64,000 bases of DNA, from NCBI GenBank assembly GCA_903836465.1, contig CAILRB010000017.1, forward strand, positions 1-64,000, given 5' to 3'. The first letter of the stretch is position 1. Each line of letters begins with the position of its first letter. The notes beneath the pieces are model-generated. The model saw nothing but the letters and a program-made list of their open reading frames with translations. It was not told the DNA's origin and did not search any database. Source of the stretch: an uncultured Chlorobiaceae bacterium. GTDB lineage: Bacteria > Bacteroidota > Chlorobiia > Chlorobiales > Chlorobiaceae. The position numbers and the translations under genes were made by a program. This document shows, piece by piece, positions 1 through 64,000 of the stretch.

Positions 1-21
1 AGGATCAAACTCTCCGTTGTA
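1..21 (-). rRNA. 16S rRNA, 5' tip only (partial)
   Basis: Read on the minus strand, the first bases give the conserved start of bacterial 16S rRNA (AGAGTTTGATCCT), preceded by TACAACGG, a common 16S 5' end in this group. The gene runs off the left edge, so only its first ~20 nt are here. The exact mature 5' end is a guess. An rRNA operon transcribed leftwards therefore begins here. Confidence 0.85.
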
Positions 22-520
22 GAGTTTAATCTGTTTGATCCGGCTAAAATTATACTTTGAGTCGTTAAACTGCAAAGCAATTGACTTTGGCGTTTCACTT
101 GACAACAAATTCAAAGAACTTGACCTTACTCGATCAAGGGAAGTCAATGTACATCTTTTCCATTCACTTGCAAAATCTTTTTTTCTTTTCTTTCTGTCAG
201 TCCGGCTTTTCAACCTCGCTCACCGAAAGCTTCGATCCTGCTTCTCCCTTAACTTCATAACACCAAATAACGTGCCATCTTTCAGGCTAGCCCCGCTTCC
301 AATCCCTCTTCTCCCTTATCTTCATCGGGCTCCCAATGTATCACCCTTCACCTTCATTTCCTAATCTTTTCTTCAACTATCCTCAAATATTCTTTTACTC
401 TACAGGCTCATTGTAGACAGGAATGAACGACGACAGGTGCGCTTATCATGCTCCTGGTTGCCCTTTTCGATCAATACCCTCTCAGCTCACCAAACGACTC
501 TTTCCTGAGATTATTATTCA
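22..520. other. Intergenic rRNA leader / upstream region, no gene
   Basis: This stretch separates the 3' end of the acyl-CoA ligase gene from the 16S gene, both on the minus strand. It is T-rich on the plus strand and shows no convincing coding sequence. An open frame at 35-364 on the plus strand is antisense to the rRNA leader, resembles no family I know, and is treated as spurious. The leader contains a 9-bp inverted copy of the 16S 5' end (33-41 against 2-10). Confidence 0.6.
49..76 (-). promoter_or_regulatory. Candidate rrn promoter
   Basis: On the minus strand a perfect TATAAT (49-54) lies 16 bp downstream of TTTGCA (71-76), about 28 bp upstream of the 16S 5' end. The -35 match is only 4 of 6, and other AT-rich hexamers exist further upstream, so this may be one of several promoters or a chance match. 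Confidence 0.3.
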
Positions 521-2212
521 CTATGCCAGGGCCGCAGCGCAGTGCGCTTCCACCAGCTTTCGGCGAAGCACTTTGCCAATAGTTGACTTCGGCAGTACGG
601 TGGTAAACTCCACATGTTTCGGCACTTTATAGGCCGCCAGGTCCTGGCGGCAGTGTTCACGGAGTTCATCGACGGTAAGCTCATGGCCAGGACGGAGGAC
701 AACCCACGCCTTGACGGCTTCTCCCTGGTAGGTATCGGGGACACCAGCCACACCGACTTCGAGGACTGCGGGATGGGCGGCTATGGCCTCTTCAACATCG
801 CGGGGCCATACCTGAAAGCCGCCGGGTTTGATGACATCTTTTTTACGATCGACGATGAAGAGATAGCCATCTTCATCGAGATACCCAAGATCACCGGTAT
901 AGAGCCAGCCGCCACGGAGAACGAGAGCGGTTTCCATCGGGTTCTGCCAGTACTCTTTCATGATCTGGGGAGCCCGCATGATAATTTCACCTACCTCCTG
1001 ATCAACGAGGTCATCAAGGCCTGTTTCCGGGTCGACGATCCGGACTTCAACATCGGGCACGGGAATGCCGACCGATCCATGCTTGTAGGTGCCGAGAATC
1101 GGGGTGAAAACTGAGGCAAGCGCTGACTCGGTCAGGCTGTATGCATCAATAATACGGCCTCCGGTCAGCTCTTCAAAACGTCTTTTGGTTTCAAGCATGA
1201 GCGGTGCCGCGCCCGACACGCTGAGTTTAAGCGATTTCAGTATTGAGCTGTCACGCTTGACTCGCGGATGGTTGATCAGTGCTGTAAAAAGGGTTGGAAC
1301 GCCGGGCAACACAGCGGGCTTCAGGGTTTTAATGGTATGCAGCAGATCATCAAGATCTCTCGGATTTGGCACCAGCCCGAGCGGGTAGCGCTCAATCAAC
1401 GCGGCAGTCATGATCCCGACCTGGGCATAGACGTGAAACAGGGGCATGTTGAGCAGAATAACATCTTTCCCTTTTTCAAGAATAACACTGAACCAGCTTG
1501 CAATCTGCATTCCGGTCATCACCAGCCCCTGATGGGAAATCACCACGCATTTTGGGTTGCCGGTGGTGCCGCCGGAAAAGAGAAAAATGGCGGGATCGTC
1601 GTGCCGGATGGGCACCGGCAGAAATTTCGCTCCTGCCTGAGCTGCAAGAAGAGCGCTCATCCAATGGTCTCCCTGGTGCAGTTTCACCCGGTGCCCATCT
1701 TTTTTTTCTTTCAGCAGCGTAAAAAGAATAGTGTTGAGGGGTGAAAGGTACTCTTTGATTGTAGTGGCAATCACCCTTTTCAGGCGGGAAACGGTCTGAA
1801 CCCTCTTGATTTTTTCATAGAAGGGGGTTAAGACAATAACCGTCTCTGCGCCGCATTCATTAAGGGCATGCTCCAACTCGATAACGGTGTAGAGAGGATT
1901 CATGGGTACGGCTATAGCACCGGCTTTCCAGATACCAAGCTCACTGATAATCATCTGTGGTGAGTTTGGCATAATCAGGGCAACCCGGTCGCCAATTCCA
2001 AGACCAAGTGACAGCAGCGCCCCGGCAAGGGCATCGCTTTGCCTGTCCAGTTCACGGTAGGAGAGCGACACCCCCTTGAAATACATTGCGGAATGGTGGG
2101 GCTGTTCCTCTGCACTCCTGCGGACGACATCGACCAGCGTCTCTTCCGGGTAGGGATGAAGGGTGTGGGGAACTCCCTTGTCGTAATGGCGAATCCAGGG
2201 CTTTGCTCTCAT
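521..2212 (-). CDS. AMP-dependent acyl-CoA synthetase (long-chain fatty acid CoA ligase family)
   Basis: The 563-residue product belongs to the adenylate-forming ANL superfamily. It should activate a carboxylic acid with ATP to an acyl-adenylate and then an acyl-CoA. Visible motifs: the phosphate-binding loop SGGTTGNPKC (213-222), YSLTES (358-363), YTGDLG (438-443), DRKKDVIKPGG (455-465) and a C-terminal Lys in STIGKVLRRK (K547). The loop normally ends PKG; here the last Gly is Cys. Length fits FadD-like ligases. It starts 18 bp after bioA on the same strand, so it is probably the last gene of the biotin transcript, although the sequence does not show that its substrate is pimelate or a biotin precursor. 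A general fatty-acid ligase is equally possible. Confidence 0.85.
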   Translation of the reverse strand: MRAKPWIRHYDKGVPHTLHPYPEETLVDVVRRSAEEQPHHSAMYFKGVSLSYRELDRQSDALAGALLSLGLGIGDRVALIMPNSPQMIISELGIWKAGAIAVPMNPLYTVIELEHALNECGAETVIVLTPFYEKIKRVQTVSRLKRVIATTIKEYLSPLNTILFTLLKEKKDGHRVKLHQGDHWMSALLAAQAGAKFLPVPIRHDDPAIFLFSGGTTGNPKCVVISHQGLVMTGMQIASWFSVILEKGKDVILLNMPLFHVYAQVGIMTAALIERYPLGLVPNPRDLDDLLHTIKTLKPAVLPGVPTLFTALINHPRVKRDSSILKSLKLSVSGAAPLMLETKRRFEELTGGRIIDAYSLTESALASVFTPILGTYKHGSVGIPVPDVEVRIVDPETGLDDLVDQEVGEIIMRAPQIMKEYWQNPMETALVLRGGWLYTGDLGYLDEDGYLFIVDRKKDVIKPGGFQVWPRDVEEAIAAHPAVLEVGVAGVPDTYQGEAVKAWVVLRPGHELTVDELREHCRQDLAAYKVPKHVEFTTVLPKSTIGKVLRRKLVEAHCAAALA

Positions 2213-2230
2213 AACGTTTTTTGCGAAAAT

Positions 2231-3511
2231 TTATTGTATTGATTGTACAACGTCACACACCGCCGCAGTCAAGAGACTGAGCTCGTTGTCGGTCATGATA
2301 AAGGAAGGCATAAGATACACAAGTCGACCGAAAGGACGAACCCAGACGCCCTTGTCGACGAATTGTTTCTGGATTGTGGCCATAACAACCGGATTCTGAA
2401 GCTCAACAACTCCTATCGCACCAAGCACACGGACGTCCATAACATGGCTGAACGAGCGGCAGGGTTCAAGCCCTCGGCGAAGTCCCGCTTCAAGGCGAAG
2501 TACTGATGCCTGCCAGTCGTAGCTCTCAAGAAGGCGAATGCTTGCGGAGGCAACCGCACAGGCGAGAGGATTTGCCATAAAGGTTGGCCCGTGCATAAAG
2601 AGGCCGGGAATACCGGAACAGATTGTTTCGGCAACGCTCCCTGTTGTCAGCGTTGCAGCAAGGGTCATGTAGCCGCCGGTCAGCGCTTTTCCGACACACA
2701 AGATATCGGGCACCACGGAGGCATGTTCCAGAGCAAACATTTTTCCGGTACGTCCGAAGCCGGTGGCGATTTCATCGAGAATCAGGAGCACATCATAGCT
2801 GTCGCACAACTCCCTGAGACGGCGAAGGTAGTCTGGAGAGTAAAATCGCATCCCCCCCGCTCCCTGCACCACCGGTTCAAGAATCACTGCTGCAATGTCG
2901 GTGTGATGGCGTTCAAGTTTCAGGTGCAGATCGGCCATATCTTCATCCGTACAGGGCTCATGAAACCGGCAGGCTGGCGCTTCGGCAAAGTACTGCTCCT
3001 GTATGGTGCCTTTGAAGAGGGAGTGCATTCCTGTTACCGGATCACAGACCGACATGGCGGCAAAGGTGTCGCCGTGATAGCCTGAATGAACCGTCAGCAA
3101 GCGGTTTTTTGAGGGTTTTCCAAGTGCGGCCCAGTACTGGATGGCCATTTTGATGGCAACTTCAACGGCAACCGAACCTGAATCACTGAAAAAAACTTTC
3201 TGCAGCGGTGCCGGGGTCAAGGCGAGCAACTGTTGTGCAAGGGTTACGGCAGGCTCATGAGTAAGGCCGCCGAACATGACATGGCTCATCCGCTCAAGCT
3301 GGGAGACCACCGCTGAGTTCAGCACCGGATGGTTATAGCCGTGAATGGCCGCCCACCAGGAGGACATGCCGTCAATCAGCCTCCGGCCATCCTCAAGCTC
3401 AAGAAAAACATCGTAAGCCCGCGCGACCGGATAGACCGGCAATGGGTTGGTCACCGAGGTATAGGGATGCCAAACGTGCTGGCGGTCGAAATCGAGGTCA
3501 ATTGTCGGCAT
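2231..3511 (-). CDS. bioA: Adenosylmethionine-8-amino-7-oxononanoate aminotransferase
   Basis: BioA makes 7,8-diaminopelargonic acid from KAPA in biotin synthesis, using S-adenosylmethionine as amino donor and PLP as cofactor. The 426-residue protein is full length for the family and has the fold-type I class III aminotransferase hallmarks: [11 protein letters not shown] (246-256), the Schiff-base Lys in CVGKALTGG (K275), the BioA-type SSWW (50-53) and HPYTS near the N-terminus. It lies 15 bp downstream of bioD and is the last bio gene of the operon; the acyl-CoA ligase follows after 18 bp. Confidence 0.95.
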
Positions 3512-3526
3512 ATCGATACTATCGAT

Positions 3527-4201
3527 TTATAATGAAAGGCGAGCCACAGCATCGGGATCAAGCTCTCCATGACGCAGATCAATCACCGGTGCCGAACATC
3601 CTGTTTTATTCAGAGAGTGGATGATAACCTCACGGGTATCGTCGGCAATGAGCGTGTCAACGTTTTCAAAACAGTTATAGATAACTCCCCGGATAGCTAT
3701 TCCCCATTTCAGACAGGCCTCAATCGAGAGCAAGGTGTGGTTGATGCTGCCAAGACGGGGAGTGGTCACCAGCAGAAGTCCGTACCCGGCATCCCGGACA
3801 TAATCGGCAAAAAGCAGATCATGCGCCAAAGGAACCAGAAGTCCGCCGACCCCTTCAAGAAGCACCAGTTCGTAGCGTTTCTGCAAGAGAAGGGTTGCCC
3901 GGCGAATGTGCATAACATCGATTTCGGCTCCTTCCATGCGGGCAGAAAGATGTGGTGAGGCCGGATAGCGAAACAGGTAAGGACAGGTGAGCCCTTCCCG
4001 GTCAACCTCCTGCAATCCGATGCCCATCAATCGGCGGTGTTCCAGAATATCGTCAGAGATCCCTTCGCACCCGGTCTGGACAATTTTCTGGGTGATGACG
4101 TTTTTGCCATGCAGAAGCAGGGCTTTAGCAAGAAGACCGGTTACCATGGTTTTTCCGATCCCGGTATCAATTCCGGAAATAACGATAACAGATCCTTTCA
4201 T
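3527..4201 (-). CDS. bioD: Dethiobiotin synthetase
   Basis: BioD closes the ureido ring of dethiobiotin from 7,8-diaminopelargonate, CO2 and ATP. The 224-residue protein starts with the family P-loop variant GIDTGIGKT (10-18), followed by the KIVQTG-type segment that binds the substrate and the LLEGVGGLLVPL motif typical of BioD. Its start codon overlaps the bioC stop by 4 bp (ATGA), so the two are probably translationally coupled. Confidence 0.95.
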   Translation of the reverse strand: MKGSVIVISGIDTGIGKTMVTGLLAKALLLHGKNVITQKIVQTGCEGISDDILEHRRLMGIGLQEVDREGLTCPYLFRYPASPHLSARMEGAEIDVMHIRRATLLLQKRYELVLLEGVGGLLVPLAHDLLFADYVRDAGYGLLLVTTPRLGSINHTLLSIEACLKWGIAIRGVIYNCFENVDTLIADDTREVIIHSLNKTGCSAPVIDLRHGELDPDAVARLSL

Positions 4202-4986
4202 AACGCTCTCTTTTTCATGCAGCAGTAAACGGGATGATAGGTAAGAGAGACTCCATTTTCGCAGTAAAAGAGTCTCCGGTACTGGTCAATAAAATGCTTG
4301 TATCGGCTTTTTGTCCATGATCGACGGCGTATACCGTTGACTCCTGTCCGCCGAATATGGTGCAGCACGGCTTCGGGTGAGCTGAATTCAAGTTTTTGCA
4401 CCTCTTCGCGGCTGACCGTCAGTTCAAAATATTTTCCGGCAAGAAGTTCAAGCTCTCCAAGGGTGTGGTAGCTGAGTCCGACACCCTCAATAGCTGATAT
4501 TTCCTGCATGTTTGCGGTGCTGAACGTGCTGAAGGCAAGTATCCCGCCGGGTCTGAGATGGGCGGCCATGTTGCGGAAAAAAACGTCGAGATCGTCAAGC
4601 CATTGCAGGGTGGCGTTTGAAAGCACCAGATCCAGTTCCAAAGGCAGCTCCTCAAGCTGTTCGATATCGCCTGCAAGAAAGTGAAACTCCTGAACAGGAA
4701 AGCGGTCAAGTACTTCAAGAAGGCAGTGACGGCTCTCTTCGACAAGATCATTGGCATAGTAGGCTTCTACAGTGCAACGGCTCAGCAGCTCTGCCATAAG
4801 TGCTCCGGAACCAGCCCCCACTTCAAGCACCCGGTCGAAAGATCGTGCTGGCTGCACACTGCAGATGATCTCCGAAAGCTCTCTGGCCATGGCTTTCTGC
4901 ACCACAGCATGACGACGATAGCTCTTGAGCGTACTGCAGAACCTTTCGCGGACCAGTTGCTTGTCTATGCTTATGTTTTGAGACAT
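4198..4986 (-). CDS. bioC: Malonyl-ACP O-methyltransferase
   Basis: BioC methylates malonyl-ACP so that it can enter fatty acid synthesis as a disguised primer for pimeloyl-ACP. The 262-residue protein is a class I SAM methyltransferase with the glycine-rich SAM loop VLEVGAGSG (53-61) and LSNATLQW further on, which is characteristic of BioC. The frame stays open further upstream, but the ATG at 4986 has a strong AGGAGGTG ribosome site (4992-4999) and begins MSQNISIDKQ, matching the usual BioC start. It overlaps the end of bioG by 16 bp. Confidence 0.92.
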   Translation of the reverse strand: MSQNISIDKQLVRERFCSTLKSYRRHAVVQKAMARELSEIICSVQPARSFDRVLEVGAGSGALMAELLSRCTVEAYYANDLVEESRHCLLEVLDRFPVQEFHFLAGDIEQLEELPLELDLVLSNATLQWLDDLDVFFRNMAAHLRPGGILAFSTFSTANMQEISAIEGVGLSYHTLGELELLAGKYFELTVSREEVQKLEFSSPEAVLHHIRRTGVNGIRRRSWTKSRYKHFIDQYRRLFYCENGVSLTYHPVYCCMKKRAL

Positions 4987-5660
4987 GCCAACACCTCCTG
5001 CAGAGTTCTGAAATGGAAAAACGGAAAGTGCGGCATATCGGAAATCACCGTCTGGGGCACCCCTTTCCATGCCTGGTACTGCTGTTGTGCCGGAAAAACC
5101 AGATCACGTCCACCAATAATGGCATGATCATAGCTCCATGCAGCGCTTGTTGTTCCAGAAGCCTGAACATGCTCTTTCAACCTCGCCAGCTCCTCCTTTT
5201 GATCTGCTGCTGTACGGTCAGGCGACATGGATGAAAAAAGGGCAAGCGCTTCGCCGCTGCCGCACATCCGGCGGTTGAAGCGGTGGCGACTCTCTTCAGA
5301 CCAAGTCGAAAGCGTAGCCTGAAAAACATCGGGGGAAATACCCTTTTGCGCATTGACAGGGTAAAGGGTGCCGTTGATAGCGATGGCTTTCGTAATCGGT
5401 GGCAGCGTTGTATGCTGCGCCGCCCAGACGCCGAAAGACCATGCAATAATGATGATATCTTTATAGCGCGCAAGCTCTTCCATCACATCTCCGGCCAGCT
5501 CCAGTGTGCGATAATCGTAGCAGAGCAGAAGATCGTCTGAAAACTCTTCCGAACGTGATTCGCCGAAAAGATGGGCGCCAATGCGCGCATCCATACCCCA
5601 GCCGTTGAAGAAAAGCAACAATTTTTCCGCTCCCTCTTTTCTGAGCCATACAGTTTTCAT
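4971..5660 (-). CDS. bioG: Pimeloyl-ACP methyl ester esterase BioG
   Basis: BioG (DUF452 family) is an alpha/beta hydrolase that removes the methyl group from pimeloyl-ACP methyl ester and so ends BioC-primed chain elongation; it replaces E. coli BioH. The 229-residue protein has the family start LLLFFNGWGMD (14-24), the nucleophile serine in AWSFG (S75), and a late His in DMPHFPFFH that fits the catalytic His. The ATG at 5660 was chosen because GGAGGT lies 10 bp upstream (5671-5676); the longer open frame overlaps bioF and has no family resemblance. It sits between bioF and bioC, which supports the assignment. Confidence 0.9.
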   Translation of the reverse strand: MKTVWLRKEGAEKLLLFFNGWGMDARIGAHLFGESRSEEFSDDLLLCYDYRTLELAGDVMEELARYKDIIIIAWSFGVWAAQHTTLPPITKAIAINGTLYPVNAQKGISPDVFQATLSTWSEESRHRFNRRMCGSGEALALFSSMSPDRTAADQKEELARLKEHVQASGTTSAAWSYDHAIIGGRDLVFPAQQQYQAWKGVPQTVISDMPHFPFFHFRTLQEVLACLKT

Positions 5661-5667
5661 CACTTTG

Positions 5668-6825
5668 TTAACCTCCGATAAGTTCAGGTATCCGGGCAAT
5701 ATCTTCCCACTGCAGGATAGAACGGAGCGAAATACGAATGCGTGCGCTCTTTTCAGGAACTGTCGGTGGACGCACCGGCATACAGAGAAACCCTTCCTCT
5801 CTGAGTTTGGCTGCAAGGGCTACGGCAAGACTGTTGCTTCCCGTGATGACCGGCACAATATGACTGTCGCCCGGCACATCAGCTCCCCGTTCAAGAAGCT
5901 CATGGCGAAGTCTGGCCGCAAGGAGGAGAAGATCCTGCCGCTCACGCGCCATGGCGCTTTGGTGCGCCAGCGTCAGCAGGCTCCAGCCGAGAATAACCGG
6001 CGGAAGCGCCGTGGTAAAGATGACGGAGCGCATGGTATTCAGCAGATACTCTCTCACAAGAGAATTCATCACGGCATAAGCTCCTGTTGAGGCGAGCGCC
6101 TTGCCGAAGGTTCCGGTGATGATATCAATTTTTTGTACCATCCCGGTCGTTTCACAGAGACCGAGGCCATGCTCCCCGAAAACGCCGACCCCGTGCGCTT
6201 CATCGACAATCAGCAATGCGCCATATTTCTCTTTCAAGGCTACCAGCCGGGCAAGATCGGCAAGATCACCGTCCATGCTGAAGACCGATTCGGTCACAAT
6301 AAATATCTGGCGGTAGCAGTCGGAGGCGCCCGCGAGCAGCTCTTCAAGATGGTCGTAGTCCCGGTGGCGATAGCGCTGGTAAGGGGCTTCGGCAATCTTC
6401 ATGCCGTCAATAATGCTTGCATGGTTCAGGCGGTCGCTGAGCACAAGATCATGACGCCCACTGAGCGCCGGAAGCATCCCGATGTTGGCATGATAACCGC
6501 TGTTGAACACGAGGGCGGCTTCACGGTTATAGAGTGTTGCAAGAGCCTGTTCCAACTGGTCGTAGAGGGGATGGTTTCCTGTCAAAAGACGGGATGAGGA
6601 GCTGGTCATGGCATGATCCGTTGCACTGAAATCCTTTCTATACCCGGCCAGCATCGGTTTGTCGTCACCCAGACCAAGATAGTCGTTCGAGGAGAGGTTC
6701 AGGAGGCTTTGCCCGTTGACCACAATTGCTTTGCCGTTGCGGGCGCTGATATCCGGAAGGATTCTGTACCGATCAAGCGCTCTCAGCTCATCAAGCTCCC
6801 GCCTGATTCTTTCGTGAAACTGCAT
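5668..6825 (-). CDS. bioF: 8-amino-7-oxononanoate synthase
   Basis: BioF condenses pimeloyl-ACP or -CoA with L-alanine to KAPA, using PLP. The 385-residue protein carries the alpha-oxoamine synthase signatures: SSNDYLGL (45-52), VFNSGYHAN, VDEAHGVGVFG (207-217) and the Schiff-base Lys in GTFGKALASTG (K242). The start at 6825 gives MQFHERIRRELDEL, which lines up with known BioF N-termini; a longer frame would overlap bioB by 29 bp. No clear ribosome site is visible, so coupling to bioB translation is likely. Confidence 0.93.
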   Translation of the reverse strand: MQFHERIRRELDELRALDRYRILPDISARNGKAIVVNGQSLLNLSSNDYLGLGDDKPMLAGYRKDFSATDHAMTSSSSRLLTGNHPLYDQLEQALATLYNREAALVFNSGYHANIGMLPALSGRHDLVLSDRLNHASIIDGMKIAEAPYQRYRHRDYDHLEELLAGASDCYRQIFIVTESVFSMDGDLADLARLVALKEKYGALLIVDEAHGVGVFGEHGLGLCETTGMVQKIDIITGTFGKALASTGAYAVMNSLVREYLLNTMRSVIFTTALPPVILGWSLLTLAHQSAMARERQDLLLLAARLRHELLERGADVPGDSHIVPVITGSNSLAVALAAKLREEGFLCMPVRPPTVPEKSARIRISLRSILQWEDIARIPELIGG

Positions 6826-6838
6826 GGTCAATGCTCGG

Positions 6839-7843
6839 TCAGTTGAAACTTGCAATCTGACTGGCAAACCGTCGATCGTCGGCGATCTCCCTTCCCCTTG
6901 TAGTCAAGTAACCGCCTGTCAGATAGCCGTTGGCTCCCGAGAGCATCAAAAGACCCTGAAAATCTTTCATGATGGTCTCCCTGCCAGCGGCAAACTTGAT
7001 GATTTTATTTGGATGAGCAAGACGGCAGATAGCAAATGTTTTCACAATGTCAGCAACGGAAACCGGCTCTTTTCCTGCAAGCGGGGTACCATCAATCGGC
7101 ACCAGCACATTGAGCGGTATAACCGTGACATCAAGCTCCTGGAGAGCAAAAATCATGGCAATCCGCTCCTGCATTGTCTCTCCAACACCCATAATGCCGC
7201 CGCAGCAGACCGAGATGTTGTTCTTCCTCAGCAGTTTGATCGTCTCAATGCGCTCTTCAACGGAATGAGTATCCGCAATGAGGTCATGGTAGCGATCAGG
7301 AGCTACCTGAATGTTGATGTTGTAATGGGCGATACCGTGTGCTGCCAGTGCCGCCGCCGGCTCTTCACCGAGAATACCAAGCGACGCACAAACGTGCAGA
7401 TCCGGCAATTCGTCATGCAGCCGGTCAATCATGTCGAGCACACGCTGGAACTCCGGAGTTATCTTTTTGTAGCCATAACCACTGGTGACGATACCGAAAT
7501 GGGATACGCCCTCTGCCACACAATTGCGGGCTTCAATCAGCGCAGACTCTTCATTGACCAGGTCATAGACTTCAATAGAGGCATGGTTGTGCTTCGACTG
7601 GGCGCAAAACCGGCAATTTTCCCCGCACACTCCCGATTTTGCGTTCATAATGGAGCAGGCATGAAGCGCTTCCGTATCGCTGCCGTAGCGATTTTTGACC
7701 TTGTTTGCCAGGGAAGCAAGATCGAGTGCAAGTTCACCCGGCAGATCAGCAAGCACAAGCGCTTCGGCCTGGGTTATCGGCTCACCGGTTTCAAGCACAC
7801 GATAGGCGGCCGCAATGTCGGGATGGAGCAGTGTTGATAGCAT
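6839..7843 (-). CDS. bioB: Biotin synthase
   Basis: BioB is the radical-SAM enzyme that inserts sulfur into dethiobiotin. The 334-residue protein has the CxxxCxxC cluster motif GENCRFC with Cys 73, 77 and 80, the AQSKHN segment that follows it in BioB, YNINIQ in the barrel, and the Arg-containing C-terminal part typical of the family. It is the first gene of the operon bioB-bioF-bioG-bioC-bioD-bioA. The 86-bp gap to birA must hold the operon promoter; only a poor BirA-like sequence is seen there. Confidence 0.95.
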
Positions 7844-7929
7844 AACTTCTTTATAAAGATTTTTTTGGTCAGCTTGTACAATATGTTTTGAACTCTTCTA
7901 TGGCGTTATTGTTCAGCAAAAAGCACTTA

Positions 7930-8919
7930 TCATTCATCACTCTTCTTGTACAAATGAGCCTCTCCTGACGACACAAGAATGGTTTGTCCATCCTCACACT
8001 CAAGTTTCAGCTCGCCTCCTCGCGCAATCCCGGTCACTGTTCCACTCAGGTTTCGGTTACGCTGATCTATAGAGACCTTCCTTGAGTGAAGCAGTGAATA
8101 TTTTTCGAGATAGGGAAGGATAAAGCCGAGATCGTCCTGAAGTAACCACTCATCGTAGAGCGGCTCGAAATGGTTGAGCACTGAGGCAAGAAGTTCCGGC
8201 CTCGAAAAAAATTGCCCCCTTTCAAGAAACAGTGAGGTCGCACTCTGCCTGAGCTCAGGCGGCATCTCGGCCTGGTTGACGTTGATCCCTATTCCTACTA
8301 CAACAAAGTGTGTCACTTCAGGCTCTGACTGCATTTCACAGAGCACTCCACACAACTTTTTTTCATTGACAAGGATGTCATTCGGCCACTTGATCATTGG
8401 TACAAGTTCGGAAGAGAGAGCCAACAATGCCTGATGAATGGCAACAGCAACAAGCAACGTCAGTTGCGGGACACGGATTGAGGGCACTTCTGGCCTCAGA
8501 ATCAGGGAAAAATAGAGGTTGACCCCTGGAGGCGAAACCCAGAGACGCCCCATTCTGCCCCTTCCACCGCTCTGGGAATCTGCTACAAAAACGCTGCCTT
8601 CTGGCACGCCTTCAACGGCAAGAGCTTTGGCCAGAAGATTGGTTGATGCGGTCACGGAATGATAGTGGATCTTTTTCCCAAAGCGTCGGCCAGTCAGAAA
8701 TGGCAGCACCTCCGCTTCAACAGGTCGTCCGGTCAAACCAGACAAGTGGTATCCCCGTCCTGTGACGGCGTCAATCTGATAACCTTCAGCACGCAGCAAA
8801 CCAATATGCTTCCAAACGGCGCTTCTGGTGATGCCAAATTCATGGCAGAGGGATTCGCCCGATAAAAAATCATCCCCTGTTGAAAGGCGGTGCAGAATCC
8901 GGGCGGTCAGGTCGTTCAT
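7930..8919 (-). CDS. birA: Bifunctional biotin-protein ligase / biotin operon repressor
   Basis: The 329-residue product joins biotin to acetyl-CoA carboxylase BCCP through biotinyl-AMP. An N-terminal winged helix-turn-helix (about 1-60, with ITRSAVWKHIGLLRAEGY) shows it is the long, DNA-binding group II type, so it should also repress transcription when loaded with biotinyl-AMP. The catalytic domain has the biotinyl-AMP loop GGRGRMGR (118-125), KWPND (177-181) and a C-terminal SH3-like domain ending at EAHLYKK. It lies just upstream of bioB on the same strand. A good BirA-type operator overlaps its own promoter, implying autoregulation. Confidence 0.95.
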   Translation of the reverse strand: MNDLTARILHRLSTGDDFLSGESLCHEFGITRSAVWKHIGLLRAEGYQIDAVTGRGYHLSGLTGRPVEAEVLPFLTGRRFGKKIHYHSVTASTNLLAKALAVEGVPEGSVFVADSQSGGRGRMGRLWVSPPGVNLYFSLILRPEVPSIRVPQLTLLVAVAIHQALLALSSELVPMIKWPNDILVNEKKLCGVLCEMQSEPEVTHFVVVGIGINVNQAEMPPELRQSATSLFLERGQFFSRPELLASVLNHFEPLYDEWLLQDDLGFILPYLEKYSLLHSRKVSIDQRNRNLSGTVTGIARGGELKLECEDGQTILVSSGEAHLYKKSDE

Positions 8920-8944
8920 AAACGGAAACAGGAAATACGAAAAA

Positions 8945-8976
8945 ATGTGAACCTGAATGTAACTGGAGGTTTACAA
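8945..8976 (-). promoter_or_regulatory. BirA-type operator overlapping the birA promoter
   Basis: On the minus strand TTGTAAACC (8968-8976) and GGTTCACAT (8945-8953) are separated by 14 nt. The known bacterial BirA site is TTGTAAACC-N14/15-GGTTTACAA: the first half is perfect, the second matches 7 of 9, and the spacing is right. The site lies 26-57 bp upstream of the birA start. A candidate promoter, TTGCAA (8979-8984) and TACATT (8956-8961) with a 17-bp spacer, is overlapped by it, as expected for repression. Confidence 0.75.
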
Positions 8977-9000
8977 CTTTGCAAACGGAATAAATAATAA

Positions 9001-9019
9001 GCGCGCCCTTGCAGCGCGC
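9001..9019 (-). terminator. Candidate terminator of the amidase gene
   Basis: GCGCGC (9001-9006) and GCGCGC (9014-9019) form a 6-bp GC-only stem with a 7-nt loop. On the minus strand, downstream of the amidase stop, it is followed by TTATTATTTATT, a broken T tract. It separates the amidase from birA. Confidence 0.55.
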
Positions 9020-9042
9020 CTTTTCTTCGAACTTCAACGATC

Positions 9043-10764
9043 TCAGTGGCTTACAGCCGCCATCGAAGATGTTTCATAATTTTTGCGATAGACCTCCACC
9101 CCCTGAAAAATACCGTACGCGATTTTTGCCTGTTCCTGACGGTCACGAAGAATCGCCTCCTCAGTTGAATTTGAGAGGTATCCCACTTCAATAAGAGCAC
9201 TTGGCATGGAAGGTGTCCAGAGCACCATAAATCCTGCCTGACGTACGGCACGACTGTTGCTGGTCGGCTGCCGGTAGACCGGCTTGAGAATATCCTGCGC
9301 AAGAGTGGTGGACTGCTTGGCAAAAGAGTTCTGGGCCATGCTGCTCATAATGAGATACTCCTCACTAAAGCCCTGATATTCCTGCTGGTAATCGGCTTCA
9401 TTGCGGATAACAGAGTTCTCAAACATGGCGACATCAAGAGCCGCCTTATTTTTATGCGCTCCAAGAATATAAACCTCGGAACCACGGGCTGTATGGTTTG
9501 GACTTGCATTGCAATGCACGCTGATAAACAGTTTGCCTCCACTTCGATTGGCTATTTTTCCCCGTTCATGCAGGGGTATGAAGGTGTCATCCTTTCTTGT
9601 GTAAATCACCCTGACGTCCGGCCACTTCTGTTCAATAAAGGTACCGAGATCGTGTACGATGTTCAGTACGACATCTTTTTCACGGGTGCCTTTTCCGCCA
9701 ATAGCTCCGGGATCTTTTCCTCCATGACCTGCATCAAGCACAATGGTATTGAGCTTCCACTTTTCGACATCGCGACTGAGTACCTGTGCAATCTGCTGCT
9801 CCTTCTCCTTTCTGTGGATCTCTTCCACATCAACATCACTCCGGACATAGAGCACATAACGATTGTTTTTTTTATCACGCTGAAAATCGACCGAATTGAT
9901 GACGAATGAGCGATTGTCAAACGCTATAGTAAACTGCAACCCTGCCCCGGCAAACTGCTTTGGAGTAATTGCCCTGACGATGCCGCTGTTGTATATCTTT
10001 GATACCGCGATGATATCACACGAGGCCTTTTCAAGGGAGAAAAAGGCATTTCCTTCGGCATCTGGCTTGAGCAAAGAAGCCTGCACAGGAGGGCCGGAAG
10101 CAAGAAAGCTTATAATCGCTCCGTTCGCACGATTTTCAACCTCAATGCCGGTGATAACTGTGCCACCACTCTGCGTGCGGCTTTCCGGGACGGTGCGTAG
10201 CTCTCCATTCCTGACAACCCCGATTGTGCCAACCGGTCCCATGGAATGTTTCGACTGCATCGAAGCATTGATCCGCCCGGATGTAGCATTATAGACAATA
10301 TCCCGCTCCAGCCAGAGAGTAAAGAGTCTGCATGCCTGAAGTACGGGCAGATAGACTTTGGATTGCTTCGAAACAGGCTTTGACTGCAACTGAATAATCC
10401 TTGCTGGAAGCACTGAATTTCTTGAAAGAACACGCACAAAGTTATTATCGAGGGTAATGGTGCAGAGAGTGCCGGGCATCACAAGAGCCTCTTCAAGCAC
10501 AAGAGCATCCTGAATTTTGCGAAAATTCAGGCGCAAGGCCCTTGCCATGGACTCTATATCAACCATCACGTTGTTCCCGTTTTTAAAAGCAAGCACCCTG
10601 ACGGTATAACCGTAATCGTTTCTCATGGTAACAACGAGTGGTACGGTTGTCTCTGCATGTTGTACAGGAGTCTCCGCAGCAAAAGTTGTGCAGGAAAGCA
10701 TCAGCAACGTCAAAAGCGTCAGAACGGCAAGAGAAGAACGGATACGAAGCAAAAAGTGGTACAT
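9043..10764 (-). CDS. N-acetylmuramoyl-L-alanine amidase, AmiC-like
   Basis: The 573-residue product is a periplasmic zinc amidase that cuts the bond between N-acetylmuramic acid and the stem peptide, usually for daughter-cell separation. A signal peptide is visible (hydrophobic 11-28, then CTTFAA). The middle part (about 40-330) is a beta-rich region with copper-amine-oxidase-N-like and AMIN-like character. The C-terminal Amidase_3 domain begins at TIVLDAGHGGKDPGAIGG (zinc His H347), with REKDVVLNI (zinc Glu E362) and FISVHCNAS. It faces away from topA; the 244-bp gap between them must hold both promoters. Confidence 0.88.
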   Translation of the reverse strand: MYHFLLRIRSSLAVLTLLTLLMLSCTTFAAETPVQHAETTVPLVVTMRNDYGYTVRVLAFKNGNNVMVDIESMARALRLNFRKIQDALVLEEALVMPGTLCTITLDNNFVRVLSRNSVLPARIIQLQSKPVSKQSKVYLPVLQACRLFTLWLERDIVYNATSGRINASMQSKHSMGPVGTIGVVRNGELRTVPESRTQSGGTVITGIEVENRANGAIISFLASGPPVQASLLKPDAEGNAFFSLEKASCDIIAVSKIYNSGIVRAITPKQFAGAGLQFTIAFDNRSFVINSVDFQRDKKNNRYVLYVRSDVDVEEIHRKEKEQQIAQVLSRDVEKWKLNTIVLDAGHGGKDPGAIGGKGTREKDVVLNIVHDLGTFIEQKWPDVRVIYTRKDDTFIPLHERGKIANRSGGKLFISVHCNASPNHTARGSEVYILGAHKNKAALDVAMFENSVIRNEADYQQEYQGFSEEYLIMSSMAQNSFAKQSTTLAQDILKPVYRQPTSNSRAVRQAGFMVLWTPSMPSALIEVGYLSNSTEEAILRDRQEQAKIAYGIFQGVEVYRKNYETSSMAAVSH

Positions 10765-11008
10765 GATTATTAATAGAATACATTATGTTTCCCTGAGCAC
10801 TAACTTTTACGGCAATAATAACAATAAATAAAAATATTTTTTTAGCTCAGCCAATTGAAACAGGTTAAAGAACCGGAAATAATCGGTTACAGACCGGTTG
10901 TTACGGGCATAGTATACGGCCTGAAATTGGTAAAATTTGTTTTTTGCTCTTCAACACCTATCTTTTTCAAAATTTTCTTGTTAACGCTCTTACTACCGGG
11001 ACTGATCA

Positions 11009-13429
11009 ATGGCTTCCAAACCGTCAACATTATCTGCCAGAAACAGGACCCTGATTGTCGTCGAATCGCCTTCAAAAGCAAAAACAATCAATAAATACCT
11101 TGGTGACAAGTTTACGGTTTTCGCCTCGGTAGGCCATATCAAGGATCTTCCGAAAAAAGAGATCGGCCTTGATTTTGAAAATCACTATGTGCCCCGATAT
11201 GAAATTATTCCCGGTAAAGAGAAAGTTGTTCGCCAGTTAAAAAAGCTTGCCGCTGAAGCAAATGATATTCTGATTGCGACTGACCCTGATCGTGAAGGTG
11301 AGGCCATCGCATGGCATATTTCCAACGAAATCGGGGAGACAAAGACTCCTGTCTCCAGGGTGCTGTTCAACGAAATCACCAAAAAGGCAATCATTGAGGC
11401 CATTCATGCTCCACGTCAGATTGACAACAATCTTGTCCGTTCCCAGCAGACCCGCCAGGGTCTTGACAAAATAGTCGGCTACAAGATCAGTCCCTTTTTA
11501 TGGAATGTGGTGCTGCGTGGTCTGTCGGCAGGTCGGGTGCAATCTGTCGCCCTGCGGTTGATTTGTGAGCGTGAAGCAGAGATCTCCCGCTTCCTGATTC
11601 AGGAGTACTGGACGATTTCTGCGGATTTTGTGACAAACGGGAAAGAATCCTTCAGGGCAAGGCTTGTCCGCTTTGAAGGTGATAAGCCGGAAATAACCAC
11701 GCAGGCGCAGGCTGAATCAATTGCTGCTCTTGCTCGAAATGGCAACTATTCAGTCAAGGAGATTGCTCCCCGCGTGCAGCAGCGCAAGCCTCCTTTTCCT
11801 TTCACCACCTCGCTGCTCCAGCAGGCGGCCTCAAACCAGCTTGGTTTTGGTTCGCAGCGCACCATGCGCACTGCTCAGCAACTCTATGAGGGAATCGAGA
11901 TTGGTGCGGAGGGTCCGACAGGCTTGATTACCTATATGAGAACCGATTCAACCCGCATAGGGCCTGAAGCTGTCGGCGAAGCACGGAATTATATTGATCA
12001 GCAGTTCGGCAAAGAGTACATCGGTTTCGGCGGTGCTGCCAAGCAGGGCAAGAATGCCCAGGATGCTCATGAAGCGATACGACCAACTTCACTCCTGAAA
12101 AAACCGGAGCAACTGAAACCCTACCTTTCAACCGACCAGTTTAAACTGTATGAACTGATCTGGAAGCGTTTTCTTGCCGCCATGATGGCGCCGGCTAAAA
12201 TTGAACAGACCCGGGTGGATGTTGAGGATCGTACAGGCAAGTTCCTCTTCAGGGCAACCGGCAGCCGGGTACTCTTTCCGGGGTTTATGCGTGTGTACGA
12301 CGATCAGCGTGAACTTGATTATGAAGCACAGACCTCGACAAAGGAAGATGTGGAGAAAGAGCAGAATGTCAAATTACCTGAGCGGTTGATAGCCAATGAT
12401 GCCCTTGCGTTATCGGATCTCGACCAGAAGCAGAGCTTTACCAGGCCTCCTGCCCGATACAGTGAAGCGACCCTTGTCAAGGATCTTGACCATTTTGGTA
12501 TTGGGCGACCATCAACCTACGCCTCTATTTTTTCGACACTGCAGGATCGGCGCTATGTGGAGCTGGAGAAGAAAAAGATTGCGCCGACCGAGCTTGGCAA
12601 GGATGTTTCACTGATTCTTGTTGCCAATTTTCCCGATCTCTTTGATGTCGGCTTTACCGCCTTTATGGAGGATGAACTCGACAAGGTGGCCAGCGGTGAT
12701 GACGAGTACGAAAAGGTGCTCGACAGCTTCTACAAACCCCTTGAGGCTGTCCTCAGCCTGCGCAAAAGCGATCCTTTGATTCCGCAGAACAGCGAAGCGC
12801 AACTGTGCGAAAAATGTGGTGTTGGCCACATGACGGTGAAATGGACGGCCAGCGGAAAATTTTTGGGCTGTTCGTGTTATCCGAAGTGCAAAAACATCAA
12901 GGCAATCAGCACCAACAAGGAGAAGCCTGTTGATACAGCGATTCTCTGTCCCTCATGCAAGAAGGGGCACATGCTGTTGCGAAAGGGAAGGCTTGGCCCT
13001 TTTCTTGCCTGCTCCAACTATCCAAAGTGCAATACGCTGCTGAATCTCAACAAGCAGCGCCACATTGAACCGATGAAAACGCCACCGGTTCTGACGAATA
13101 TTCTCTGTCCGAAGTGCGGCTCACCGCTCTACCTTCGCAGTGGCAAACGAGGGCTGTGGCTGGGTTGTTCCAAGTTCCCGAAGTGCAGGGGACGGCTCGC
13201 ATGGAGTACACTTGATGAAAGTATCCAAAAACATTGGGAAGCTATCATGGCCGATCACCAGAAAGCTCACCCTTTGGTCATGCTCACCATGCTCGACGGA
13301 CAACCGGTACCCATGACTGTTGCCGTTGACGATATTATCCTGAAAGCCGAAGAGAGCGGTTTGATTTGCAATGCGGTTGAAGAAAGCTCCGGAGTCATGT
13401 CACAAGAAGAGCAAGGCGATAAACAATGA
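11009..13429 (+). CDS. topA: DNA topoisomerase I
   Basis: This is a type IA topoisomerase that relaxes negative supercoils by transient cleavage of one strand. The 806-residue protein has the TOPRIM domain with LIVVESPSKAKTI (15-27) and the metal motif TDPDREGE (91-98), the catalytic tyrosine in ITYMRTDSTR (Y309), GRVQSVALRLICERE (175-189), and three C-terminal zinc ribbons, each with a CxxC ... CSxxPKC pattern. Its last 35 bp overlap the end of feoB on the other strand, so the two genes converge. Confidence 0.96.
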   Translation: MASKPSTLSARNRTLIVVESPSKAKTINKYLGDKFTVFASVGHIKDLPKKEIGLDFENHYVPRYEIIPGKEKVVRQLKKLAAEANDILIATDPDREGEAIAWHISNEIGETKTPVSRVLFNEITKKAIIEAIHAPRQIDNNLVRSQQTRQGLDKIVGYKISPFLWNVVLRGLSAGRVQSVALRLICEREAEISRFLIQEYWTISADFVTNGKESFRARLVRFEGDKPEITTQAQAESIAALARNGNYSVKEIAPRVQQRKPPFPFTTSLLQQAASNQLGFGSQRTMRTAQQLYEGIEIGAEGPTGLITYMRTDSTRIGPEAVGEARNYIDQQFGKEYIGFGGAAKQGKNAQDAHEAIRPTSLLKKPEQLKPYLSTDQFKLYELIWKRFLAAMMAPAKIEQTRVDVEDRTGKFLFRATGSRVLFPGFMRVYDDQRELDYEAQTSTKEDVEKEQNVKLPERLIANDALALSDLDQKQSFTRPPARYSEATLVKDLDHFGIGRPSTYASIFSTLQDRRYVELEKKKIAPTELGKDVSLILVANFPDLFDVGFTAFMEDELDKVASGDDEYEKVLDSFYKPLEAVLSLRKSDPLIPQNSEAQLCEKCGVGHMTVKWTASGKFLGCSCYPKCKNIKAISTNKEKPVDTAILCPSCKKGHMLLRKGRLGPFLACSNYPKCNTLLNLNKQRHIEPMKTPPVLTNILCPKCGSPLYLRSGKRGLWLGCSKFPKCRGRLAWSTLDESIQKHWEAIMADHQKAHPLVMLTMLDGQPVPMTVAVDDIILKAEESGLICNAVEESSGVMSQEEQGDKQ

Positions 13430-15533
13430 ATGAAAGGATCCACGCCACAGAAAGAGAATAGGCAGAATAAAGAAGCACAGGCCGCCAGCGCCCGACCTCT
13501 TTTTTCATGACACCGATAGCCGCGACACAGGGAATATAAAGCAACACAAAGACCATAAGACTTAATGCCGTTGCCCTGCTGAATGAAGCGTCGTGTCGGA
13601 GAATTGATTTCAGCTCAACCGGCCCTCCTTCGCTCTGCCCGATGGAGTAAATGGTACCCAGCGTAGAGACGACGACCTCCTTGGCCGCCAAACCGGTCAC
13701 AAGGGCAATGCCAATTCTCCAGTCAAAGCCGAGAGGCCTGATCAGGGGCTCAAGCACTTTTCCAGCCCTTCCAGCCAGAGAATACTCAAGCTGCTCCGAC
13801 TTGATGCGCAGGTCAAGTTCTCTTTTTAGTTTTATTTTTTCGGCAGCCGCCATGCTGCTCCCGGCAATACGCACGCTTTCTGTTGAACGCGTTGTCTTCA
13901 GTGCTCCATTACGCGGATAGTTGCTTACTGCCCAGATAATAATGACTGCACTTAAAATCAGCGTCCCTGCTTTTTTCAGGTACATCAACGCTTTTACCTT
14001 TGCCTGAAAAAATACGGAGGTGAACGTCGGCCAGCGGTATGGCGGCAATTCCATGACAAATGGCTCGGAATCGCTCTTCATCACCGTTTTTTTCAGGATC
14101 AAAGCCGTCCAGAGACCAACGATAATACCAAGAAGATAGATACCGAACATGACGTTAGCTGCGACATCGGGCGCAAAAAAAGCGGCAGTCAGCAAGACAT
14201 ATACAGGAAGTTTTGCCCCGCAACTCATGAAGGGGATAATCATGATGGTGACCAGCCTGTCCGTACGACTTTTCAGCGTCCTGGTCGCCATGATCGCAGG
14301 AATGGAGCAGCCAAACCCGGTAATCATGGGGATAAAGGATTTGCCATGCAGACCAAAACGGTGCATGACCCGGTCAATCACGAAAGCGGCACGAGCCATA
14401 TAGCCTGACGCCTCAAGAAAAGAGAGCCCAATAAAAAGGAGGACAATATTGGGCAGAAAAACCAGAACGCCACCAACACCGGCAATAACACCGTCAATGA
14501 CAATCGAACGGAGCGTCTCATTGGGAAGAAGAGGCGCAATAGCTGAAGCAATGATGCCGAAAAGAAACTGCAGACCACCCATAAGAGGCGAACCAAGGGT
14601 AAAGGTCAACTGAAATATCGCCCAGACCACCAGTAAAAAAATCGGCAGCCCAAGCACCCTGTTGAGCACCACCATGTCAATATAATCGCTTGCCGTGGCC
14701 TTTACTCCTCCCGGCTGCCGTACACACTCCTGTATGGCTCCTCGAATAAAGGCGTGGCGATCTTCAGTAATGAGCATCTCCGGCTCAGAATCATGCAGCC
14801 GTTCCGCCTCCCTGAGCGCATCCTGAAGGGCAAGCTCAACCTTGACCCATACCGGATAGCGTTGAACCTCGTGATAGACTTCCCGATCGTTCTCCAGAAG
14901 CTTTATGGCAAGCCATCGTGCATTGTACCCGCCAAGTTCAGGCTGATGAGTGAGCATGGCGGTAATTTTTTCCACCGACAACTCAACTTCAGGTCGAAAA
15001 AATAGCTTGTTTTTTCGTATTTCAATGTCTTTGCGAGAAACCCTGATACAATGATCAAGCAGCGAATCAAGCCCTGTACTTTTTTTTGCGGATGTCGGAA
15101 TGATATGACAGCCGAGGAGCTTCTGCAACTGCTTTATCTCAATGGTAATTCCCTTTTCCTCAACTTCATCAATCATGTTGAGAGCAACAAGAAAATCAAC
15201 TTCGAGCTCCATGAGCTGCGTTGTCAGAAGAAGATTGCGCTCAAGGTTCGGCCCCTCAAGAACATTGACAACAACGTCAGGAGGCTCCTTGATGAGATAC
15301 TCCCTTGTTACAATCTCCTCCGGGGAGTAGGGGGTAAGAGAGTAGATTCCGGGAAGATCAACGACCATGATGCGGTACCCCTTGTAATCAAGATACCCTT
15401 CATGTTTTTCGACCGTAACGCCGGAGAAATTTCCGACTTTTTGATGAGCACCGGTCAGTGCATTGAACAGCGACGTTTTTCCACAGTTTGGATTGCCTGC
15501 AAGAGCAATACGAATCTCTTTACCATCACTCAT
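13395..15533 (-). CDS. feoB: Ferrous iron transport protein B
   Basis: FeoB is the inner-membrane Fe(II) transporter with a cytoplasmic G domain. The N-terminal part has the G1 loop GNPNCGKTS, G3 as DLPGIYSL, and NMID as G4; the C-terminal two thirds hold the gate motifs and many transmembrane helices (for example IPMITGFGCSIPA and PFMSCGAKLPVY). I chose the ATG at 15533 because GGAG lies 8 bp upstream; an in-frame ATG at 15554 overlaps the feoA stop as ATGA and is a real alternative. feoA is directly upstream. Confidence 0.95.
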   Translation of the reverse strand: MSDGKEIRIALAGNPNCGKTSLFNALTGAHQKVGNFSGVTVEKHEGYLDYKGYRIMVVDLPGIYSLTPYSPEEIVTREYLIKEPPDVVVNVLEGPNLERNLLLTTQLMELEVDFLVALNMIDEVEEKGITIEIKQLQKLLGCHIIPTSAKKSTGLDSLLDHCIRVSRKDIEIRKNKLFFRPEVELSVEKITAMLTHQPELGGYNARWLAIKLLENDREVYHEVQRYPVWVKVELALQDALREAERLHDSEPEMLITEDRHAFIRGAIQECVRQPGGVKATASDYIDMVVLNRVLGLPIFLLVVWAIFQLTFTLGSPLMGGLQFLFGIIASAIAPLLPNETLRSIVIDGVIAGVGGVLVFLPNIVLLFIGLSFLEASGYMARAAFVIDRVMHRFGLHGKSFIPMITGFGCSIPAIMATRTLKSRTDRLVTIMIIPFMSCGAKLPVYVLLTAAFFAPDVAANVMFGIYLLGIIVGLWTALILKKTVMKSDSEPFVMELPPYRWPTFTSVFFQAKVKALMYLKKAGTLILSAVIIIWAVSNYPRNGALKTTRSTESVRIAGSSMAAAEKIKLKRELDLRIKSEQLEYSLAGRAGKVLEPLIRPLGFDWRIGIALVTGLAAKEVVVSTLGTIYSIGQSEGGPVELKSILRHDASFSRATALSLMVFVLLYIPCVAAIGVMKKEVGRWRPVLLYSAYSLSVAWILSFIVYRLALLVT

Positions 15534-15550
15534 CTCATTATCTCCACACT

Positions 15551-15781
15551 TCATCCGGACTGTTTTTCCACCAAAATCCCTTCGGCCTCATTTTTTCTCA
15601 TGGCGAGATAAAGACCCTTGAATGAAATTTCCATCGGATCACCAAGGGGCGCAACTCTGACCACCCTGAATCGGGTCCCTTTTATCAGACCCATATCCAT
15701 AATCCTTCTGCGCGTTGCGCTCTCAGCTTTTACCGCTGTCACTTCAGCCTTGTCGCCAACTTTCAATTCCGATAATCGCAT
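15551..15781 (-). CDS. feoA: Ferrous iron transport protein A
   Basis: The 76-residue FeoA is a small SH3-like cytoplasmic protein that supports FeoB. It starts MRLSELKVGDKAEV and contains RRRIMDMGLIKGTRFRVVR and PLGDPMEISFKGLYLAMR, the core pattern of the family. Its last bases touch feoB. The upstream region (15782-15917) is AT-rich and has a Fur-like stretch on the minus strand around GATAATCGTTATATAGG, too degenerate to call as an operator. Confidence 0.93.
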   Translation of the reverse strand: MRLSELKVGDKAEVTAVKAESATRRRIMDMGLIKGTRFRVVRVAPLGDPMEISFKGLYLAMRKNEAEGILVEKQSG

Positions 15782-15917
15782 CGACTCATCTCCTTAAAAA
15801 CAAGAAATAATAAACAGGACTAATTATAACCTATATAACGATTATCGACAAGAAATAATTGCATCTACACGGATTAACGTTTGCAAGGGAAGGATTAACG
15901 CAAAACCAAAACAGATA

Positions 15918-16280
15918 CTAAGCGGGAAAAGGAGGCCAACCCATCTGTTTTCCACCAATCAAATGGCCATGGATATGAAAAACACTCTGCATGGCATCTG
16001 GTCCGCTATTAAAGACGACCCTGTAGCCCGACTTCCTGATACCGAGGATTCCTGCGACTGTGCCTGCGGCAAGCAGCATCTGCCCTGCTATCCCTTCATC
16101 TTCAGGGCTGAGATCACTGAGGGAGGCAATGTGCCTGAGGGGAATAATAAGAACATGCTGAGGGGCGACAGGGGAAATATCCCTGAAGGCAAGCACGTGA
16201 TCGTTGCGATAGACAACTTTGGCAGGAATCTCTCCGCGCACTATCCTGCAAAACAAACAATCTGTTTCCTGATGTGCCAT
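15918..16280 (-). CDS. HIT-family nucleotide-binding protein
   Basis: The 120-residue protein is a histidine-triad hydrolase of the HINT group, which typically cleaves nucleoside phosphoramidates or AMP-lysine. It has CLFCRIVRGEIPAKVVY at the N-terminus (9-25), NSGPDAMQSV (91-100) and the triad HIHGHLIGG (H102, H104, H106). AAGG lies about 10 bp upstream of the ATG. A perfect 14-bp palindrome (16297-16310) lies 17 bp upstream of the start. Confidence 0.92.
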   Translation of the reverse strand: MAHQETDCLFCRIVRGEIPAKVVYRNDHVLAFRDISPVAPQHVLIIPLRHIASLSDLSPEDEGIAGQMLLAAGTVAGILGIRKSGYRVVFNSGPDAMQSVFHIHGHLIGGKQMGWPPFPA

Positions 16281-16351
16281 AACTGGTTAACCTTTTTATT
16301 GTTAACAATACCCGGGGGCTCACGCCCCGCGCTACCAACATGCCTCAAACA

Positions 16352-17683
16352 TCACTCTGCATGTGTTGTATTTGCCGGGGTTTCTGCCTCCTGCTTTTGC
16401 GCCTCAGTAAGCCTGGATGCAAGTACTTTATCGATTCTCTGACCGTCAAGGTCTACAATTTCAAGGGTCCAGTTTTCCCATATCATAACATCACCAGTCT
16501 GCGGCATACGGCCGAGGAGCCACATCATAAGGCCGCTGAGGGTATGATAAAGGCCCTTGTCTTCCTCTGGAACAGCTTTTAACTCCAGCGTATCTTTAAG
16601 CTCAGGAACAGGGATAAGCCCGTCGAGCAGCCAGGAGCCGTCCTGACGCTGCACTGCCCATGAATCATCAAGATTGCGGGGAACAAATTCTCCGGTGACC
16701 GCCTCAAGCATGTCCTGGAGGGTAACCAGTCCCTGAATTTCACCATACTCGTCCACAACAAAGACCATCTGGGTACCCGAGGTCCTGAAATGATCAAGCA
16801 GCTCCATCCCGGTAAGGGTTTCCGGCACATAGACGCATGGCTGCAACTGCGAGGTAAATTCCGTCAATCTGCCTTTCAGGGTTTTCGATAAAAGCTGTTT
16901 GGCATTGACAACGCCGAGCAGGGATTGAAGACCACCGTTGCAAACCGGAAAACGGGAATGTTCCGACTCTGTCACCCGAAGGATATTCTCTTCAAGCGGA
17001 CGGGAAACATCAAGAAAGACAATGTCCGCTCTCGGAACCATTAACGTACCGAGCTGACGGTCATCAAGTCGAAAAACATTGCGCACCATTTCATGCTCAT
17101 GCTGCTCAATCACACCTGCTTCCGATCCCTCTTCAAGCATGGCATGTATCTCCTCCTCGGTAACGCTCGGCATCGCCTGCGGATAGGTACCCATAAGACG
17201 AAGAATGGTGTGTGTCGATGCCGAAAGCAGCCGGGCAAAAGGATGCGTTATCGTCGAAATGGTAAACATGGGACGTGACACCAGACAGGCAATTCTCTCA
17301 GGATTCAACTGGCCAAGACGTTTTGGAACAAGTTCACCAATCACTATCGTGACATAGGTAATCGAGAGGACAACAACTACTGTAGCAAGAATATGGCTTG
17401 GTTCAGCTTCCATACCGAATGTCTGCAGCCTGAGCGCCAAGGGACCGGCAAGAGCGCCCTCGCCTACGATACCGTTAAGAATGCCGATAGAGGTAATGCC
17501 AATCTGGATTGTCGAAAGAAAGCTGGTCAAATCATGGCCGAGCTTGATGGCAACAGCCGCAGATTTATCTCCATCTTCAGCCAGTTTTGACAAACGCGAC
17601 CGCTTTGCCGTTACCAGCGCAATTTCCGACATGGCAAAAAGACCGTTTATAATAATCAGAACAAAAAGAAAGAGTATTTCCAT
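16352..17683 (-). CDS. CNNM/CorC-HlyC-type membrane protein with CBS pair
   Basis: The 443-residue protein has a CNNM (DUF21) membrane domain at about 1-190 with four hydrophobic segments, starting MEILFLFVLIIINGLFAMSEIAL. A CBS pair follows (about 205-335, with VPRADIVFLDVS and VFVVDEYGEIQGLVTLQDMLEAV). A CorC_HlyC domain closes it, with MMWLLGRMPQTGD. The family includes Mg2+/Co2+ exporters; the substrate here is inferred only from the family. The last residues (about 425-443) are polar. It stands alone; HIT lies downstream on the same strand after 71 bp. Confidence 0.85.
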   Translation of the reverse strand: MEILFLFVLIIINGLFAMSEIALVTAKRSRLSKLAEDGDKSAAVAIKLGHDLTSFLSTIQIGITSIGILNGIVGEGALAGPLALRLQTFGMEAEPSHILATVVVVLSITYVTIVIGELVPKRLGQLNPERIACLVSRPMFTISTITHPFARLLSASTHTILRLMGTYPQAMPSVTEEEIHAMLEEGSEAGVIEQHEHEMVRNVFRLDDRQLGTLMVPRADIVFLDVSRPLEENILRVTESEHSRFPVCNGGLQSLLGVVNAKQLLSKTLKGRLTEFTSQLQPCVYVPETLTGMELLDHFRTSGTQMVFVVDEYGEIQGLVTLQDMLEAVTGEFVPRNLDDSWAVQRQDGSWLLDGLIPVPELKDTLELKAVPEEDKGLYHTLSGLMMWLLGRMPQTGDVMIWENWTLEIVDLDGQRIDKVLASRLTEAQKQEAETPANTTHAE

Positions 17684-17932
17684 AAACTTAAGGTTGAACC
17701 TTGCGGGGAATACAAGTAACTAAATTCTACAGCCAGCTTTTTATCTCGCCAGACTGCCCCGCGCTACGGCTCTGTTCTTACACTATTTTCATGACCAATA
17801 TGCTATCAACTACACTTTTATTCATTAATTTCCAAACAGTCACTCTTCAACAAACTTTCACAAACCGTAACTGTCAACAGAAAAACAAGGTAAAAGATTC
17901 ACAACAACATCTAAATCCGGAAACACCAAATT
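17684..17932. other. Intergenic gap, nothing recognised
   Basis: This 249-bp gap lies between the start of the CNNM gene and the stop of the TPR gene. It must hold the CNNM promoter. I see no convincing gene, repeat or RNA in it. Confidence 0.4.
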
Positions 17933-18469
17933 TTACCAACCGGAAACCCCGTTATTTCGCAGCCATTGTTGAGCCCCCTCATGACCTCGCCTGGCGGCCG
18001 ACGATAAATCAGCTATAACTCCCGGCTTATCTCCCAGATCAAGCTTTTCAGCCGCCCGATTGATATATGCCGGAACAAATGAAGGATCAAGCTCAATGAC
18101 CCTGGTGAAATCCGCTATAGCCCCTGGTTTATCGCCCATTTCTGATTTGGCTGTGCCCCGGTTGTTCAAAGCTTCAACAGATTTCGGATTAAGTTCGAGA
18201 GCCCTGGAGTAATCAGCAATGGCACCAGTTTTATCACCCATGCGGAATTTTGCTGCGGCACGGCTGCTGTAAGCATCTGGAAAGGAAGGGTCAAGCTCAA
18301 TTGCTTTATTGTCATCCGCTATGGCTCCATGATAATCACCATTCTCGAATTTTCCTTCAGCACTGGAAAAAAAGCTTTTAGCGTCATCTGCGGTGCTGAC
18401 AGCGGCAGCTCCCGTTGCGGGCAGTAACGACAGAACTGCTATAAAAAAAAAGCGTTCAATGTTCTTCAT
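17933..18469 (-). CDS. Exported TPR-repeat protein
   Basis: The 178-residue protein has a signal peptide (about 1-23, ending ATGAAAV) and then four tetratricopeptide units of 34 residues, with repeated phrases such as GDKTGAIADYSRALELNP and GDKPGAIADFTRVIELDP. TPR arrays bind other proteins or peptides; no enzymatic motif is present. The protein is probably periplasmic. The partner is unknown, and the TonB receptor gene next to it, on the same strand, ends 167 bp upstream. Confidence 0.8.
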   Translation of the reverse strand: MKNIERFFFIAVLSLLPATGAAAVSTADDAKSFFSSAEGKFENGDYHGAIADDNKAIELDPSFPDAYSSRAAAKFRMGDKTGAIADYSRALELNPKSVEALNNRGTAKSEMGDKPGAIADFTRVIELDPSFVPAYINRAAEKLDLGDKPGVIADLSSAARRGHEGAQQWLRNNGVSGW

Positions 18470-18636
18470 TGCTTATGATCAATTGAAATGTTTTAAAAAA
18501 GTATCAGTTTTTCATTTTCTTTTTGCCTGCTTTCACCTTCAGGACGGAAAAGAATGCAGAGTTCTTCCGTCCATGAAGATGATTTCTTTTTGGTTGTTCA
18601 ACCGTGCCAAAAGAAGTGCCTGAAAAACAATGCGGG

Positions 18637-20757
18637 TCAGAAGGTCTCTGTTAAACCCACTGTAAATGAACGGCCCGGTCCTGCAAGCGCCTCAATGTTT
18701 CCGTTTGGTTTAGTATGCAGGAAGTTATCATAATTGATACCACCAAGCGGAAGAGAATAGAACTTGTCGAACAAGTTCGTTACTCCCAGATCAACACGCA
18801 GGTTTTTCCATTGATATGCCGTACGCAGATTGACTAAAGCATAGGCAGCCGTCTTCGGTTCCAATCGAAGCGGATCGATCTCGAACTTCCTGCCAACGAG
18901 CTGCAGCTCCACCGCATTATTCCATCCAGCAACATTCTGTTCCAGTGCAAAATAGCCGCTCAGCGGCATGATATGATACAGCCCGCTTCCTGTATCGAGG
19001 TCCTTACCTCGCACATATCCAAAACTACCCCGAAGTTGTCCGGAACCAAGAGCGCTACTCTTCCAAAGAGGCAGTTTCCCTGAGATGTCGAAGCCATAAA
19101 GCCTGGCATCGTGATTGATAAACTTGAGTATATCACGTATCTCAGATGTATAGCTTTTGGAGCCCACCTTGATTACTCCAATATAATCATTGATATAGGT
19201 GTAATATGGCGTCACCTTCAACTCCCAGGTCTTGTGTTGGCTGTCGTGCCAGTCTGCAGAGAAACTTAGTGTATTGGCGACTTCGGGCTTGAGGTCCAGA
19301 TTCCCCACATAGCCATTGGCATCTCCAAACCAGTTGACCATCCCGCTGCACATCCAGTTTGTCGCCCAGGCGTAACGTTCGTAGAGATTTGGAGAACGGG
19401 TCTTTCGGGCAAAGCCGACCTCATAAGTCGCCGTAGAGGCTGGCTCAAACCTGGCCAATGCGGTCATGTCCCAATTGCTGTCGTTACGGATATGATTCTG
19501 AGTATTAAAGGCATTAGCAGGAATAGTGTAGACCGACGAAGTCAAAGAGTACCCTGAAACATCTCCCGTATCCATTCGAACTTGCTCGTTACGCACACCA
19601 AGAACGGTCGTCACCTTTTTGTTCCACCTCGACTCCCATTCGGCAAACACACCGTAGCGATCACGTTTGCCATTATTTATGTTTAAAAAGCTCTCAGGCG
19701 ACATCCCGGTACCAGCAACAGGTGGCCACTTGTCATCAAGGGTAAATCGATGGAACTCGTGACCAAAACGCAGGATGTTCTTCTCGGCAAAGGGAATCTC
19801 CGTCTTCAGCGAATAGCCGAGATCTATACCCCGTGTCTCCATCGGCATATCAGGCATACTACTCACCAATACTACTTTATCTTCACCGGAATTCATTTTG
19901 TGGTATGTATTCTGCCAGTAAGCCTTTGCGTCCAGTTTCCCCCAGTCATAATCACTCTTGTAGCGAAGATTGAAAAGTGATGCATTATTTTCAATCATAT
20001 CCATCCACTGGTTGACAAATCCCTGACCTGGAATGAATTGGTGCCCTGCCTTAAATGTCAGCAGACTGCTGTCGCCTTTGACGGCCAGGGTGGCCCCGAT
20101 ATTACGCGATTCATAATAGGTTGATGTCACCGAATTGCCATGACCGTCCCTGTAGTTGTTCGCATGGTCGATGGAGCCTGTCAGGCCAAAGCTGACGTTG
20201 CTGCCAGCGAGCGCTCCGGAAAATGAAGAACCGATGCTTTGGTTAATGCTTCGGTAGTAAGCCGAAACGCTGCCCGACTCTCTGATTCCCTCGCCCGGCC
20301 AGGAAAACACTGGCGGATCGGATTCAACAAGTATTATGCCGCCAATGTTATCGCCGCCATAACTGACCGGCGTAACACCTGCTTTTACCCCTATGCTGCT
20401 TACACTGGCAGAAGCGATGTAGGATAATGGTGGATTCATGTGGTTGGCGCAGGCCGAGGTCAGACACATGCCGTCAACATAGGTCAGTACACGGTCATCC
20501 GCCAGTCCATGAATGACCGGCAAGCTCGAAACACCACCTCCCGCAGCAAGAGCAACTCCAGGCATCCCATTGAGCAGTGCCGCAGTATCACTGCTTTTCA
20601 GCCGTTTGGATACCATTGATTCCTCAGCTTTTTCTGACGGTGCAGTAACAACTGTTTCCTGGCTTATTGCCTCCTTAGAATACGCTGACAAGGGCTCAGC
20701 CAACGTTAACAGCAGAACGGCAAGAGGCTTTATAATATTTTTAGATTGCATATTCAT
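18637..20757 (-). CDS. OprC/NosA-like TonB-dependent copper receptor
   Basis: The 706-residue outer-membrane protein has a signal peptide (about 1-25), a plug domain with VVTAPSEKAEE and VIHGLADDRVLTYVDGM (81-97), and a 22-strand-type barrel ending in LTETF with a terminal Phe. It carries CANHM (C103 to M107) and HKM (H286 to M288), 183 residues apart. The OprC copper site is a CxxxM plus HxM set about 180 residues apart, so the spacing agrees. A Met-rich loop, MPDMPMETRG (301-310), follows. TonB-linked copper uptake is inferred from this. A small Cys-rich protein gene lies upstream on the same strand. Confidence 0.8.
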   Translation of the reverse strand: MNMQSKNIIKPLAVLLLTLAEPLSAYSKEAISQETVVTAPSEKAEESMVSKRLKSSDTAALLNGMPGVALAAGGGVSSLPVIHGLADDRVLTYVDGMCLTSACANHMNPPLSYIASASVSSIGVKAGVTPVSYGGDNIGGIILVESDPPVFSWPGEGIRESGSVSAYYRSINQSIGSSFSGALAGSNVSFGLTGSIDHANNYRDGHGNSVTSTYYESRNIGATLAVKGDSSLLTFKAGHQFIPGQGFVNQWMDMIENNASLFNLRYKSDYDWGKLDAKAYWQNTYHKMNSGEDKVVLVSSMPDMPMETRGIDLGYSLKTEIPFAEKNILRFGHEFHRFTLDDKWPPVAGTGMSPESFLNINNGKRDRYGVFAEWESRWNKKVTTVLGVRNEQVRMDTGDVSGYSLTSSVYTIPANAFNTQNHIRNDSNWDMTALARFEPASTATYEVGFARKTRSPNLYERYAWATNWMCSGMVNWFGDANGYVGNLDLKPEVANTLSFSADWHDSQHKTWELKVTPYYTYINDYIGVIKVGSKSYTSEIRDILKFINHDARLYGFDISGKLPLWKSSALGSGQLRGSFGYVRGKDLDTGSGLYHIMPLSGYFALEQNVAGWNNAVELQLVGRKFEIDPLRLEPKTAAYALVNLRTAYQWKNLRVDLGVTNLFDKFYSLPLGGINYDNFLHTKPNGNIEALAGPGRSFTVGLTETF

Positions 20758-20778
20758 ATTGACAGATAAATAAGTTAC

Positions 20779-20815
20779 GGATACCTTTCAATATTTCAAC
20801 AGTCCATTGGTATCC
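20779..20815 (-). promoter_or_regulatory. Inverted repeat in the leader of the TonB receptor gene
   Basis: GGATACC (20779-20785) and GGTATCC (20809-20815) are perfect inverted repeats with a 23-nt loop, 22 bp upstream of the receptor start. On the plus strand six or more T follow, but no plus-strand gene is nearby. It could be an attenuator or an operator; the function is not shown. Confidence 0.35.
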
Positions 20816-21035
20816 TTTTTTAATCTGGGATATAGGGTGAGATTTGCTATAACCAGTTAGCTGATCAATTACTCCAACCGGAAATATATCATGGCTTGCC
20901 CTATGTAAAGAGAGTCGTACCCTGAGATAATTTTTGAATGCGTAAATTCAAGGGGCAAAGAAAATGCCGCTGCATATAATTTATCGCAAGCCTTAGTATT
21001 AAGTGCGAGCATACTGAAAAAACCTCAACGTGACG

Positions 21036-21422
21036 CTAAGCTTTTGGGGGATGGTCGATTTGTACCTTGACACCGTCAGGTAAAAAAGAAGCACGGCGTG
21101 AAATAAACTTATTGCTCGTAGATATACGTTGAGGGGCACTCTGAAGCTTTGGCAGCATGGCTGGCATCGCATCAAGCAACTCTTCCAGTGTTTTGGTTGA
21201 TGCTTGCTTGCCTGAAGGGGCTGACTGGATATCGTTTGTCGCATTAATTTTTTTCAGCAAGAAACAATGCCCGCAGCAATCCATCACTTTCCGTTCACAA
21301 AGGGTTTCTGCAATCACTTTTTGATTAAAGACAAAAAGCCCAAAACAGACCGGAACACTGCTTATTTGCAAAAACATTGCACAAAGCATCAGAACTGCTA
21401 TGGACCGGGTCAGTTCGCTCAT
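21036..21422 (-). CDS. Small Cys-rich membrane or exported protein of the CxGxCFLxK type
   Basis: The 128-residue protein has an N-terminal hydrophobic segment (about 8-32) that is a signal peptide or membrane anchor. After it comes ERKVMDCCGHCFLLKKIN, and the C-terminus reads DHPPKA. From memory, many Bacteroidetes encode short proteins with a CxGxC-[FHYQ]-L-x-K core and an HPP end beside TonB receptors of copper type; this matches in arrangement. No function has been seen directly. The Cys/His cluster suggests metal binding. It lies upstream of the OprC-like receptor on the same strand, separated by 278 bp. Confidence 0.65.
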   Translation of the reverse strand: MSELTRSIAVLMLCAMFLQISSVPVCFGLFVFNQKVIAETLCERKVMDCCGHCFLLKKINATNDIQSAPSGKQASTKTLEELLDAMPAMLPKLQSAPQRISTSNKFISRRASFLPDGVKVQIDHPPKA

Positions 21423-21697
21423 AACTGAATGTGCTTTTTGAAATAAATGAGAAGATATTTATTATAAAGATTTTAACAATTGCAAACAAAATAACAACAC
21501 GTTTGCAGCAAGAGACAGGAACAGTCACCGACCGGATTTTTGGCTTAACAGGTCACAACACGAATAACTAAAGTAAAATGCATCTCAGTGAAAAAAACGT
21601 TTTGCCTTACGATATATAATTATTAAACTATTCGCTATAACGTAATGCCACAGATCTTCGTTCTGTAATTAATAAGTATAATGCCTGTATCACGACG

Positions 21698-22093
21698 ATG
21701 ACCTTAAAATCATTTATGCCTGTATTGACCGCAGGGCTCTTTTTTCTCGGCGCTTGCACCCCTGAAAAGCAACCTGACAACGAGGAACTTACCGAATCAA
21801 GAGCAGAAGCTTTAGCTGAGCAGAAACTTGCCACAGGCAAAAGGGTTTATGAGGCAAATTGTGCAGGTTGCCATGATGCTGGCGTGGCAGGGGCTCCAAA
21901 ACCTGGAGATAATGCTGCATGGAAAGAACGCCTGACTCCAGGGTTTGAGGTTATTGTTAAAAAATCAATCGACGGTTTTGATGGTAAATCAGGTGCGATG
22001 CCGCCAAAAGGAGGCAACGCTATTCTGACCGATGAAGAGGTATCGAATGCCGTCACCTTCATGGTCAGCAATACAAACACAACATCCCGATAA
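21698..22093 (+). CDS. Lipoprotein c-type cytochrome, c5-like
   Basis: The 131-residue protein has a lipoprotein signal (LGAC, Cys20), a charged linker, and one class I haem c domain: CAGCH (C55, C58, H59) with the likely sixth ligand Met101 in GAMPPKGG. The GAMPPKGG turn is typical of cytochrome c5 and c-555-like electron carriers. It should sit on the periplasmic face of a membrane and carry electrons. It is transcribed away from the Cys-rich small protein; the 275-bp gap between them would hold both promoters. Confidence 0.88.
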   Translation: MTLKSFMPVLTAGLFFLGACTPEKQPDNEELTESRAEALAEQKLATGKRVYEANCAGCHDAGVAGAPKPGDNAAWKERLTPGFEVIVKKSIDGFDGKSGAMPPKGGNAILTDEEVSNAVTFMVSNTNTTSR

Positions 22094-22208
22094 ATGGTCA
22101 TTTATCAGGATGCCGATATCTCTCTTCACATACACATAGATACACTCAGAAGCATAGCTTCCCATTTATATGTAGCTTCCGATTTGTTAGGAATAATAAG
22201 TACGGTGC

Positions 22209-22613
22209 CTATAAAAAGAACCCCTTAACCTTAGCAATTAACTGCTTTTCTGTCAATCGGTCACAAATCTCAACCACCGTCACTTTATTGCGCAGTTCGC
22301 TGACTCTTTCAATCTCTTTGGCAAGCTCTATTTTTGCCTCACCCGGACCTAAAAGCGCGATGCTTGCTGAATCGCCAAGCAGCCCGATCACCTTCTGATA
22401 AAAAGCATGATACTGATGTTTTCGACGTTCATCCGCAACGTGTTCATTGCTCACAGACTGTGCGACAACAGTTCCTCCTGACTTCCATCCCCCTGAAGGC
22501 TTAAGATGACTTTCTGCCGCAGATTCAATGCGCTGTACAAAAGTTTGATCGCCCTCGACTGACACCAGAATGGCCTCCTTGTGGTCAATCCATAACCCTG
22601 TATTTTTTTTCAT
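22209..22613 (-). CDS. Conserved eRF1-domain-like protein of unknown role
   Basis: The 134-residue soluble protein begins GLWIDHKEAILVSV and ends with a region containing SIALLGPGEAKIELAKEI. This pattern recurs in small bacterial proteins annotated as translational-machinery or eRF1/L30e-like proteins, which share the fold of release-factor domain 3. No catalytic motif is visible and the function is unknown. It is a single gene with its own upstream region. Full length for the family as far as I can judge. Confidence 0.6.
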   Translation of the reverse strand: MKKNTGLWIDHKEAILVSVEGDQTFVQRIESAAESHLKPSGGWKSGGTVVAQSVSNEHVADERRKHQYHAFYQKVIGLLGDSASIALLGPGEAKIELAKEIERVSELRNKVTVVEICDRLTEKQLIAKVKGFFL

Positions 22614-22860
22614 GGCAACTGAACTCCTTCTATAAGATAGTTGCTGAATGGCTCAACACGTCTTCAAAAATGAGAGCCTCTAACTAAAGATAACGAATAC
22701 TCAACTTTTTTGGCATAGTTTCAACCGATCAGGCAGAAAATAAATCCCCTTTTTGTGATGAGCACAAAGGATCAGATTGCATGAAGTACTTCAAGCCAAA
22801 AGGGATGTATGCAGTAATTGTGGTTTTTCAGGTGTGAGTCAGGGACTTGCGGCACTCAGA

Positions 22861-22904
22861 AAAACCGGCCCATGTCAGGGAAACAGAAACAAGGGGCCGG
22901 TTTT
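22861..22904 (-). terminator. Terminator of the sdhCAB operon
   Basis: AAAACCGGCCC (22861-22871) and GGGCCGGTTTT (22894-22904) form a perfect 11-bp stem with a 22-nt loop. It begins a few bases after the sdhB stop, and on the minus strand the stem ends in a T run. The loop is long, but the stem is strong. It could work in both directions. Confidence 0.7.
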
Positions 22905-22910
22905 CTCATC

Positions 22911-23684
22911 TTAAAGCGATTCTTTGATAACCCGTTCCTTTTCAGAGAAAAGCTTGGCGCCAAGAAACTCCCGGTTCATTCGGGCAATATTGGCTACTGA
23001 AATTCCTTTGGGGCAATCAAATTCACAGGCATAAGTATTGCTGCAGTTACCAAAACCTTGCTCATCCATACAGGCAACCATCTTCTGCACCCTTGTGGCG
23101 GCCTCTACCCGTCCCTGTGGCAGTAATGCGAGATGTGAAACCTTGGCGCCGATAAACAACATGGCTGCGGCATTGGAACAGGCCGCGACACAAGCACCAC
23201 AGCCAATACAGGTTGCTGCATCAAAGGCGGCATCTGACTTCTCTTTTGGCACTGGTATGGTATTGGCGTCCGGTACGCCTCCCGTATTAACCGATACATA
23301 CCCGCCAGCCTGGATGATCTTGTCGAGTGCACTCCTGTCAACAATAAGATCTCTTATGATGGGAAAAGCCTTTGCTCTCCAGGGTTCAATAAAGATAGTG
23401 TCTCCATCCTTAAACGCACGCATGTGTAGCTGGCAGGTGGTAACACCCTTGGCCGGTCCATGGGGACGTCCGTTTATATACAGACTGCACGTACCACAAA
23501 TACCCTCGCGGCAGTCATGATCAAAGGCAACAGGATCACCGCCGGTCGTGATAAGCTTCTGGTTCAGGGTATCGAGCATTTCAAAGAAAGAGCTGTCGGC
23601 CGAGATCCCTGAAACATCGTAGGAAACCATCTCACCTTTAGCCGTAACGTTTTTCTGTCGCCAGATTTTCAGCGTGAAGTTCAT
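22911..23684 (-). CDS. sdhB: Succinate dehydrogenase / fumarate reductase iron-sulfur subunit
   Basis: The 257-residue subunit passes electrons between the flavoprotein and the membrane haem subunit. The [2Fe-2S] ligands are in [10 protein letters not shown] (C58, C63, C66) and C84. The [4Fe-4S] and [3Fe-4S] ligands are in [11 protein letters not shown] (159-169), C205, C214, C220 and C224. It follows sdhA after 9 bp. In a green sulfur bacterium the complex would mainly act as fumarate reductase in the reductive TCA cycle; that direction is inferred. Confidence 0.95.
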
Positions 23685-23693
23685 AATAACCTG

Positions 23694-25634
23694 TTATTTA
23701 TAGCTCCGCTGGGAGAGCTTGATCTCGTTGAATTGAAGTTCCTCACGGTGGAGTTGTGCCGCAGCATCACGCCCACTGTATTCCCACGCGCCAACAAAGG
23801 CGAACTCATCATCATTGCGCAATGCTTCGCCCTCACTGGTTTGATACTCTTCCCTGAAATGTCCCCCGCACGACTCCCTGCGTTGCTGGGCATCACGCAC
23901 CATAAGTTCTCCAAGCTCAATAAAATCAGCAACCCTGCAGGCTTTCTCGATTTCGGGATTGTATTCATCCAGTCCGCCTGGAATCTTCACGCCGCGAGCA
24001 AATTCCTGACGCAGTTCCGTGATTTGATAAAGCGCTTCAGTAAGACCTGCATCGTTTCGGGCCATACCGCAATACTCCCACATGATTTTGCCGAGACGAC
24101 GATGGAAATTATCGACCGACTCTTTCCCGCTGCTGTTTTTGATTTGCTTCAGGCGATCGGTAACGGCTTGAGCTGCAAGGGTGAATTCGGAAGAGGCGGT
24201 GTCGAATCGTGGTGTATGAATTTCATTTGCCAGATAGTTCCCAATGGTATAGGGGAGGACAAAATAACCATCAGCCAAGCCCTGCATAAGCGCCGAAGCA
24301 CCCAGTCGGTTTGCTCCATGATCGGAAAAATTGCACTCTCCGATGGCATAGAGACCTGGAATAGTGGTCATCAGCTCATAATCAACCCAAAGACCACCCA
24401 TCGTGTAATGTACCGCAGGATAGATCATCATCGGTGTCTCATAAGGGCTCTCGGCAACAATCTGCTCATACATCTGGAAAAGGTTGCCGTAAAGGGAATC
24501 TATAGCATCATGTCCTTTTCTTTTGATGGCATCAGCAAAGTCAAGAAACACTGCGACTCCTGTAGTGCCAACACCAAACCCCGCATCACAGCGCTCTTTG
24601 GCGGCCCTTGAAGCCACATCTCTTGGAACAAGGTTACCAAAAGCCGGATAACGTCTCTCCAAATAGTAGTCGCGGTCAGCTTCCGCAATATCGGAAGGCG
24701 TTATCTCTTTGTTCCTGAGTTTTTCGACATCTTTCATCTTTGCCGGAACCCATATCCGGCCATCATTCCGCAAACTTTCACTCATCAGAGTAAGCTTGGA
24801 CTGCGCATCGCCGTGTACGGGAATGCAGGTCGGATGAATCTGGGTAAACGAAGGGTTGGCAAACATTGCCCCTTTTCTATAAGCACTCCATGCCGGAGTG
24901 ACGTTAGAGCCCATGGCGTTAGTCGAGAGAAAAAAGACATTGCCATAGCCACCATTGGCAAGAACAACCGCATGGGCAGCATGCCGCTCTATTTCACCGG
25001 TTACCAGATTACGGGCAATGATTCCGCGGGCTTTTCCATCGACAAGCACCATGTCAAGAACGTCACGACGATTGTAAAGCTTGACAGTACCTGCGGCAAT
25101 CTGGCGGCTTAAAGCGCTGTATGCTCCCAGAAGCAATTGCTGACCGGTTTGACCTCTTGCATAAAAAGTTCTTGAAACCTGTGCACCACCAAACGAGCGG
25201 TTGGTTAATAATCCGCTGTATTCCCTGGCAAATGGCACTCCCTGTGCGACGCATAGGTCAATAATCTGATTGCTGACTTGAGCCAATCGATAGACGTTGG
25301 CTTCACGCACCCGGTAATCGCCACCTTTGATGGTATCGTAAAAAAGGCGGTAAGCACTGTCACCGTCGTTTGGATAATTTTTGGCGGCGTTGATTCCACC
25401 CTGTGCAGCGATGCTGTGAGCACGGCGCGGTGTATCCTGATAACAGAACACCTTGACATTGTAACCGAGCTGCCCGAGCGATGCGGCAGCAGAGGCGCCA
25501 GCGAGGCCGGTACCAATTACAATAATGTCAAGTTTGCGTTTGTTGTTAGGGTTTACCAGCTTGCTGCCCGATTTGTAGGCAGTCCATTTTTCAGCCACCG
25601 GCCCTTCAGGGATTCTGGCGTTGAGGCGTGTCAT
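23694..25634 (-). CDS. sdhA: Succinate dehydrogenase / fumarate reductase flavoprotein subunit
   Basis: The 646-residue protein interconverts succinate and fumarate at a covalently bound FAD. It has the Rossmann start [16 protein letters not shown], the FAD-attachment region with [15 protein letters not shown], and the active-site stretch [21 protein letters not shown] followed by [19 protein letters not shown]. It belongs to the longer type found with single cytochrome b subunits (B. subtilis and Bacteroidetes style). The sdhC gene lies 53 bp upstream. Confidence 0.95.
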
Positions 25635-25687
25635 TGAAAAGTGTTGTGAGTGTTGTTTTCGGCGAAAAACAGAGTCGTGACCGATTA

Positions 25688-26359
25688 TTAAACTTTATTA
25701 AGAAAGAACAAGACGTAGATCGGGACAATGCTGAACCCTATGGCAATAAAAACAGAGTAGACCGAACCAAGGAGCTTTACCGCATCAGTATACTTGCTGT
25801 GGTTCCAGCCAAGTGTCTGAAATGCCGACTGAATGGCATGGTTCAGATGAATGCCAAGGAAAATAAAGCTGACAATGTAAAAAAGTGAATACTGGGGAGT
25901 TGAAAAAAGAAGGAGTGTCCGACTATAAAAATCATGGACTGCAATCCCGGGAGGCGGAGCTACAAGACCAATTTTTATAAAGTAGAAATCACAAAAATGA
26001 AGGGCGAGGAAGATCAGGACAATAATTCCTGTATGAAACATGTACTTGGAAAAGAACGAGGTCTCTGAACTGTTGCCTTGAGCATAGGCAACAGGCCTTG
26101 CAGAGCGGTTCTGGATGGAGACAACCAAACCGAAAACGATATGAAGCAGGAATCCTGCAAAGAGCACAATTTCAGCACTTTTGATGACTGGATTGGTGCC
26201 CATGAAGGTTGCGGCTTCCGAAAAAGCACGACCTCCATCATTTTTCAGCAACATCAGGTTGATACCGAGATGTACGCATAAAAAGGTAACCAGAAAAAGC
26301 CCGGCAAGCGCCATAAGCACTTTTTTGGTAATGGATGAATACAAAAGCATAGTGTTCAT
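25688..26359 (-). CDS. sdhC: Succinate dehydrogenase cytochrome b558 subunit
   Basis: The 223-residue membrane anchor has five hydrophobic segments and several His residues able to bind two haems b (for example in [25 protein letters not shown] and [10 protein letters not shown]). This is the single-subunit SdhC/FrdC type that exchanges electrons with menaquinone. It is the first gene of sdhCAB. An alternative start three codons downstream is possible. No strong ribosome site is seen for either. Confidence 0.92.
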
Positions 26360-26447
26360 ACAATGGTTATTTCAATGGGAAAGAACAGAGGATTACATCC
26401 TGTGGGCGTTAATGTAGCACTTCATTTTCTATGATCCAATAGAAAAA

Positions 26448-27101
26448 TCAGCTCTCATCAAGAAAATCAACCAGAGCAACTGCTCTGAGAGGTGAGGCTT
26501 CAGCCTTGGCAAGTTTCAGCGGGAAGCCGCAAAAGATGAAAGTACGATGCAGAAGCGACTGAAGTTCCGAAAGATTTTCAATGATAAGGGTGCCATTCTG
26601 AAGCAATATTTTATGAACGGGAAACGTCTTGGCGTCGGGCGCATCGACCGATATCGTATCCACTCCAACACCTTTCAAGTCAAATCCTGTCAGCCACCGG
26701 GCGGTCTCAGAAGAAAGTACGGGGTAGCCTTCATAATAGTCAGAAGAATTCCAGTATCTGCTCCATCCCGTGCAGAGCAGCAAAAACTCACATTCACGGA
26801 TAAAAGGAAGAGCTGGCTGAAGAATCTCAATTGAAATTATCCGGTTCGGCGTTCCTCGAACATCGATCGCAAGACCTTTGCCAGCAAACCGCTCGATACC
26901 AAGGGCATCAAGCGAGAAAGCATCCTTCAAAATATGGGAAGGCAGATCGACATGAGTACCCGTATGGGAAGAGAGTGTAAGAAGCTGCTCGGCAAAACCC
27001 TCTTCTTCAATGGAGCTGAGTGGCTGAAAAAGTGGACCCGGGGTCCCGGGATAGCAGGGCATACCTGACACAATCGTATGACTCAGATCAATAACCCGCA
27101 T
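26448..27101 (-). CDS. Cyclase / kynurenine formamidase-like metal hydrolase
   Basis: The 217-residue protein belongs to the cyclase (KynB-like) family of metal-dependent amidohydrolases. It has MRVIDLSHTIVSGMPCYPG at the start and the metal-binding motif SHTGTHVDLPSH (45-56). KynB cleaves N-formylkynurenine, but many members have other substrates, and no tryptophan-degradation genes are near. AAGGAG lies 9 bp upstream of the ATG. The gene starts 5 bp after the alpha/beta hydrolase gene, so the two are one transcript. Confidence 0.82.
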   Translation of the reverse strand: MRVIDLSHTIVSGMPCYPGTPGPLFQPLSSIEEEGFAEQLLTLSSHTGTHVDLPSHILKDAFSLDALGIERFAGKGLAIDVRGTPNRIISIEILQPALPFIRECEFLLLCTGWSRYWNSSDYYEGYPVLSSETARWLTGFDLKGVGVDTISVDAPDAKTFPVHKILLQNGTLIIENLSELQSLLHRTFIFCGFPLKLAKAEASPLRAVALVDFLDES

Positions 27102-27106
27102 TACCT

Positions 27107-27877
27107 TTACTCCTTGTTTCGCCCAATTCTGCTCGAAACGAAGTTAATAATAGTCTGAACTGCTTTTTCCATCTCACAATCACAAAAAATCTGATGCCCG
27201 GAATGCTCCAGCCATACGATAGACTTGGCGGAGGCTTCAGTAGCAATCATGTTGTACACTATCGTGGCACTTTCAGGAAGAACGGTGCTTTCCTGACGGC
27301 AATGCAGAATTAAAACTGGATGAGAAACACGATCAAGCAACAAGCGACTTTGCTTGATCAGCTCAAAACAAGAGATAATTGCATCTGTAGGAACCCATGA
27401 ATAATGAGGAACACGTTTGACGCTCTGTGCACCGGAAAAAATCGTTTTTAAGCCCCAATTCCTGATAATCCTGCTGACAATTGGAGCAACAAAATGCATG
27501 GGCCGACCGGGAGCAAATACGGAAACCAGCTTGATGGCTGGTGCGGCAAGTATCAGTGAATCAATCCTGCCCGGGTACCTTACGGCAAGATTCAGGGAGA
27601 GAAGAGCGCCCATGCTGTGACCGATGACAATAATCTGCTCCGCATCAACGCTCAGCTTTTGAAGAGCCTGATCGGCATCGGCCATCCATGCCTCCCATCT
27701 GACTCCTCGAAGCGCCTCAGGCGATGATGCTCCATGACCAGCAAGCAGAGGAATGCTGACCGGTATGCCAAGAGCCCGGAGGGGCTCAGACAACGCATTG
27801 ACACTGTCAAGCGTCGCTGTAAAGCCGTGAAGAATAAGAACGCCAAAAGAGTTTCGCACTTTTTGTTGGCCTGCCAT
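27107..27877 (-). CDS. Alpha/beta hydrolase, carboxylesterase Est30-like
   Basis: The 256-residue protein has the oxyanion motif LHGFTAT (16-22), the nucleophile elbow IGHSMGA (S88), and a late SGHQIF holding the catalytic His. The overall pattern, with LLAGHGASSPEALRG, resembles short-chain carboxylesterases and monoacylglycerol lipases. The natural substrate is unknown. It is the upstream gene of a two-gene unit with the cyclase. Confidence 0.82.
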   Translation of the reverse strand: MAGQQKVRNSFGVLILHGFTATLDSVNALSEPLRALGIPVSIPLLAGHGASSPEALRGVRWEAWMADADQALQKLSVDAEQIIVIGHSMGALLSLNLAVRYPGRIDSLILAAPAIKLVSVFAPGRPMHFVAPIVSRIIRNWGLKTIFSGAQSVKRVPHYSWVPTDAIISCFELIKQSRLLLDRVSHPVLILHCRQESTVLPESATIVYNMIATEASAKSIVWLEHSGHQIFCDCEMEKAVQTIINFVSSRIGRNKE

Positions 27878-28023
27878 AATTACTTTCCGTAAATCTCCAT
27901 GAATCTCTCAGTAAACGAGCATACCACCGAATATGCTGCATAAAATACAACAGCACTGAAAAATACAGGGAAATAAGGGAAATTCCTGTTTAATGGCTAT
28001 GTTTAAGAGAAATTAAATTAACC

Positions 28024-28527
28024 ATGAACAGGACAATGCGCAAGGTTTTACTGGCGGGATTTCTGTTGTTGCCCCTGGCCCTCAGTTCGTGTTCCTCTTC
28101 AAGGCTTGATTTTACAGGCATTTCACCCGAAGAGGCTTATCGGCTGGGGAAAATCAAGAATAATCCCTATAGCATCGAAGGCAAGGTTTATGTCCCGATG
28201 AGCTATGAGGAGGCAATTGCGTACGAGGAGACTGGTATTGCTTCGTGGTACGGTCAGGAAACTCTTGACCAGCATAAGGGACAGTTAACGTCATACGGGG
28301 AAATTTTCGACCCCGCAAAGCCAAGCGCTGCACACAAATATCTTCCTTTGCCATCTCTTGTAAAGGTAACCAATCTTGATACCCGCACATCAATTATTGT
28401 CCGGGTCAATGATCGGGGGCCGTTTGTCGACGACCGTGTTATTGATCTGAGTACTGAAGCGGCAAAACGACTGGGATTCTTCGAAAAAGGCACCGCTAAA
28501 GTCAAGATTGAGGTTATCTCCCGATAA
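28024..28527 (+). CDS. rlpA: Septal ring lytic transglycosylase RlpA-like lipoprotein
   Basis: The 167-residue lipoprotein has a lipobox (LALSSC, Cys23) and a double-psi beta-barrel (DPBB) domain with GIASWYG, TSYGEIFDP, HKYLPLPSLVKVTNL, VRVNDRGPFV and DRVIDLSTEAAKRLGF. RlpA proteins act on glycan strands lacking stem peptides at the septum. No C-terminal SPOR domain is present, so this is the short form. It converges on the transaldolase gene; a 9-bp-stem hairpin covers its stop codon. Confidence 0.92.
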   Translation: MNRTMRKVLLAGFLLLPLALSSCSSSRLDFTGISPEEAYRLGKIKNNPYSIEGKVYVPMSYEEAIAYEETGIASWYGQETLDQHKGQLTSYGEIFDPAKPSAAHKYLPLPSLVKVTNLDTRTSIIVRVNDRGPFVDDRVIDLSTEAAKRLGFFEKGTAKVKIEVISR

Positions 28528-28531
28528 CCTC
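28510..28531 (+). terminator. Hairpin over the rlpA stop codon
   Basis: GAGGTTATC (28510-28518) and GATAACCTC (28523-28531) form a perfect 9-bp stem with a 4-nt loop, and the rlpA TAA lies inside it. No T tract follows directly, so it may be a weak terminator or an mRNA 3'-end stabiliser. Confidence 0.35.
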
Positions 28532-28589
28532 ACTATGAAAACAGCCCTTGCATCACAGAATCTGCAGCTTCCGGAAGCTTAACCTTTCG

Positions 28590-29258
28590 CTATTTTTTCA
28601 TGACAGCCGCATCTTCTGTAAACTTTTTAAGCCCGAGATCGGTCAGAGGATGACTGACAAGCTGTCGAATCACGCTGTAGGGAATGGTGGCAATATCGGC
28701 ACCAATCATTGCAGAATCAACGACATGTTGGGGGTGTCGGACGCTGGCGACAATGACCTCGGTCATAAAGCCATAATTGTCGTAAATGGTAACAATCTGC
28801 TTGACAAGCGCCATTCCTTCCGTACTGATATCATCCAGCCGCCCGACAAAAGGGCTGACATAGCTGGCCCCTGCCTTAGCGGCAAGCAACGCCTGATTAG
28901 GCGAAAAAACCAGTGTAGCGTTGGTAGGGATTCCTCGCACGGAAAAATGGCTTATAGCTTTAAGACCATTCAGTGTAAGCGGACATTTGATGACCACATT
29001 TTCATGAATTTCGGCAAGCTCTTCTCCTTCGGCAATCATCCCTGCCGTTTCAAGCGAGGTCACCTCAGCACTCACCGGGCCATCAACAATGGCGCAAATT
29101 CTGCCGATATGCTCCTTGAAATCCTGCCAGGTAAAATTGGACGGATCCCCGACAATTTTAGCAATCAGCGACGGGTTGGTCGTCACGCCATCAAGAACAC
29201 CAAGTTCTTTTGCTGCCTGAATTTCTTCAAGATTGGCTGTATCAATAAAAAATTTCAT
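28590..29258 (-). CDS. tal: Transaldolase, small (TalC/FSA) type
   Basis: The 222-residue protein is a class I aldolase of the short transaldolase family, which moves a dihydroxyacetone unit between sugar phosphates in the pentose phosphate pathway. It starts [13 protein letters not shown], has DGVTTNPSL (23-31), the Schiff-base Lys in NVVIKCPLT (K91), and [26 protein letters not shown] strong GGAG ribosome site lies 7 bp upstream, in the 9-bp gap after the deoxyhypusine-synthase-like gene, so the two are co-transcribed. Confidence 0.93.
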
Positions 29259-29267
29259 TTTTTCTCC

Positions 29268-30317
29268 TCAGATTTTTACCTGTTGACGATTCAGCATGGC
29301 ATTGAAGTTTTTGGCCTGGCGACCTTCCCAGTTGCGTTTGTGATAGGCATAACCAGCAATAAGAGGCAGGGCAATAGTGGCCTCGGCAAAAACCATCTGC
29401 TCATGAACAGTATCAACCTTGCCCCACGAACTTGCCTCTTTGAGGGTTGAACCTGAAAGGGCTCCATCCCGTTCGTCTGCGACAGTTATCTGCACAGCAT
29501 AAGTGTGCATGGTCACCTCTTCATAACCGAGCACCTCTGCGGCAACAACAATATCCTGGGTAAAGTTTTTTGGAACCCCGCCACCGATCATTAAAATCCC
29601 TGTCTTGTCGTTCTCGATCTTTATTTTGGTCAATTCACGAAAATCCTTGACTGAATCGATGGCCACATGCTGATCGGGGTTGTTCCACTGGTGGTTTACC
29701 AAACCGAACCCGGCAGAGCAGTCAGAAAATGCCGGACAAAAAATCGGCACTCCCTTTTCATAGGCTTTATAGACAATAGAGTTCCTGTCAAGATTATTTT
29801 CCTCTATATATTTACCCATTTCGACGATGAACTCTCGTGAAGAGTAAACCCCGGGCGTCATGAAGTTGGCTATAATCGCCGTGGTATCATCACAGACACG
29901 AAGCTCATCCTCATCAATATAAGTATCATAAATGCGGTCGATATGCAGCTCCCGGAGAATGGCATCGTCGATAAACTGGGTTCCCTTATAGTGACGGAAT
30001 CCAAGAGCTTCAAAAAAGTCCTGATCAACAATATTGGCGCCGGTGGAGACAATGGCATCAACCATATTGTTGTCGATCATATCAATAATGACCTGCTTTA
30101 GTCCAGCACTGATCAGTGAACCAGTGAGAGTAAGAATAACGGCACACTCCTTGTCCTGCTGCATAAGATCCAGAATAGATGCCGCTCTTGCCAGATTCCT
30201 TGCCTGAAATGCGGTATCGCTCATCTGGTCGATGAGTGGCACAATATTCAACTGCTTGATATCAATATGACGTACCGGCGCGCTCAGTAACTCCTCTTTG
30301 CTGAATCCTGATGGCAT
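29268..30317 (-). CDS. Deoxyhypusine-synthase-like protein
   Basis: The 349-residue protein belongs to the deoxyhypusine synthase family. In eukaryotes and archaea this enzyme transfers the aminobutyl group of spermidine to eIF5A, which bacteria lack. The NAD-binding segment TLTGSLISAGLKQVIIDMI and the active-site segment GSTLKEASSWGKVD are present, with K300 in SWGK at the place of the eukaryotic catalytic Lys. Bacterial relatives include enzymes making homospermidine or carboxyspermidine-type polyamines, so a polyamine role is likely, but the reaction is not proven by sequence. It precedes the transaldolase. Confidence 0.88.
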   Translation of the reverse strand: MPSGFSKEELLSAPVRHIDIKQLNIVPLIDQMSDTAFQARNLARAASILDLMQQDKECAVILTLTGSLISAGLKQVIIDMIDNNMVDAIVSTGANIVDQDFFEALGFRHYKGTQFIDDAILRELHIDRIYDTYIDEDELRVCDDTTAIIANFMTPGVYSSREFIVEMGKYIEENNLDRNSIVYKAYEKGVPIFCPAFSDCSAGFGLVNHQWNNPDQHVAIDSVKDFRELTKIKIENDKTGILMIGGGVPKNFTQDIVVAAEVLGYEEVTMHTYAVQITVADERDGALSGSTLKEASSWGKVDTVHEQMVFAEATIALPLIAGYAYHKRNWEGRQAKNFNAMLNRQQVKI

Positions 30318-30357
30318 AACTGCTCCCGATGCGATTAAACGTGATGTAAATAAAAAA

Positions 30358-30459
30358 GGAGAGCAAGCTTACTATATCACACACTCAAATTACCGGATGC
30401 TGCTTCCTTCCGGATCTGACATGGTTGGGCAACTGAGCGTTGTATAGGACTTACTCTCC
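30358..30459 (-). ncRNA. ffs: Signal recognition particle RNA (4.5S type)
   Basis: On the minus strand the apical domain reads TGTCAGATCCGGAAGGAAGCA, the near-invariant SRP Alu-less apical loop (GTCAG, GGAA loop, GGAAGCAGCA). The ends GGAGAGTAAG and CTTGCTCTCC pair to close a ~100-nt rod, and the 3' end is followed by TTTTTTA, a terminator-like T run. The gene fills most of the gap between the deoxyhypusine-synthase-like gene and trpS. It acts with Ffh in membrane targeting of nascent proteins. Confidence 0.93.
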
Positions 30460-30672
30460 AAAGAGGCAGGTTTTCGAATTCTTATTCTCCAACATGAAAC
30501 GAAAACAAGTTGGCAAATATACTACATAGTGCACTGAAAACAAAAAACAAACAAATACCTTTTATCTTTCTGTCAACTGTTATAACTTCCGAAACATAGA
30601 GTGCTTTAATCATCGAAAACTTTACGACCCCGCCTGAAACAGCCGCCCTTTCTGCCGGTTGATGCGGCAACA

Positions 30673-31743
30673 ATGATTTTTATGGAAACACAGCGGATTT
30701 TAAGCGGAATGCGCCCAACCGGCAAACTCCATCTCGGCCATTATACCGGAGCCCTTGAAAGCTGGGTTGAGCAACAGAATCTGCTTGACCAAAACGGTTC
30801 AAGAGCTTACGAAACATGCTTTCTTATTGCCGATTATCATAACCTGACAACATCACTGGAAACCGGCGAGATCTATAACCATACTCTCGACATGCTGATC
30901 GACTGGCTGGCCGCAGGTATTGATCCCGAAAAAAGTCCCGTTTTCCGCCAGTCACAAGTCAAGGAACATGCTGAGCTTTTTTTGATTTTTGCCATGCTGA
31001 TTACCTCATCGCGCCTCGAAAGAAACCCGACCCTCAAAGAGCAGGTGCGCGATCTGAATATGGAATCATTGATCTATGGCCACCTCGGTTACCCTGTTCT
31101 CCAGGCCGCAGATATTCTTCTCTACAAAGGGAATGTTGTGCCTGTGGGTGAGGATCAAATTCCACATGTTGAAATTACCAGGGAGATTGCGCGTAAATTC
31201 AACAACCAGTATCCTCACCCTGTTCTCGGAGAGGTCTTTGCTGAACCAGCTCCAAAAATAACAAAATTCTCACGCCTTGTTGGGCTCGACGGAAAAGCAA
31301 AAATGTCAAAATCGCTTGGCAATACCATTCTGCTGACGGACGGGCCTGATGATGTTCTGAAAAAAATGCGCACGGCGGTAACGGATACTCAAAAAATCCG
31401 GAAAAATGATCCTGGACACCCTGAAATCTGCACGGTTTTCAGTTATCATGCCAAATTTGCCTCGCCCGATCAACTCTTTTCTGTAGAAGAAGATTGCCGT
31501 GCGGGAACGCTTGGCTGTGTCGATTGCAAGAAACTCTGCGCTGCAAATATTTCCAGGGAGCTAGCACCACTGCTTGAAAAACGTCAGTATTTTGAAATGA
31601 ATATTGATCTTGTAAAAGATATTCTCTTTGAGGGTGAGGTAAAGGCGCGGCTCATTGCCAACCATACCATGCAGCAGGTGAGAGCTGCCATGAAGCTTGG
31701 CGAAACAACTTTCTCCATCCATCACGGACAAGTCAAATGCTGA
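30673..31743 (+). CDS. trpS: Tryptophanyl-tRNA synthetase
   Basis: The 356-residue class I synthetase charges tRNA-Trp. It has the PTGKLHLGHYTGAL region with the HIGH-type motif HLGH (20-23) and KMSKSLGN further on, plus GEDQIPHVEITREIARKFN typical of TrpRS. A four-Cys patch (C-x2-C-type residues around EDCRAGTLGCVDCKKLC) near the C-terminus resembles the extra cysteines found in many bacterial TrpRS. The ATG at 30682 (METQRIL) may be the true start; neither has a good ribosome site. It overlaps the HAD gene by 7 bp. Confidence 0.95.
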   Translation: MIFMETQRILSGMRPTGKLHLGHYTGALESWVEQQNLLDQNGSRAYETCFLIADYHNLTTSLETGEIYNHTLDMLIDWLAAGIDPEKSPVFRQSQVKEHAELFLIFAMLITSSRLERNPTLKEQVRDLNMESLIYGHLGYPVLQAADILLYKGNVVPVGEDQIPHVEITREIARKFNNQYPHPVLGEVFAEPAPKITKFSRLVGLDGKAKMSKSLGNTILLTDGPDDVLKKMRTAVTDTQKIRKNDPGHPEICTVFSYHAKFASPDQLFSVEEDCRAGTLGCVDCKKLCAANISRELAPLLEKRQYFEMNIDLVKDILFEGEVKARLIANHTMQQVRAAMKLGETTFSIHHGQVKC

Positions 31744-32438
31744 ACAACGAAAGACACGCATTTATCTTCGATATGGATGGGGTGCTGACCGATAATATGC
31801 GCTTTCATGCAAACTCATGGGTTCAACTTTTCAGAGATTTCGGTCTCGAGGGACTTGATGCAGAGAGATATCTCGTCGAAACAGCAGGCATGAAAGGCCA
31901 TGACGTGCTCCGCTACTTTCTTGATCCGAACATCAGTGAAGCTGAGGCCGGTCGGCTTACGGAACTCAAGGACTTTCTTTACCGAGTCACCTCTCGCGAC
32001 CTCATCAAACCAATGCCTGGTCTTGAGGGGTTTCTTGATGCGGCTGAGGCTCAACAAATACTGCTTGGAATCGGCACTGGCGCAGGCCCGAAAAATATTG
32101 ATTATGTTCTTGGCATCCTGAACCTTTCTGAAAAATTCCAGGCTATTGTTAACCCCTTTCAGGTTCCTCGTGGCAAACCCCATCCTGACATTTTTTTACG
32201 TGCTGCCGAACTTCTTGGTGTTTTCCCTTCAGGATGTATTGTTTTTGAGGATGCCCTGCCCGGGGTTGAAGCGGCGCAAAAGGCTGGTATGCATTGCGTT
32301 GCTGTAACGACGACAAACAGTGCCGAAGCTTTCAGCAGTTTCGAAAATATTGTACAGGTTATCGACGATTTTACACAGCTTCGTCCTGATGATCTTCTTG
32401 AAAAGCTCTCCAGAAGAGAACCCGCGACACTTATATAA
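31737..32438 (+). CDS. HAD-superfamily hydrolase, beta-phosphoglucomutase-like
   Basis: The 233-residue protein has the HAD catalytic start [13 protein letters not shown] with Asp12 and Asp14, a helical cap (about 20-90), and the third motif [18 protein letters not shown]. It is closest in pattern to beta-phosphoglucomutase and small sugar phosphatases. The substrate cannot be read from the sequence. It is the middle gene of trpS-HAD-argS, overlapping trpS and ending 8 bp before argS. Confidence 0.85.
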
Positions 32439-32446
32439 CGAATCTT

Positions 32447-34108
32447 ATGCTCGAATTTTTTCTTCCTGTTATCCAGAGAGCCCTCTGCTCGGCAGGCGTA
32501 ACCACCGACAAACCAATCCGTCTTGAACAGCCTTCGGACAAGAAGTTTGGAGACTTTTCGACAAATATAGCCTTGCTTGCAGCAAAAGAGTGCAGGAGAA
32601 ACCCCAGGGAACTCGCGCAGGAGATCATCCCGCATCTGGCGTTTCCGCCGGATACTGTTGCAAGAATTGAGGTGGCGGGAGCAGGATTCATCAACTTTTA
32701 TCTTACCCCGCTCTTTATCATGCAGTCTGTCGAGCAAGTGCTGCTTGAGGGAGATGAATACGGGAAAGGAAACATCGGCCAGAGCAAAAAAGCTATTGTT
32801 GAATATGTCAGTGCCAATCCAACCGGACCGCTGACCATCGGACGTGGCAGGGGAGGGGTGCTCGGAGACTGTATAGCGAATCTTTTTGAAACGCAAGGAT
32901 ATGAGGTCACCCGGGAGTACTATTTCAACGATGCTGGCCGTCAGATGCAGATTTTGGGGGAATCAGTACAGCTCCGCTATCTGGAGTGCTGTGGAGATGA
33001 TATTGAGTTCCCCGCAACCCATTACCAGGGAGAATATATCAGGGATATCGCCGAAAAGATATACTCCGATCATGGGACGACACTTGAAAAGAGTACAGAT
33101 ATCAATATCTTTAAAAAGAGTGCTGAAGAGATCATTTTTAAATCGATACGCACAACGCTCAATCGTCTCAGTATCCGGCATGACTCATTTTTCAATGAAC
33201 ATACCCTCTACACTCCCGACAGTCACGGCATAGCTGCAAACCAGAGAGTCATTGACGAACTCAGAAAAAAAGAGTTCATTATCGAATATGACGGGGCGGT
33301 CTGGTTTCTGACAACAAAGCTTGGCCAGGAAAAGGACAAGGTGCTCATCAAATCTTCGGGTGAACCGAGCTATCGCTTGCCTGATATTGCCTACCATATC
33401 ACAAAGTTTGAGCGCGGCTTCAACATGATCGTCAATGTGTTCGGTGCTGATCATATCGATGAATACCCGGATGTGATTGAGGCTCTGAAAATCCTCGGTT
33501 ATGATACCGACCGCATCAAAATTGCCATAAACCAGTTTGTAACAACGACGGTTGACGGACAAACCCTTAAAATGTCAACAAGAAAAGGAAACGCCGATCT
33601 GCTGGACGACTTGATTGATGATGTCGGCGCAGATGCTACAAGACTCTTTTTCATTATGCGCGGCAAGGACTCTCACCTGAATTTTGATATAGAACTGGCA
33701 AAAAAACAGTCAAAAGAAAATCCGGTTTTCTACCTGCAATATGCTCATGCGCGAATTTGCAGCCTTTTGCGCATGGCTCAGCAGGAAACCGGGTTTAACG
33801 CTTCAGACCGCGCTGCTGAGTACCAGATTCTGCGCCAGCTCAGCTCTCCTGCTGAAGTGCAGCTTGGCTTTGCCTTGCTTGACTTTCCCGATATGATAAA
33901 AACAAGCCTGCGCTTGCTTGAACCACAGAAAATGGTTGAGTATCTGCACTCTCTGGCGGAACTTTTTCACCGTTTTTATCAGGAGTGCCCCATACTGAAG
34001 GCGGAAGCTGATATCTGTAAAGGAAGACTGTTTCTTTCATTGGCGACACGTCAGGTGTTGCGCAACGGCTTCAGGATTCTTGGCGTTTCTGCCCCTGAGT
34101 CGATGTAG
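32447..34108 (+). CDS. argS: Arginyl-tRNA synthetase
   Basis: The 553-residue class I synthetase charges tRNA-Arg. It has the N-terminal tRNA D-loop-binding domain with [12 protein letters not shown], the catalytic stretch [12 protein letters not shown], and the KMSKS counterpart KMSTRKGN. The HIGH box, normally HVGH, reads TIGR (130-133). I believe the same TIGR form occurs in other Chlorobi, so it is probably a lineage feature and not damage. The C-terminal DALR anticodon domain is complete (YAHARI to SAPESM). Confidence 0.95.
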
Positions 34109-34118
34109 AGGAGTGGGT

Positions 34119-34718
34119 TCAGCGGTAAAGGGCGTGTCGGATAATATAACGGTGGACAGAGTCTGGAACAACTCTGGACAGTGTTTTACCGGACGCCGCA
34201 AGCTCCCTGACCTCAGTTGAGGAAACAGGACAGGAGAAATCGATAAATCTTATAGCAGTCCTCCCATGCAGGGCATCAGGCGTCAGGCAAGGAAGCCTGC
34301 TCATCACTGTTGACGACCTTCTAAACACCACGATATCGCATAATAAAAAGAGCGTCTCATACTCCTTCCACGATGAAAACTCCCTGAAACTGTCTTCTCC
34401 GACAAGCAGGGTCAACCGATCGTGTGGGAAACAGGCATGGAGATACCGCAAAAGTTCAACAGTGTATGATGGTTGCTGTTTTTCAAGTTCCCATCTGCTG
34501 ACCTCACAGGAAGAACCTGTACGATTTATTTCAGAAGAAATGAGTTCGGCCATGCACATTCTGTGATCGTCATCAGATTCCCTGTTATGCTTAAAGGGAT
34601 TATTTGATACCGAAATAATCAGTCGGTCAACTTCAAGCAGCTCTCTGGCAAACAGGCAGAGAGCAAGATGCCCATTGTGCGGTGGATCGAAAGTACCGCC
34701 GAAAACTGCCAGATGCAC
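34119..34718 (-). CDS. nadD: Nicotinate-nucleotide adenylyltransferase
   Basis: NadD makes deamido-NAD from nicotinate mononucleotide and ATP. The 199-residue protein has the nucleotidyltransferase start FGGTFDPPHNGHL (5-17), the SVSNNPFKHN substrate loop, and the ISSTEVR-type motif as CPVSSTEVRELA. It converges with argS (10 bp between stops) and lies 12 bp downstream of bamD on the same strand. Confidence 0.93.
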   Translation of the reverse strand: MHLAVFGGTFDPPHNGHLALCLFARELLEVDRLIISVSNNPFKHNRESDDDHRMCMAELISSEINRTGSSCEVSRWELEKQQPSYTVELLRYLHACFPHDRLTLLVGEDSFREFSSWKEYETLFLLCDIVVFRRSSTVMSRLPCLTPDALHGRTAIRFIDFSCPVSSTEVRELAASGKTLSRVVPDSVHRYIIRHALYR

Positions 34719-34730
34719 GATCGAGGTCGT

Positions 34731-35621
34731 TCAGTTTTTGCAATTCTGCGTGATAGTATCCCTGATGCCCTGCATTTCTTTCCGTTTTTCGGGAAAGAGC
34801 TGCAAATATTGGTCAAGCGCCAACCCTGCATCAAACCACTTTTTTCTCTTGATCAGTACATCAATCTTTCCTTCAAGAGCGGGCTGGTCATAAATGGTAT
34901 CAGGATAATGCGCGATAACCTCGTCGTAGAAAATACCTGCTGCCTTATATTTGCCGAGCCTAACATACTGCCGTGCTATAAAAAATGAGTTTTTAGCCAG
35001 TTTCTCTCTCATTGTCCTGATTGCTTTTTCAGAATATCTCAGGCTGTCAACACGGGAATACTGTGCTCTTGCTGATGCGTAGTTCTGTTTGTAGGCTATA
35101 TTTTCGGGATTGATCTTCAGCATCTCCTTCCATGTCTTGACATCGCTGGCTATCTTCGATGAATCAGCTACAGGATAAAGCTCCTGATACAGGGAATACT
35201 GCTCTATGGATTTACGGGTGTACTGCTGATCAAGCTCAAAATGAGGCGAAAGTTGTTCAAAGGACTTTGCAACCATAAACTGGGAAGTTCTTGCATAAGG
35301 GGTAGAAGAGATCTGCTGTACCCGGGAAAACATATCGGCTGCCATCATATAGTCGCCAGAATGGTAATATGACTGCCCAAGAAGGTAGATGACATCATCC
35401 TCAAGCGCAGTTGCACGAGCGGTAAATAGCAATGATTCCAGCCGGAGAATAGCCGCTGCATAATCTCTGTTTTCATACAGTTTCACTGCTCTTGTATAAC
35501 CCTCATTAACCAGTGAATTAGCTGTTGTTTCAGGTTTTGAGGAGGAGCAGGCGGAACTTGTCAGTAACCCTATTACAAAAAGCATCAATACCAAACGCGA
35601 AATAAATCTGTAACCTGACAT
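34731..35621 (-). CDS. bamD: Outer membrane protein assembly factor BamD
   Basis: BamD is the essential lipoprotein of the BAM complex that inserts beta-barrel proteins. The product (296 residues from this start) has a lipobox ending in Cys25 (LLTSSAC) and TPR-like helices over the rest, with LGQSYYHSGDYMMAADMFSRV and SQFMVAKSFEQLSPHFELDQ. The start at 35621 (MSGYRF) has AGGAG 10 bp upstream; the upstream extension of the frame is not needed. It is followed by nadD. Confidence 0.85.
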   Translation of the reverse strand: MSGYRFISRLVLMLFVIGLLTSSACSSSKPETTANSLVNEGYTRAVKLYENRDYAAAILRLESLLFTARATALEDDVIYLLGQSYYHSGDYMMAADMFSRVQQISSTPYARTSQFMVAKSFEQLSPHFELDQQYTRKSIEQYSLYQELYPVADSSKIASDVKTWKEMLKINPENIAYKQNYASARAQYSRVDSLRYSEKAIRTMREKLAKNSFFIARQYVRLGKYKAAGIFYDEVIAHYPDTIYDQPALEGKIDVLIKRKKWFDAGLALDQYLQLFPEKRKEMQGIRDTITQNCKN

Positions 35622-35713
35622 AGAAATAACTCCTGTTCTTTTTATAAAAAAGAGAAGACAAAATAATTTCAAACCGACAGATCAATAAAAATACTATCGG
35701 CGGAAAATACTTG

Positions 35714-35786
35714 TGGAGCTTAGGGGAGTCGAACCCCTGACCTTCTCATTGCGAACGAGACGCTCTACCAACTGAGCTAAAGCCCC
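35714..35786 (-). tRNA. tRNA-Ala(CGC)
   Basis: On the minus strand a 73-nt cloverleaf is complete: acceptor GGGGCTT/AAGCTCC, D arm GCTC...GAGC, anticodon stem TCTCG/TGAGA with loop TTCGCAA (anticodon CGC, codon GCG), and T arm with GGTTCGACTCC. The G3-U70 wobble pair, the main alanine identity element, is present. CCA is not encoded. Confidence 0.95.
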
Positions 35787-35842
35787 AATGGTCAATGCTA
35801 CTAATTTTTAACACTGCCTACAAATGCTACAATCAAAAAGGG

Positions 35843-35872
35843 AAAAAAAAATAGCCTGCACAGGCAGGCTAT
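35843..35872 (-). terminator. Terminator of the F0 ATP synthase operon
   Basis: ATAGCCTG (35851-35858) and CAGGCTAT (35865-35872) form a perfect 8-bp stem with a 6-nt loop, followed on the minus strand by eight T. It lies 33 bp after the atpH stop. This shows that the F1 alpha, beta, gamma and epsilon genes are not in this operon. Confidence 0.9.
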
Positions 35873-35904
35873 AGACTCTTAAAGCCGTGAAACAATTGCG
35901 CCTC

Positions 35905-36450
35905 TCATGCCTTTTCGGAAACCAAAGCCTGCCTGAGCATCTGAAGCTGGTGGCTTATCGTACCATCATAAATCGTGTCGCCGATTTTCACGGATACCCC
36001 GCCAATAAACTCCTCATTGACAGTCAATCGTGGCCGAATTTTCTTTCCGGTAAAGAGAGCAAGCCTGTTCACTAAATCATTGGCCTGTTCATCAGAGAGT
36101 TGAACCGCGCTGACAACATCAACATTGATCACCCCTCGTTTTTCATCCAGAAGGATTTGAAACTCATCAATGATTTGTGGAAGAAGGCCTGCACGTTTTT
36201 TTTGGGCAACCAGCCTTAAAAACAAGAACATTTTATCCCCGATCAAACCTCTAAAGATCTCTTCAAGGATATGAATCTTCTTGTCGCCTTTAACCAGCGG
36301 ACTGCGCAAAGCATGAACAAGATCACGTGAATTGTGAAGAACATCCCTGACCACTATCAGCTCTTCAACAATCTGATCAAGAAAATTACCCTCTTCAGCG
36401 GCTGAAAAGAGAGCTGCAGCATATCGACGACTTGCAATTAATGTTGACAT
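35905..36450 (-). CDS. atpH: ATP synthase delta subunit
   Basis: The 181-residue delta subunit links the F1 head to the peripheral stalk. It begins IASRRYAAALFSAAEEG, the family N-terminal pattern, and has the C-terminal part with IDDTIYDGTISHQLQMLRQAL-type sequence (GGVSVKIGDTIYDGTI). It is the last gene of the operon, 15 bp after atpF, with a strong terminator behind it. Confidence 0.93.
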   Translation of the reverse strand: MSTLIASRRYAAALFSAAEEGNFLDQIVEELIVVRDVLHNSRDLVHALRSPLVKGDKKIHILEEIFRGLIGDKMFLFLRLVAQKKRAGLLPQIIDEFQILLDEKRGVINVDVVSAVQLSDEQANDLVNRLALFTGKKIRPRLTVNEEFIGGVSVKIGDTIYDGTISHQLQMLRQALVSEKA

Positions 36451-36465
36451 GACTTTGGGCAGTTT

Positions 36466-36999
36466 TCAGTTACGTTTTGTTGAAAAATCCTGAATCATGC
36501 TGTTAACGATCTTTTTCTGCATATCAGCATCGAGTGCAGTCTTGATAATTTTTTCAGCGCCCTTGACGGCAAGATCAGCAACTTCATTCCTTAGCACATC
36601 GAGAGCCCGGCGTTTTTCCTGCTCTATTTCATCTTTCGCCGATGCAATCATTTTTTTAGCCTCACTTTGAGCCTTTTCGGTGATATCAGCGCGCAGCTTT
36701 TCGGCATAGTCCTTTCCTTCGCGAAGAATCCTGTCGGCTTCAGCATCAGCTTTTGAAAGCAGTTCCCTGTTTTTACGCAGAATAGCTTCAGACTCATCCT
36801 TGGCCTGATGTGCACGGTCAATAGATGACTGAATTCCCTTTTCCCGATCCTGAAGAGCCGTTATAATAGGGCCCCACGCAATCTTCTTCAGAATAAGCAA
36901 GACAAGAATAAATGTTATCGCAGTCCAGAAAATAAGGCCGGGTTCCGGGCTCAAAAGACTACCGGCAAGAAGTATAACTCCTGACGTAAGCATGAACAA
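36466..36999 (-). CDS. atpF: ATP synthase b subunit
   Basis: The 177-residue protein is the peripheral stalk: one N-terminal membrane helix (about 18-40, [20 protein letters not shown]) followed by a long charged coiled coil (about 50-160). The segment FKKIAWGPI-like [19 protein letters not shown] is typical of AtpF. A start two codons downstream is possible. It lies between atpE and atpH. Confidence 0.93.
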
Positions 37000-37096
37000 T
37001 GTTTCCGTTAACGATTAATAAAACCCGATAACGGCTTGGGGAAATAAGCCGCAATCGGGATATCTTTTCTATCGAATCTGCAGAGCGCCCGCAATC

Positions 37097-37324
37097 TTAC
37101 TTAAGAGCAAGAAGCACGCAGATAACTTCGCCGAACAGAGCAACACCTTCGATAAGAGCTGCAGCAATAATCATGGTAGTACGGATGTCCGCAGTCGCTT
37201 CAGGCTGACGAGCAACGCCTTCGGCAGCAGAAGCTGCTACGTTACCAATACCAAGACCAGCTCCGATAACAGCAAGACCAGCACCAATACCGGCGCCTAA
37301 ATAACCCAAACCTAAACCTTCCAT
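37097..37324 (-). CDS. atpE: ATP synthase c subunit
   Basis: The 75-residue proteolipid forms the rotor ring. It has two helices, a glycine-rich first helix with GAGIGAGLAVIGAGLGIG and a polar loop ARQPEA (38-43). The ion-binding carboxylate is Glu59 in ALIEGVALF. No Ser/Thr follows the Glu, so proton rather than sodium coupling is likely. A GGGGG purine run lies 14 bp upstream of the start. Confidence 0.95.
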   Translation of the reverse strand: MEGLGLGYLGAGIGAGLAVIGAGLGIGNVAASAAEGVARQPEATADIRTTMIIAAALIEGVALFGEVICVLLALK

Positions 37325-37425
37325 CTTGTAATTACCCCCGTTTATTTTTTTTGTAAGTTTTCATTAAAACCAGTCAATAAAAAGCCTGAAAATAAGAGTT
37401 ATTCCTTGATAATCCATACACCATT

Positions 37426-38442
37426 TTAATGTGAAGCAACTCCCGCCTCATGCTCGTCATGTCCCTCATGGGCAGAAGCAAGGCCTATAAAAAGTGCAGA
37501 GAGCATCGTAAAGATAAATGCCTGAAGAAAAGCCACAAAGAGTTCAAGCAGATAGATAAATATTGAGAATGGAACCGACATAACGACTGCAACGATATAG
37601 CTCTTAAGAATAAAGCTGATAAAGATCAGACTGAGGATCACAATGTGACCCGCCGTCATATTGGCAAACAACCGTATCGTTAGAGCAACCGGCTTGGTAA
37701 ACAATCCGATAAATTCAATCGGAATCATAATAATCCAGAGTGCCGGATGAGTTCCTCCTGTAAGATGGGCAAGATACCCCTTGATGCCATGTGCTTTCAA
37801 TGCCGCCATCTGTGTAAGGAAAAAAGTAAAGGTCGCAAGCGTCAGCGTGACGTTGATATTGCCTGTAGCAGTTGCTCCGTAGGGAACAAGGCCCATAAGA
37901 TTGCAGAGCAGAATAAAAAAGAAGACCGTCAGAAGGTAGGTAAGATACTTTTCATATTCCTTCCCGATATTGGCTTTGGCCACATCAGTGCGGATAAACT
38001 CAACCAGCGCCTCCATGGCGTTAACCAGCCCCTTGGGCGCCTGACTGGGGGTCATCTTCTTGTACTTGGCACCAACTATGGAAAAGATTACCAGAAGAAT
38101 TGCCGATACAACCCAGAGCATCACCACATGTTTGGTAATGGAAATATCAAATCCTCCAACCTTAATTTCGGGAAGCTCTACGCTGCCAAAAGGGGGAAAA
38201 GCAAATACCCTGTTATTGAGAATATGATGCATGATCACATCTCCTGCCTTCTCCTCTTCAGGAGCTGCCTGAGCGCCATGTGCAGCTTCAACAGCCGGAG
38301 CCGCGACCACTTCATTTCGGGAAACACTCGGCAACTGTTCAGTAGAGGCGGCAGCAATACCATAACCATTGAGAAGGAGAGGTACAAGAACAGCAAAAAC
38401 CTTGAGAAGAGCCTTCGGTTGTAGAACGTTTATCCGTTTCAT
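37426..38442 (-). CDS. atpB: ATP synthase a subunit
   Basis: The 338-residue protein is the stator half-channel for protons. The essential arginine is R257 in [17 protein letters not shown]. Unlike E. coli, it begins with a signal-peptide-like segment (about 12-32) and a ~60-residue acidic and Ala-rich periplasmic stretch before the first conserved region, [15 protein letters not shown]. Such an extension is known from Chlorobi and Bacteroidetes. It overlaps the start region of the upstream 4-TM gene by 4 bp. Confidence 0.94.
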
Positions 38443-38825
38443 GCAGTATTCTTTTTCTGTTTGTTTTTCTTTTGATACCCTAGAATCTCAACAATCACAT
38501 AGATACAGTAAAAAGCAAAAAATGAGAACACAAAATCATTGGTAACAGCCAGATGCCTGAGAAGAACAACCGCAATAAGCACCATCATCAAAAGCAACCG
38601 AACCATAAGTCCGCCGAACACAACCTTGGTGAAAACGACTGACTCCTTATCAAGAGCATACTCAAAAAGCAGATACCCTGCAACAGTATTGGTTACAACC
38701 ATTATCCATGCAAGAAACACTGAATATCGGTCAGTAGCACCCGGATCAAGAGCAATAAAAATTATCGCCCATAAAATGACGGATAAGATACATAACTTAA
38801 TAAGAAATTCAAACAAAGGCTTCAT
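38439..38825 (-). CDS. Four-helix membrane protein in the ATP synthase operon (AtpI position)
   Basis: The protein (128 residues from the ATG at 38825) is a small membrane protein with four hydrophobic helices, beginning [20 protein letters not shown] and ending in a Lys-rich tail [10 protein letters not shown]. Its place between the AtpZ-like gene and atpB is the usual place of atpI, which helps c-ring assembly. Sequence similarity to AtpI cannot be judged by eye. Longer starts overlap the upstream gene. It overlaps atpB by 4 bp. Confidence 0.6.
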
Positions 38826-38874
38826 AAGATCTGTTTCTTTCTTGATAAACAAATGTAATAACCAAAAATATGCC

Positions 38875-39123
38875 CTAATTTTTTTTGTTTGCCTGCCGAA
38901 CAACCTTCATAAGCACCAACGCCATACCAAACATGCCGAGCACAACTCCAGCCAGAAGCAGCAATGGTGACGTGCCAAACTTGCCGTCAGCCCAATACCC
39001 AGCCAACACAAAAAAAGCGAAGCTTACCGCTATCTGCAGACCAATACCCATGTAATCGGACATCGCCCGAACAGAGCGCCCGAACTGATCCGGAAAGCTC
39101 TCTTCATCAGAATTTGTTTTCAA
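38875..39123 (-). CDS. AtpZ/AtpI-like F0F1 ATPase accessory protein
   Basis: The 82-residue protein has a polar N-terminus and two membrane helices: YMGIGLQIAVSFAFFVLAGYWADGKFG (24-50) and LLLLAGVVLGMFGMALVLM (54-72). The phrase YWADGKFGTSPLLLLAGVVLG is the AtpZ (F1F0-ATPase gene 1) hallmark. AtpZ-type proteins are thought to support ATP synthase assembly or ion supply. It is the first gene of the F0 operon. Confidence 0.82.
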   Translation of the reverse strand: MKTNSDEESFPDQFGRSVRAMSDYMGIGLQIAVSFAFFVLAGYWADGKFGTSPLLLLAGVVLGMFGMALVLMKVVRQANKKN

Positions 39124-39356
39124 TGAGCATCCTTTTTTATTATCAGACCTTCACCTGCATTCGACTAAAAAAGAAGATAACCAGGGCCACCGTGATTTCC
39201 GTGTCATGAGTCCGAAGATAACACTACTTCCAGAAATAATGAATCCATTTACCGGAAATTCTCTTGCCGATAGATAACGAGATTGAAAAAAATCATATTA
39301 TTTCATTACAGCCCCGTCTGGCAACGACAAATACGAAAAATTTCAGCACGCACAGT

Positions 39357-40118
39357 ATGGCACCGGAATATATCGTACCAAACTGCTTTCGCCAGCACCC
39401 TGGGCTCATCGCCCTGCAAAGCACAAGAAAAGGAGGGGTAAGCTGCGGGGAGTATTCCTCCCTGAACCTCGGAGGCAATACCGGGGATAGCCCTGAACTG
39501 GTTGATGAAAACACCCGGCGACTGTGTGCTTCGGCAGGCATTAAACCCGAACAATTGGTACGCTCTGATCAGGTACACGGCACAGAGATACTCTCTGCAG
39601 AAAAACCGGGGAAATACCAGGGTTATGACTCTCTTATGACCGACAAAAAAAACCTCTTCCTGTGCATCTTTACCGCAGACTGCTATCCAGTGCTGCTCTA
39701 TGACCCGCAGCATCATGCTTCAGGCGCAATTCATGCTGGCTGGAAAGGTACTGCCGGGCAGATTGTTGTTAAAACTGTTGCTGCCATGACAAGCCGCTTT
39801 CAATCGATACCGGCAGAGTGTTTTGCCTATATAGGAACAGGAATTTCGGCTAACGTCTATGAAGTTGACAAGGAGATTGCAAATGGGTTTCCTCCCGATA
39901 CCAGTACCCGCTCCCCTTTCGCGCCTGATGAAGAAAAATACCTGCTGGATCTTGGTATGGTCAACTACCAGCAACTGCTCGCCTCAGGAATACCTGCATC
40001 AAATATTGAGATGTCTCCGTTCTGCTCATACCGTAACAGTAACCTTTTCTTTTCCTACCGGCGCGATCAGGGAAAAACCGGACGTATGGTCTCCCTGATC
40101 GGTGTCAGGCCTCGATGA
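39357..40118 (+). CDS. pgeF: Multicopper polyphenol oxidase / purine nucleoside phosphorylase family (PgeF, YfiH)
   Basis: The product (253 residues from this start) belongs to the DUF152 laccase-domain family. Its members have been described as peptidoglycan-editing factors and as purine nucleoside phosphorylases or deaminases. Conserved parts are STRKGGVSCGEYSSLNLG, DQVHGTEI, TADCYPVLLYD with the zinc Cys, and IHAGWKGTAG with the zinc His. The ATG at 39357 gives a start that lines up with E. coli YfiH; the frame remains open back to 39264. No ribosome site is clear. Confidence 0.85.
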   Translation: MAPEYIVPNCFRQHPGLIALQSTRKGGVSCGEYSSLNLGGNTGDSPELVDENTRRLCASAGIKPEQLVRSDQVHGTEILSAEKPGKYQGYDSLMTDKKNLFLCIFTADCYPVLLYDPQHHASGAIHAGWKGTAGQIVVKTVAAMTSRFQSIPAECFAYIGTGISANVYEVDKEIANGFPPDTSTRSPFAPDEEKYLLDLGMVNYQQLLASGIPASNIEMSPFCSYRNSNLFFSYRRDQGKTGRMVSLIGVRPR

Positions 40119-40124
40119 GGCCTG

Positions 40125-41417
40125 TTACATAAAGCTCTTGCCGTAAGAACCGTAGAGTGCATGAGCCTGACGGCATATTTCTTCCCTGAAATCGGGATGC
40201 GCGATACTTGCAAGGGCTTCCGCCCTCTGCCTGAGATTTTTGCCATGCAGGTTAACAATACCATACTCGGTAACCACATACTGCACATGAGCCCTGGTGG
40301 TGACGACACCGGCACCCGGCTTAAGCTGTGGAACAATCCTCGACAAACCGTTTTTCGTGGTTGACGGCAATGCAATGATAGGCTTCCCGCCCTTTGAAAG
40401 GGCAGCCCCCCTTATAAAATCCATCTGACCGCCAACACCGGAAAAATATTTCTGACCAATCGAGTCGGCACATACCTGACCGGACATGTCAATTTCAAGA
40501 GCACTGTTAATAGCAGTAACCCGTGGATTTTTGCGAATCTCCCGTGTATCATTGACATAATCGGAAGGAAGCATTTCTACAAGAGGATTATCGTCAACAA
40601 AATCATAGAGACGCCTGGTTCCAACAAGAAAGCTTGCAACGATAATCTCCCGGTGACTCCTTTTTTTGCTGCCGTTGATGACCCCTTTTTCCACCAGCTC
40701 AACCACTCCATCAGAAAACATTTCGGAATGAATACCCAGATCCCGGTGACCGGTAAGAGCCGCAAGGGTTGCGTCAGGAATTGCGCCAATACCCAACTGA
40801 AGCGTGGCGCCATCCTCGACAATGGAGGCAATATGACGACCTATTCCAATCTCAATATCACTCAGGACGTGAAGGGGAGTTTCAGGCAGAGGGTCGTCCA
40901 CGTCAACCATTGCGTGAATCTTGCTGGTATGAAGCATCCCTTCCCCGTGGGTACGGGGCATGTTTGGATTCACCTGGGCGATAACCACCTTCGCAGCATG
41001 CACTGCCGCCAGGGTGGCATCTACCGACACTCCAAGAGAACAGTATCCGTGGCGATCAGGAGGAGAGACATGGACCAGAGCAACGTCGAGCGGAAGAATC
41101 CCGTTATAAAAAAGCGAAGGAACATCGCTGAGAAACACCGGGATTGCATCACCATCACCGCCCTGAACCGACTTGCGAACATTTTTACCAACAAACAAGG
41201 CATTCAACCTGAAGCTCTCGCGATATTCCGGCCTGGCATAAGGAGCGTCTCCCTCCGTATGAAGGCTGACAATTTCAACATTTTTCAACTGGTCAGCCCG
41301 AGCAACCATAGCTTCAATCAACCGTTGCGGCGTTGCGGCCGCTGTATGCAAAAATACCCTGTCTCCCGACTTGATTCTTGCTACCGCATGTTCTGCGGAA
41401 AGCGTCTTATAGCTCAT
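40125..41417 (-). CDS. Acetyl-CoA hydrolase / 4-hydroxybutyrate CoA-transferase family protein
   Basis: The 430-residue protein belongs to class I CoA-transferases of the Cat1/AbfT type, which move CoA between acyl-CoAs and acids such as acetate through a glutamyl-CoA intermediate. It has VHVSPPDRHGYCSLG (116-130), GIGAIPDA (209-216), IHSEMFSDGV (E232 is the likely catalytic Glu) and GVGGQMDFIRGA. The true acyl pair is unknown. It starts only 9 bp after the ftsZ stop on the same strand, so it can be read as the last gene of the division cluster. Confidence 0.87.
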   Translation of the reverse strand: MSYKTLSAEHAVARIKSGDRVFLHTAAATPQRLIEAMVARADQLKNVEIVSLHTEGDAPYARPEYRESFRLNALFVGKNVRKSVQGGDGDAIPVFLSDVPSLFYNGILPLDVALVHVSPPDRHGYCSLGVSVDATLAAVHAAKVVIAQVNPNMPRTHGEGMLHTSKIHAMVDVDDPLPETPLHVLSDIEIGIGRHIASIVEDGATLQLGIGAIPDATLAALTGHRDLGIHSEMFSDGVVELVEKGVINGSKKRSHREIIVASFLVGTRRLYDFVDDNPLVEMLPSDYVNDTREIRKNPRVTAINSALEIDMSGQVCADSIGQKYFSGVGGQMDFIRGAALSKGGKPIIALPSTTKNGLSRIVPQLKPGAGVVTTRAHVQYVVTEYGIVNLHGKNLRQRAEALASIAHPDFREEICRQAHALYGSYGKSFM

Positions 41418-41426
41418 AAACCCCTT

Positions 41427-42719
41427 TTAATTTCCGTTGTTTTTCCGGCGAAGATATGCCGGTGTATCTGATAAACCTTTCTGAATTTTGTCTTCATGCT
41501 CTGCTCTCTCTCCTGACAGCGACGGATTGTGATCAACATCCTGACCGGGATTTTTCCGCACGCCAACCTCATGAGGATCATGAATTGATAACTGTCTTCT
41601 GATATAAGCAGGTATCCGCAAATCCTCCTCCTTCCGTTCAGGAGCAAGAGAGGCGGTCTGTCGAACGGATGCGTGAATTTGCCCAGGCCTCATGCCCGGT
41701 ACCTGGGCAACAGGATGGCGTACTGCCGAAGCCTTTCCGTCGTCACGATCCTTTCTCTTGAAACCAGTAACAATAACAGTGACCCTTATCTCTCCTGAAA
41801 CCTGGGGCTCATCGACATAGCCATTGATAATCTTGGCATCACTGCCGACCTGTTCTTCAATATAGTTCATGGCATCCGACATGTCCCGCATGGTAACCTC
41901 TCCGGTAATGTTGACCAGCACCCCTTTGGCTCCCTTTATCGACACTCCTTCAAGAAGAGGACTGTTAATTGCATCCGATGAGGCCTTCATTGCCCGACGC
42001 TCACCCGCAGCAGCCGCAGAACCCATAACCGCATCGCCAGCTCCGGACATAATGCTCCGGACATCGGCAAAATCAACATTAACATGGCCGTGACGGGTAA
42101 TAATGTCAGCAATGCCTTTTGCCGCCCTGTAGAGAACATCGTTCGCCATGTTGAATGCCTCCGTGGCGCTGACTCCCTCTTCAGCAATACTCAGAATCTT
42201 TTCGTTTTCGACAAGAATAAGAGTATCGATATATTTTCTCAGTTCGGCGATACCTCCATCAGCAATCTTCGATTTTACCTGGCCTTCAAAGTTGAAGGGC
42301 CTGGTCACCACACCAATGGTAAGAATCCCCATATTTCTTGCAATGGAGGCAATAACCGGTGCAGCACCCGTACCGGTGCCTTTACCCATACCTGCTGCAA
42401 TAAAAACAAGATCGGCGCCTCGAAGCTGAGCCGCAATAATTTCCTTGTCATCCTCGGCCGCCTGACGACCTTTTGCAGGATCTGCTCCGGCACCCAATCC
42501 GCTCGTTGCCTTCTTGCCAATCTGCACTCTGAGAGGCGCCTTCGAGTTCAGAAGCGCCTGACGATCGGTATTAAACACAATATATTCAACACCACTTATT
42601 TTACGGTCAATCATATTGTTAACCGCATTGCCGCCGCAACCACCAACGCCAACAATCTTTATAGTAACCCCTTTGCCCTGGTCGCTGTCAAACAGGCCCG
42701 GGTCCAGCTCAAATGCCAT
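41427..42719 (-). CDS. ftsZ: Cell division protein FtsZ
   Basis: FtsZ is the tubulin-like GTPase that forms the division ring. The 430-residue protein has [13 protein letters not shown] (25-37), the GTP-binding signature [12 protein letters not shown] (110-121), FNFEGQ, and the C-terminal linker with a terminal peptide [10 protein letters not shown] and a second DTPAYLRRK. The signature is usually GGGTGTG; here Lys113 replaces the second Gly. The two PAYxRR peptides at the end resemble the FtsA/SepF-binding tail and a duplicate of it. Upstream is ftsA. Confidence 0.95.
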
Positions 42720-42761
42720 TGCTCATTCCTCCCCTTTAAAACGCTCTTGTTAGCTCGCTCA

Positions 42762-44063
42762 TCACAGATTATCCCAAAATTTCTTCATCCTGTCAACAAT
42801 TTTTTTCCCTGCAGGACTTTGCTCCTGCACCACAGGTTCTTCCTGGATGCCTTCAGGCGCCTCAGTTGGCAGAACCTCTGCGGTCGAAGCAAAACTGTGA
42901 TTTACTGAGAGGTTATTCTGAAATGCATGGGCAACAAGACCCATCACGGTTGCATACATAGGATTGTTGACGGAACCCTTGATCCCTCCAGATACCCCTT
43001 CCGGATAGCCGATTCGAATATCAAGTCCGAGAACATCCCGGGCAAGCTCTTCGGCTCCCGGCAGAAGCGAACCGCCGCCCGTTATAATTGCGCCTGCATT
43101 GAGGTATTCGTAATAGCCAGACCGCTTGACCGAGTCCCGCACCAGCTCCAGAATCTCCATCATTCTGGCTTCAATAATCATCGTCAGGGAGCTCTTCGGA
43201 ACGGATTTTTGCGGTCTGCCTTCGATACCTTCAATAAGCAGCTCCTCATCCTCACCACTGAGCTTGCTGTATGCACAACCATGCTTTATTTTCAAATCTT
43301 CAGCAACCTCGTATAGCGCCTTCACTCCATGCGCAATATCATGAGTAACATCATTGGCCGCAACCTTGATGACCTCTGAATAACGGATTGCTCCGTCAAT
43401 ATAGATGGCGACCTCGGTAGTTCCGCCGCCGATGTCAATAACAACAACACCACTTTTTTTCTCGCGTTCTTTCATGACGGCCATGCCGGAAGCTACGGGC
43501 TCAAAGGTAACGGCACTGATTTCAAGACCAGCCTTCTCGACACACTGCCTGATATTACGGATCTTTGTTCTCAAACCGACAACAATATAGGCACTGCCTC
43601 TCATGGTGGTTCCCGCCATACCTATCGGGTCCAGGAGCCCATCCTGATCATCAACAATGAATTCCTGGGGAATGACATGAATAATTTCATGATCGATATC
43701 AAGATACCGGATATTCGTCTTGGCTTTTTCAAGAAACCGTTTCACATCAGACTCATTGACAATCCCTGTCTGATTGATGCTTATTTCCGAATTACTGTGA
43801 ATACAATGAACATGGGCGCCGGATATTCCGACATTGACTCCATGGATCCGGATAGAAGACTCTCTTTCAGCATCAGCAACGGCTGCCCGGATAGATGCTA
43901 CCGTCTTATTTATATTAACCACTGTTGCCCGTTGAAGACCATCGGAATTTGAACGTCCCTTGCCAAGCACGTTGAGTTTTCCTATTTCATCTTTTTCAGC
44001 AACAACGACACACACCTTGGTTGTTCCAATATCAAGACCTACTGCAATATTGCTTTTCAGCAT
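42762..44063 (-). CDS. ftsA: Cell division protein FtsA
   Basis: FtsA is the actin-like ATPase that anchors FtsZ to the membrane. The 433-residue protein has the phosphate-1 motif VGLDIGTTKVCVVVAE (8-23), the phosphate-2 motif VVIDIGGGTTEVAIY, the adenosine motif AIITGGGSLLPG, and a C-terminal amphipathic helix KKIVDRMKKFWDNL. It lies 21 bp after ftsQ and 42 bp before ftsZ. Confidence 0.95.
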   Translation of the reverse strand: MLKSNIAVGLDIGTTKVCVVVAEKDEIGKLNVLGKGRSNSDGLQRATVVNINKTVASIRAAVADAERESSIRIHGVNVGISGAHVHCIHSNSEISINQTGIVNESDVKRFLEKAKTNIRYLDIDHEIIHVIPQEFIVDDQDGLLDPIGMAGTTMRGSAYIVVGLRTKIRNIRQCVEKAGLEISAVTFEPVASGMAVMKEREKKSGVVVIDIGGGTTEVAIYIDGAIRYSEVIKVAANDVTHDIAHGVKALYEVAEDLKIKHGCAYSKLSGEDEELLIEGIEGRPQKSVPKSSLTMIIEARMMEILELVRDSVKRSGYYEYLNAGAIITGGGSLLPGAEELARDVLGLDIRIGYPEGVSGGIKGSVNNPMYATVMGLVAHAFQNNLSVNHSFASTAEVLPTEAPEGIQEEPVVQEQSPAGKKIVDRMKKFWDNL

Positions 44064-44084
44064 CGTTCTATACTTGCATAATTT

Positions 44085-44948
44085 TCATTGAGAAATATCC
44101 TGTGGCACCTGTGGAGATACAATATCCGTGGTAAAAATCCTGTCCCTGAACCTCAGATCCACAGTGTCATAACATCCAAAACCTTTTTTTGAAATGACCT
44201 TTTGCCAGAATATCTCAAATTTTTTCAACTTTTCCTTGAAGTTACCTTCATTACCCACAATAAAACGGGTCGGAGCCTGAACGGCAATGTACCATGTCAT
44301 ATTGTTGCCTGCAAGATGAAGTTCGCGGATAAGGATGCTTGCATACTCCGTCTCTGAAAGAGCCTCAAGAAAGTTCAGGATCAAGACAACATCATGCCTG
44401 TCCAGTTGCTGCAAGCCATTCCCGGCAGTTTTCAGATGGCTTATTCCGGCAATTTCAAGCAATTTCGGGAAACGCTCTGCAACCACGGGCTTCCAGGGAA
44501 GAAGAAATCCTTCACGATCAAGAACCGTCATGCGTCCGTCAATAACGGTTAAGGCAACCGGTTCCCGCTCTATAACCCTGACACGGACGATCCCGTTCAG
44601 CTCCTTGCTGATCACGGCGTCTCTGAGATAGGGAATAACCATAATCCTCTGTTTCAACTCTTCTATATCAAGCTCCTGGAGGTTTCTGCCTTTAAAAACC
44701 ATGATGCGTGATAAAAGCTCCCGGTCAGCAATAATCGAGATACCATCAACAACAAAATCCCGGACAACGACCTCTTTTTTCCAGTGCGAGGCAACAGAGA
44801 CTAACCCCGCAAGAACGGCAAACACTATCAGCAAAATAAATAACGACACAAACCCGTTGCCCCCCGCAGAAGGAGGGGCAACATCGCGCGGGATTTCCTC
44901 ACCATCCGGCAGAGCGCCAGGAAATTCATGGTATTCGGAATCAGACAT
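44085..44948 (-). CDS. ftsQ: Cell division protein FtsQ
   Basis: The protein (287 residues from this start) has a proline-rich cytoplasmic head, one membrane helix (about 34-52, [19 protein letters not shown]), then a POTRA domain ([20 protein letters not shown] and following) and an FtsQ beta domain. It scaffolds FtsL and FtsB in the divisome. The start at 44948 overlaps the murC stop by 8 bp; the much longer open frame upstream runs through murC in another frame and is not coding. Confidence 0.88.
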
Positions 44949-46350
44949 AACTGATCGATCCTGACTGACGGCAGAATTCGGCAACTCTCGAAGCCAGTTG
45001 GGTAATATCCCCGGCACCCATGAAAAGAAGCATGTTTCCGTTGACTGAATAGCCCTGGAGTGCGGTAAAAAGCGCCTCCATGTCGGCAATAAACTCAACA
45101 TGCCTACCACCTGCCTTGCGGACAGCAGCAGCAACCAGGTCACCATTGACTCCCGGATAGTCAACGGCCTTTTCACGGGCAGGATAGACATCAGCAACAT
45201 AAACAACATCGGCCCGTGAAAGCGCCCAGCCATACTCATCAGCAAATTCCCTGGTGCGGGAAAAGAGATGAGGCTGAAAAACCGCGACTACTCTGGAATC
45301 AAGCCATCCACTTTTAGCGGCCTTGACGGTAGCCTTGACTTCAGAAGGGTGGTGAGCGTAATCGTCCACAACCATAAGCCCTGCACCATTATCGTACTTC
45401 ACCTGAAACCTTCTTCTCATACCGCTGTACCGGCCAAGCCCGGCTATCAGCCGTTCAGGCATTATCCCCAGTTCAAGACCCGCCGAAAAAGCGGCCAGAG
45501 CATTGAGCACATTGTGTCTGCCCGGCACATTGATGCAAACATCAGGGTACTCTCGACCATAAGCCTGAATAGTAAAGCTGGTATGATTTTTTGCAAAAAC
45601 AATGTCTGATGCCATGACATTTGCTGACTCCTCAATACCGAACGTGGTATAGAGACGATTGAGAGATGGAATAATCTTCCTAATCTCCGGCCAGTCAACA
45701 CAACAGATCACCCTTCCATAAAAAGGCACCTTGTTGGCAAAAGCAATAAAAGCCTGCTTCAGTTCATCAAGTGTCCCGTAAGTGTCCATATGCTCAGACT
45801 CAAGGCTGTTGACAATGGCAATGGTCGGGGTAAGCTTCAGAAAAGCACGATCATATTCATCGGCCTCGATAACCATGAATTTTCCCTCACCAACAACCGT
45901 ACTCCCTTTCAGATAGTCCGATATACCACCAATCATGACGGTCGGCGATTCACCTGATTCGATAAGCATGGTGGCAATCATGGCTGTCGTCGTTGTCTTT
46001 CCATGAGTGCCGGAAATACATATTCCATACTTATAGCGCATCAGCTCGCCAAGCATCTCATCCCGTTTGATGACAGGAATGCCTGCCTTCTCAGCCGCAA
46101 GAATCTCTATATTTTCTTCAGGCCTGATGGCCGAGGAGTAAACAACAACATCACACGAAACCACCTGTTCGGCCCGATGTCCCTTATAAATTATTGCCCC
46201 ATGCTCGGCAAGTTTGTCGGTCACCTCGCCTGACGAAAGATCAGAACCGGAAACACCGAAGCCCGACTTCAGGAGCAGTTCAGCGATAGCACTCATCCCC
46301 GCGCCACCTATTCCTACAATATGAACGCTTTTTGTTGTTCCCAATTCCAT
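44941..46350 (-). CDS. murC: UDP-N-acetylmuramate--L-alanine ligase
   Basis: MurC adds L-alanine, the first stem residue, to UDP-MurNAc. The 469-residue Mur ligase has the N-terminal [18 protein letters not shown], the P-loop [22 protein letters not shown] and [10 protein letters not shown], the last being typical of MurC. It follows murG by 22 bp. murB, which often sits after murC, is absent; ftsQ follows directly. Confidence 0.96.
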
Positions 46351-46372
46351 GATGAGTCCTCTTCGTTAATGT

Positions 46373-47464
46373 TTATTCTGCAAGAGTGATGATTCGCCGG
46401 GCAAGTTGACGGGATGCATCGGGATGTGCCAGTTTTCGTGTTGCAGCGCCCATATTTTTCAGCCTTTCTGCATCATGCAGCAACTCAAGAATGGTGGCTG
46501 ACGAGACCTCCTCTCCGAGACGGTCATCGTCAACAACTATGGCTGCCCCATTGTCCACAAGTGCCCGTGCATTATGGCGCTGATGGTCACCTGTGGCATA
46601 AGGATAGGGGATGAGAACCGAAGGCTTGCCAAGATTGGTCAGCTCGGCAAGAGATGAAGCGCCTGCACGGCAAAGAACAAGATCTGCAGCACTGTATGCC
46701 GCACCCATATCTTCAATGTAAGGTGCAATCCAGAGATACGGGGAGGGCGACACCAGCTCCTTGAGACGTCCAAAATCAAGCGCTCCGGTTTGCCAGACAA
46801 GATTGGCAGAAGCAGTAATCTCACCAAGCCGCAGAAGTACGGCGTTGTTTATCGAACGAGCTCCCCGGCTGCCGCCAAAAACAAGGAGAGTAGGGCGTGC
46901 TTCGTGCAAACCAAAACGGCTTCTTGCAACAGCTGGCTCCAGCAGCTCAAAAGAGCGGGCTGGATTGCCGGAAACAAAGATTCGCTGCGTTTTTGGGAGA
47001 AACCTGCGAGCTTCCTCAAAAGAGAGATGCACTTCACTGGCAAGCGCTGCAAGCAGTTTTGTCGTTACTCCGGGAAAAGCATTCTGTTCCTGAATAAGTG
47101 TTTTTTTCCCCATGAGCTGCGCCGCAAAAAGAAGAGGCGCGCTGACAAATCCACCGGTCCCGACAACAACATCGGGGGCCTGCCGCCGGACAAGAGAAAC
47201 CGCCAGGCCCAGAGCCCCGGCAAAATCAGCAAGCACACCGATATTCGCTATCAGATTGGCCAGAGAACGCCCTCTTTTCAAACCTCTGACCGGAATAAGG
47301 TGCAGCCGGAAGCCAAGTCTTGGCACTTCTGTAGCCTCTATACCTGCGGTTGTGCCGGCAAATGAAATTTCAACCCCAGGAACCAGTTTCCCGAGTTCTG
47401 CTGCCATAGCAATGGCGGGATATAAATGGCCGCCGGTTCCCCCGCCCGCAAAAAGTACTTTCAC
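46373..47464 (-). CDS. murG: Undecaprenyl-PP-MurNAc-pentapeptide GlcNAc transferase
   Basis: MurG converts lipid I to lipid II on the inner face of the membrane. The 363-residue GT28 glycosyltransferase has [16 protein letters not shown] (6-21), [24 protein letters not shown] and [15 protein letters not shown], all family signatures. It overlaps ftsW by 4 bp. Confidence 0.96.
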
Positions 47465-48666
47465 AGGTTTTTGCCTCCTGTAACCTCAAAGAGAACACCC
47501 TTTTCCATCACATTTTTTTTATGTCGCGATATACTCATAAGAATACCGACCCCAAGAGAGTTAAACAGGAGAGCGGTCCCTCCATAACTGATAAAAGGCA
47601 ACGCAACACCAGTGGTTGGCAAGAGATGACAGGCAACAGCAATATTAACAAAAGCAAAAAGAGTAATCGCGATAGTAATTCCGCTTGCTACATATTTACC
47701 AAAATTATCGGGAGCATGCTTGGCGATGATAAGACCACAGACAAAAAATCCTGCAAACAGCGCAATGACAGCAACCGCGCCGATAAAGCCGTACTCCTCG
47801 CCGATAATGACAAAGACAAAATCGTTATAGGAGAGTGGCAGATAGAGTTCCCGTTGCTTGCTGGCTCCGATACCGAGGCCAAAGAGTCCGCCGTTGCCAA
47901 GACCGATCAATGCCTGTACAACCTGATAGCTCAACCCTTTTTCATCTCCACTCGTAAAGGAGAGCAGACGGGCAACACGATATGGCGCAGCAATAGCAAA
48001 AACCGCAGCTATAGGTATAAGCAGCGATGCCGTCGCCAGAAGATGGCGAATATTCACGCCACCAATAAACATAAGGGTAAACCCTATCACAGCAATAAGT
48101 GACGCCGTACTGAAGTTCGGTTCAAGAGCCACAAGGGCAACGACAATCATCAGAAGGGTAAGGAGGGGATAATAGGTGTTATTGAGATCCTTTATATAGG
48201 CCTGTTTTTCACTGATTAGCCTCGAGAAATGAAAGATAATGGCATACTTCGCAAAGTCGGATACCTGGAATTTGAGAGGTCCATAGCCTATCCAGCGTGC
48301 CGCCCCTGAAATAAGACCAACAGCTTTCATGGCAAGAAGAAGGGTAAGGAGAACAATACCGGAAAAAAGAATAATCTTGCTGGTCTTCCAGAACACATGA
48401 TAGTCAATCATTGCCACCAGCACAATGGTACCTGTTCCAAGGACTGCAAAGGTAAGCTGACGCCACAGGAAATACTCGGAGTTCGAATACTTCGTTACCG
48501 CCCATCCTGCTCCGCTGCTGTAGACAATGACAATCCCTATGCATATAAGAAGGGAGACAATAAGCATCAGCAATTTTCCGGCAATAACCTCTCCACGTGA
48601 AGAGGGTGAAAGCGCTTCCTGGGGAGGGCTCTCTTCAACAGAAGAAAGAGTGTCGGTATTCATCAT
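47461..48666 (-). CDS. ftsW: Peptidoglycan polymerase FtsW
   Basis: FtsW is the SEDS-family glycan polymerase of the septum. The protein (401 residues from this start) has about ten membrane helices and the SEDS signatures [44 protein letters not shown] and [18 protein letters not shown]. The ATG at 48666 overlaps the murD stop as ATGATGA; an in-frame ATG at 48687 is possible. It acts with FtsI, encoded further upstream. Confidence 0.93.
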
Positions 48667-50057
48667 AACGATAAGCGATGCACGCATTGTTTAAACCGCT
48701 GGCCGCGCTCCTCAAAATTCTTGAACATGTCAAAGCTCGCGCACCCGGGCGAAAAAAGCACCGTCTGCCCGGGCAGAGCGGCCTCACTGGCAAACGAAAC
48801 AGCCTCGTCGAGTGATGCCGCAACTTTAAGGGCAACAAGACCATCAAAAAAAGATGCTATTTTAGCCTTCGACTCTCCTATAGCAATGAGCAGAGAGACC
48901 TTGCTGCGAACCAGTTCGGCGATTGAAGCATAATCGTTGCCTTTATCCCTTCCGCCGGCAATAAGCACCGCTGTAGAGGGCACCGCCTCAATGGCCTGCC
49001 GCATCGCATTGATGTTCGTTGCTTTTGAATCATTAACCCAGTCCGCCCCATTGAGAGTCATCACATATTCCTGTCGGTGTTCGACACCCTTGAACTCCCT
49101 GAGCGCTGAACGCACCGCCTCGTTGCCGATACCAAGCGCCCTCGCTGCAGCTACCGCCGCAAGCACATTTGAGATATTGTGACGTCCCCGAAAACTGTTT
49201 TTCAGAAAATCTGATGTGACCATGAACCGCTCTTCTCCACTGACCTGTCGCACAACAATCGCCTCCCCGTCAAGCAAAACCAGACGGCTATCAACGCCTC
49301 TCTCAGGTGCAGGTTCCATGCCAAAAGGAAGAATCCTGAAAGGAAATCGATCCGCAGCACCACTGAAATGGGCTCTGAGCAACGGGTCGTCCGAATTGAA
49401 GACAAGCGTATCACTCCCGCTTTGGTTCATATAAATCCTGTACTTCGCGTCAGCATACCGCTGCATGTCATGTTCATAGCGGTCGAGATGATCCGGCGTA
49501 ATATTGGTAATAACGGCAACATCAGGCCTGAAAGTAAAACACCGCTCCAGTTGGTAACTGCTCAGTTCGACAACGGCGACATCTGAGGCGCTCATCTCAC
49601 TCACCATTGAAGAAAACGGCACACCAATATTGCCAACACTGTATGAGCGATACCCCTGCTGACGACCATCCTCTTCACAAATTCGGTGAACAAGCGTAGC
49701 CGTTGTTGTTTTACCATCAGTACCGGTAATGCCGATAATGCGTGCCTTGCAAAAACGGCTCGCGATTTCAATTTCGCTGTACAGCGGAATCCCTCGCGCC
49801 TGCATGGTTTTCACCACCTGTGCAGAAGGCGGAATACCAGGGCTGATGACACAAAAATCAGCATCGTAAACGCTCCCGGAATGGCCCTCCTCTTCGAATC
49901 GTATCTGCATATCCTGAAGGGACAACAGCTCTTTTTCGCCAATCCTGCCGAGTTCACTGAGCAGTACCTCCGCACCCTCGCGGGTGAGCAGCTTTGCAGC
50001 AGCAATTCCGCTTTTCCCGGCTCCAATGACCGAGACTCTTTTACCCGTTACATCCAT
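48663..50057 (-). CDS. murD: UDP-N-acetylmuramoylalanine--D-glutamate ligase
   Basis: MurD adds D-glutamate to UDP-MurNAc-L-Ala. The 464-residue ligase has the Rossmann start [17 protein letters not shown], the P-loop [27 protein letters not shown] and [12 protein letters not shown], all of MurD type. It lies 5 bp after mraY. Confidence 0.95.
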
Positions 50058-50062
50058 AGCCG

Positions 50063-51169
50063 TTATCTGAGTTTTAAGGTCATGAGACTGGCCAGAAAAA
50101 AGAGAATGGTCAAAATCCAGAACCTTATCACGATTTTTTGTTCAGCCCATCCCTTCAACTGAAAATGATGATGAAGAGGTGCCATCAAAAAGATTCTCCG
50201 TCCCTGACCGTACCTCATTTTCGTGTACTTGAAATAGAGCACCTGCATAGAGACTGAAAGTGCTTCAAGAAAAAATATACCTGCAATCAACGGCAGAAGC
50301 AGCTCCTGCTTGATCAAAAGGGCAATAACCGCAATAGCACTGCCAAGAGCAAGAGATCCGGTATCACCCATGATAATTTCAGCCGGATTGGAGTTGAACC
50401 ACAAAAATCCGACACAGGACATAACAATAGCCATGCTGACCACGGCAACCTCTCCTCCTCCCGGAATAAACGGAATATTAAGGTACACGGCATAGACAGC
50501 ATTTCCGGCAAGGTAAGAAAAGCCCCCGAGACCCATGACCACAATGGCAGAACTTCCGGCCGCAAGCCCGTCAAGCCCGTCAGTCAGGTTTACCGCATTC
50601 GATACCGCAGTAATAATAAAAATAACGATCGGTATATAAAAAAAACCGTAGTCAAGAGTCAGATGCTTGAAAAACGGCACGGTTGTTGTCGAAAGCAGTA
50701 CCGAAAACGCCGGATCAAACCAGGTGTAGAGCCCTATGACAAGGCCAAGAGAGAGTTGTCCGATAAGCTTGTAGCGCGCCGATAGCCCCCCCTTGATTTT
50801 TAACACCACTTTGCGGTAGTCATCGATAAAGCCGATAATGCCCATCCACAAAACAGCAAGCATGATCAGCCAGACATGGGGATCATTGAATTTTGACCAG
50901 AGCAATACGGAAAGTTCTATAGAAAATATAATGAGCAACCCACCCATAGTGGGGAGCGCCTTTTTCTTTTTGTGTTCCGGAGGCGCCTCCTCCTTTATCG
51001 GTTCAATAAACCGGGCTTTCAGATATCTGATGAGTCCGGGACCGGCAAAGAGAGTAATCAGCAACGCCGTAATCGCCGCAGCACTTGCCCTGAAGGTAAG
51101 ATACTCGATAACACGAAGTACGGGAAAGTGGAAAATATTGTTGATGTACTTCAACAGATAATAAAGCAT
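50063..51169 (-). CDS. mraY: Phospho-N-acetylmuramoyl-pentapeptide transferase
   Basis: MraY moves phospho-MurNAc-pentapeptide onto undecaprenyl phosphate to form lipid I. The 368-residue membrane enzyme has about ten helices and the motifs [24 protein letters not shown] with the Asp pair, [35 protein letters not shown] and APLHHHFQ. It lies 9 bp after murF. Confidence 0.96.
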
Positions 51170-51178
51170 ACCGTATTC

Positions 51179-52600
51179 TTACCTGGTTATGGTTCTTGCA
51201 GTAATAAGAGAATCGACAACCTGTTCGAGCTTCATACCCCTGGAGCCCTTGAAAAGCACGACATCATGCTCTTGAAGCAAAGCAAGGAGTTGCGCCAAAA
51301 GTTGTTCGCGGCTTTCGAAATGGCCCCGACAAGCGCCTGGAGCTTCCTGACCGATCAGTCGGGCCTTGTCGCCAAAAGTAAGCACTATATCAACCGGGCG
51401 CTGCTGAATATAACGGCCAATAGTTTCATGTTCAACATCTCCCGCTGCTCCGAGTTCAAGCATATCGCCGAGAACCGCAACTCTTTTACCTCCACACGGC
51501 ATATCACAAAGCGCCTCAATTGCCTGCCGCATAGAGTCTGAATTGGCATTATAGGTATCATTAAGAATCCTGAGACCAAACGAGTCAACGACCTCAAGCC
51601 GTTTCCAGCCAGGTGCAGGGATGAGACGCTCAAGTCCCTCACGAATCTGGCGGAGTGAAAGTCCGAAATGGGAGCCAACTGCGGCTGCGGCAACGGCGTT
51701 GATAACATTGTGCCTGCCGGTAAAATTCAGAATAACCTTTTCGCTGCCAGCAACCGAACATAACAGAAAAGAGAGGCGACCATCCTGTTCCACAGTAATT
51801 TCTCTGACCCAACAACTATGAGCAGGACTTTCCGACGTTCCGTAACAGAGACTCCCTGAAAGTCCTGCGCCAGCATCCCTGAGCCGCAGATCATCGTTGT
51901 TGATGAACGCAATACCCCCGTTCCGGCGCAGATAGTCATAAAGCTGTGTTTCAGCAGCAGCAACTCCGTCAAGATCAAGAAGAAATTCCAGATGTTCATG
52001 ACCGATATTGGTCAGAAGAGCGTGGGTCGGTCTGGTAATATCGGCAAGCAAGGCCATCTCTCCCGGATGATTGATCCCCACCTCAACAACAGCAATATCG
52101 GTATCTCGCCGGAGTTGCAGCAGAGTAAGGGGCACTCCAAGGTGATTGTTCCGGTTCCCCTGGCTCACCGTAACCTTGTAACCCGTTCCAAGAACCGCAG
52201 CAACCATCTCTTTGGTCGTGGTCTTCCCATTACTGCCGCCGATAGCAACAACAGGAATCGAAAAGGTGCTCCGATACATCGTTGAGAGAAGCTGCAAACC
52301 GGCAACAGGATCGGCAGTGACAAGAAATCCCGTTCTGGAGGGCGGTTGAGGTGATCCTTCTGCATCATACCACTCACGACTTACCATAACCCAGGACGCG
52401 CCGTTGTCAAAGACCGTCTGTATATAGCTGTGGCCATCCGTTCTCTCACCCTTCAAAGCAATAAAAATACCGCCTTCGGTAATCTCTCTTGAATCAATAA
52501 CAACTTTTGGTTCGACAATCTCAAGAGGAGGAGAGTCAGTCCCGGCGACAACAACCTCTCCGATATCCCGGAAATCATTGATATTCAGCACTCCCTTCAC
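51179..52600 (-). CDS. murF: UDP-MurNAc-tripeptide--D-Ala-D-Ala ligase
   Basis: MurF completes the pentapeptide by adding D-Ala-D-Ala. The protein has VVIDSREITEGGIFIALKGERTDGH near the N-terminus, the P-loop GGSNGKTTTKEMV, NHPGEM, and LNDTYNANSDSMRQA, which is diagnostic for MurF. I chose a GTG start at 52600, which overlaps the murE stop as GTGA and has AGGAG about 11 bp upstream. An ATG at 52651 would overlap murE by 55 bp. Confidence 0.92.
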   Translation of the reverse strand: MKGVLNINDFRDIGEVVVAGTDSPPLEIVEPKVVIDSREITEGGIFIALKGERTDGHSYIQTVFDNGASWVMVSREWYDAEGSPQPPSRTGFLVTADPVAGLQLLSTMYRSTFSIPVVAIGGSNGKTTTKEMVAAVLGTGYKVTVSQGNRNNHLGVPLTLLQLRRDTDIAVVEVGINHPGEMALLADITRPTHALLTNIGHEHLEFLLDLDGVAAAETQLYDYLRRNGGIAFINNDDLRLRDAGAGLSGSLCYGTSESPAHSCWVREITVEQDGRLSFLLCSVAGSEKVILNFTGRHNVINAVAAAAVGSHFGLSLRQIREGLERLIPAPGWKRLEVVDSFGLRILNDTYNANSDSMRQAIEALCDMPCGGKRVAVLGDMLELGAAGDVEHETIGRYIQQRPVDIVLTFGDKARLIGQEAPGACRGHFESREQLLAQLLALLQEHDVVLFKGSRGMKLEQVVDSLITARTITR

Positions 52601-54159
52601 TTGCGTTCTCTCTCCTTCTCCGGAATTCCGGCACTGTTTTCCTCCATCCATTGTCGTAAAATATCCTGATCTGAAAAATACTGTTTCCGACCGGCAATCT
52701 CCTGGTACTTTTCATGCCCTTTCCCTGCAACAAGAAGAACATCTCCCTGTTTGAGCATCGAGACAGCCTCCCTGATAGCTTCTGCCCGATCGCTGATCCT
52801 TCTGTAACGGCTGCCGGTAATGCCTCGCTCAATTTCATCAAGAATCAGCTCAGGATCCTCATCCCGGGGATTATCAGAAGTAATAATGACGTCATCAGCC
52901 GTTTCGGAGGCGATACGCCCCATTTCAGGGCGTTTTGAGCGGTCTCTGTTGCCCCCGCACCCGAAAACCACAATGAGACGGGAGCCCTCTGGCTTCAGGC
53001 TGCGCAAGGCATCAAGCGCTTTGAGCAGTGCATCAGGAGTATGAGCATAGTCAACAAAAACAGATCTGCCCTGACTGTTGTCACTGATTCTTTCCATGCG
53101 CCCGTCAACAGCACAAATTTCCGCAAGAGAGCGGCAAATTTCATCGGGCACAAGACCCATCCCGTAACCGATCGCCGCCGCCTCAAGCACATTCATGACA
53201 TTAAAGACCCCGGGCAACCCAACCTGCATGGTCATTACCGTATCAGGAAAATGGAGGTTGACCGTGCTTGAAGCAAGAGTGCTCTGAAGAATATTGGCTT
53301 TAAAAAAACGCCTGCACGAAAGCCCCGGAACCGCTTCTGAGCGCAGGCTGCAACAGTATATTTTTTCAGGAGTAACCCGTTCTGCCATCTTCACGGCATA
53401 GGAATCATCAATATTGAAAACCGCAAATCCTTCCGGGGCAAGCTGGTCGAACAACTGCTGCTTGGCTGAAGCATACTCCTGCATGGAGTCATGAAAGTCA
53501 AGATGCTCCATGGTCAGGTTGGTAAACAGTGCTGCATGAAACCTGATGCCGTACACTCTCTGCAGCACCAGTGCATGTGAAGAAACCTCCATGACTGCCA
53601 CCCTGCATCCAGCCTCAACCATTTCACTGAAAAGAGCATGCAGACCGTGAGCCTCAGGAGTGGTCCGCTCTAATGGAATATCGCGTTCTCCAATCCGGCA
53701 AAGATTTGTTCCGATATAACCCGCCGAAATGCCGCAGGCATTGAGCATGGTCGTGATCAGCTTTGCCGTGGTGGTTTTGCCGTTCGTACCGGTAACGCCG
53801 ATAATCAGCAGCCTGTCTGATGCATAATTATAAAATATACGGGCAATCTCGGCAAGCGCCTTTCGTGCATCAGCGACTTTAATATAAAGAGTTGATGGAT
53901 CTTGATCTGGCGGAAATTCCTCACAGATAACCGCCACAGCACCTCCTTCGACAGCACTTCGGATAAACCGGTGACCATCAGTACAGTAACCTCTGACCGC
54001 AACAAAAAGCGCGCCAGGCAGAACCTCCCGTGAATCACTGGTTATAAGGCATACCGTCCCTCCCCGTTTTATTCCAGCAAGCTCCAGTGAAGAAATACCC
54101 TTGAGCAACTTCTCCAATTGCACCTCCCGCAGGCTGCTACTCTCTTTCTTTTCGCTCAT
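52597..54159 (-). CDS. murE: UDP-MurNAc-L-Ala-D-Glu--2,6-diaminopimelate ligase
   Basis: MurE adds the third stem residue. The 520-residue ligase has the P-loop GVTGTNGKTTTAKLI, TNLTMEHLDFHDSM, FVDYAHTPDALLKAL and TSDNPRDEDP. The DNPR motif selects meso-diaminopimelate, so the peptidoglycan is of the usual Gram-negative A1gamma kind. It overlaps ftsI by 4 bp and murF by 4 bp. Confidence 0.96.
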   Translation of the reverse strand: MSEKKESSSLREVQLEKLLKGISSLELAGIKRGGTVCLITSDSREVLPGALFVAVRGYCTDGHRFIRSAVEGGAVAVICEEFPPDQDPSTLYIKVADARKALAEIARIFYNYASDRLLIIGVTGTNGKTTTAKLITTMLNACGISAGYIGTNLCRIGERDIPLERTTPEAHGLHALFSEMVEAGCRVAVMEVSSHALVLQRVYGIRFHAALFTNLTMEHLDFHDSMQEYASAKQQLFDQLAPEGFAVFNIDDSYAVKMAERVTPEKIYCCSLRSEAVPGLSCRRFFKANILQSTLASSTVNLHFPDTVMTMQVGLPGVFNVMNVLEAAAIGYGMGLVPDEICRSLAEICAVDGRMERISDNSQGRSVFVDYAHTPDALLKALDALRSLKPEGSRLIVVFGCGGNRDRSKRPEMGRIASETADDVIITSDNPRDEDPELILDEIERGITGSRYRRISDRAEAIREAVSMLKQGDVLLVAGKGHEKYQEIAGRKQYFSDQDILRQWMEENSAGIPEKERERK

Positions 54160-56159
54160 GAGGGAGTTCTATTTATCTTCTTTAAAGAAAGCATCACCGA
54201 AATAACCCTCTTCTTTTCAACTTTGCTGCCGGGCAGAATGTTTTGGCGGACAACAAGCCCGTCAAAATCTCCGGAATACTCCATTTCCAGATTGAGCCAT
54301 TTCAACAACCGCTGCGCATCACGACCCTTCAGTCCCCTGAGTTCCGGAACAGTCACCGTAGAAACAGAGTCAATAACACCCTGTTCCGGAGAACGGATGG
54401 AAAGGTTTTTCTGCATCTCCTCCGAACAGGCAATCATTCGCGATGCAATACCGGCAAAAACCGGAACAGCAACGGTCGCGGCATAGTAAGCCGTTTTTGG
54501 ATTTTCAACAAGTACAATAATCGCATAGCGGGGAGCAGAAACAGGAAAATAGCCGACAAATGAAGAGACATAGGAACGGTTGGCATACGACCCTCCGGCA
54601 GCACGACGAGCGGTTCCTGTTTTGCCGGCTACATGCATACTGATCAAAAGATCATTTTTAGCAGTTCCACTGTCCACAACCGCTTTAAAATACTCTTTGT
54701 TGAGATATCGTGCAGTTGCAACCGAAACGACCCTCTGGATTTTTTCAGGAGCACCCTCCCGGACAACCTGACCCTTCGCATCAGTAATCTTCTTTATAAT
54801 GTAAGGGCGCATCCGCTCACCATCATTGGCAATAGTTGCGTAGGCCTGCAGGATCTGCAGCGGGGTAGTCATCACCTGATAACCATAGCCCATCCAGGGA
54901 AGCGTGGTCATATCCCACTCAGCAAGCGGACGAACTATTCCTCTTGCCTCACCAACCAGTCCAATACCTGTCTTTTTTCCAAAACCAAAATTTCTCGTAT
55001 AGGCACTGAATTTTTCCCGACCGACCTTCATGGCCGTCGTGGCCGCCACAATATTGCTTGAATGCATGATGGCCTGACGGAACGTGATGTATCCATAAGG
55101 TTCATGATCCGTGATCTTGAGTTTGTAAAACGGCAGAACCCCGTTATAGCCAAAGACAATATCCTCAGCGTTTCTGTTCAGCACTTCCGTTGCCGCAGCC
55201 GCCATGACCAACTTGAACGTTGAGCCCGGTTCATACATTTCAGTCACCGCCCGGTTCCTCGAATTTTCCTTGCTCCATGTTGACCTGTTATTCAGATCAA
55301 ACGCCGGATTGTTCGCCATGGCAAGAATCTCTCCTGTACGGACATCCATAACGATACTGGTCGCCGCATCTGCCCTGAAGGTAGCAACCGCCTTTGAGAG
55401 CTCATCTTCGACGATACTTTGAATATCCCCGTCGATAGTCAGTTGTACGGTATCACCTTTGACGGCATCCTGTTGCTGGGCATCAGGCGCAGGGTAACGC
55501 ACTCCTGTGGCGTTCCGCTGAAAATTTCTTGTACCGTCAACTCCTTTCAGCTCCTTGTTCAACTGCAGTTCAAGACCGCTGCTTCCGTCAATTTTACTTT
55601 TTTCGTTGCCGGTAAAACCAATCAACTGGGCAGCAACATTCAGGTAAGATCGCTGCTGCTCCTTGTCAAACCATATCCCATAAATCTTTTCCTGCATAAG
55701 CGGCAACGCTTTTACAACAGGTATTTTCCGGCAAAGCACCACGATTCCTTTACGGCGTTTCAACTCTTTGAGGAGTACCAGCCTGTTCACCCCAAGATGT
55801 TTTGCAAAAAGGGTGGCAACACGCCCTGTATTATCATAAGTTTTCTGTTTCCTGCTTTTCTTGTCATTAACCGGCTTGCCGTGTTCATCAAACAGTGGTG
55901 TATTTCTGATTATTGAAGGATCGGCATAAAAAGAAATCGACTCAATACTTTCGGCAAGCATGCGGGAACGTCTATCAAGAATAACCCCTCGCTGTGCGAC
56001 CTCCGTTACCACCCGTTCATATTGCTGGGCTGCCTTCTGCTTATACTTCTTGACATTGATCACCTGAATATTGAGCAGCATACAAATGATCGCAACAATA
56101 AACAGTGAAAAAACACCAACCACAACAGCGAGCCGCTTGCCAAACTCCTGATCATTCAT
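54156..56159 (-). CDS. ftsI: Septal penicillin-binding protein (FtsI/SpoVD-like) with PASTA domain
   Basis: The 667-residue class B penicillin-binding protein is a transpeptidase of the division site. It has an N-terminal membrane helix (about 10-32), a dimerisation domain, and the transpeptidase motifs SxxK (S313 in PGSTFKLV), SSN (367-369) and KTG (513-515). A C-terminal PASTA domain (about 600-665, TVPELRGLKGRDAQRLLKWL) is present, as in SpoVD and unlike E. coli FtsI. It follows ftsL by 31 bp. Confidence 0.94.
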   Translation of the reverse strand: MNDQEFGKRLAVVVGVFSLFIVAIICMLLNIQVINVKKYKQKAAQQYERVVTEVAQRGVILDRRSRMLAESIESISFYADPSIIRNTPLFDEHGKPVNDKKSRKQKTYDNTGRVATLFAKHLGVNRLVLLKELKRRKGIVVLCRKIPVVKALPLMQEKIYGIWFDKEQQRSYLNVAAQLIGFTGNEKSKIDGSSGLELQLNKELKGVDGTRNFQRNATGVRYPAPDAQQQDAVKGDTVQLTIDGDIQSIVEDELSKAVATFRADAATSIVMDVRTGEILAMANNPAFDLNNRSTWSKENSRNRAVTEMYEPGSTFKLVMAAAATEVLNRNAEDIVFGYNGVLPFYKLKITDHEPYGYITFRQAIMHSSNIVAATTAMKVGREKFSAYTRNFGFGKKTGIGLVGEARGIVRPLAEWDMTTLPWMGYGYQVMTTPLQILQAYATIANDGERMRPYIIKKITDAKGQVVREGAPEKIQRVVSVATARYLNKEYFKAVVDSGTAKNDLLISMHVAGKTGTARRAAGGSYANRSYVSSFVGYFPVSAPRYAIIVLVENPKTAYYAATVAVPVFAGIASRMIACSEEMQKNLSIRSPEQGVIDSVSTVTVPELRGLKGRDAQRLLKWLNLEMEYSGDFDGLVVRQNILPGSKVEKKRVISVMLSLKKINRTPS

Positions 56160-56190
56160 AAGTAATCCCGTTCATTGAGCGGCAGATCAT

Positions 56191-56472
56191 TCACGGTTCA
56201 AGTTCAACCGGAGGGATTCCGGATGGAGTAAGTCCAAGCGAGGCGGCTTCCTGCGAAATGTTATGGATACTATGCAGTTCATCCGCTTTCAGTTTCTGTG
56301 AAGTAATCATACTAGCGCTCATCTGGAGCTGCTCCCGAAGCTTTTCATTTTTCTGCGCAAGCTCAGTTATTGCGAGATTATTATGCGTCTGGAAAAGAAA
56401 AATCCCTGTTATGGCCAGAAGGTACAAAAAAGTTTTTGGTTGCAACAACGCGCCAATATCGAAATTATTCAT
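56191..56472 (-). CDS. ftsL: FtsL-like division protein
   Basis: The 93-residue protein has one membrane helix (about 11-30, PKTFLYLLAITGIFLFQ) followed by a leucine-zipper-like coiled coil (about 33-75). Size, topology and position between rsmH and ftsI are those of FtsL, which diverges strongly in sequence. The ATG at 56472 has GGAG 8 bp upstream and overlaps the rsmH stop by 8 bp. Confidence 0.78.
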   Translation of the reverse strand: MNNFDIGALLQPKTFLYLLAITGIFLFQTHNNLAITELAQKNEKLREQLQMSASMITSQKLKADELHSIHNISQEAASLGLTPSGIPPVELEP

Positions 56473-57445
56473 GGTGATCTCTCCGTGGAATTTTTTCAAT
56501 AATCCTCAGTTTTGCACTTCTTGCTCTCGGGTTAGATGCTATTTCCTGTAAGCTTGCCGTCAACGGCTTTCTGGTAACAGGGACCACTGTGCCATACGCA
56601 AGGGGCTCCCTCATCGCCACCCCTTTGGGACCCCAGTCACTCCTGGCTTTTTCAGCAAAAACGGTCTTCACGATTCTGTCCTCAAGAGAGTGATAGCTGA
56701 TAACAGCCATTCTGCCATAATCATCAAGGCAATCAATACCGTCACAGAGTGCCCGGCGAAGCACATCAAGTTCACCGTTCACCTCAATTCTCAGCGCCTG
56801 AAACACCCTTGACAATGTCTTGATAACCTTCTCACCGCCATACGCGTTGCCACGAATAATATCAGCAAGCTCTTTTGTTCCTCCGACTGCTCCATTTTTT
56901 TCGCGCCAGGCAACAATCGCTTTCGCAATGCTCCGACTTCTTGGCTCTTCTCCATACCTGTATATAAGCCTCGCAAGCTCCTTCTCTTCATAGCTGTTTA
57001 CAATATCTCCGGCATTCAGGGGAGCATCACTATCCATCCTCATATCAAGCGGACCTTCCCTGAGATAGCTGAAGCCCCGCTCCGCAGTGTCAATCTGAAA
57101 CGATGAGACTCCAAGATCAAGCAAAATTCCGGCAACCTTCGGCGCCAGACCCTTGTTGCCACAAACTCCTGTAATGATGGTCTCAATATCCTGAAAATTG
57201 CCCTTGACCAGAACAGAATGGGCTTCGAATCCCCTGAGTGTTCGAGCAGCCTCTTCTAATGCGGCATCATCCTGATCAATACCTATCAGCAGCGACTGCC
57301 CGGTATAACCAGCTTCTCGCAAAGCATGAAGGAAGGCAAGCGAATGGCCCCCGCCACCAAGAGTCCCGTCGACATAAATCCCCGGTTTTTTGACCAGAAA
57401 TGCAACAATTTCAGCGGCAAGCACCGGATCATGAAATCGCTCCAT
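56465..57445 (-). CDS. rsmH: 16S rRNA (cytosine1402-N4)-methyltransferase
   Basis: RsmH (MraW) methylates C1402 in the decoding centre of 16S rRNA. The protein (326 residues) has FHDPVLAAEIV at the start, the SAM motif YVDGTLGGGGHS, GILLDLGVSSFQID, and ISYHSLEDRIVK, all family signatures. The ATG at 57445 (MERFHDPV) fits the usual start; the frame upstream overlaps mraZ. It is second in the cluster, 5 bp after mraZ. Confidence 0.95.
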   Translation of the reverse strand: MERFHDPVLAAEIVAFLVKKPGIYVDGTLGGGGHSLAFLHALREAGYTGQSLLIGIDQDDAALEEAARTLRGFEAHSVLVKGNFQDIETIITGVCGNKGLAPKVAGILLDLGVSSFQIDTAERGFSYLREGPLDMRMDSDAPLNAGDIVNSYEEKELARLIYRYGEEPRSRSIAKAIVAWREKNGAVGGTKELADIIRGNAYGGEKVIKTLSRVFQALRIEVNGELDVLRRALCDGIDCLDDYGRMAVISYHSLEDRIVKTVFAEKARSDWGPKGVAMREPLAYGTVVPVTRKPLTASLQEIASNPRARSAKLRIIEKIPRRDHHE

Positions 57446-57450
57446 TGCCG

Positions 57451-57921
57451 TTAAAAATACCTTCCGGCAAGCGTTGCAAAACGACCTGCACTCTCCTGCA
57501 ACAGCACAAAAAGGCGATCCGGATCCCAAATAATCATTTTCGTATCTGCGCCGATAATAAGAACATCCTTTGTAATACCCGCATGTTCAAGAAACTCCCT
57601 GGAAAGGGCAACCCGACCCTGGCGATCAAGTTCAACCGTTTCAAGGCTTTCGTACATCAATGTTTTCAGCAAGCGCTCTTCAGGGTTAAAATCGGAAAGA
57701 GCAGAGATGGTTTTTCTCATGTTGTTCCAGACAAACGGCTCATAAAGCTCAAGAGAACGATCGGGTGCTTTCATGATATAGAGCGCTTCTATATGCCCCG
57801 GCGAAAGCTCCTCAATACCCGATGAAGCTGGGTGACCGAATCTCCGGCGAAACCTTGCGGGAATCATCAGGCGCCCTTTCTCGTCGACAGCATGTCTCTC
57901 TTTTCCAATAAAGCCAGCCAT
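57451..57921 (-). CDS. mraZ: Transcriptional regulator MraZ
   Basis: MraZ is a small AbrB-fold DNA-binding protein that forms rings and controls the division cluster it heads. The 156-residue protein contains two swapped-hairpin repeats: DEKGRLMIPARFRRRFG (about 13-29) and ELDRQGRVALSREFLEHAGI in the second half. It is the first gene of the cluster. Three 10-bp-spaced TGG-type repeats lie about 113-137 bp upstream and are candidate MraZ boxes. Confidence 0.93.
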   Translation of the reverse strand: MAGFIGKERHAVDEKGRLMIPARFRRRFGHPASSGIEELSPGHIEALYIMKAPDRSLELYEPFVWNNMRKTISALSDFNPEERLLKTLMYESLETVELDRQGRVALSREFLEHAGITKDVLIIGADTKMIIWDPDRLFVLLQESAGRFATLAGRYF

Positions 57922-58033
57922 TATGGAAATCCCTTGAACTACTGTTATGCTGATATGTCCAGCCCCTCAACCCATTATTGCCAGAAAATCAGCTCATAAA
58001 AAAGAAATAAACAGCCAGCACGAACAATAATCG

Positions 58034-58057
58034 CCCATTTTTTACCCTTTTTTACCA
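58034..58057 (-). promoter_or_regulatory. Candidate MraZ box: three 10-bp-spaced repeats
   Basis: On the minus strand TGGT, GGGT and TGGG occur at exact 10-bp intervals, separated by A-rich spacers (GTGGTAAAAA, AGGGTAAAAA, ATGGG). Known MraZ operators are three or four TGGG-type repeats with 5-nt spacers upstream of mraZ. The match is good in period and position, imperfect in the second repeat. Confidence 0.6.
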
Positions 58058-58083
58058 CTATAAAATGTATAAAAAAGGAGGCA

Positions 58084-58221
58084 CTAAAAAAATAGTCCTC
58101 TTGCTTTAATCGTGAGACGGCTTGCGAAATACAGGTTTTCAACAGCGGGAGCTTTGGGAAATAAATCCCTGATGGTGAAGAAGAGCTTTTCGGAAGAGTC
58201 CCGCCGGATCGCGGGCTTCAC
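58084..58221 (-). CDS. Possible small ORF between TpsB gene and mraZ
   Basis: A GTG-started frame of 45 codons reads VKPAIRRDSSEKLFFTIRD at the start and ends RLTIKARGLFF. The composition looks protein-like, but there is no ribosome site at a useful distance, a stop codon comes directly before the GTG, and the opposite strand has a 32-codon frame across part of it (58172-58270). It may be a real small gene, a decayed fragment, or chance. Function unknown. Confidence 0.25.
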   Translation of the reverse strand: MKPAIRRDSSEKLFFTIRDLFPKAPAVENLYFASRLTIKARGLFF

Positions 58222-58356
58222 TCACCTAGAGAGTGGCGGTGGGGTGACCCTTGATATAATCGCCAGATGAAAGATAGAGTTGCATGAAAAAAATGGACCC
58301 CGTAAAAAGCCATACACCTTAATTGTCATTTATAATGCAGAAACTCAACAGCTTAA

Positions 58357-60186
58357 TTAAAAATGGAGTTCGCCCTGCAACCAGAAACGGCTTTTATCGT
58401 CCCTTCCATCAGCATTTTTTCCTCCATACTGACCAGAATTAGAGCCAATCACACGGGCCCAACTGCACCGAAGCGCACCCCTTCCGGAAAAAAGATAGTT
58501 GAGTCCAACCCCGGCGCCCTGCAACCAGTAGGTGTTACGACTCATGTCATTGATGACGTCGCGAACATACCTGTCCCGGTTCAGTTTTATGTGACCAGCA
58601 TCAAAAAAGCCCGAAATCTGAAAACTTCTTGTGGAGGTCGCAAGAGGAATATTATAGCGGATATCGGCAGTTATAAGCTGACCTTCATCCCCGGGCGCCT
58701 CTCCTACTGGATAAGCACGGACTGCGTTTGGGCCGCCGAGTGAAAACTGTTCACTGCTGCCCAGGTTATCAAGCGACATCTGTGCTGACCCGGAAAGACT
58801 GAAGTTGACCCCATCAGAAAGGCGCTGCACACGAGCAAGAGCAAAATTAAAGCGGGTGTATTGTCCCTCTTTTCCGGTCAGATAATATGATGCATTCTGT
58901 GATTCATTGAGATGGCCAGTAGTAAGACCTACACTGTAACTGGTTGCGCCACCTCCCCATAACTGATCATAACGGTCACCATCCGCGCTCAAAGTGACAC
59001 TGTTAAGTTGCTTGTCACTGCTGACTGACCCTGCGGTCTTATCGACAAGCACCTTGTATCCGTAAGTCAGACTTGTTGTAAGAGTGTTCATGCGGCTGCG
59101 AAGCAACGAGTAGCTGAGGCCTGCATCGACATTATTGCTGCTGCCCATGGCATTCGGAGAAGCACGGTCAGCCCCGATTTCATAACTCATCCCGGTATAG
59201 GAAAGAGTTGCCCTAAGTCCAGGAATGCATAAGGGAGCACTGTAGCCTATTCGCCCCTGAGCAAGTCCGTCAGCCTCGGTCATAAGAGCGGTAATCTGGT
59301 CTCCATAACGAAAAGGGTCATTGATTGAGATCATGGTATTCACCCTAAAGGAACCGGTGTAGCGGTTCCCATGATTGTCACTCCAGATCACTCCGGAAAG
59401 AATCGGACCTTCGCTGACAGCAACTTCTACTCCGGTCGTGCCAGGAAGAGTTCCGGGTGCCAGTGATGCGCGAGCCATCACACCGGGCATATCGTTCATA
59501 AGCAAAACTGAGCGCTCAAAATCATGCTCATTGATAGGCACCCCCTTGCGTACCGCCGTTTCGCCTATGCTGCGCAGTACACACTGAGAAATCCTTGCAG
59601 TTTTGTCCAGCTTGAACTCAAGACGGCCATCGCTCACTCCCTGAAGAACAGCAATTTCAATAATGCCTGAGGTAACGTCCTGTTTTGGCAGGTAGGCTCT
59701 TGCGCGGAACCATCCCTTATCCCTGAAATGGTTGGTGATTTTATCAACAAGACCTTTCAGCTCTCCGAAAGAGATGGTCTTGCCTTTGGCGTCAGATACC
59801 AGCGCCTGTAACTCCGCTTCAGTAGCAGCTCCCTCATAGCCGCTGAATTTGAATCCCTTCACAGCAACGAGAACGCCTGACTCAGATTTTGCCGGCTGCT
59901 CTTTGGCCTTCTCAGGGGCAGGGAGCTGAGGGTATTGCGGCAATTTGCTCTGCTGGTCACGAAGAATACTGCCTGCATCGACCGGAGGCGGAGTATCTGC
60001 CAGAACCGGCACTGCGAAAGATGAAAACGAGAGAACCGAAAGTAGTCCTATAAAAGACCCTGCATTACCTGCAAAGATATGGCGCACGGAGAATAAGCGT
60101 TTATCAATTATGGAAGACTTGAAGTTTTCTAACGTATGTACTTTTGGCAAGTTACTTAAAAAAAAAGTAAAACCCAATTTTTTCAA
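58357..60186 (-). CDS. Two-partner secretion transporter (TpsB, ShlB/FhaC/HecB family)
   Basis: The 609-residue outer-membrane protein should export a large TpsA partner. It has a long signal region (cleavage near VLADTPPP, about 62-66), a proline-rich linker, a POTRA_2 domain with VAVKGFKFSGYEGAATEAEL (about 107-126) and KGWFRARAYLPKQDV, and an Omp85-type barrel with NAVRAYPVGEAPGDEGQ (the VRGY motif as VRAY), GFFDAGHI and a terminal LHF. No TpsA gene is in the window, so the partner is elsewhere or missing. Confidence 0.87.
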   Translation of the reverse strand: MKKLGFTFFLSNLPKVHTLENFKSSIIDKRLFSVRHIFAGNAGSFIGLLSVLSFSSFAVPVLADTPPPVDAGSILRDQQSKLPQYPQLPAPEKAKEQPAKSESGVLVAVKGFKFSGYEGAATEAELQALVSDAKGKTISFGELKGLVDKITNHFRDKGWFRARAYLPKQDVTSGIIEIAVLQGVSDGRLEFKLDKTARISQCVLRSIGETAVRKGVPINEHDFERSVLLMNDMPGVMARASLAPGTLPGTTGVEVAVSEGPILSGVIWSDNHGNRYTGSFRVNTMISINDPFRYGDQITALMTEADGLAQGRIGYSAPLCIPGLRATLSYTGMSYEIGADRASPNAMGSSNNVDAGLSYSLLRSRMNTLTTSLTYGYKVLVDKTAGSVSSDKQLNSVTLSADGDRYDQLWGGGATSYSVGLTTGHLNESQNASYYLTGKEGQYTRFNFALARVQRLSDGVNFSLSGSAQMSLDNLGSSEQFSLGGPNAVRAYPVGEAPGDEGQLITADIRYNIPLATSTRSFQISGFFDAGHIKLNRDRYVRDVINDMSRNTYWLQGAGVGLNYLFSGRGALRCSWARVIGSNSGQYGGKNADGRDDKSRFWLQGELHF

Positions 60187-60340
60187 GATACGATCCTGTC
60201 CTCAGGGAACTATTTCCGCTTTGTTGCTAGATTCTCCTTCACAAGAAGCGCCTGTCTGGATTCCAAATAAGGGCAAAAAACACTATTATATCATATTCTA
60301 TTTTAGCGCCTGTACACGTAACCTCTTAACCGCCGTCATC

Positions 60341-60670
60341 ATGATGTCCGACCGCACCGATAACACTTCAGCGCACTGGCAGGAACTTGACGAATGGAGA
60401 AAAAAAATCGATGCCCTTGACCAGCAGTTATCCACTCTCCTTTGCGAGAGACTGCACTGCGCGCAAAATATCAGCTTCCTGAAATCGAGAATCGGCGAGC
60501 AGGTTCTTCAACCTGAACGGGAAAAAGAGGTGCTCATCAATGTGCTGAATCAGGCCGACTCCCCCCTGAAAACCCATGCACTGGAAAAAATCTATCGTTG
60601 CATCATTGAAGAGACCCGCCTCTTTCAGCAAGAGTGGAAAAGCAGTCAGCCGGATATCTATACCAGCTAA
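60341..60670 (+). CDS. Chorismate mutase, AroQ class
   Basis: The 109-residue protein is an all-helical chorismate mutase that turns chorismate into prephenate for Phe and Tyr synthesis. It has WRKKIDALDQQLSTLLCERLH (the first helix with the active-site Arg), ISFLKSRIGEQVLQPEREKEVL (Lys and Arg of the active site) and IYRCIIEETRLFQQ. The frame is open far upstream through the TpsB promoter, but homology starts near MMSDRTDN. No ribosome site is obvious. It precedes mltG by 15 bp. Confidence 0.88.
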   Translation: MMSDRTDNTSAHWQELDEWRKKIDALDQQLSTLLCERLHCAQNISFLKSRIGEQVLQPEREKEVLINVLNQADSPLKTHALEKIYRCIIEETRLFQQEWKSSQPDIYTS

Positions 60671-60685
60671 TGAGGTCCACCCGCC

Positions 60686-61708
60686 ATGACGTCAAAAAAC
60701 AACTTTTTCCGTAAACTGCTTCTGGCAGGAGCGACTCTTCTGCTGACGGCATTTTCATACTTTCTTTTTATACCGGGGCTCAATACCTCGCAGACAAGCA
60801 CCCGCCTGACCGTTCACCGAGGGATGGGCTTCAGAACCATTCTGGATGAGCTGCACCGTAACGGCTCGATTACCAGTACCTGGCCGACGATTGTGACAGC
60901 AACCCTTGTTCCAAAGCTCCACAACATCAAGCCGGGAAGGTATCTCATTCCTCCGGGTATGTCGAATTTCGGACTTCTGTATTACCTCCACACCCGCCCG
61001 CAGGATGAGGTTCGCATTACGCTGCCTGAAGGAGTGGATCTCAGAAAAGTTGCCCGCATCCTTTCACGAAACCTTGATATTGATTCTACAGGCTTTATGG
61101 CCGCAGTATCAAGCAGAAAACTGCTTGACCATCACGGCATCAGGGCTGAAAATGCAGAAGGCTACCTCTTCCCGGGAACCTACAACTTTGCATGGGCGAG
61201 CAAACCTGAAGAAGCCGCAGGGTTTCTTGTCGGCCAATTCCGACATTTTTATACTGACCGCCTTCAGAAAATGGCCGCGCAGGAAGGGCTCGGCGAAACC
61301 GGTTTACTTACCCTGGCCTCGATTGTAGAAGCCGAAACACCGCTTGATGCTGAAAAATCGCTTGTCGCAAGCGTCTATCTTAACCGGCTGAAAAAAAACA
61401 TGCGCCTCCAGGCCGATCCAACGGTGCAGTATGCCCTTGGCGGTGCTGCCCGAAGGCTTTATTACAAAGACCTTGCGGCAGACTCGCCCTATAATACCTA
61501 TCGCCATAACGGCCTTCCTCCCGGCCCGATCTGCAACCCCGGCGCCGCCTCGATTCTTGCCGTGCTTCAACCGGCACAGAGCAGCTTTCTCTACTTTGTT
61601 GCCACAGGAAATGGCGGACATTACTTTGCTGCTTCACTGACAGAGCATAATGCCAACATTAAAAAGTACAAAAATGCCTTGCGCAGCAGGCCGCCAGGAT
61701 TAGAGTGA
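60686..61708 (+). CDS. mltG: Endolytic murein transglycosylase
   Basis: MltG cuts new glycan strands and is thought to set their length. The 340-residue protein has one N-terminal membrane helix (about 10-30), a LysM-like part, and the YceG domain with EGYLFPGTYNF, the catalytic Glu in LASIVEAET (E215), NRLKKNMRLQADPTVQYAL, and YNTYRHNGLPPGPICNPG. The family is well recognised from these. Confidence 0.94.
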   Translation: MTSKNNFFRKLLLAGATLLLTAFSYFLFIPGLNTSQTSTRLTVHRGMGFRTILDELHRNGSITSTWPTIVTATLVPKLHNIKPGRYLIPPGMSNFGLLYYLHTRPQDEVRITLPEGVDLRKVARILSRNLDIDSTGFMAAVSSRKLLDHHGIRAENAEGYLFPGTYNFAWASKPEEAAGFLVGQFRHFYTDRLQKMAAQEGLGETGLLTLASIVEAETPLDAEKSLVASVYLNRLKKNMRLQADPTVQYALGGAARRLYYKDLAADSPYNTYRHNGLPPGPICNPGAASILAVLQPAQSSFLYFVATGNGGHYFAASLTEHNANIKKYKNALRSRPPGLE

Positions 61709-61792
61709 GTTGCATTAATATATATCGGCAATTGTATACATTACACAAGCAGATCCTTATCTGATCTTTTTATCAACCAATTTATCAAAGCA

Positions 61793-62986
61793 ATGCAAAA
61801 AAAGACCTTGTCTGACATCTCAACCCAGGGCAAGCGGGTGTTAATGCGTGTTGATTTCAATGTCCCTCTTGACGAGAACAAAAAAATTACCGATGACAAG
61901 AGAATTGTTGAGTCTCTTCCTTCCATTAAAAAAGTTATTGAAGAGGGAGGACGACTTATTTTGATGTCCCATCTTGGACGGCCAAAAGGAAAAGTTAATC
62001 CTGAATACTCGCTTGCTCCTGTGGCCTCCAGACTTGCCGAGCTGATCGATAGCCCAGTGCTCATGGCAAAAGATTGTATCGGCACTGAGGTTATGCAGCA
62101 GGTGCTTGCTTTGCAGGACGGAGAGGTTATGCTGCTTGAAAATCTGAGATTTCACGCTGAGGAAGAGGCAAATGACGCTGATTTTTCAAGAGAGCTCGCG
62201 TCGCTCGGCGAAGTGTATGTGAACGACGCCTTCGGCACCGCTCACCGGGCTCATGCCTCAACGGAAGGAATTACGCACTACGTCCAGACAGCCGTTGCCG
62301 GTTATCTGATAGAGCGGGAGCTGTTGTATCTGGGCAAAGCTCTGCAGGAGCCGGAACGACCATTTGTCGCTATTCTGGGAGGTTCAAAAATATCAGGAAA
62401 AATTGATGTTCTTGAAAACCTTTTCAAAAAAGTCGATACGGTACTGATCGGTGGCGCCATGGTCTTCACCTTCTTCAAGGCACAGGGTTATGAAGTGGGA
62501 AATTCTCTGGTAGAGGAGAGTAAAATTGAACTTGCCCTCACGATTCTTGAACAGGCAAAAAAGAAGGGAATCAAGCTGCTGCTGCCAGTAGACGTCATTC
62601 TTACGCCCGAGATTTCAGCCGATGCTGCATCTTATGCCGAAAACATTTCAAGTATTCCTCAGAAAATGATTGGAGTTGATATCGGCCCCGTAACAGCCGA
62701 AACATACCGCAATGAAATTCTTTCAGCGCGAACGGTTCTCTGGAACGGCCCTATGGGTGTTTTTGAAATTGACAATTTTGCGGCTGGCACGATGGCTGTA
62801 GCAAAGGCTATGGCAGAAGCAACGGCAAAAGGAGCTATAACGATTGTCGGCGGCGGCGATTCTGCCTCAGCAATAGCAAAGGCCGGTCTGGCAAACGAGA
62901 TGACCCATATCTCCACGGGAGGAGGCGCAAGCCTTGAATTCCTTGAAGGCAAGGAACTCCCCGGAATAGCCGCTCTGAACGATTAA
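61793..62986 (+). CDS. pgk: Phosphoglycerate kinase
   Basis: Pgk interconverts 1,3-bisphosphoglycerate and 3-phosphoglycerate with ATP in glycolysis and gluconeogenesis. The 397-residue protein has [12 protein letters not shown] (15-26), [10 protein letters not shown], the GGSKISGKI nucleotide region, NGPMGVFE and [13 protein letters not shown]. Full length for bacteria. It stands alone between mltG and the rhomboid gene. Confidence 0.97.
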
Positions 62987-63005
62987 TCGAAGAACCTACC
63001 TCGTA

Positions 63006-63821
63006 ATGAACTATTCCCAGCCATACAGTCCCGGGGGTTTTCAGTTTATACCCCCGGCGATCAAGGCCATTATTCTGCTCAATATTGCAGTTTTTCTCCT
63101 GCAGTTGACTCCTTTTGGCGATGCAATTTCCTCCCTCGGGGCCTTATGGCCTGTCGGTTCCGGCAACTTCAGAATATGGCAGCCGGTAACGTACATGTTT
63201 CTGCACGGCGGCGGAACTCATCTCTTTTTCAATATGTTCGCCCTCTGGATGTTCGGCGCTGAAATAGAAAATTACTGGGGTACCAGGCAATTCAATATCT
63301 ATTATTTTGTCTGCGGGATCGGAGCCGCACTGATCAACCTGATCGCCACTGTTGGCGACCCCTATCCGACTGTCGGCGCTTCCGGTGCCATTTACGGCGT
63401 CTTGCTGGCTTTCGGTATGATGTTCCCCGATCGCTACATTTTTCTTTACTTTCTCTTTCCGGTAAAGGCAAAGTATTTTATTGCCGGTTATGCCTTTATT
63501 GAGTTTATCTCCGGTTTCGGCAGCCGGGCGATGGGCAGCGGCAGCAACATTGCCCATTTCGCGCACCTCGGGGGCATGCTGATTGGCTTTATATATATTT
63601 CCATCAGAAGGGCTGAGTGGTCATTTTCGGGATTATTCAACAAAATCCGCTCCACAGGCAACAAGAAAAGTGGCCCACGCCTCCATACCCGGAACACTGT
63701 GGCTCCTCCGGTATCTGAATCAGAAATCAATGCCATTCTTGATAAAATTTCAGAACGTGGTTATGGATCGTTAACCGAAGAAGAGCGCCGAAAACTCCTC
63801 AGTGCCGGCGGAAAGAAATAA
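63006..63821 (+). CDS. Rhomboid-family intramembrane serine protease
   Basis: The 271-residue membrane protein has six helices, with the nucleophile in VGASGAIYG (S126), the catalytic His in IAHFAHLGGMLIGF (H187), and HLFFNMFALWMFG in the second helix. The soluble C-terminus (about 235-268, with ILDKISERGYGSLTEEERRKLL) is a short helical domain often seen on Bacteroidetes/Chlorobi rhomboids. The substrates are unknown. It starts 19 bp after pgk. Confidence 0.92.
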   Translation: MNYSQPYSPGGFQFIPPAIKAIILLNIAVFLLQLTPFGDAISSLGALWPVGSGNFRIWQPVTYMFLHGGGTHLFFNMFALWMFGAEIENYWGTRQFNIYYFVCGIGAALINLIATVGDPYPTVGASGAIYGVLLAFGMMFPDRYIFLYFLFPVKAKYFIAGYAFIEFISGFGSRAMGSGSNIAHFAHLGGMLIGFIYISIRRAEWSFSGLFNKIRSTGNKKSGPRLHTRNTVAPPVSESEINAILDKISERGYGSLTEEERRKLLSAGGKK

Positions 63822-63829
63822 ACCTCAGG

Positions 63830-64000
63830 TCAGCCGGGAACCGTCCGCTCAAAACAGGCAACACTTTCGATATGACTGGTATGCGGAAACATGTCAACCG
63901 GCTGCACCGATACAAGCTGATAGCCGTGAAGGCTGATCTCCTTGCCGTCACGGGCAAGGCTCGCCGGGTTGCAACTGACATAGACAATTCGCTCAGGCCG
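63830..64000 (-). CDS. TrmA/RlmD-family RNA uracil-5-methyltransferase (partial, C-terminus)
   Basis: The last 171 bp on the minus strand give 56 residues ending in a TGA at 63830. They include [14 protein letters not shown], with the conserved Cys that the family uses as the nucleophile towards uracil, and [15 protein letters not shown], the usual C-terminal signature. The rest of the gene lies beyond the right edge. Whether it modifies 23S rRNA or tRNA cannot be told from this part. Confidence 0.92.

Follow-up and report, generated by a model that had tools for sequence, protein, structure and literature searches.

What does a small, unannotated protein do when its gene stands directly before that of a copper receptor: does it handle the metal, or does it decide when the receptor is made? 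The question is raised by a locus on the minus strand of the window, by which we mean the whole stretch of 64,000 nucleotides of Chlorobiaceae DNA that was analysed. The initial annotation had described the small open reading frame (ORF) and its neighbor as a candidate uncharacterised uptake module. The family is indeed unannotated and lies beside a receptor, but we now prefer a regulatory role over copper handling. By analogy with the leader peptides CruR and CutF, the small ORF is probably a copper-responsive leader peptide that regulates the receptor. The features discussed below are collected in Table 1.

Table 1. Features of the small ORF, its upstream element and the receptor gene, in positions of the window.
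Feature	Coordinates	Strand	Remarks and basis
TonB-dependent copper receptor resembling OprC, presumably the gene under regulation	18637-20757	minus	best PDB match OprC 6fok, E 3.8e-19
Receptor H286-K-M288, HxM half of the OprC Cu site	19894-19902	minus	alignment to OprC HIM
Receptor plug motif C103-ANH-M107, CxxxM half of the OprC Cu site	20437-20451	minus	alignment to OprC C..NRM
Spacer between small ORF and receptor, 278 bp	20758-21035	minus	no conserved structure, Rfam match or promoter
Small ORF, putative leader-peptide gene, unannotated family	21036-21422	minus	128 aa
Codons for PP (residues 125-126) within the terminal HPPKA; candidate site of ribosome arrest	21045-21050	minus	PP in 86/86 members
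Linker, residues 54-124, length-conserved and sequence-variable	21051-21263	minus	spacing, identity, pLDDT
Cys core C42-x6-C49-x-G-x-C53, putative Cu ligand	21264-21299	minus	family conservation
Single N-terminal hydrophobic segment, residues 8-30	21333-21401	minus	export/anchor signal
Promoter/operator-like element: TTGTTT (21489-21484), 17-nt spacer with CAATTG, TATAAT (21466-21461)	21461-21489	minus	conservation

The small ORF and its family

The one hydrophobic N-terminal segment, the DCCGHCFLLKK core and the HPPKA end listed in the initial annotation were all confirmed in the ORF, whose translation closes with DHPPKA. Its 19-residue mean hydropathy reaches 2.18 at about residues 8-30 and a second segment is absent. 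The segment is long enough for an anchor, is probably oriented N-in C-out and recurs in 82 of the 86 family members compared. AlphaFold predicts residues 1-40 as helix (pLDDT about 73-88) and disorder for most of residues 64-115 (pLDDT <50). The core reads C42-ERKVMD-C49-C-G-H-C53-FLLKK in the window and C-x6-12-CxGxC across the family, and it is a putative copper ligand.

Searches of Pfam and NCBIfam with the window protein and family members returned no fitting model. With a family profile made from the initial twelve members, matches were found in 154 (~40%) of 394 sampled genomes of the phylum, representing 67 of 170 genera. C42, G51, C53 and both prolines are conserved in 100% of the 86 members, followed by C49 (99%), I37 (95%), L55 (93%), N33 (91%) and K57 (90%). 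Given homologues in so many genomes and these invariant residues, the small ORF is real and more than a chance reading frame. In each of the 86 members, 1-9 residues separate the PP pair from the stop; the pair is preceded by H in 58% and by H, R, P or Q overall, with the two residues before it being mostly D or F, then H or R. Paralogue searches in the rest of the window's genome gave weak, stop-containing matches only, and plasmid records yielded just three partial matches, labelled 'hypothetical protein'.

The distance between core and PP is held far more tightly than the residues that fill it. The last Cys and PP are separated by 72 residues in 26 of the 32 Chlorobiaceae members and by 67 +/-1.9 (63-74) in the 54 members from elsewhere, while identity over residues 59-110 is 37% in the former and 11% in the latter. 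For comparison we took pairs of conserved anchors in MbnP, OMcys, SCO1 and TonB receptors that lie 55-85 residues from each other; the lowest-identity pairs, still above the family linker in identity, vary in spacing with an SD of 2.5-11. Spacings are tighter in MbnH and in some stretches of SCO1, although identity there is far greater. A fixed length without conserved sequence would fit a nascent chain stretched between ribosome and membrane; a folded chaperone would not require it.

Copper modules behind the small gene

In the 6fok alignment the window receptor carries the CxxxM-HxM copper site, which has been described previously for OprC (PMC8610252, PMC11836926). It scores 138.9 bits against TIGR01778 (cut-off 472) and 139.2 bits against TIGR01785 (cut-off 317); because the first of these scores falls below the cut-off, we regard it as a distant OprC relative. 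Among 65 genomes of the window's genus, the named records of which are all Chlorobiaceae or Chlorobium metagenome-assembled genomes, the small gene was present in 25 and the receptor in 26. Both were found together in 25 and neither in 39, and in the sole discordant genome (G329) the receptor lies 100 bp from a contig end. Within the genus the small gene is thus gained and lost together with the receptor, a recurring pair that is stronger than the initial annotation had suggested; homologues beside receptors, whose absence it had named as grounds for dropping the idea, clearly exist. A strict CxxxM plug motif was seen in 33 of 53 family-adjacent receptors vs. none of the 12 further TonB receptors encoded in the regions sampled.

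We also examined a broader neighborhood sample of 80 regions, mostly of 19 kb, plus the window, covering about 40 genera and 86 members. Neighbor classes were obtained by clustering and our own profiles, with representatives confirmed in Pfam/NCBIfam. Downstream and on the same strand, TonB receptors occupy the first place after the small gene in 45 cases and the second in 12. MbnP (PF20243) is first in 14, with MbnH-type MauG proteins then second in 14, and an unannotated outer-membrane-like protein with an N-terminal Cys cluster is first in 12 and third in 10. SCO1, YHS, YtkA and PCuAC are less frequent. A copper-module gene lies within three co-directional genes downstream of 85/86 members and upstream of 7/86; as the marker classes were picked from these same loci, it is this downstream/upstream comparison that serves as control and not the raw count. 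In 78 of 85 cases the small gene comes first in its unit (upstream gene opposite or >=50 bp off). Checked in reverse, 52 of the 101 MbnP genes examined, from a total of 116 in the same genomes, have a family member <=2.5 kb upstream. Some small-gene modules contain no receptor at all, the modules that follow can be without a single gene in common, and in tandem cassettes (L071, L072, L077, L078) each is preceded by its own copy.

The family is tied to copper, and it heads copper modules rather than partnering one protein. The tie follows from neighbors such as OprC-type receptors, MbnP/MbnH, SCO1 and PCuAC and from the CxxxM enrichment, which bear out the copper link suggested in the initial annotation. 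The family also marks the outer-membrane copper modules of these bacteria, comprising OprC-like receptors, MbnP-MbnH and the unannotated Cys-start outer-membrane protein.

Several further observations were made at these loci. The Cys-start protein, of ~320 aa and beta-barrel-like, begins with a Cys cluster (CDxCGCG, CAACGC), has no Pfam/NCBIfam match and was found at L053:6615-7541, L113:8197-9240 and 22 further loci; standing first or third after the small gene, it often completes an MbnP-MbnH-X module. Two of the tandem loci (L077, L078) consist of the small gene followed by YHS, SCO1 and superoxide dismutase genes and then a second copy followed by MbnP and MbnH. Among MbnP genes without a family member (L168:1759-2250, L174:760-1149, L167, L180, L187, L190), several are preceded by small ORFs rich in Cys and His that terminate in FHPP, TPP, RGPP or RDPP; this suggests that several unrelated leader families occupy the same position before MbnP. 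Four Chlorobium loci (L112, L114, L117, L122) have CbiM/CbiN-like and ABC genes, resembling cobalt transport, convergent to the receptor. In the window, a divergent lipoprotein-type cytochrome c gene (21698-22093) adjoins the small ORF and is kept in eight Chlorobiaceae loci, and a strong terminator-like hairpin of 16 pairs (22080-22115) lies downstream of it.

A probable leader peptide and its alternatives

Chlorobiaceae conserve the TTGTTNRCAATYGTNA/TATAAT element in front of the small ORF; it is a putative promoter and operator. The palindrome-like pattern TTGTTNRCAATYGTNA, which overlaps the promoter, has a single match in the 2.77-Mb genome of the window, at 21474-21489. Its ACAnnTGT core presumably resembles CopY/BlaI boxes. 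We rejected the operator-like pattern as a mark of a copper regulon, since its other matches fall within or beside genes that have no link to copper. The stretch from small ORF to receptor showed no comparable conserved promoter, nor was a conserved RNA structure found in the genus spacers (alifold energy about zero). The family mean of the spacer fold z is -1.58 vs. -1.12 in control spacers, a small excess, and the window's own value is +0.35. Rfam returned nothing relevant on the spacer, rut-like or Rho-type C>G skew in the spacers was no different from controls, and intrinsic terminators were not enriched after the small-ORF stop. A hairpin at 21040-21024, spanning the stop codon of the small ORF in the window, lacks conservation and is therefore probably due to chance.

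How might such a leader work? One promoter before the small ORF would give a single mRNA carrying both the ORF and the receptor. The N-terminal segment would take the nascent peptide to the membrane, so that C42, C49 and C53 could meet copper, while the ribosome at the last codons would pause on H/R-PP with the Cys core ~67-72 residues off. An arrest at the terminal PP is suggested by analogy with known leaders. Copper on the core would alter the pause and so control the receptor, and for an uptake module the sign should match that seen with CruR: scarce copper would sustain the pause and turn the receptor on, and plentiful copper would relieve it and turn the receptor off. The arrest may be passed on to receptor expression by Rho-dependent termination or by RNA unfolding. 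Since 67-72 residues exceed the ~30 of the ribosome tunnel plus the ~17 of the membrane (values used for CutF), the core would be periplasmic at arrest, judging from length only.

We prefer a regulatory role because of the receptor-free modules, the near-exclusive 5' position, the disordered linker of fixed length and the invariant PP, and the same features turn us away from the 'copper-handling partner' of the receptor that was originally proposed. The leader reading is also favored by a linker spacing tighter than that of comparably low-identity anchor pairs elsewhere and by a conserved promoter-like element that precedes the small ORF and not the receptor, as well as by the precedent of CruR and CutF and by the unrelated PP-ending small ORFs found before MbnP genes that lack this family. 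Against it count the H, R, P or Q before PP in place of RA, and the lack of DUF2946 similarity, conserved stem-loop, rut-like C excess or terminator excess. Were the finished protein instead to stay in the inner membrane as an anchored periplasmic copper chaperone or receptor partner, taking over copper from receptor or MbnP and delivering it to later carriers, a Cys core just outside the membrane segment, the strict co-occurrence of small gene and receptor and the copper-gene neighbors would all be expected. Such a chaperone is nonetheless unlikely in our view, as it leaves unexplained the invariant terminal PP, the constant length of an unconserved and disordered linker, the near-exclusive 5' position and the tandem copies that each head their own cassette.

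The same leader mechanism could also be sensing zinc, cobalt, nickel or the thiol/redox state. His-only CutF-like proteins precede Ni/Co genes (PMC9973294), cbiMNQO-like cobalt transport genes are convergent to the receptor at some Chlorobium loci and a Cys-based core could form disulphides, but the copper-specific neighbors in about 40 genera (MbnP, SCO1, PCuAC, OprC-type site) make another metal improbable, and we give this version little weight. We give next to none to a ribosomal precursor of a chalkophore-like copper-binding peptide, re-imported by the receptor or MbnP. A small Cys peptide adjoining a TonB receptor or MbnPH does recall methanobactin operons, yet MbnB/MbnC-like modification genes are not among the recurring neighbors and the conserved residues are spread over membrane segment, core and C-terminus rather than forming one core peptide. 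Returning to the copper-responsive leader, a more ambitious form of it can be put forward tentatively, and at less than even confidence: throughout the phylum the family may sense copper as a nascent chain, using an [H/R]PP arrest motif and a 67-72-residue ruler of its own and a core that is periplasmic at arrest and, unlike CruR, reads periplasmic copper directly, thereby filling the reported Bacteroidota gap in RAPP-type copper leaders.

Relation to CruR, CutF and other known systems

The name HYC_CC_PP, which we take to be that used by NCBIfam for Bacteroidota Cys-rich proteins with a C-terminal PP, was not found in the literature searched. These proteins differ from the present family in their Cys/His arrangement, and a look-alike heads the MbnP gene in L174.

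CruR of Bordetella (DUF2946, PF11162) is an upstream ORF with an N-terminal export segment, in which a CXXC motif senses copper; expression of the next gene, a TonB receptor, depends on a RAPP motif spaced 45 +/-2 from CXXC and three residues short of the C-terminus. CruR homologues head operons with TonB receptors, PepSY, MbnPH, SCO and PCuAC (PMC9426467). Arrest has been demonstrated in vitro (PMC12992588), and the copper that CruR senses is proposed to be cytoplasmic. The small-ORF family of Bacteroidota/Chlorobiota shares with CruR its place as first gene before a TonB receptor, the export segment, a Cys motif, PP near the C-terminus, a fixed Cys-to-PP spacing, a long spacer to the receptor and following genes of the OprC, MbnPH, SCO, PCuAC and PepSY types. 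As a leader should, it stands at the co-directional head of copper-gene units (85/86; 78/85). It differs in having C-x6-12-CxGxC for CXXC, [HRPQ]PP for RAPP and a spacing of 67-72 for 45. Membership of DUF2946 was rejected, PF11162 being absent from the window protein and 24 diverse members, and genome scans with this model stayed empty for the window's genome and yielded nothing above the cut-off in 61 family genomes. A RAPP/RGPP-based survey found copper-related leaders to be absent from Bacteroidota (PMC12992588); the present family would have been invisible to it because H/R-PP replaces RAPP.

CutF of Rhodobacter capsulatus has CxxxC and a PP-rich end and precedes a multicopper oxidase gene whose ribosome-binding site is covered by a stem-loop, with a sense opposite to CruR (PMC9973294). 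A survey of CutF-like proteins (<150 aa, cleavable Sec signal peptide, PP <=15 residues from the end, co-directional next gene <=1000 nt) listed 5,334, of which Bacteroidota made up 19%, or 40% after normalisation (PMC9973294). With trimmed starts, our family falls within its length, PP and spacer limits; the spacer is >1000 nt in L073 only and close to the limit in L066 and L080, and some members may already be on that list (PMC9973294). The family resembles CutF in being shorter than 150 aa, in having an N-terminal hydrophobic segment and a Cys motif, and in its PP near the end and co-directional next gene. It differs in spacing (45 vs. 67-72) and in the ribosome-binding-site stem-loop, the genus spacers having no conserved one and the window a z of +0.35; the 278-bp spacer fits a CutF-type mechanism poorly.

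Overall, these likenesses suggest that the family is most likely the Bacteroidota/Chlorobiota counterpart of CruR and CutF, and what appears to be new is a leader with a Cys motif, PP context and ruler different from those of the CruR/CutF kind. If this is true, it would explain an unannotated protein of ~40% of sampled genomes in a major phylum, and a peptide sensed during its synthesis would govern how Bacteroidota and green sulfur bacteria take up copper. It would also be the second case, after CruR, in which the distance from Cys motif to arrest site acts as a ruler.
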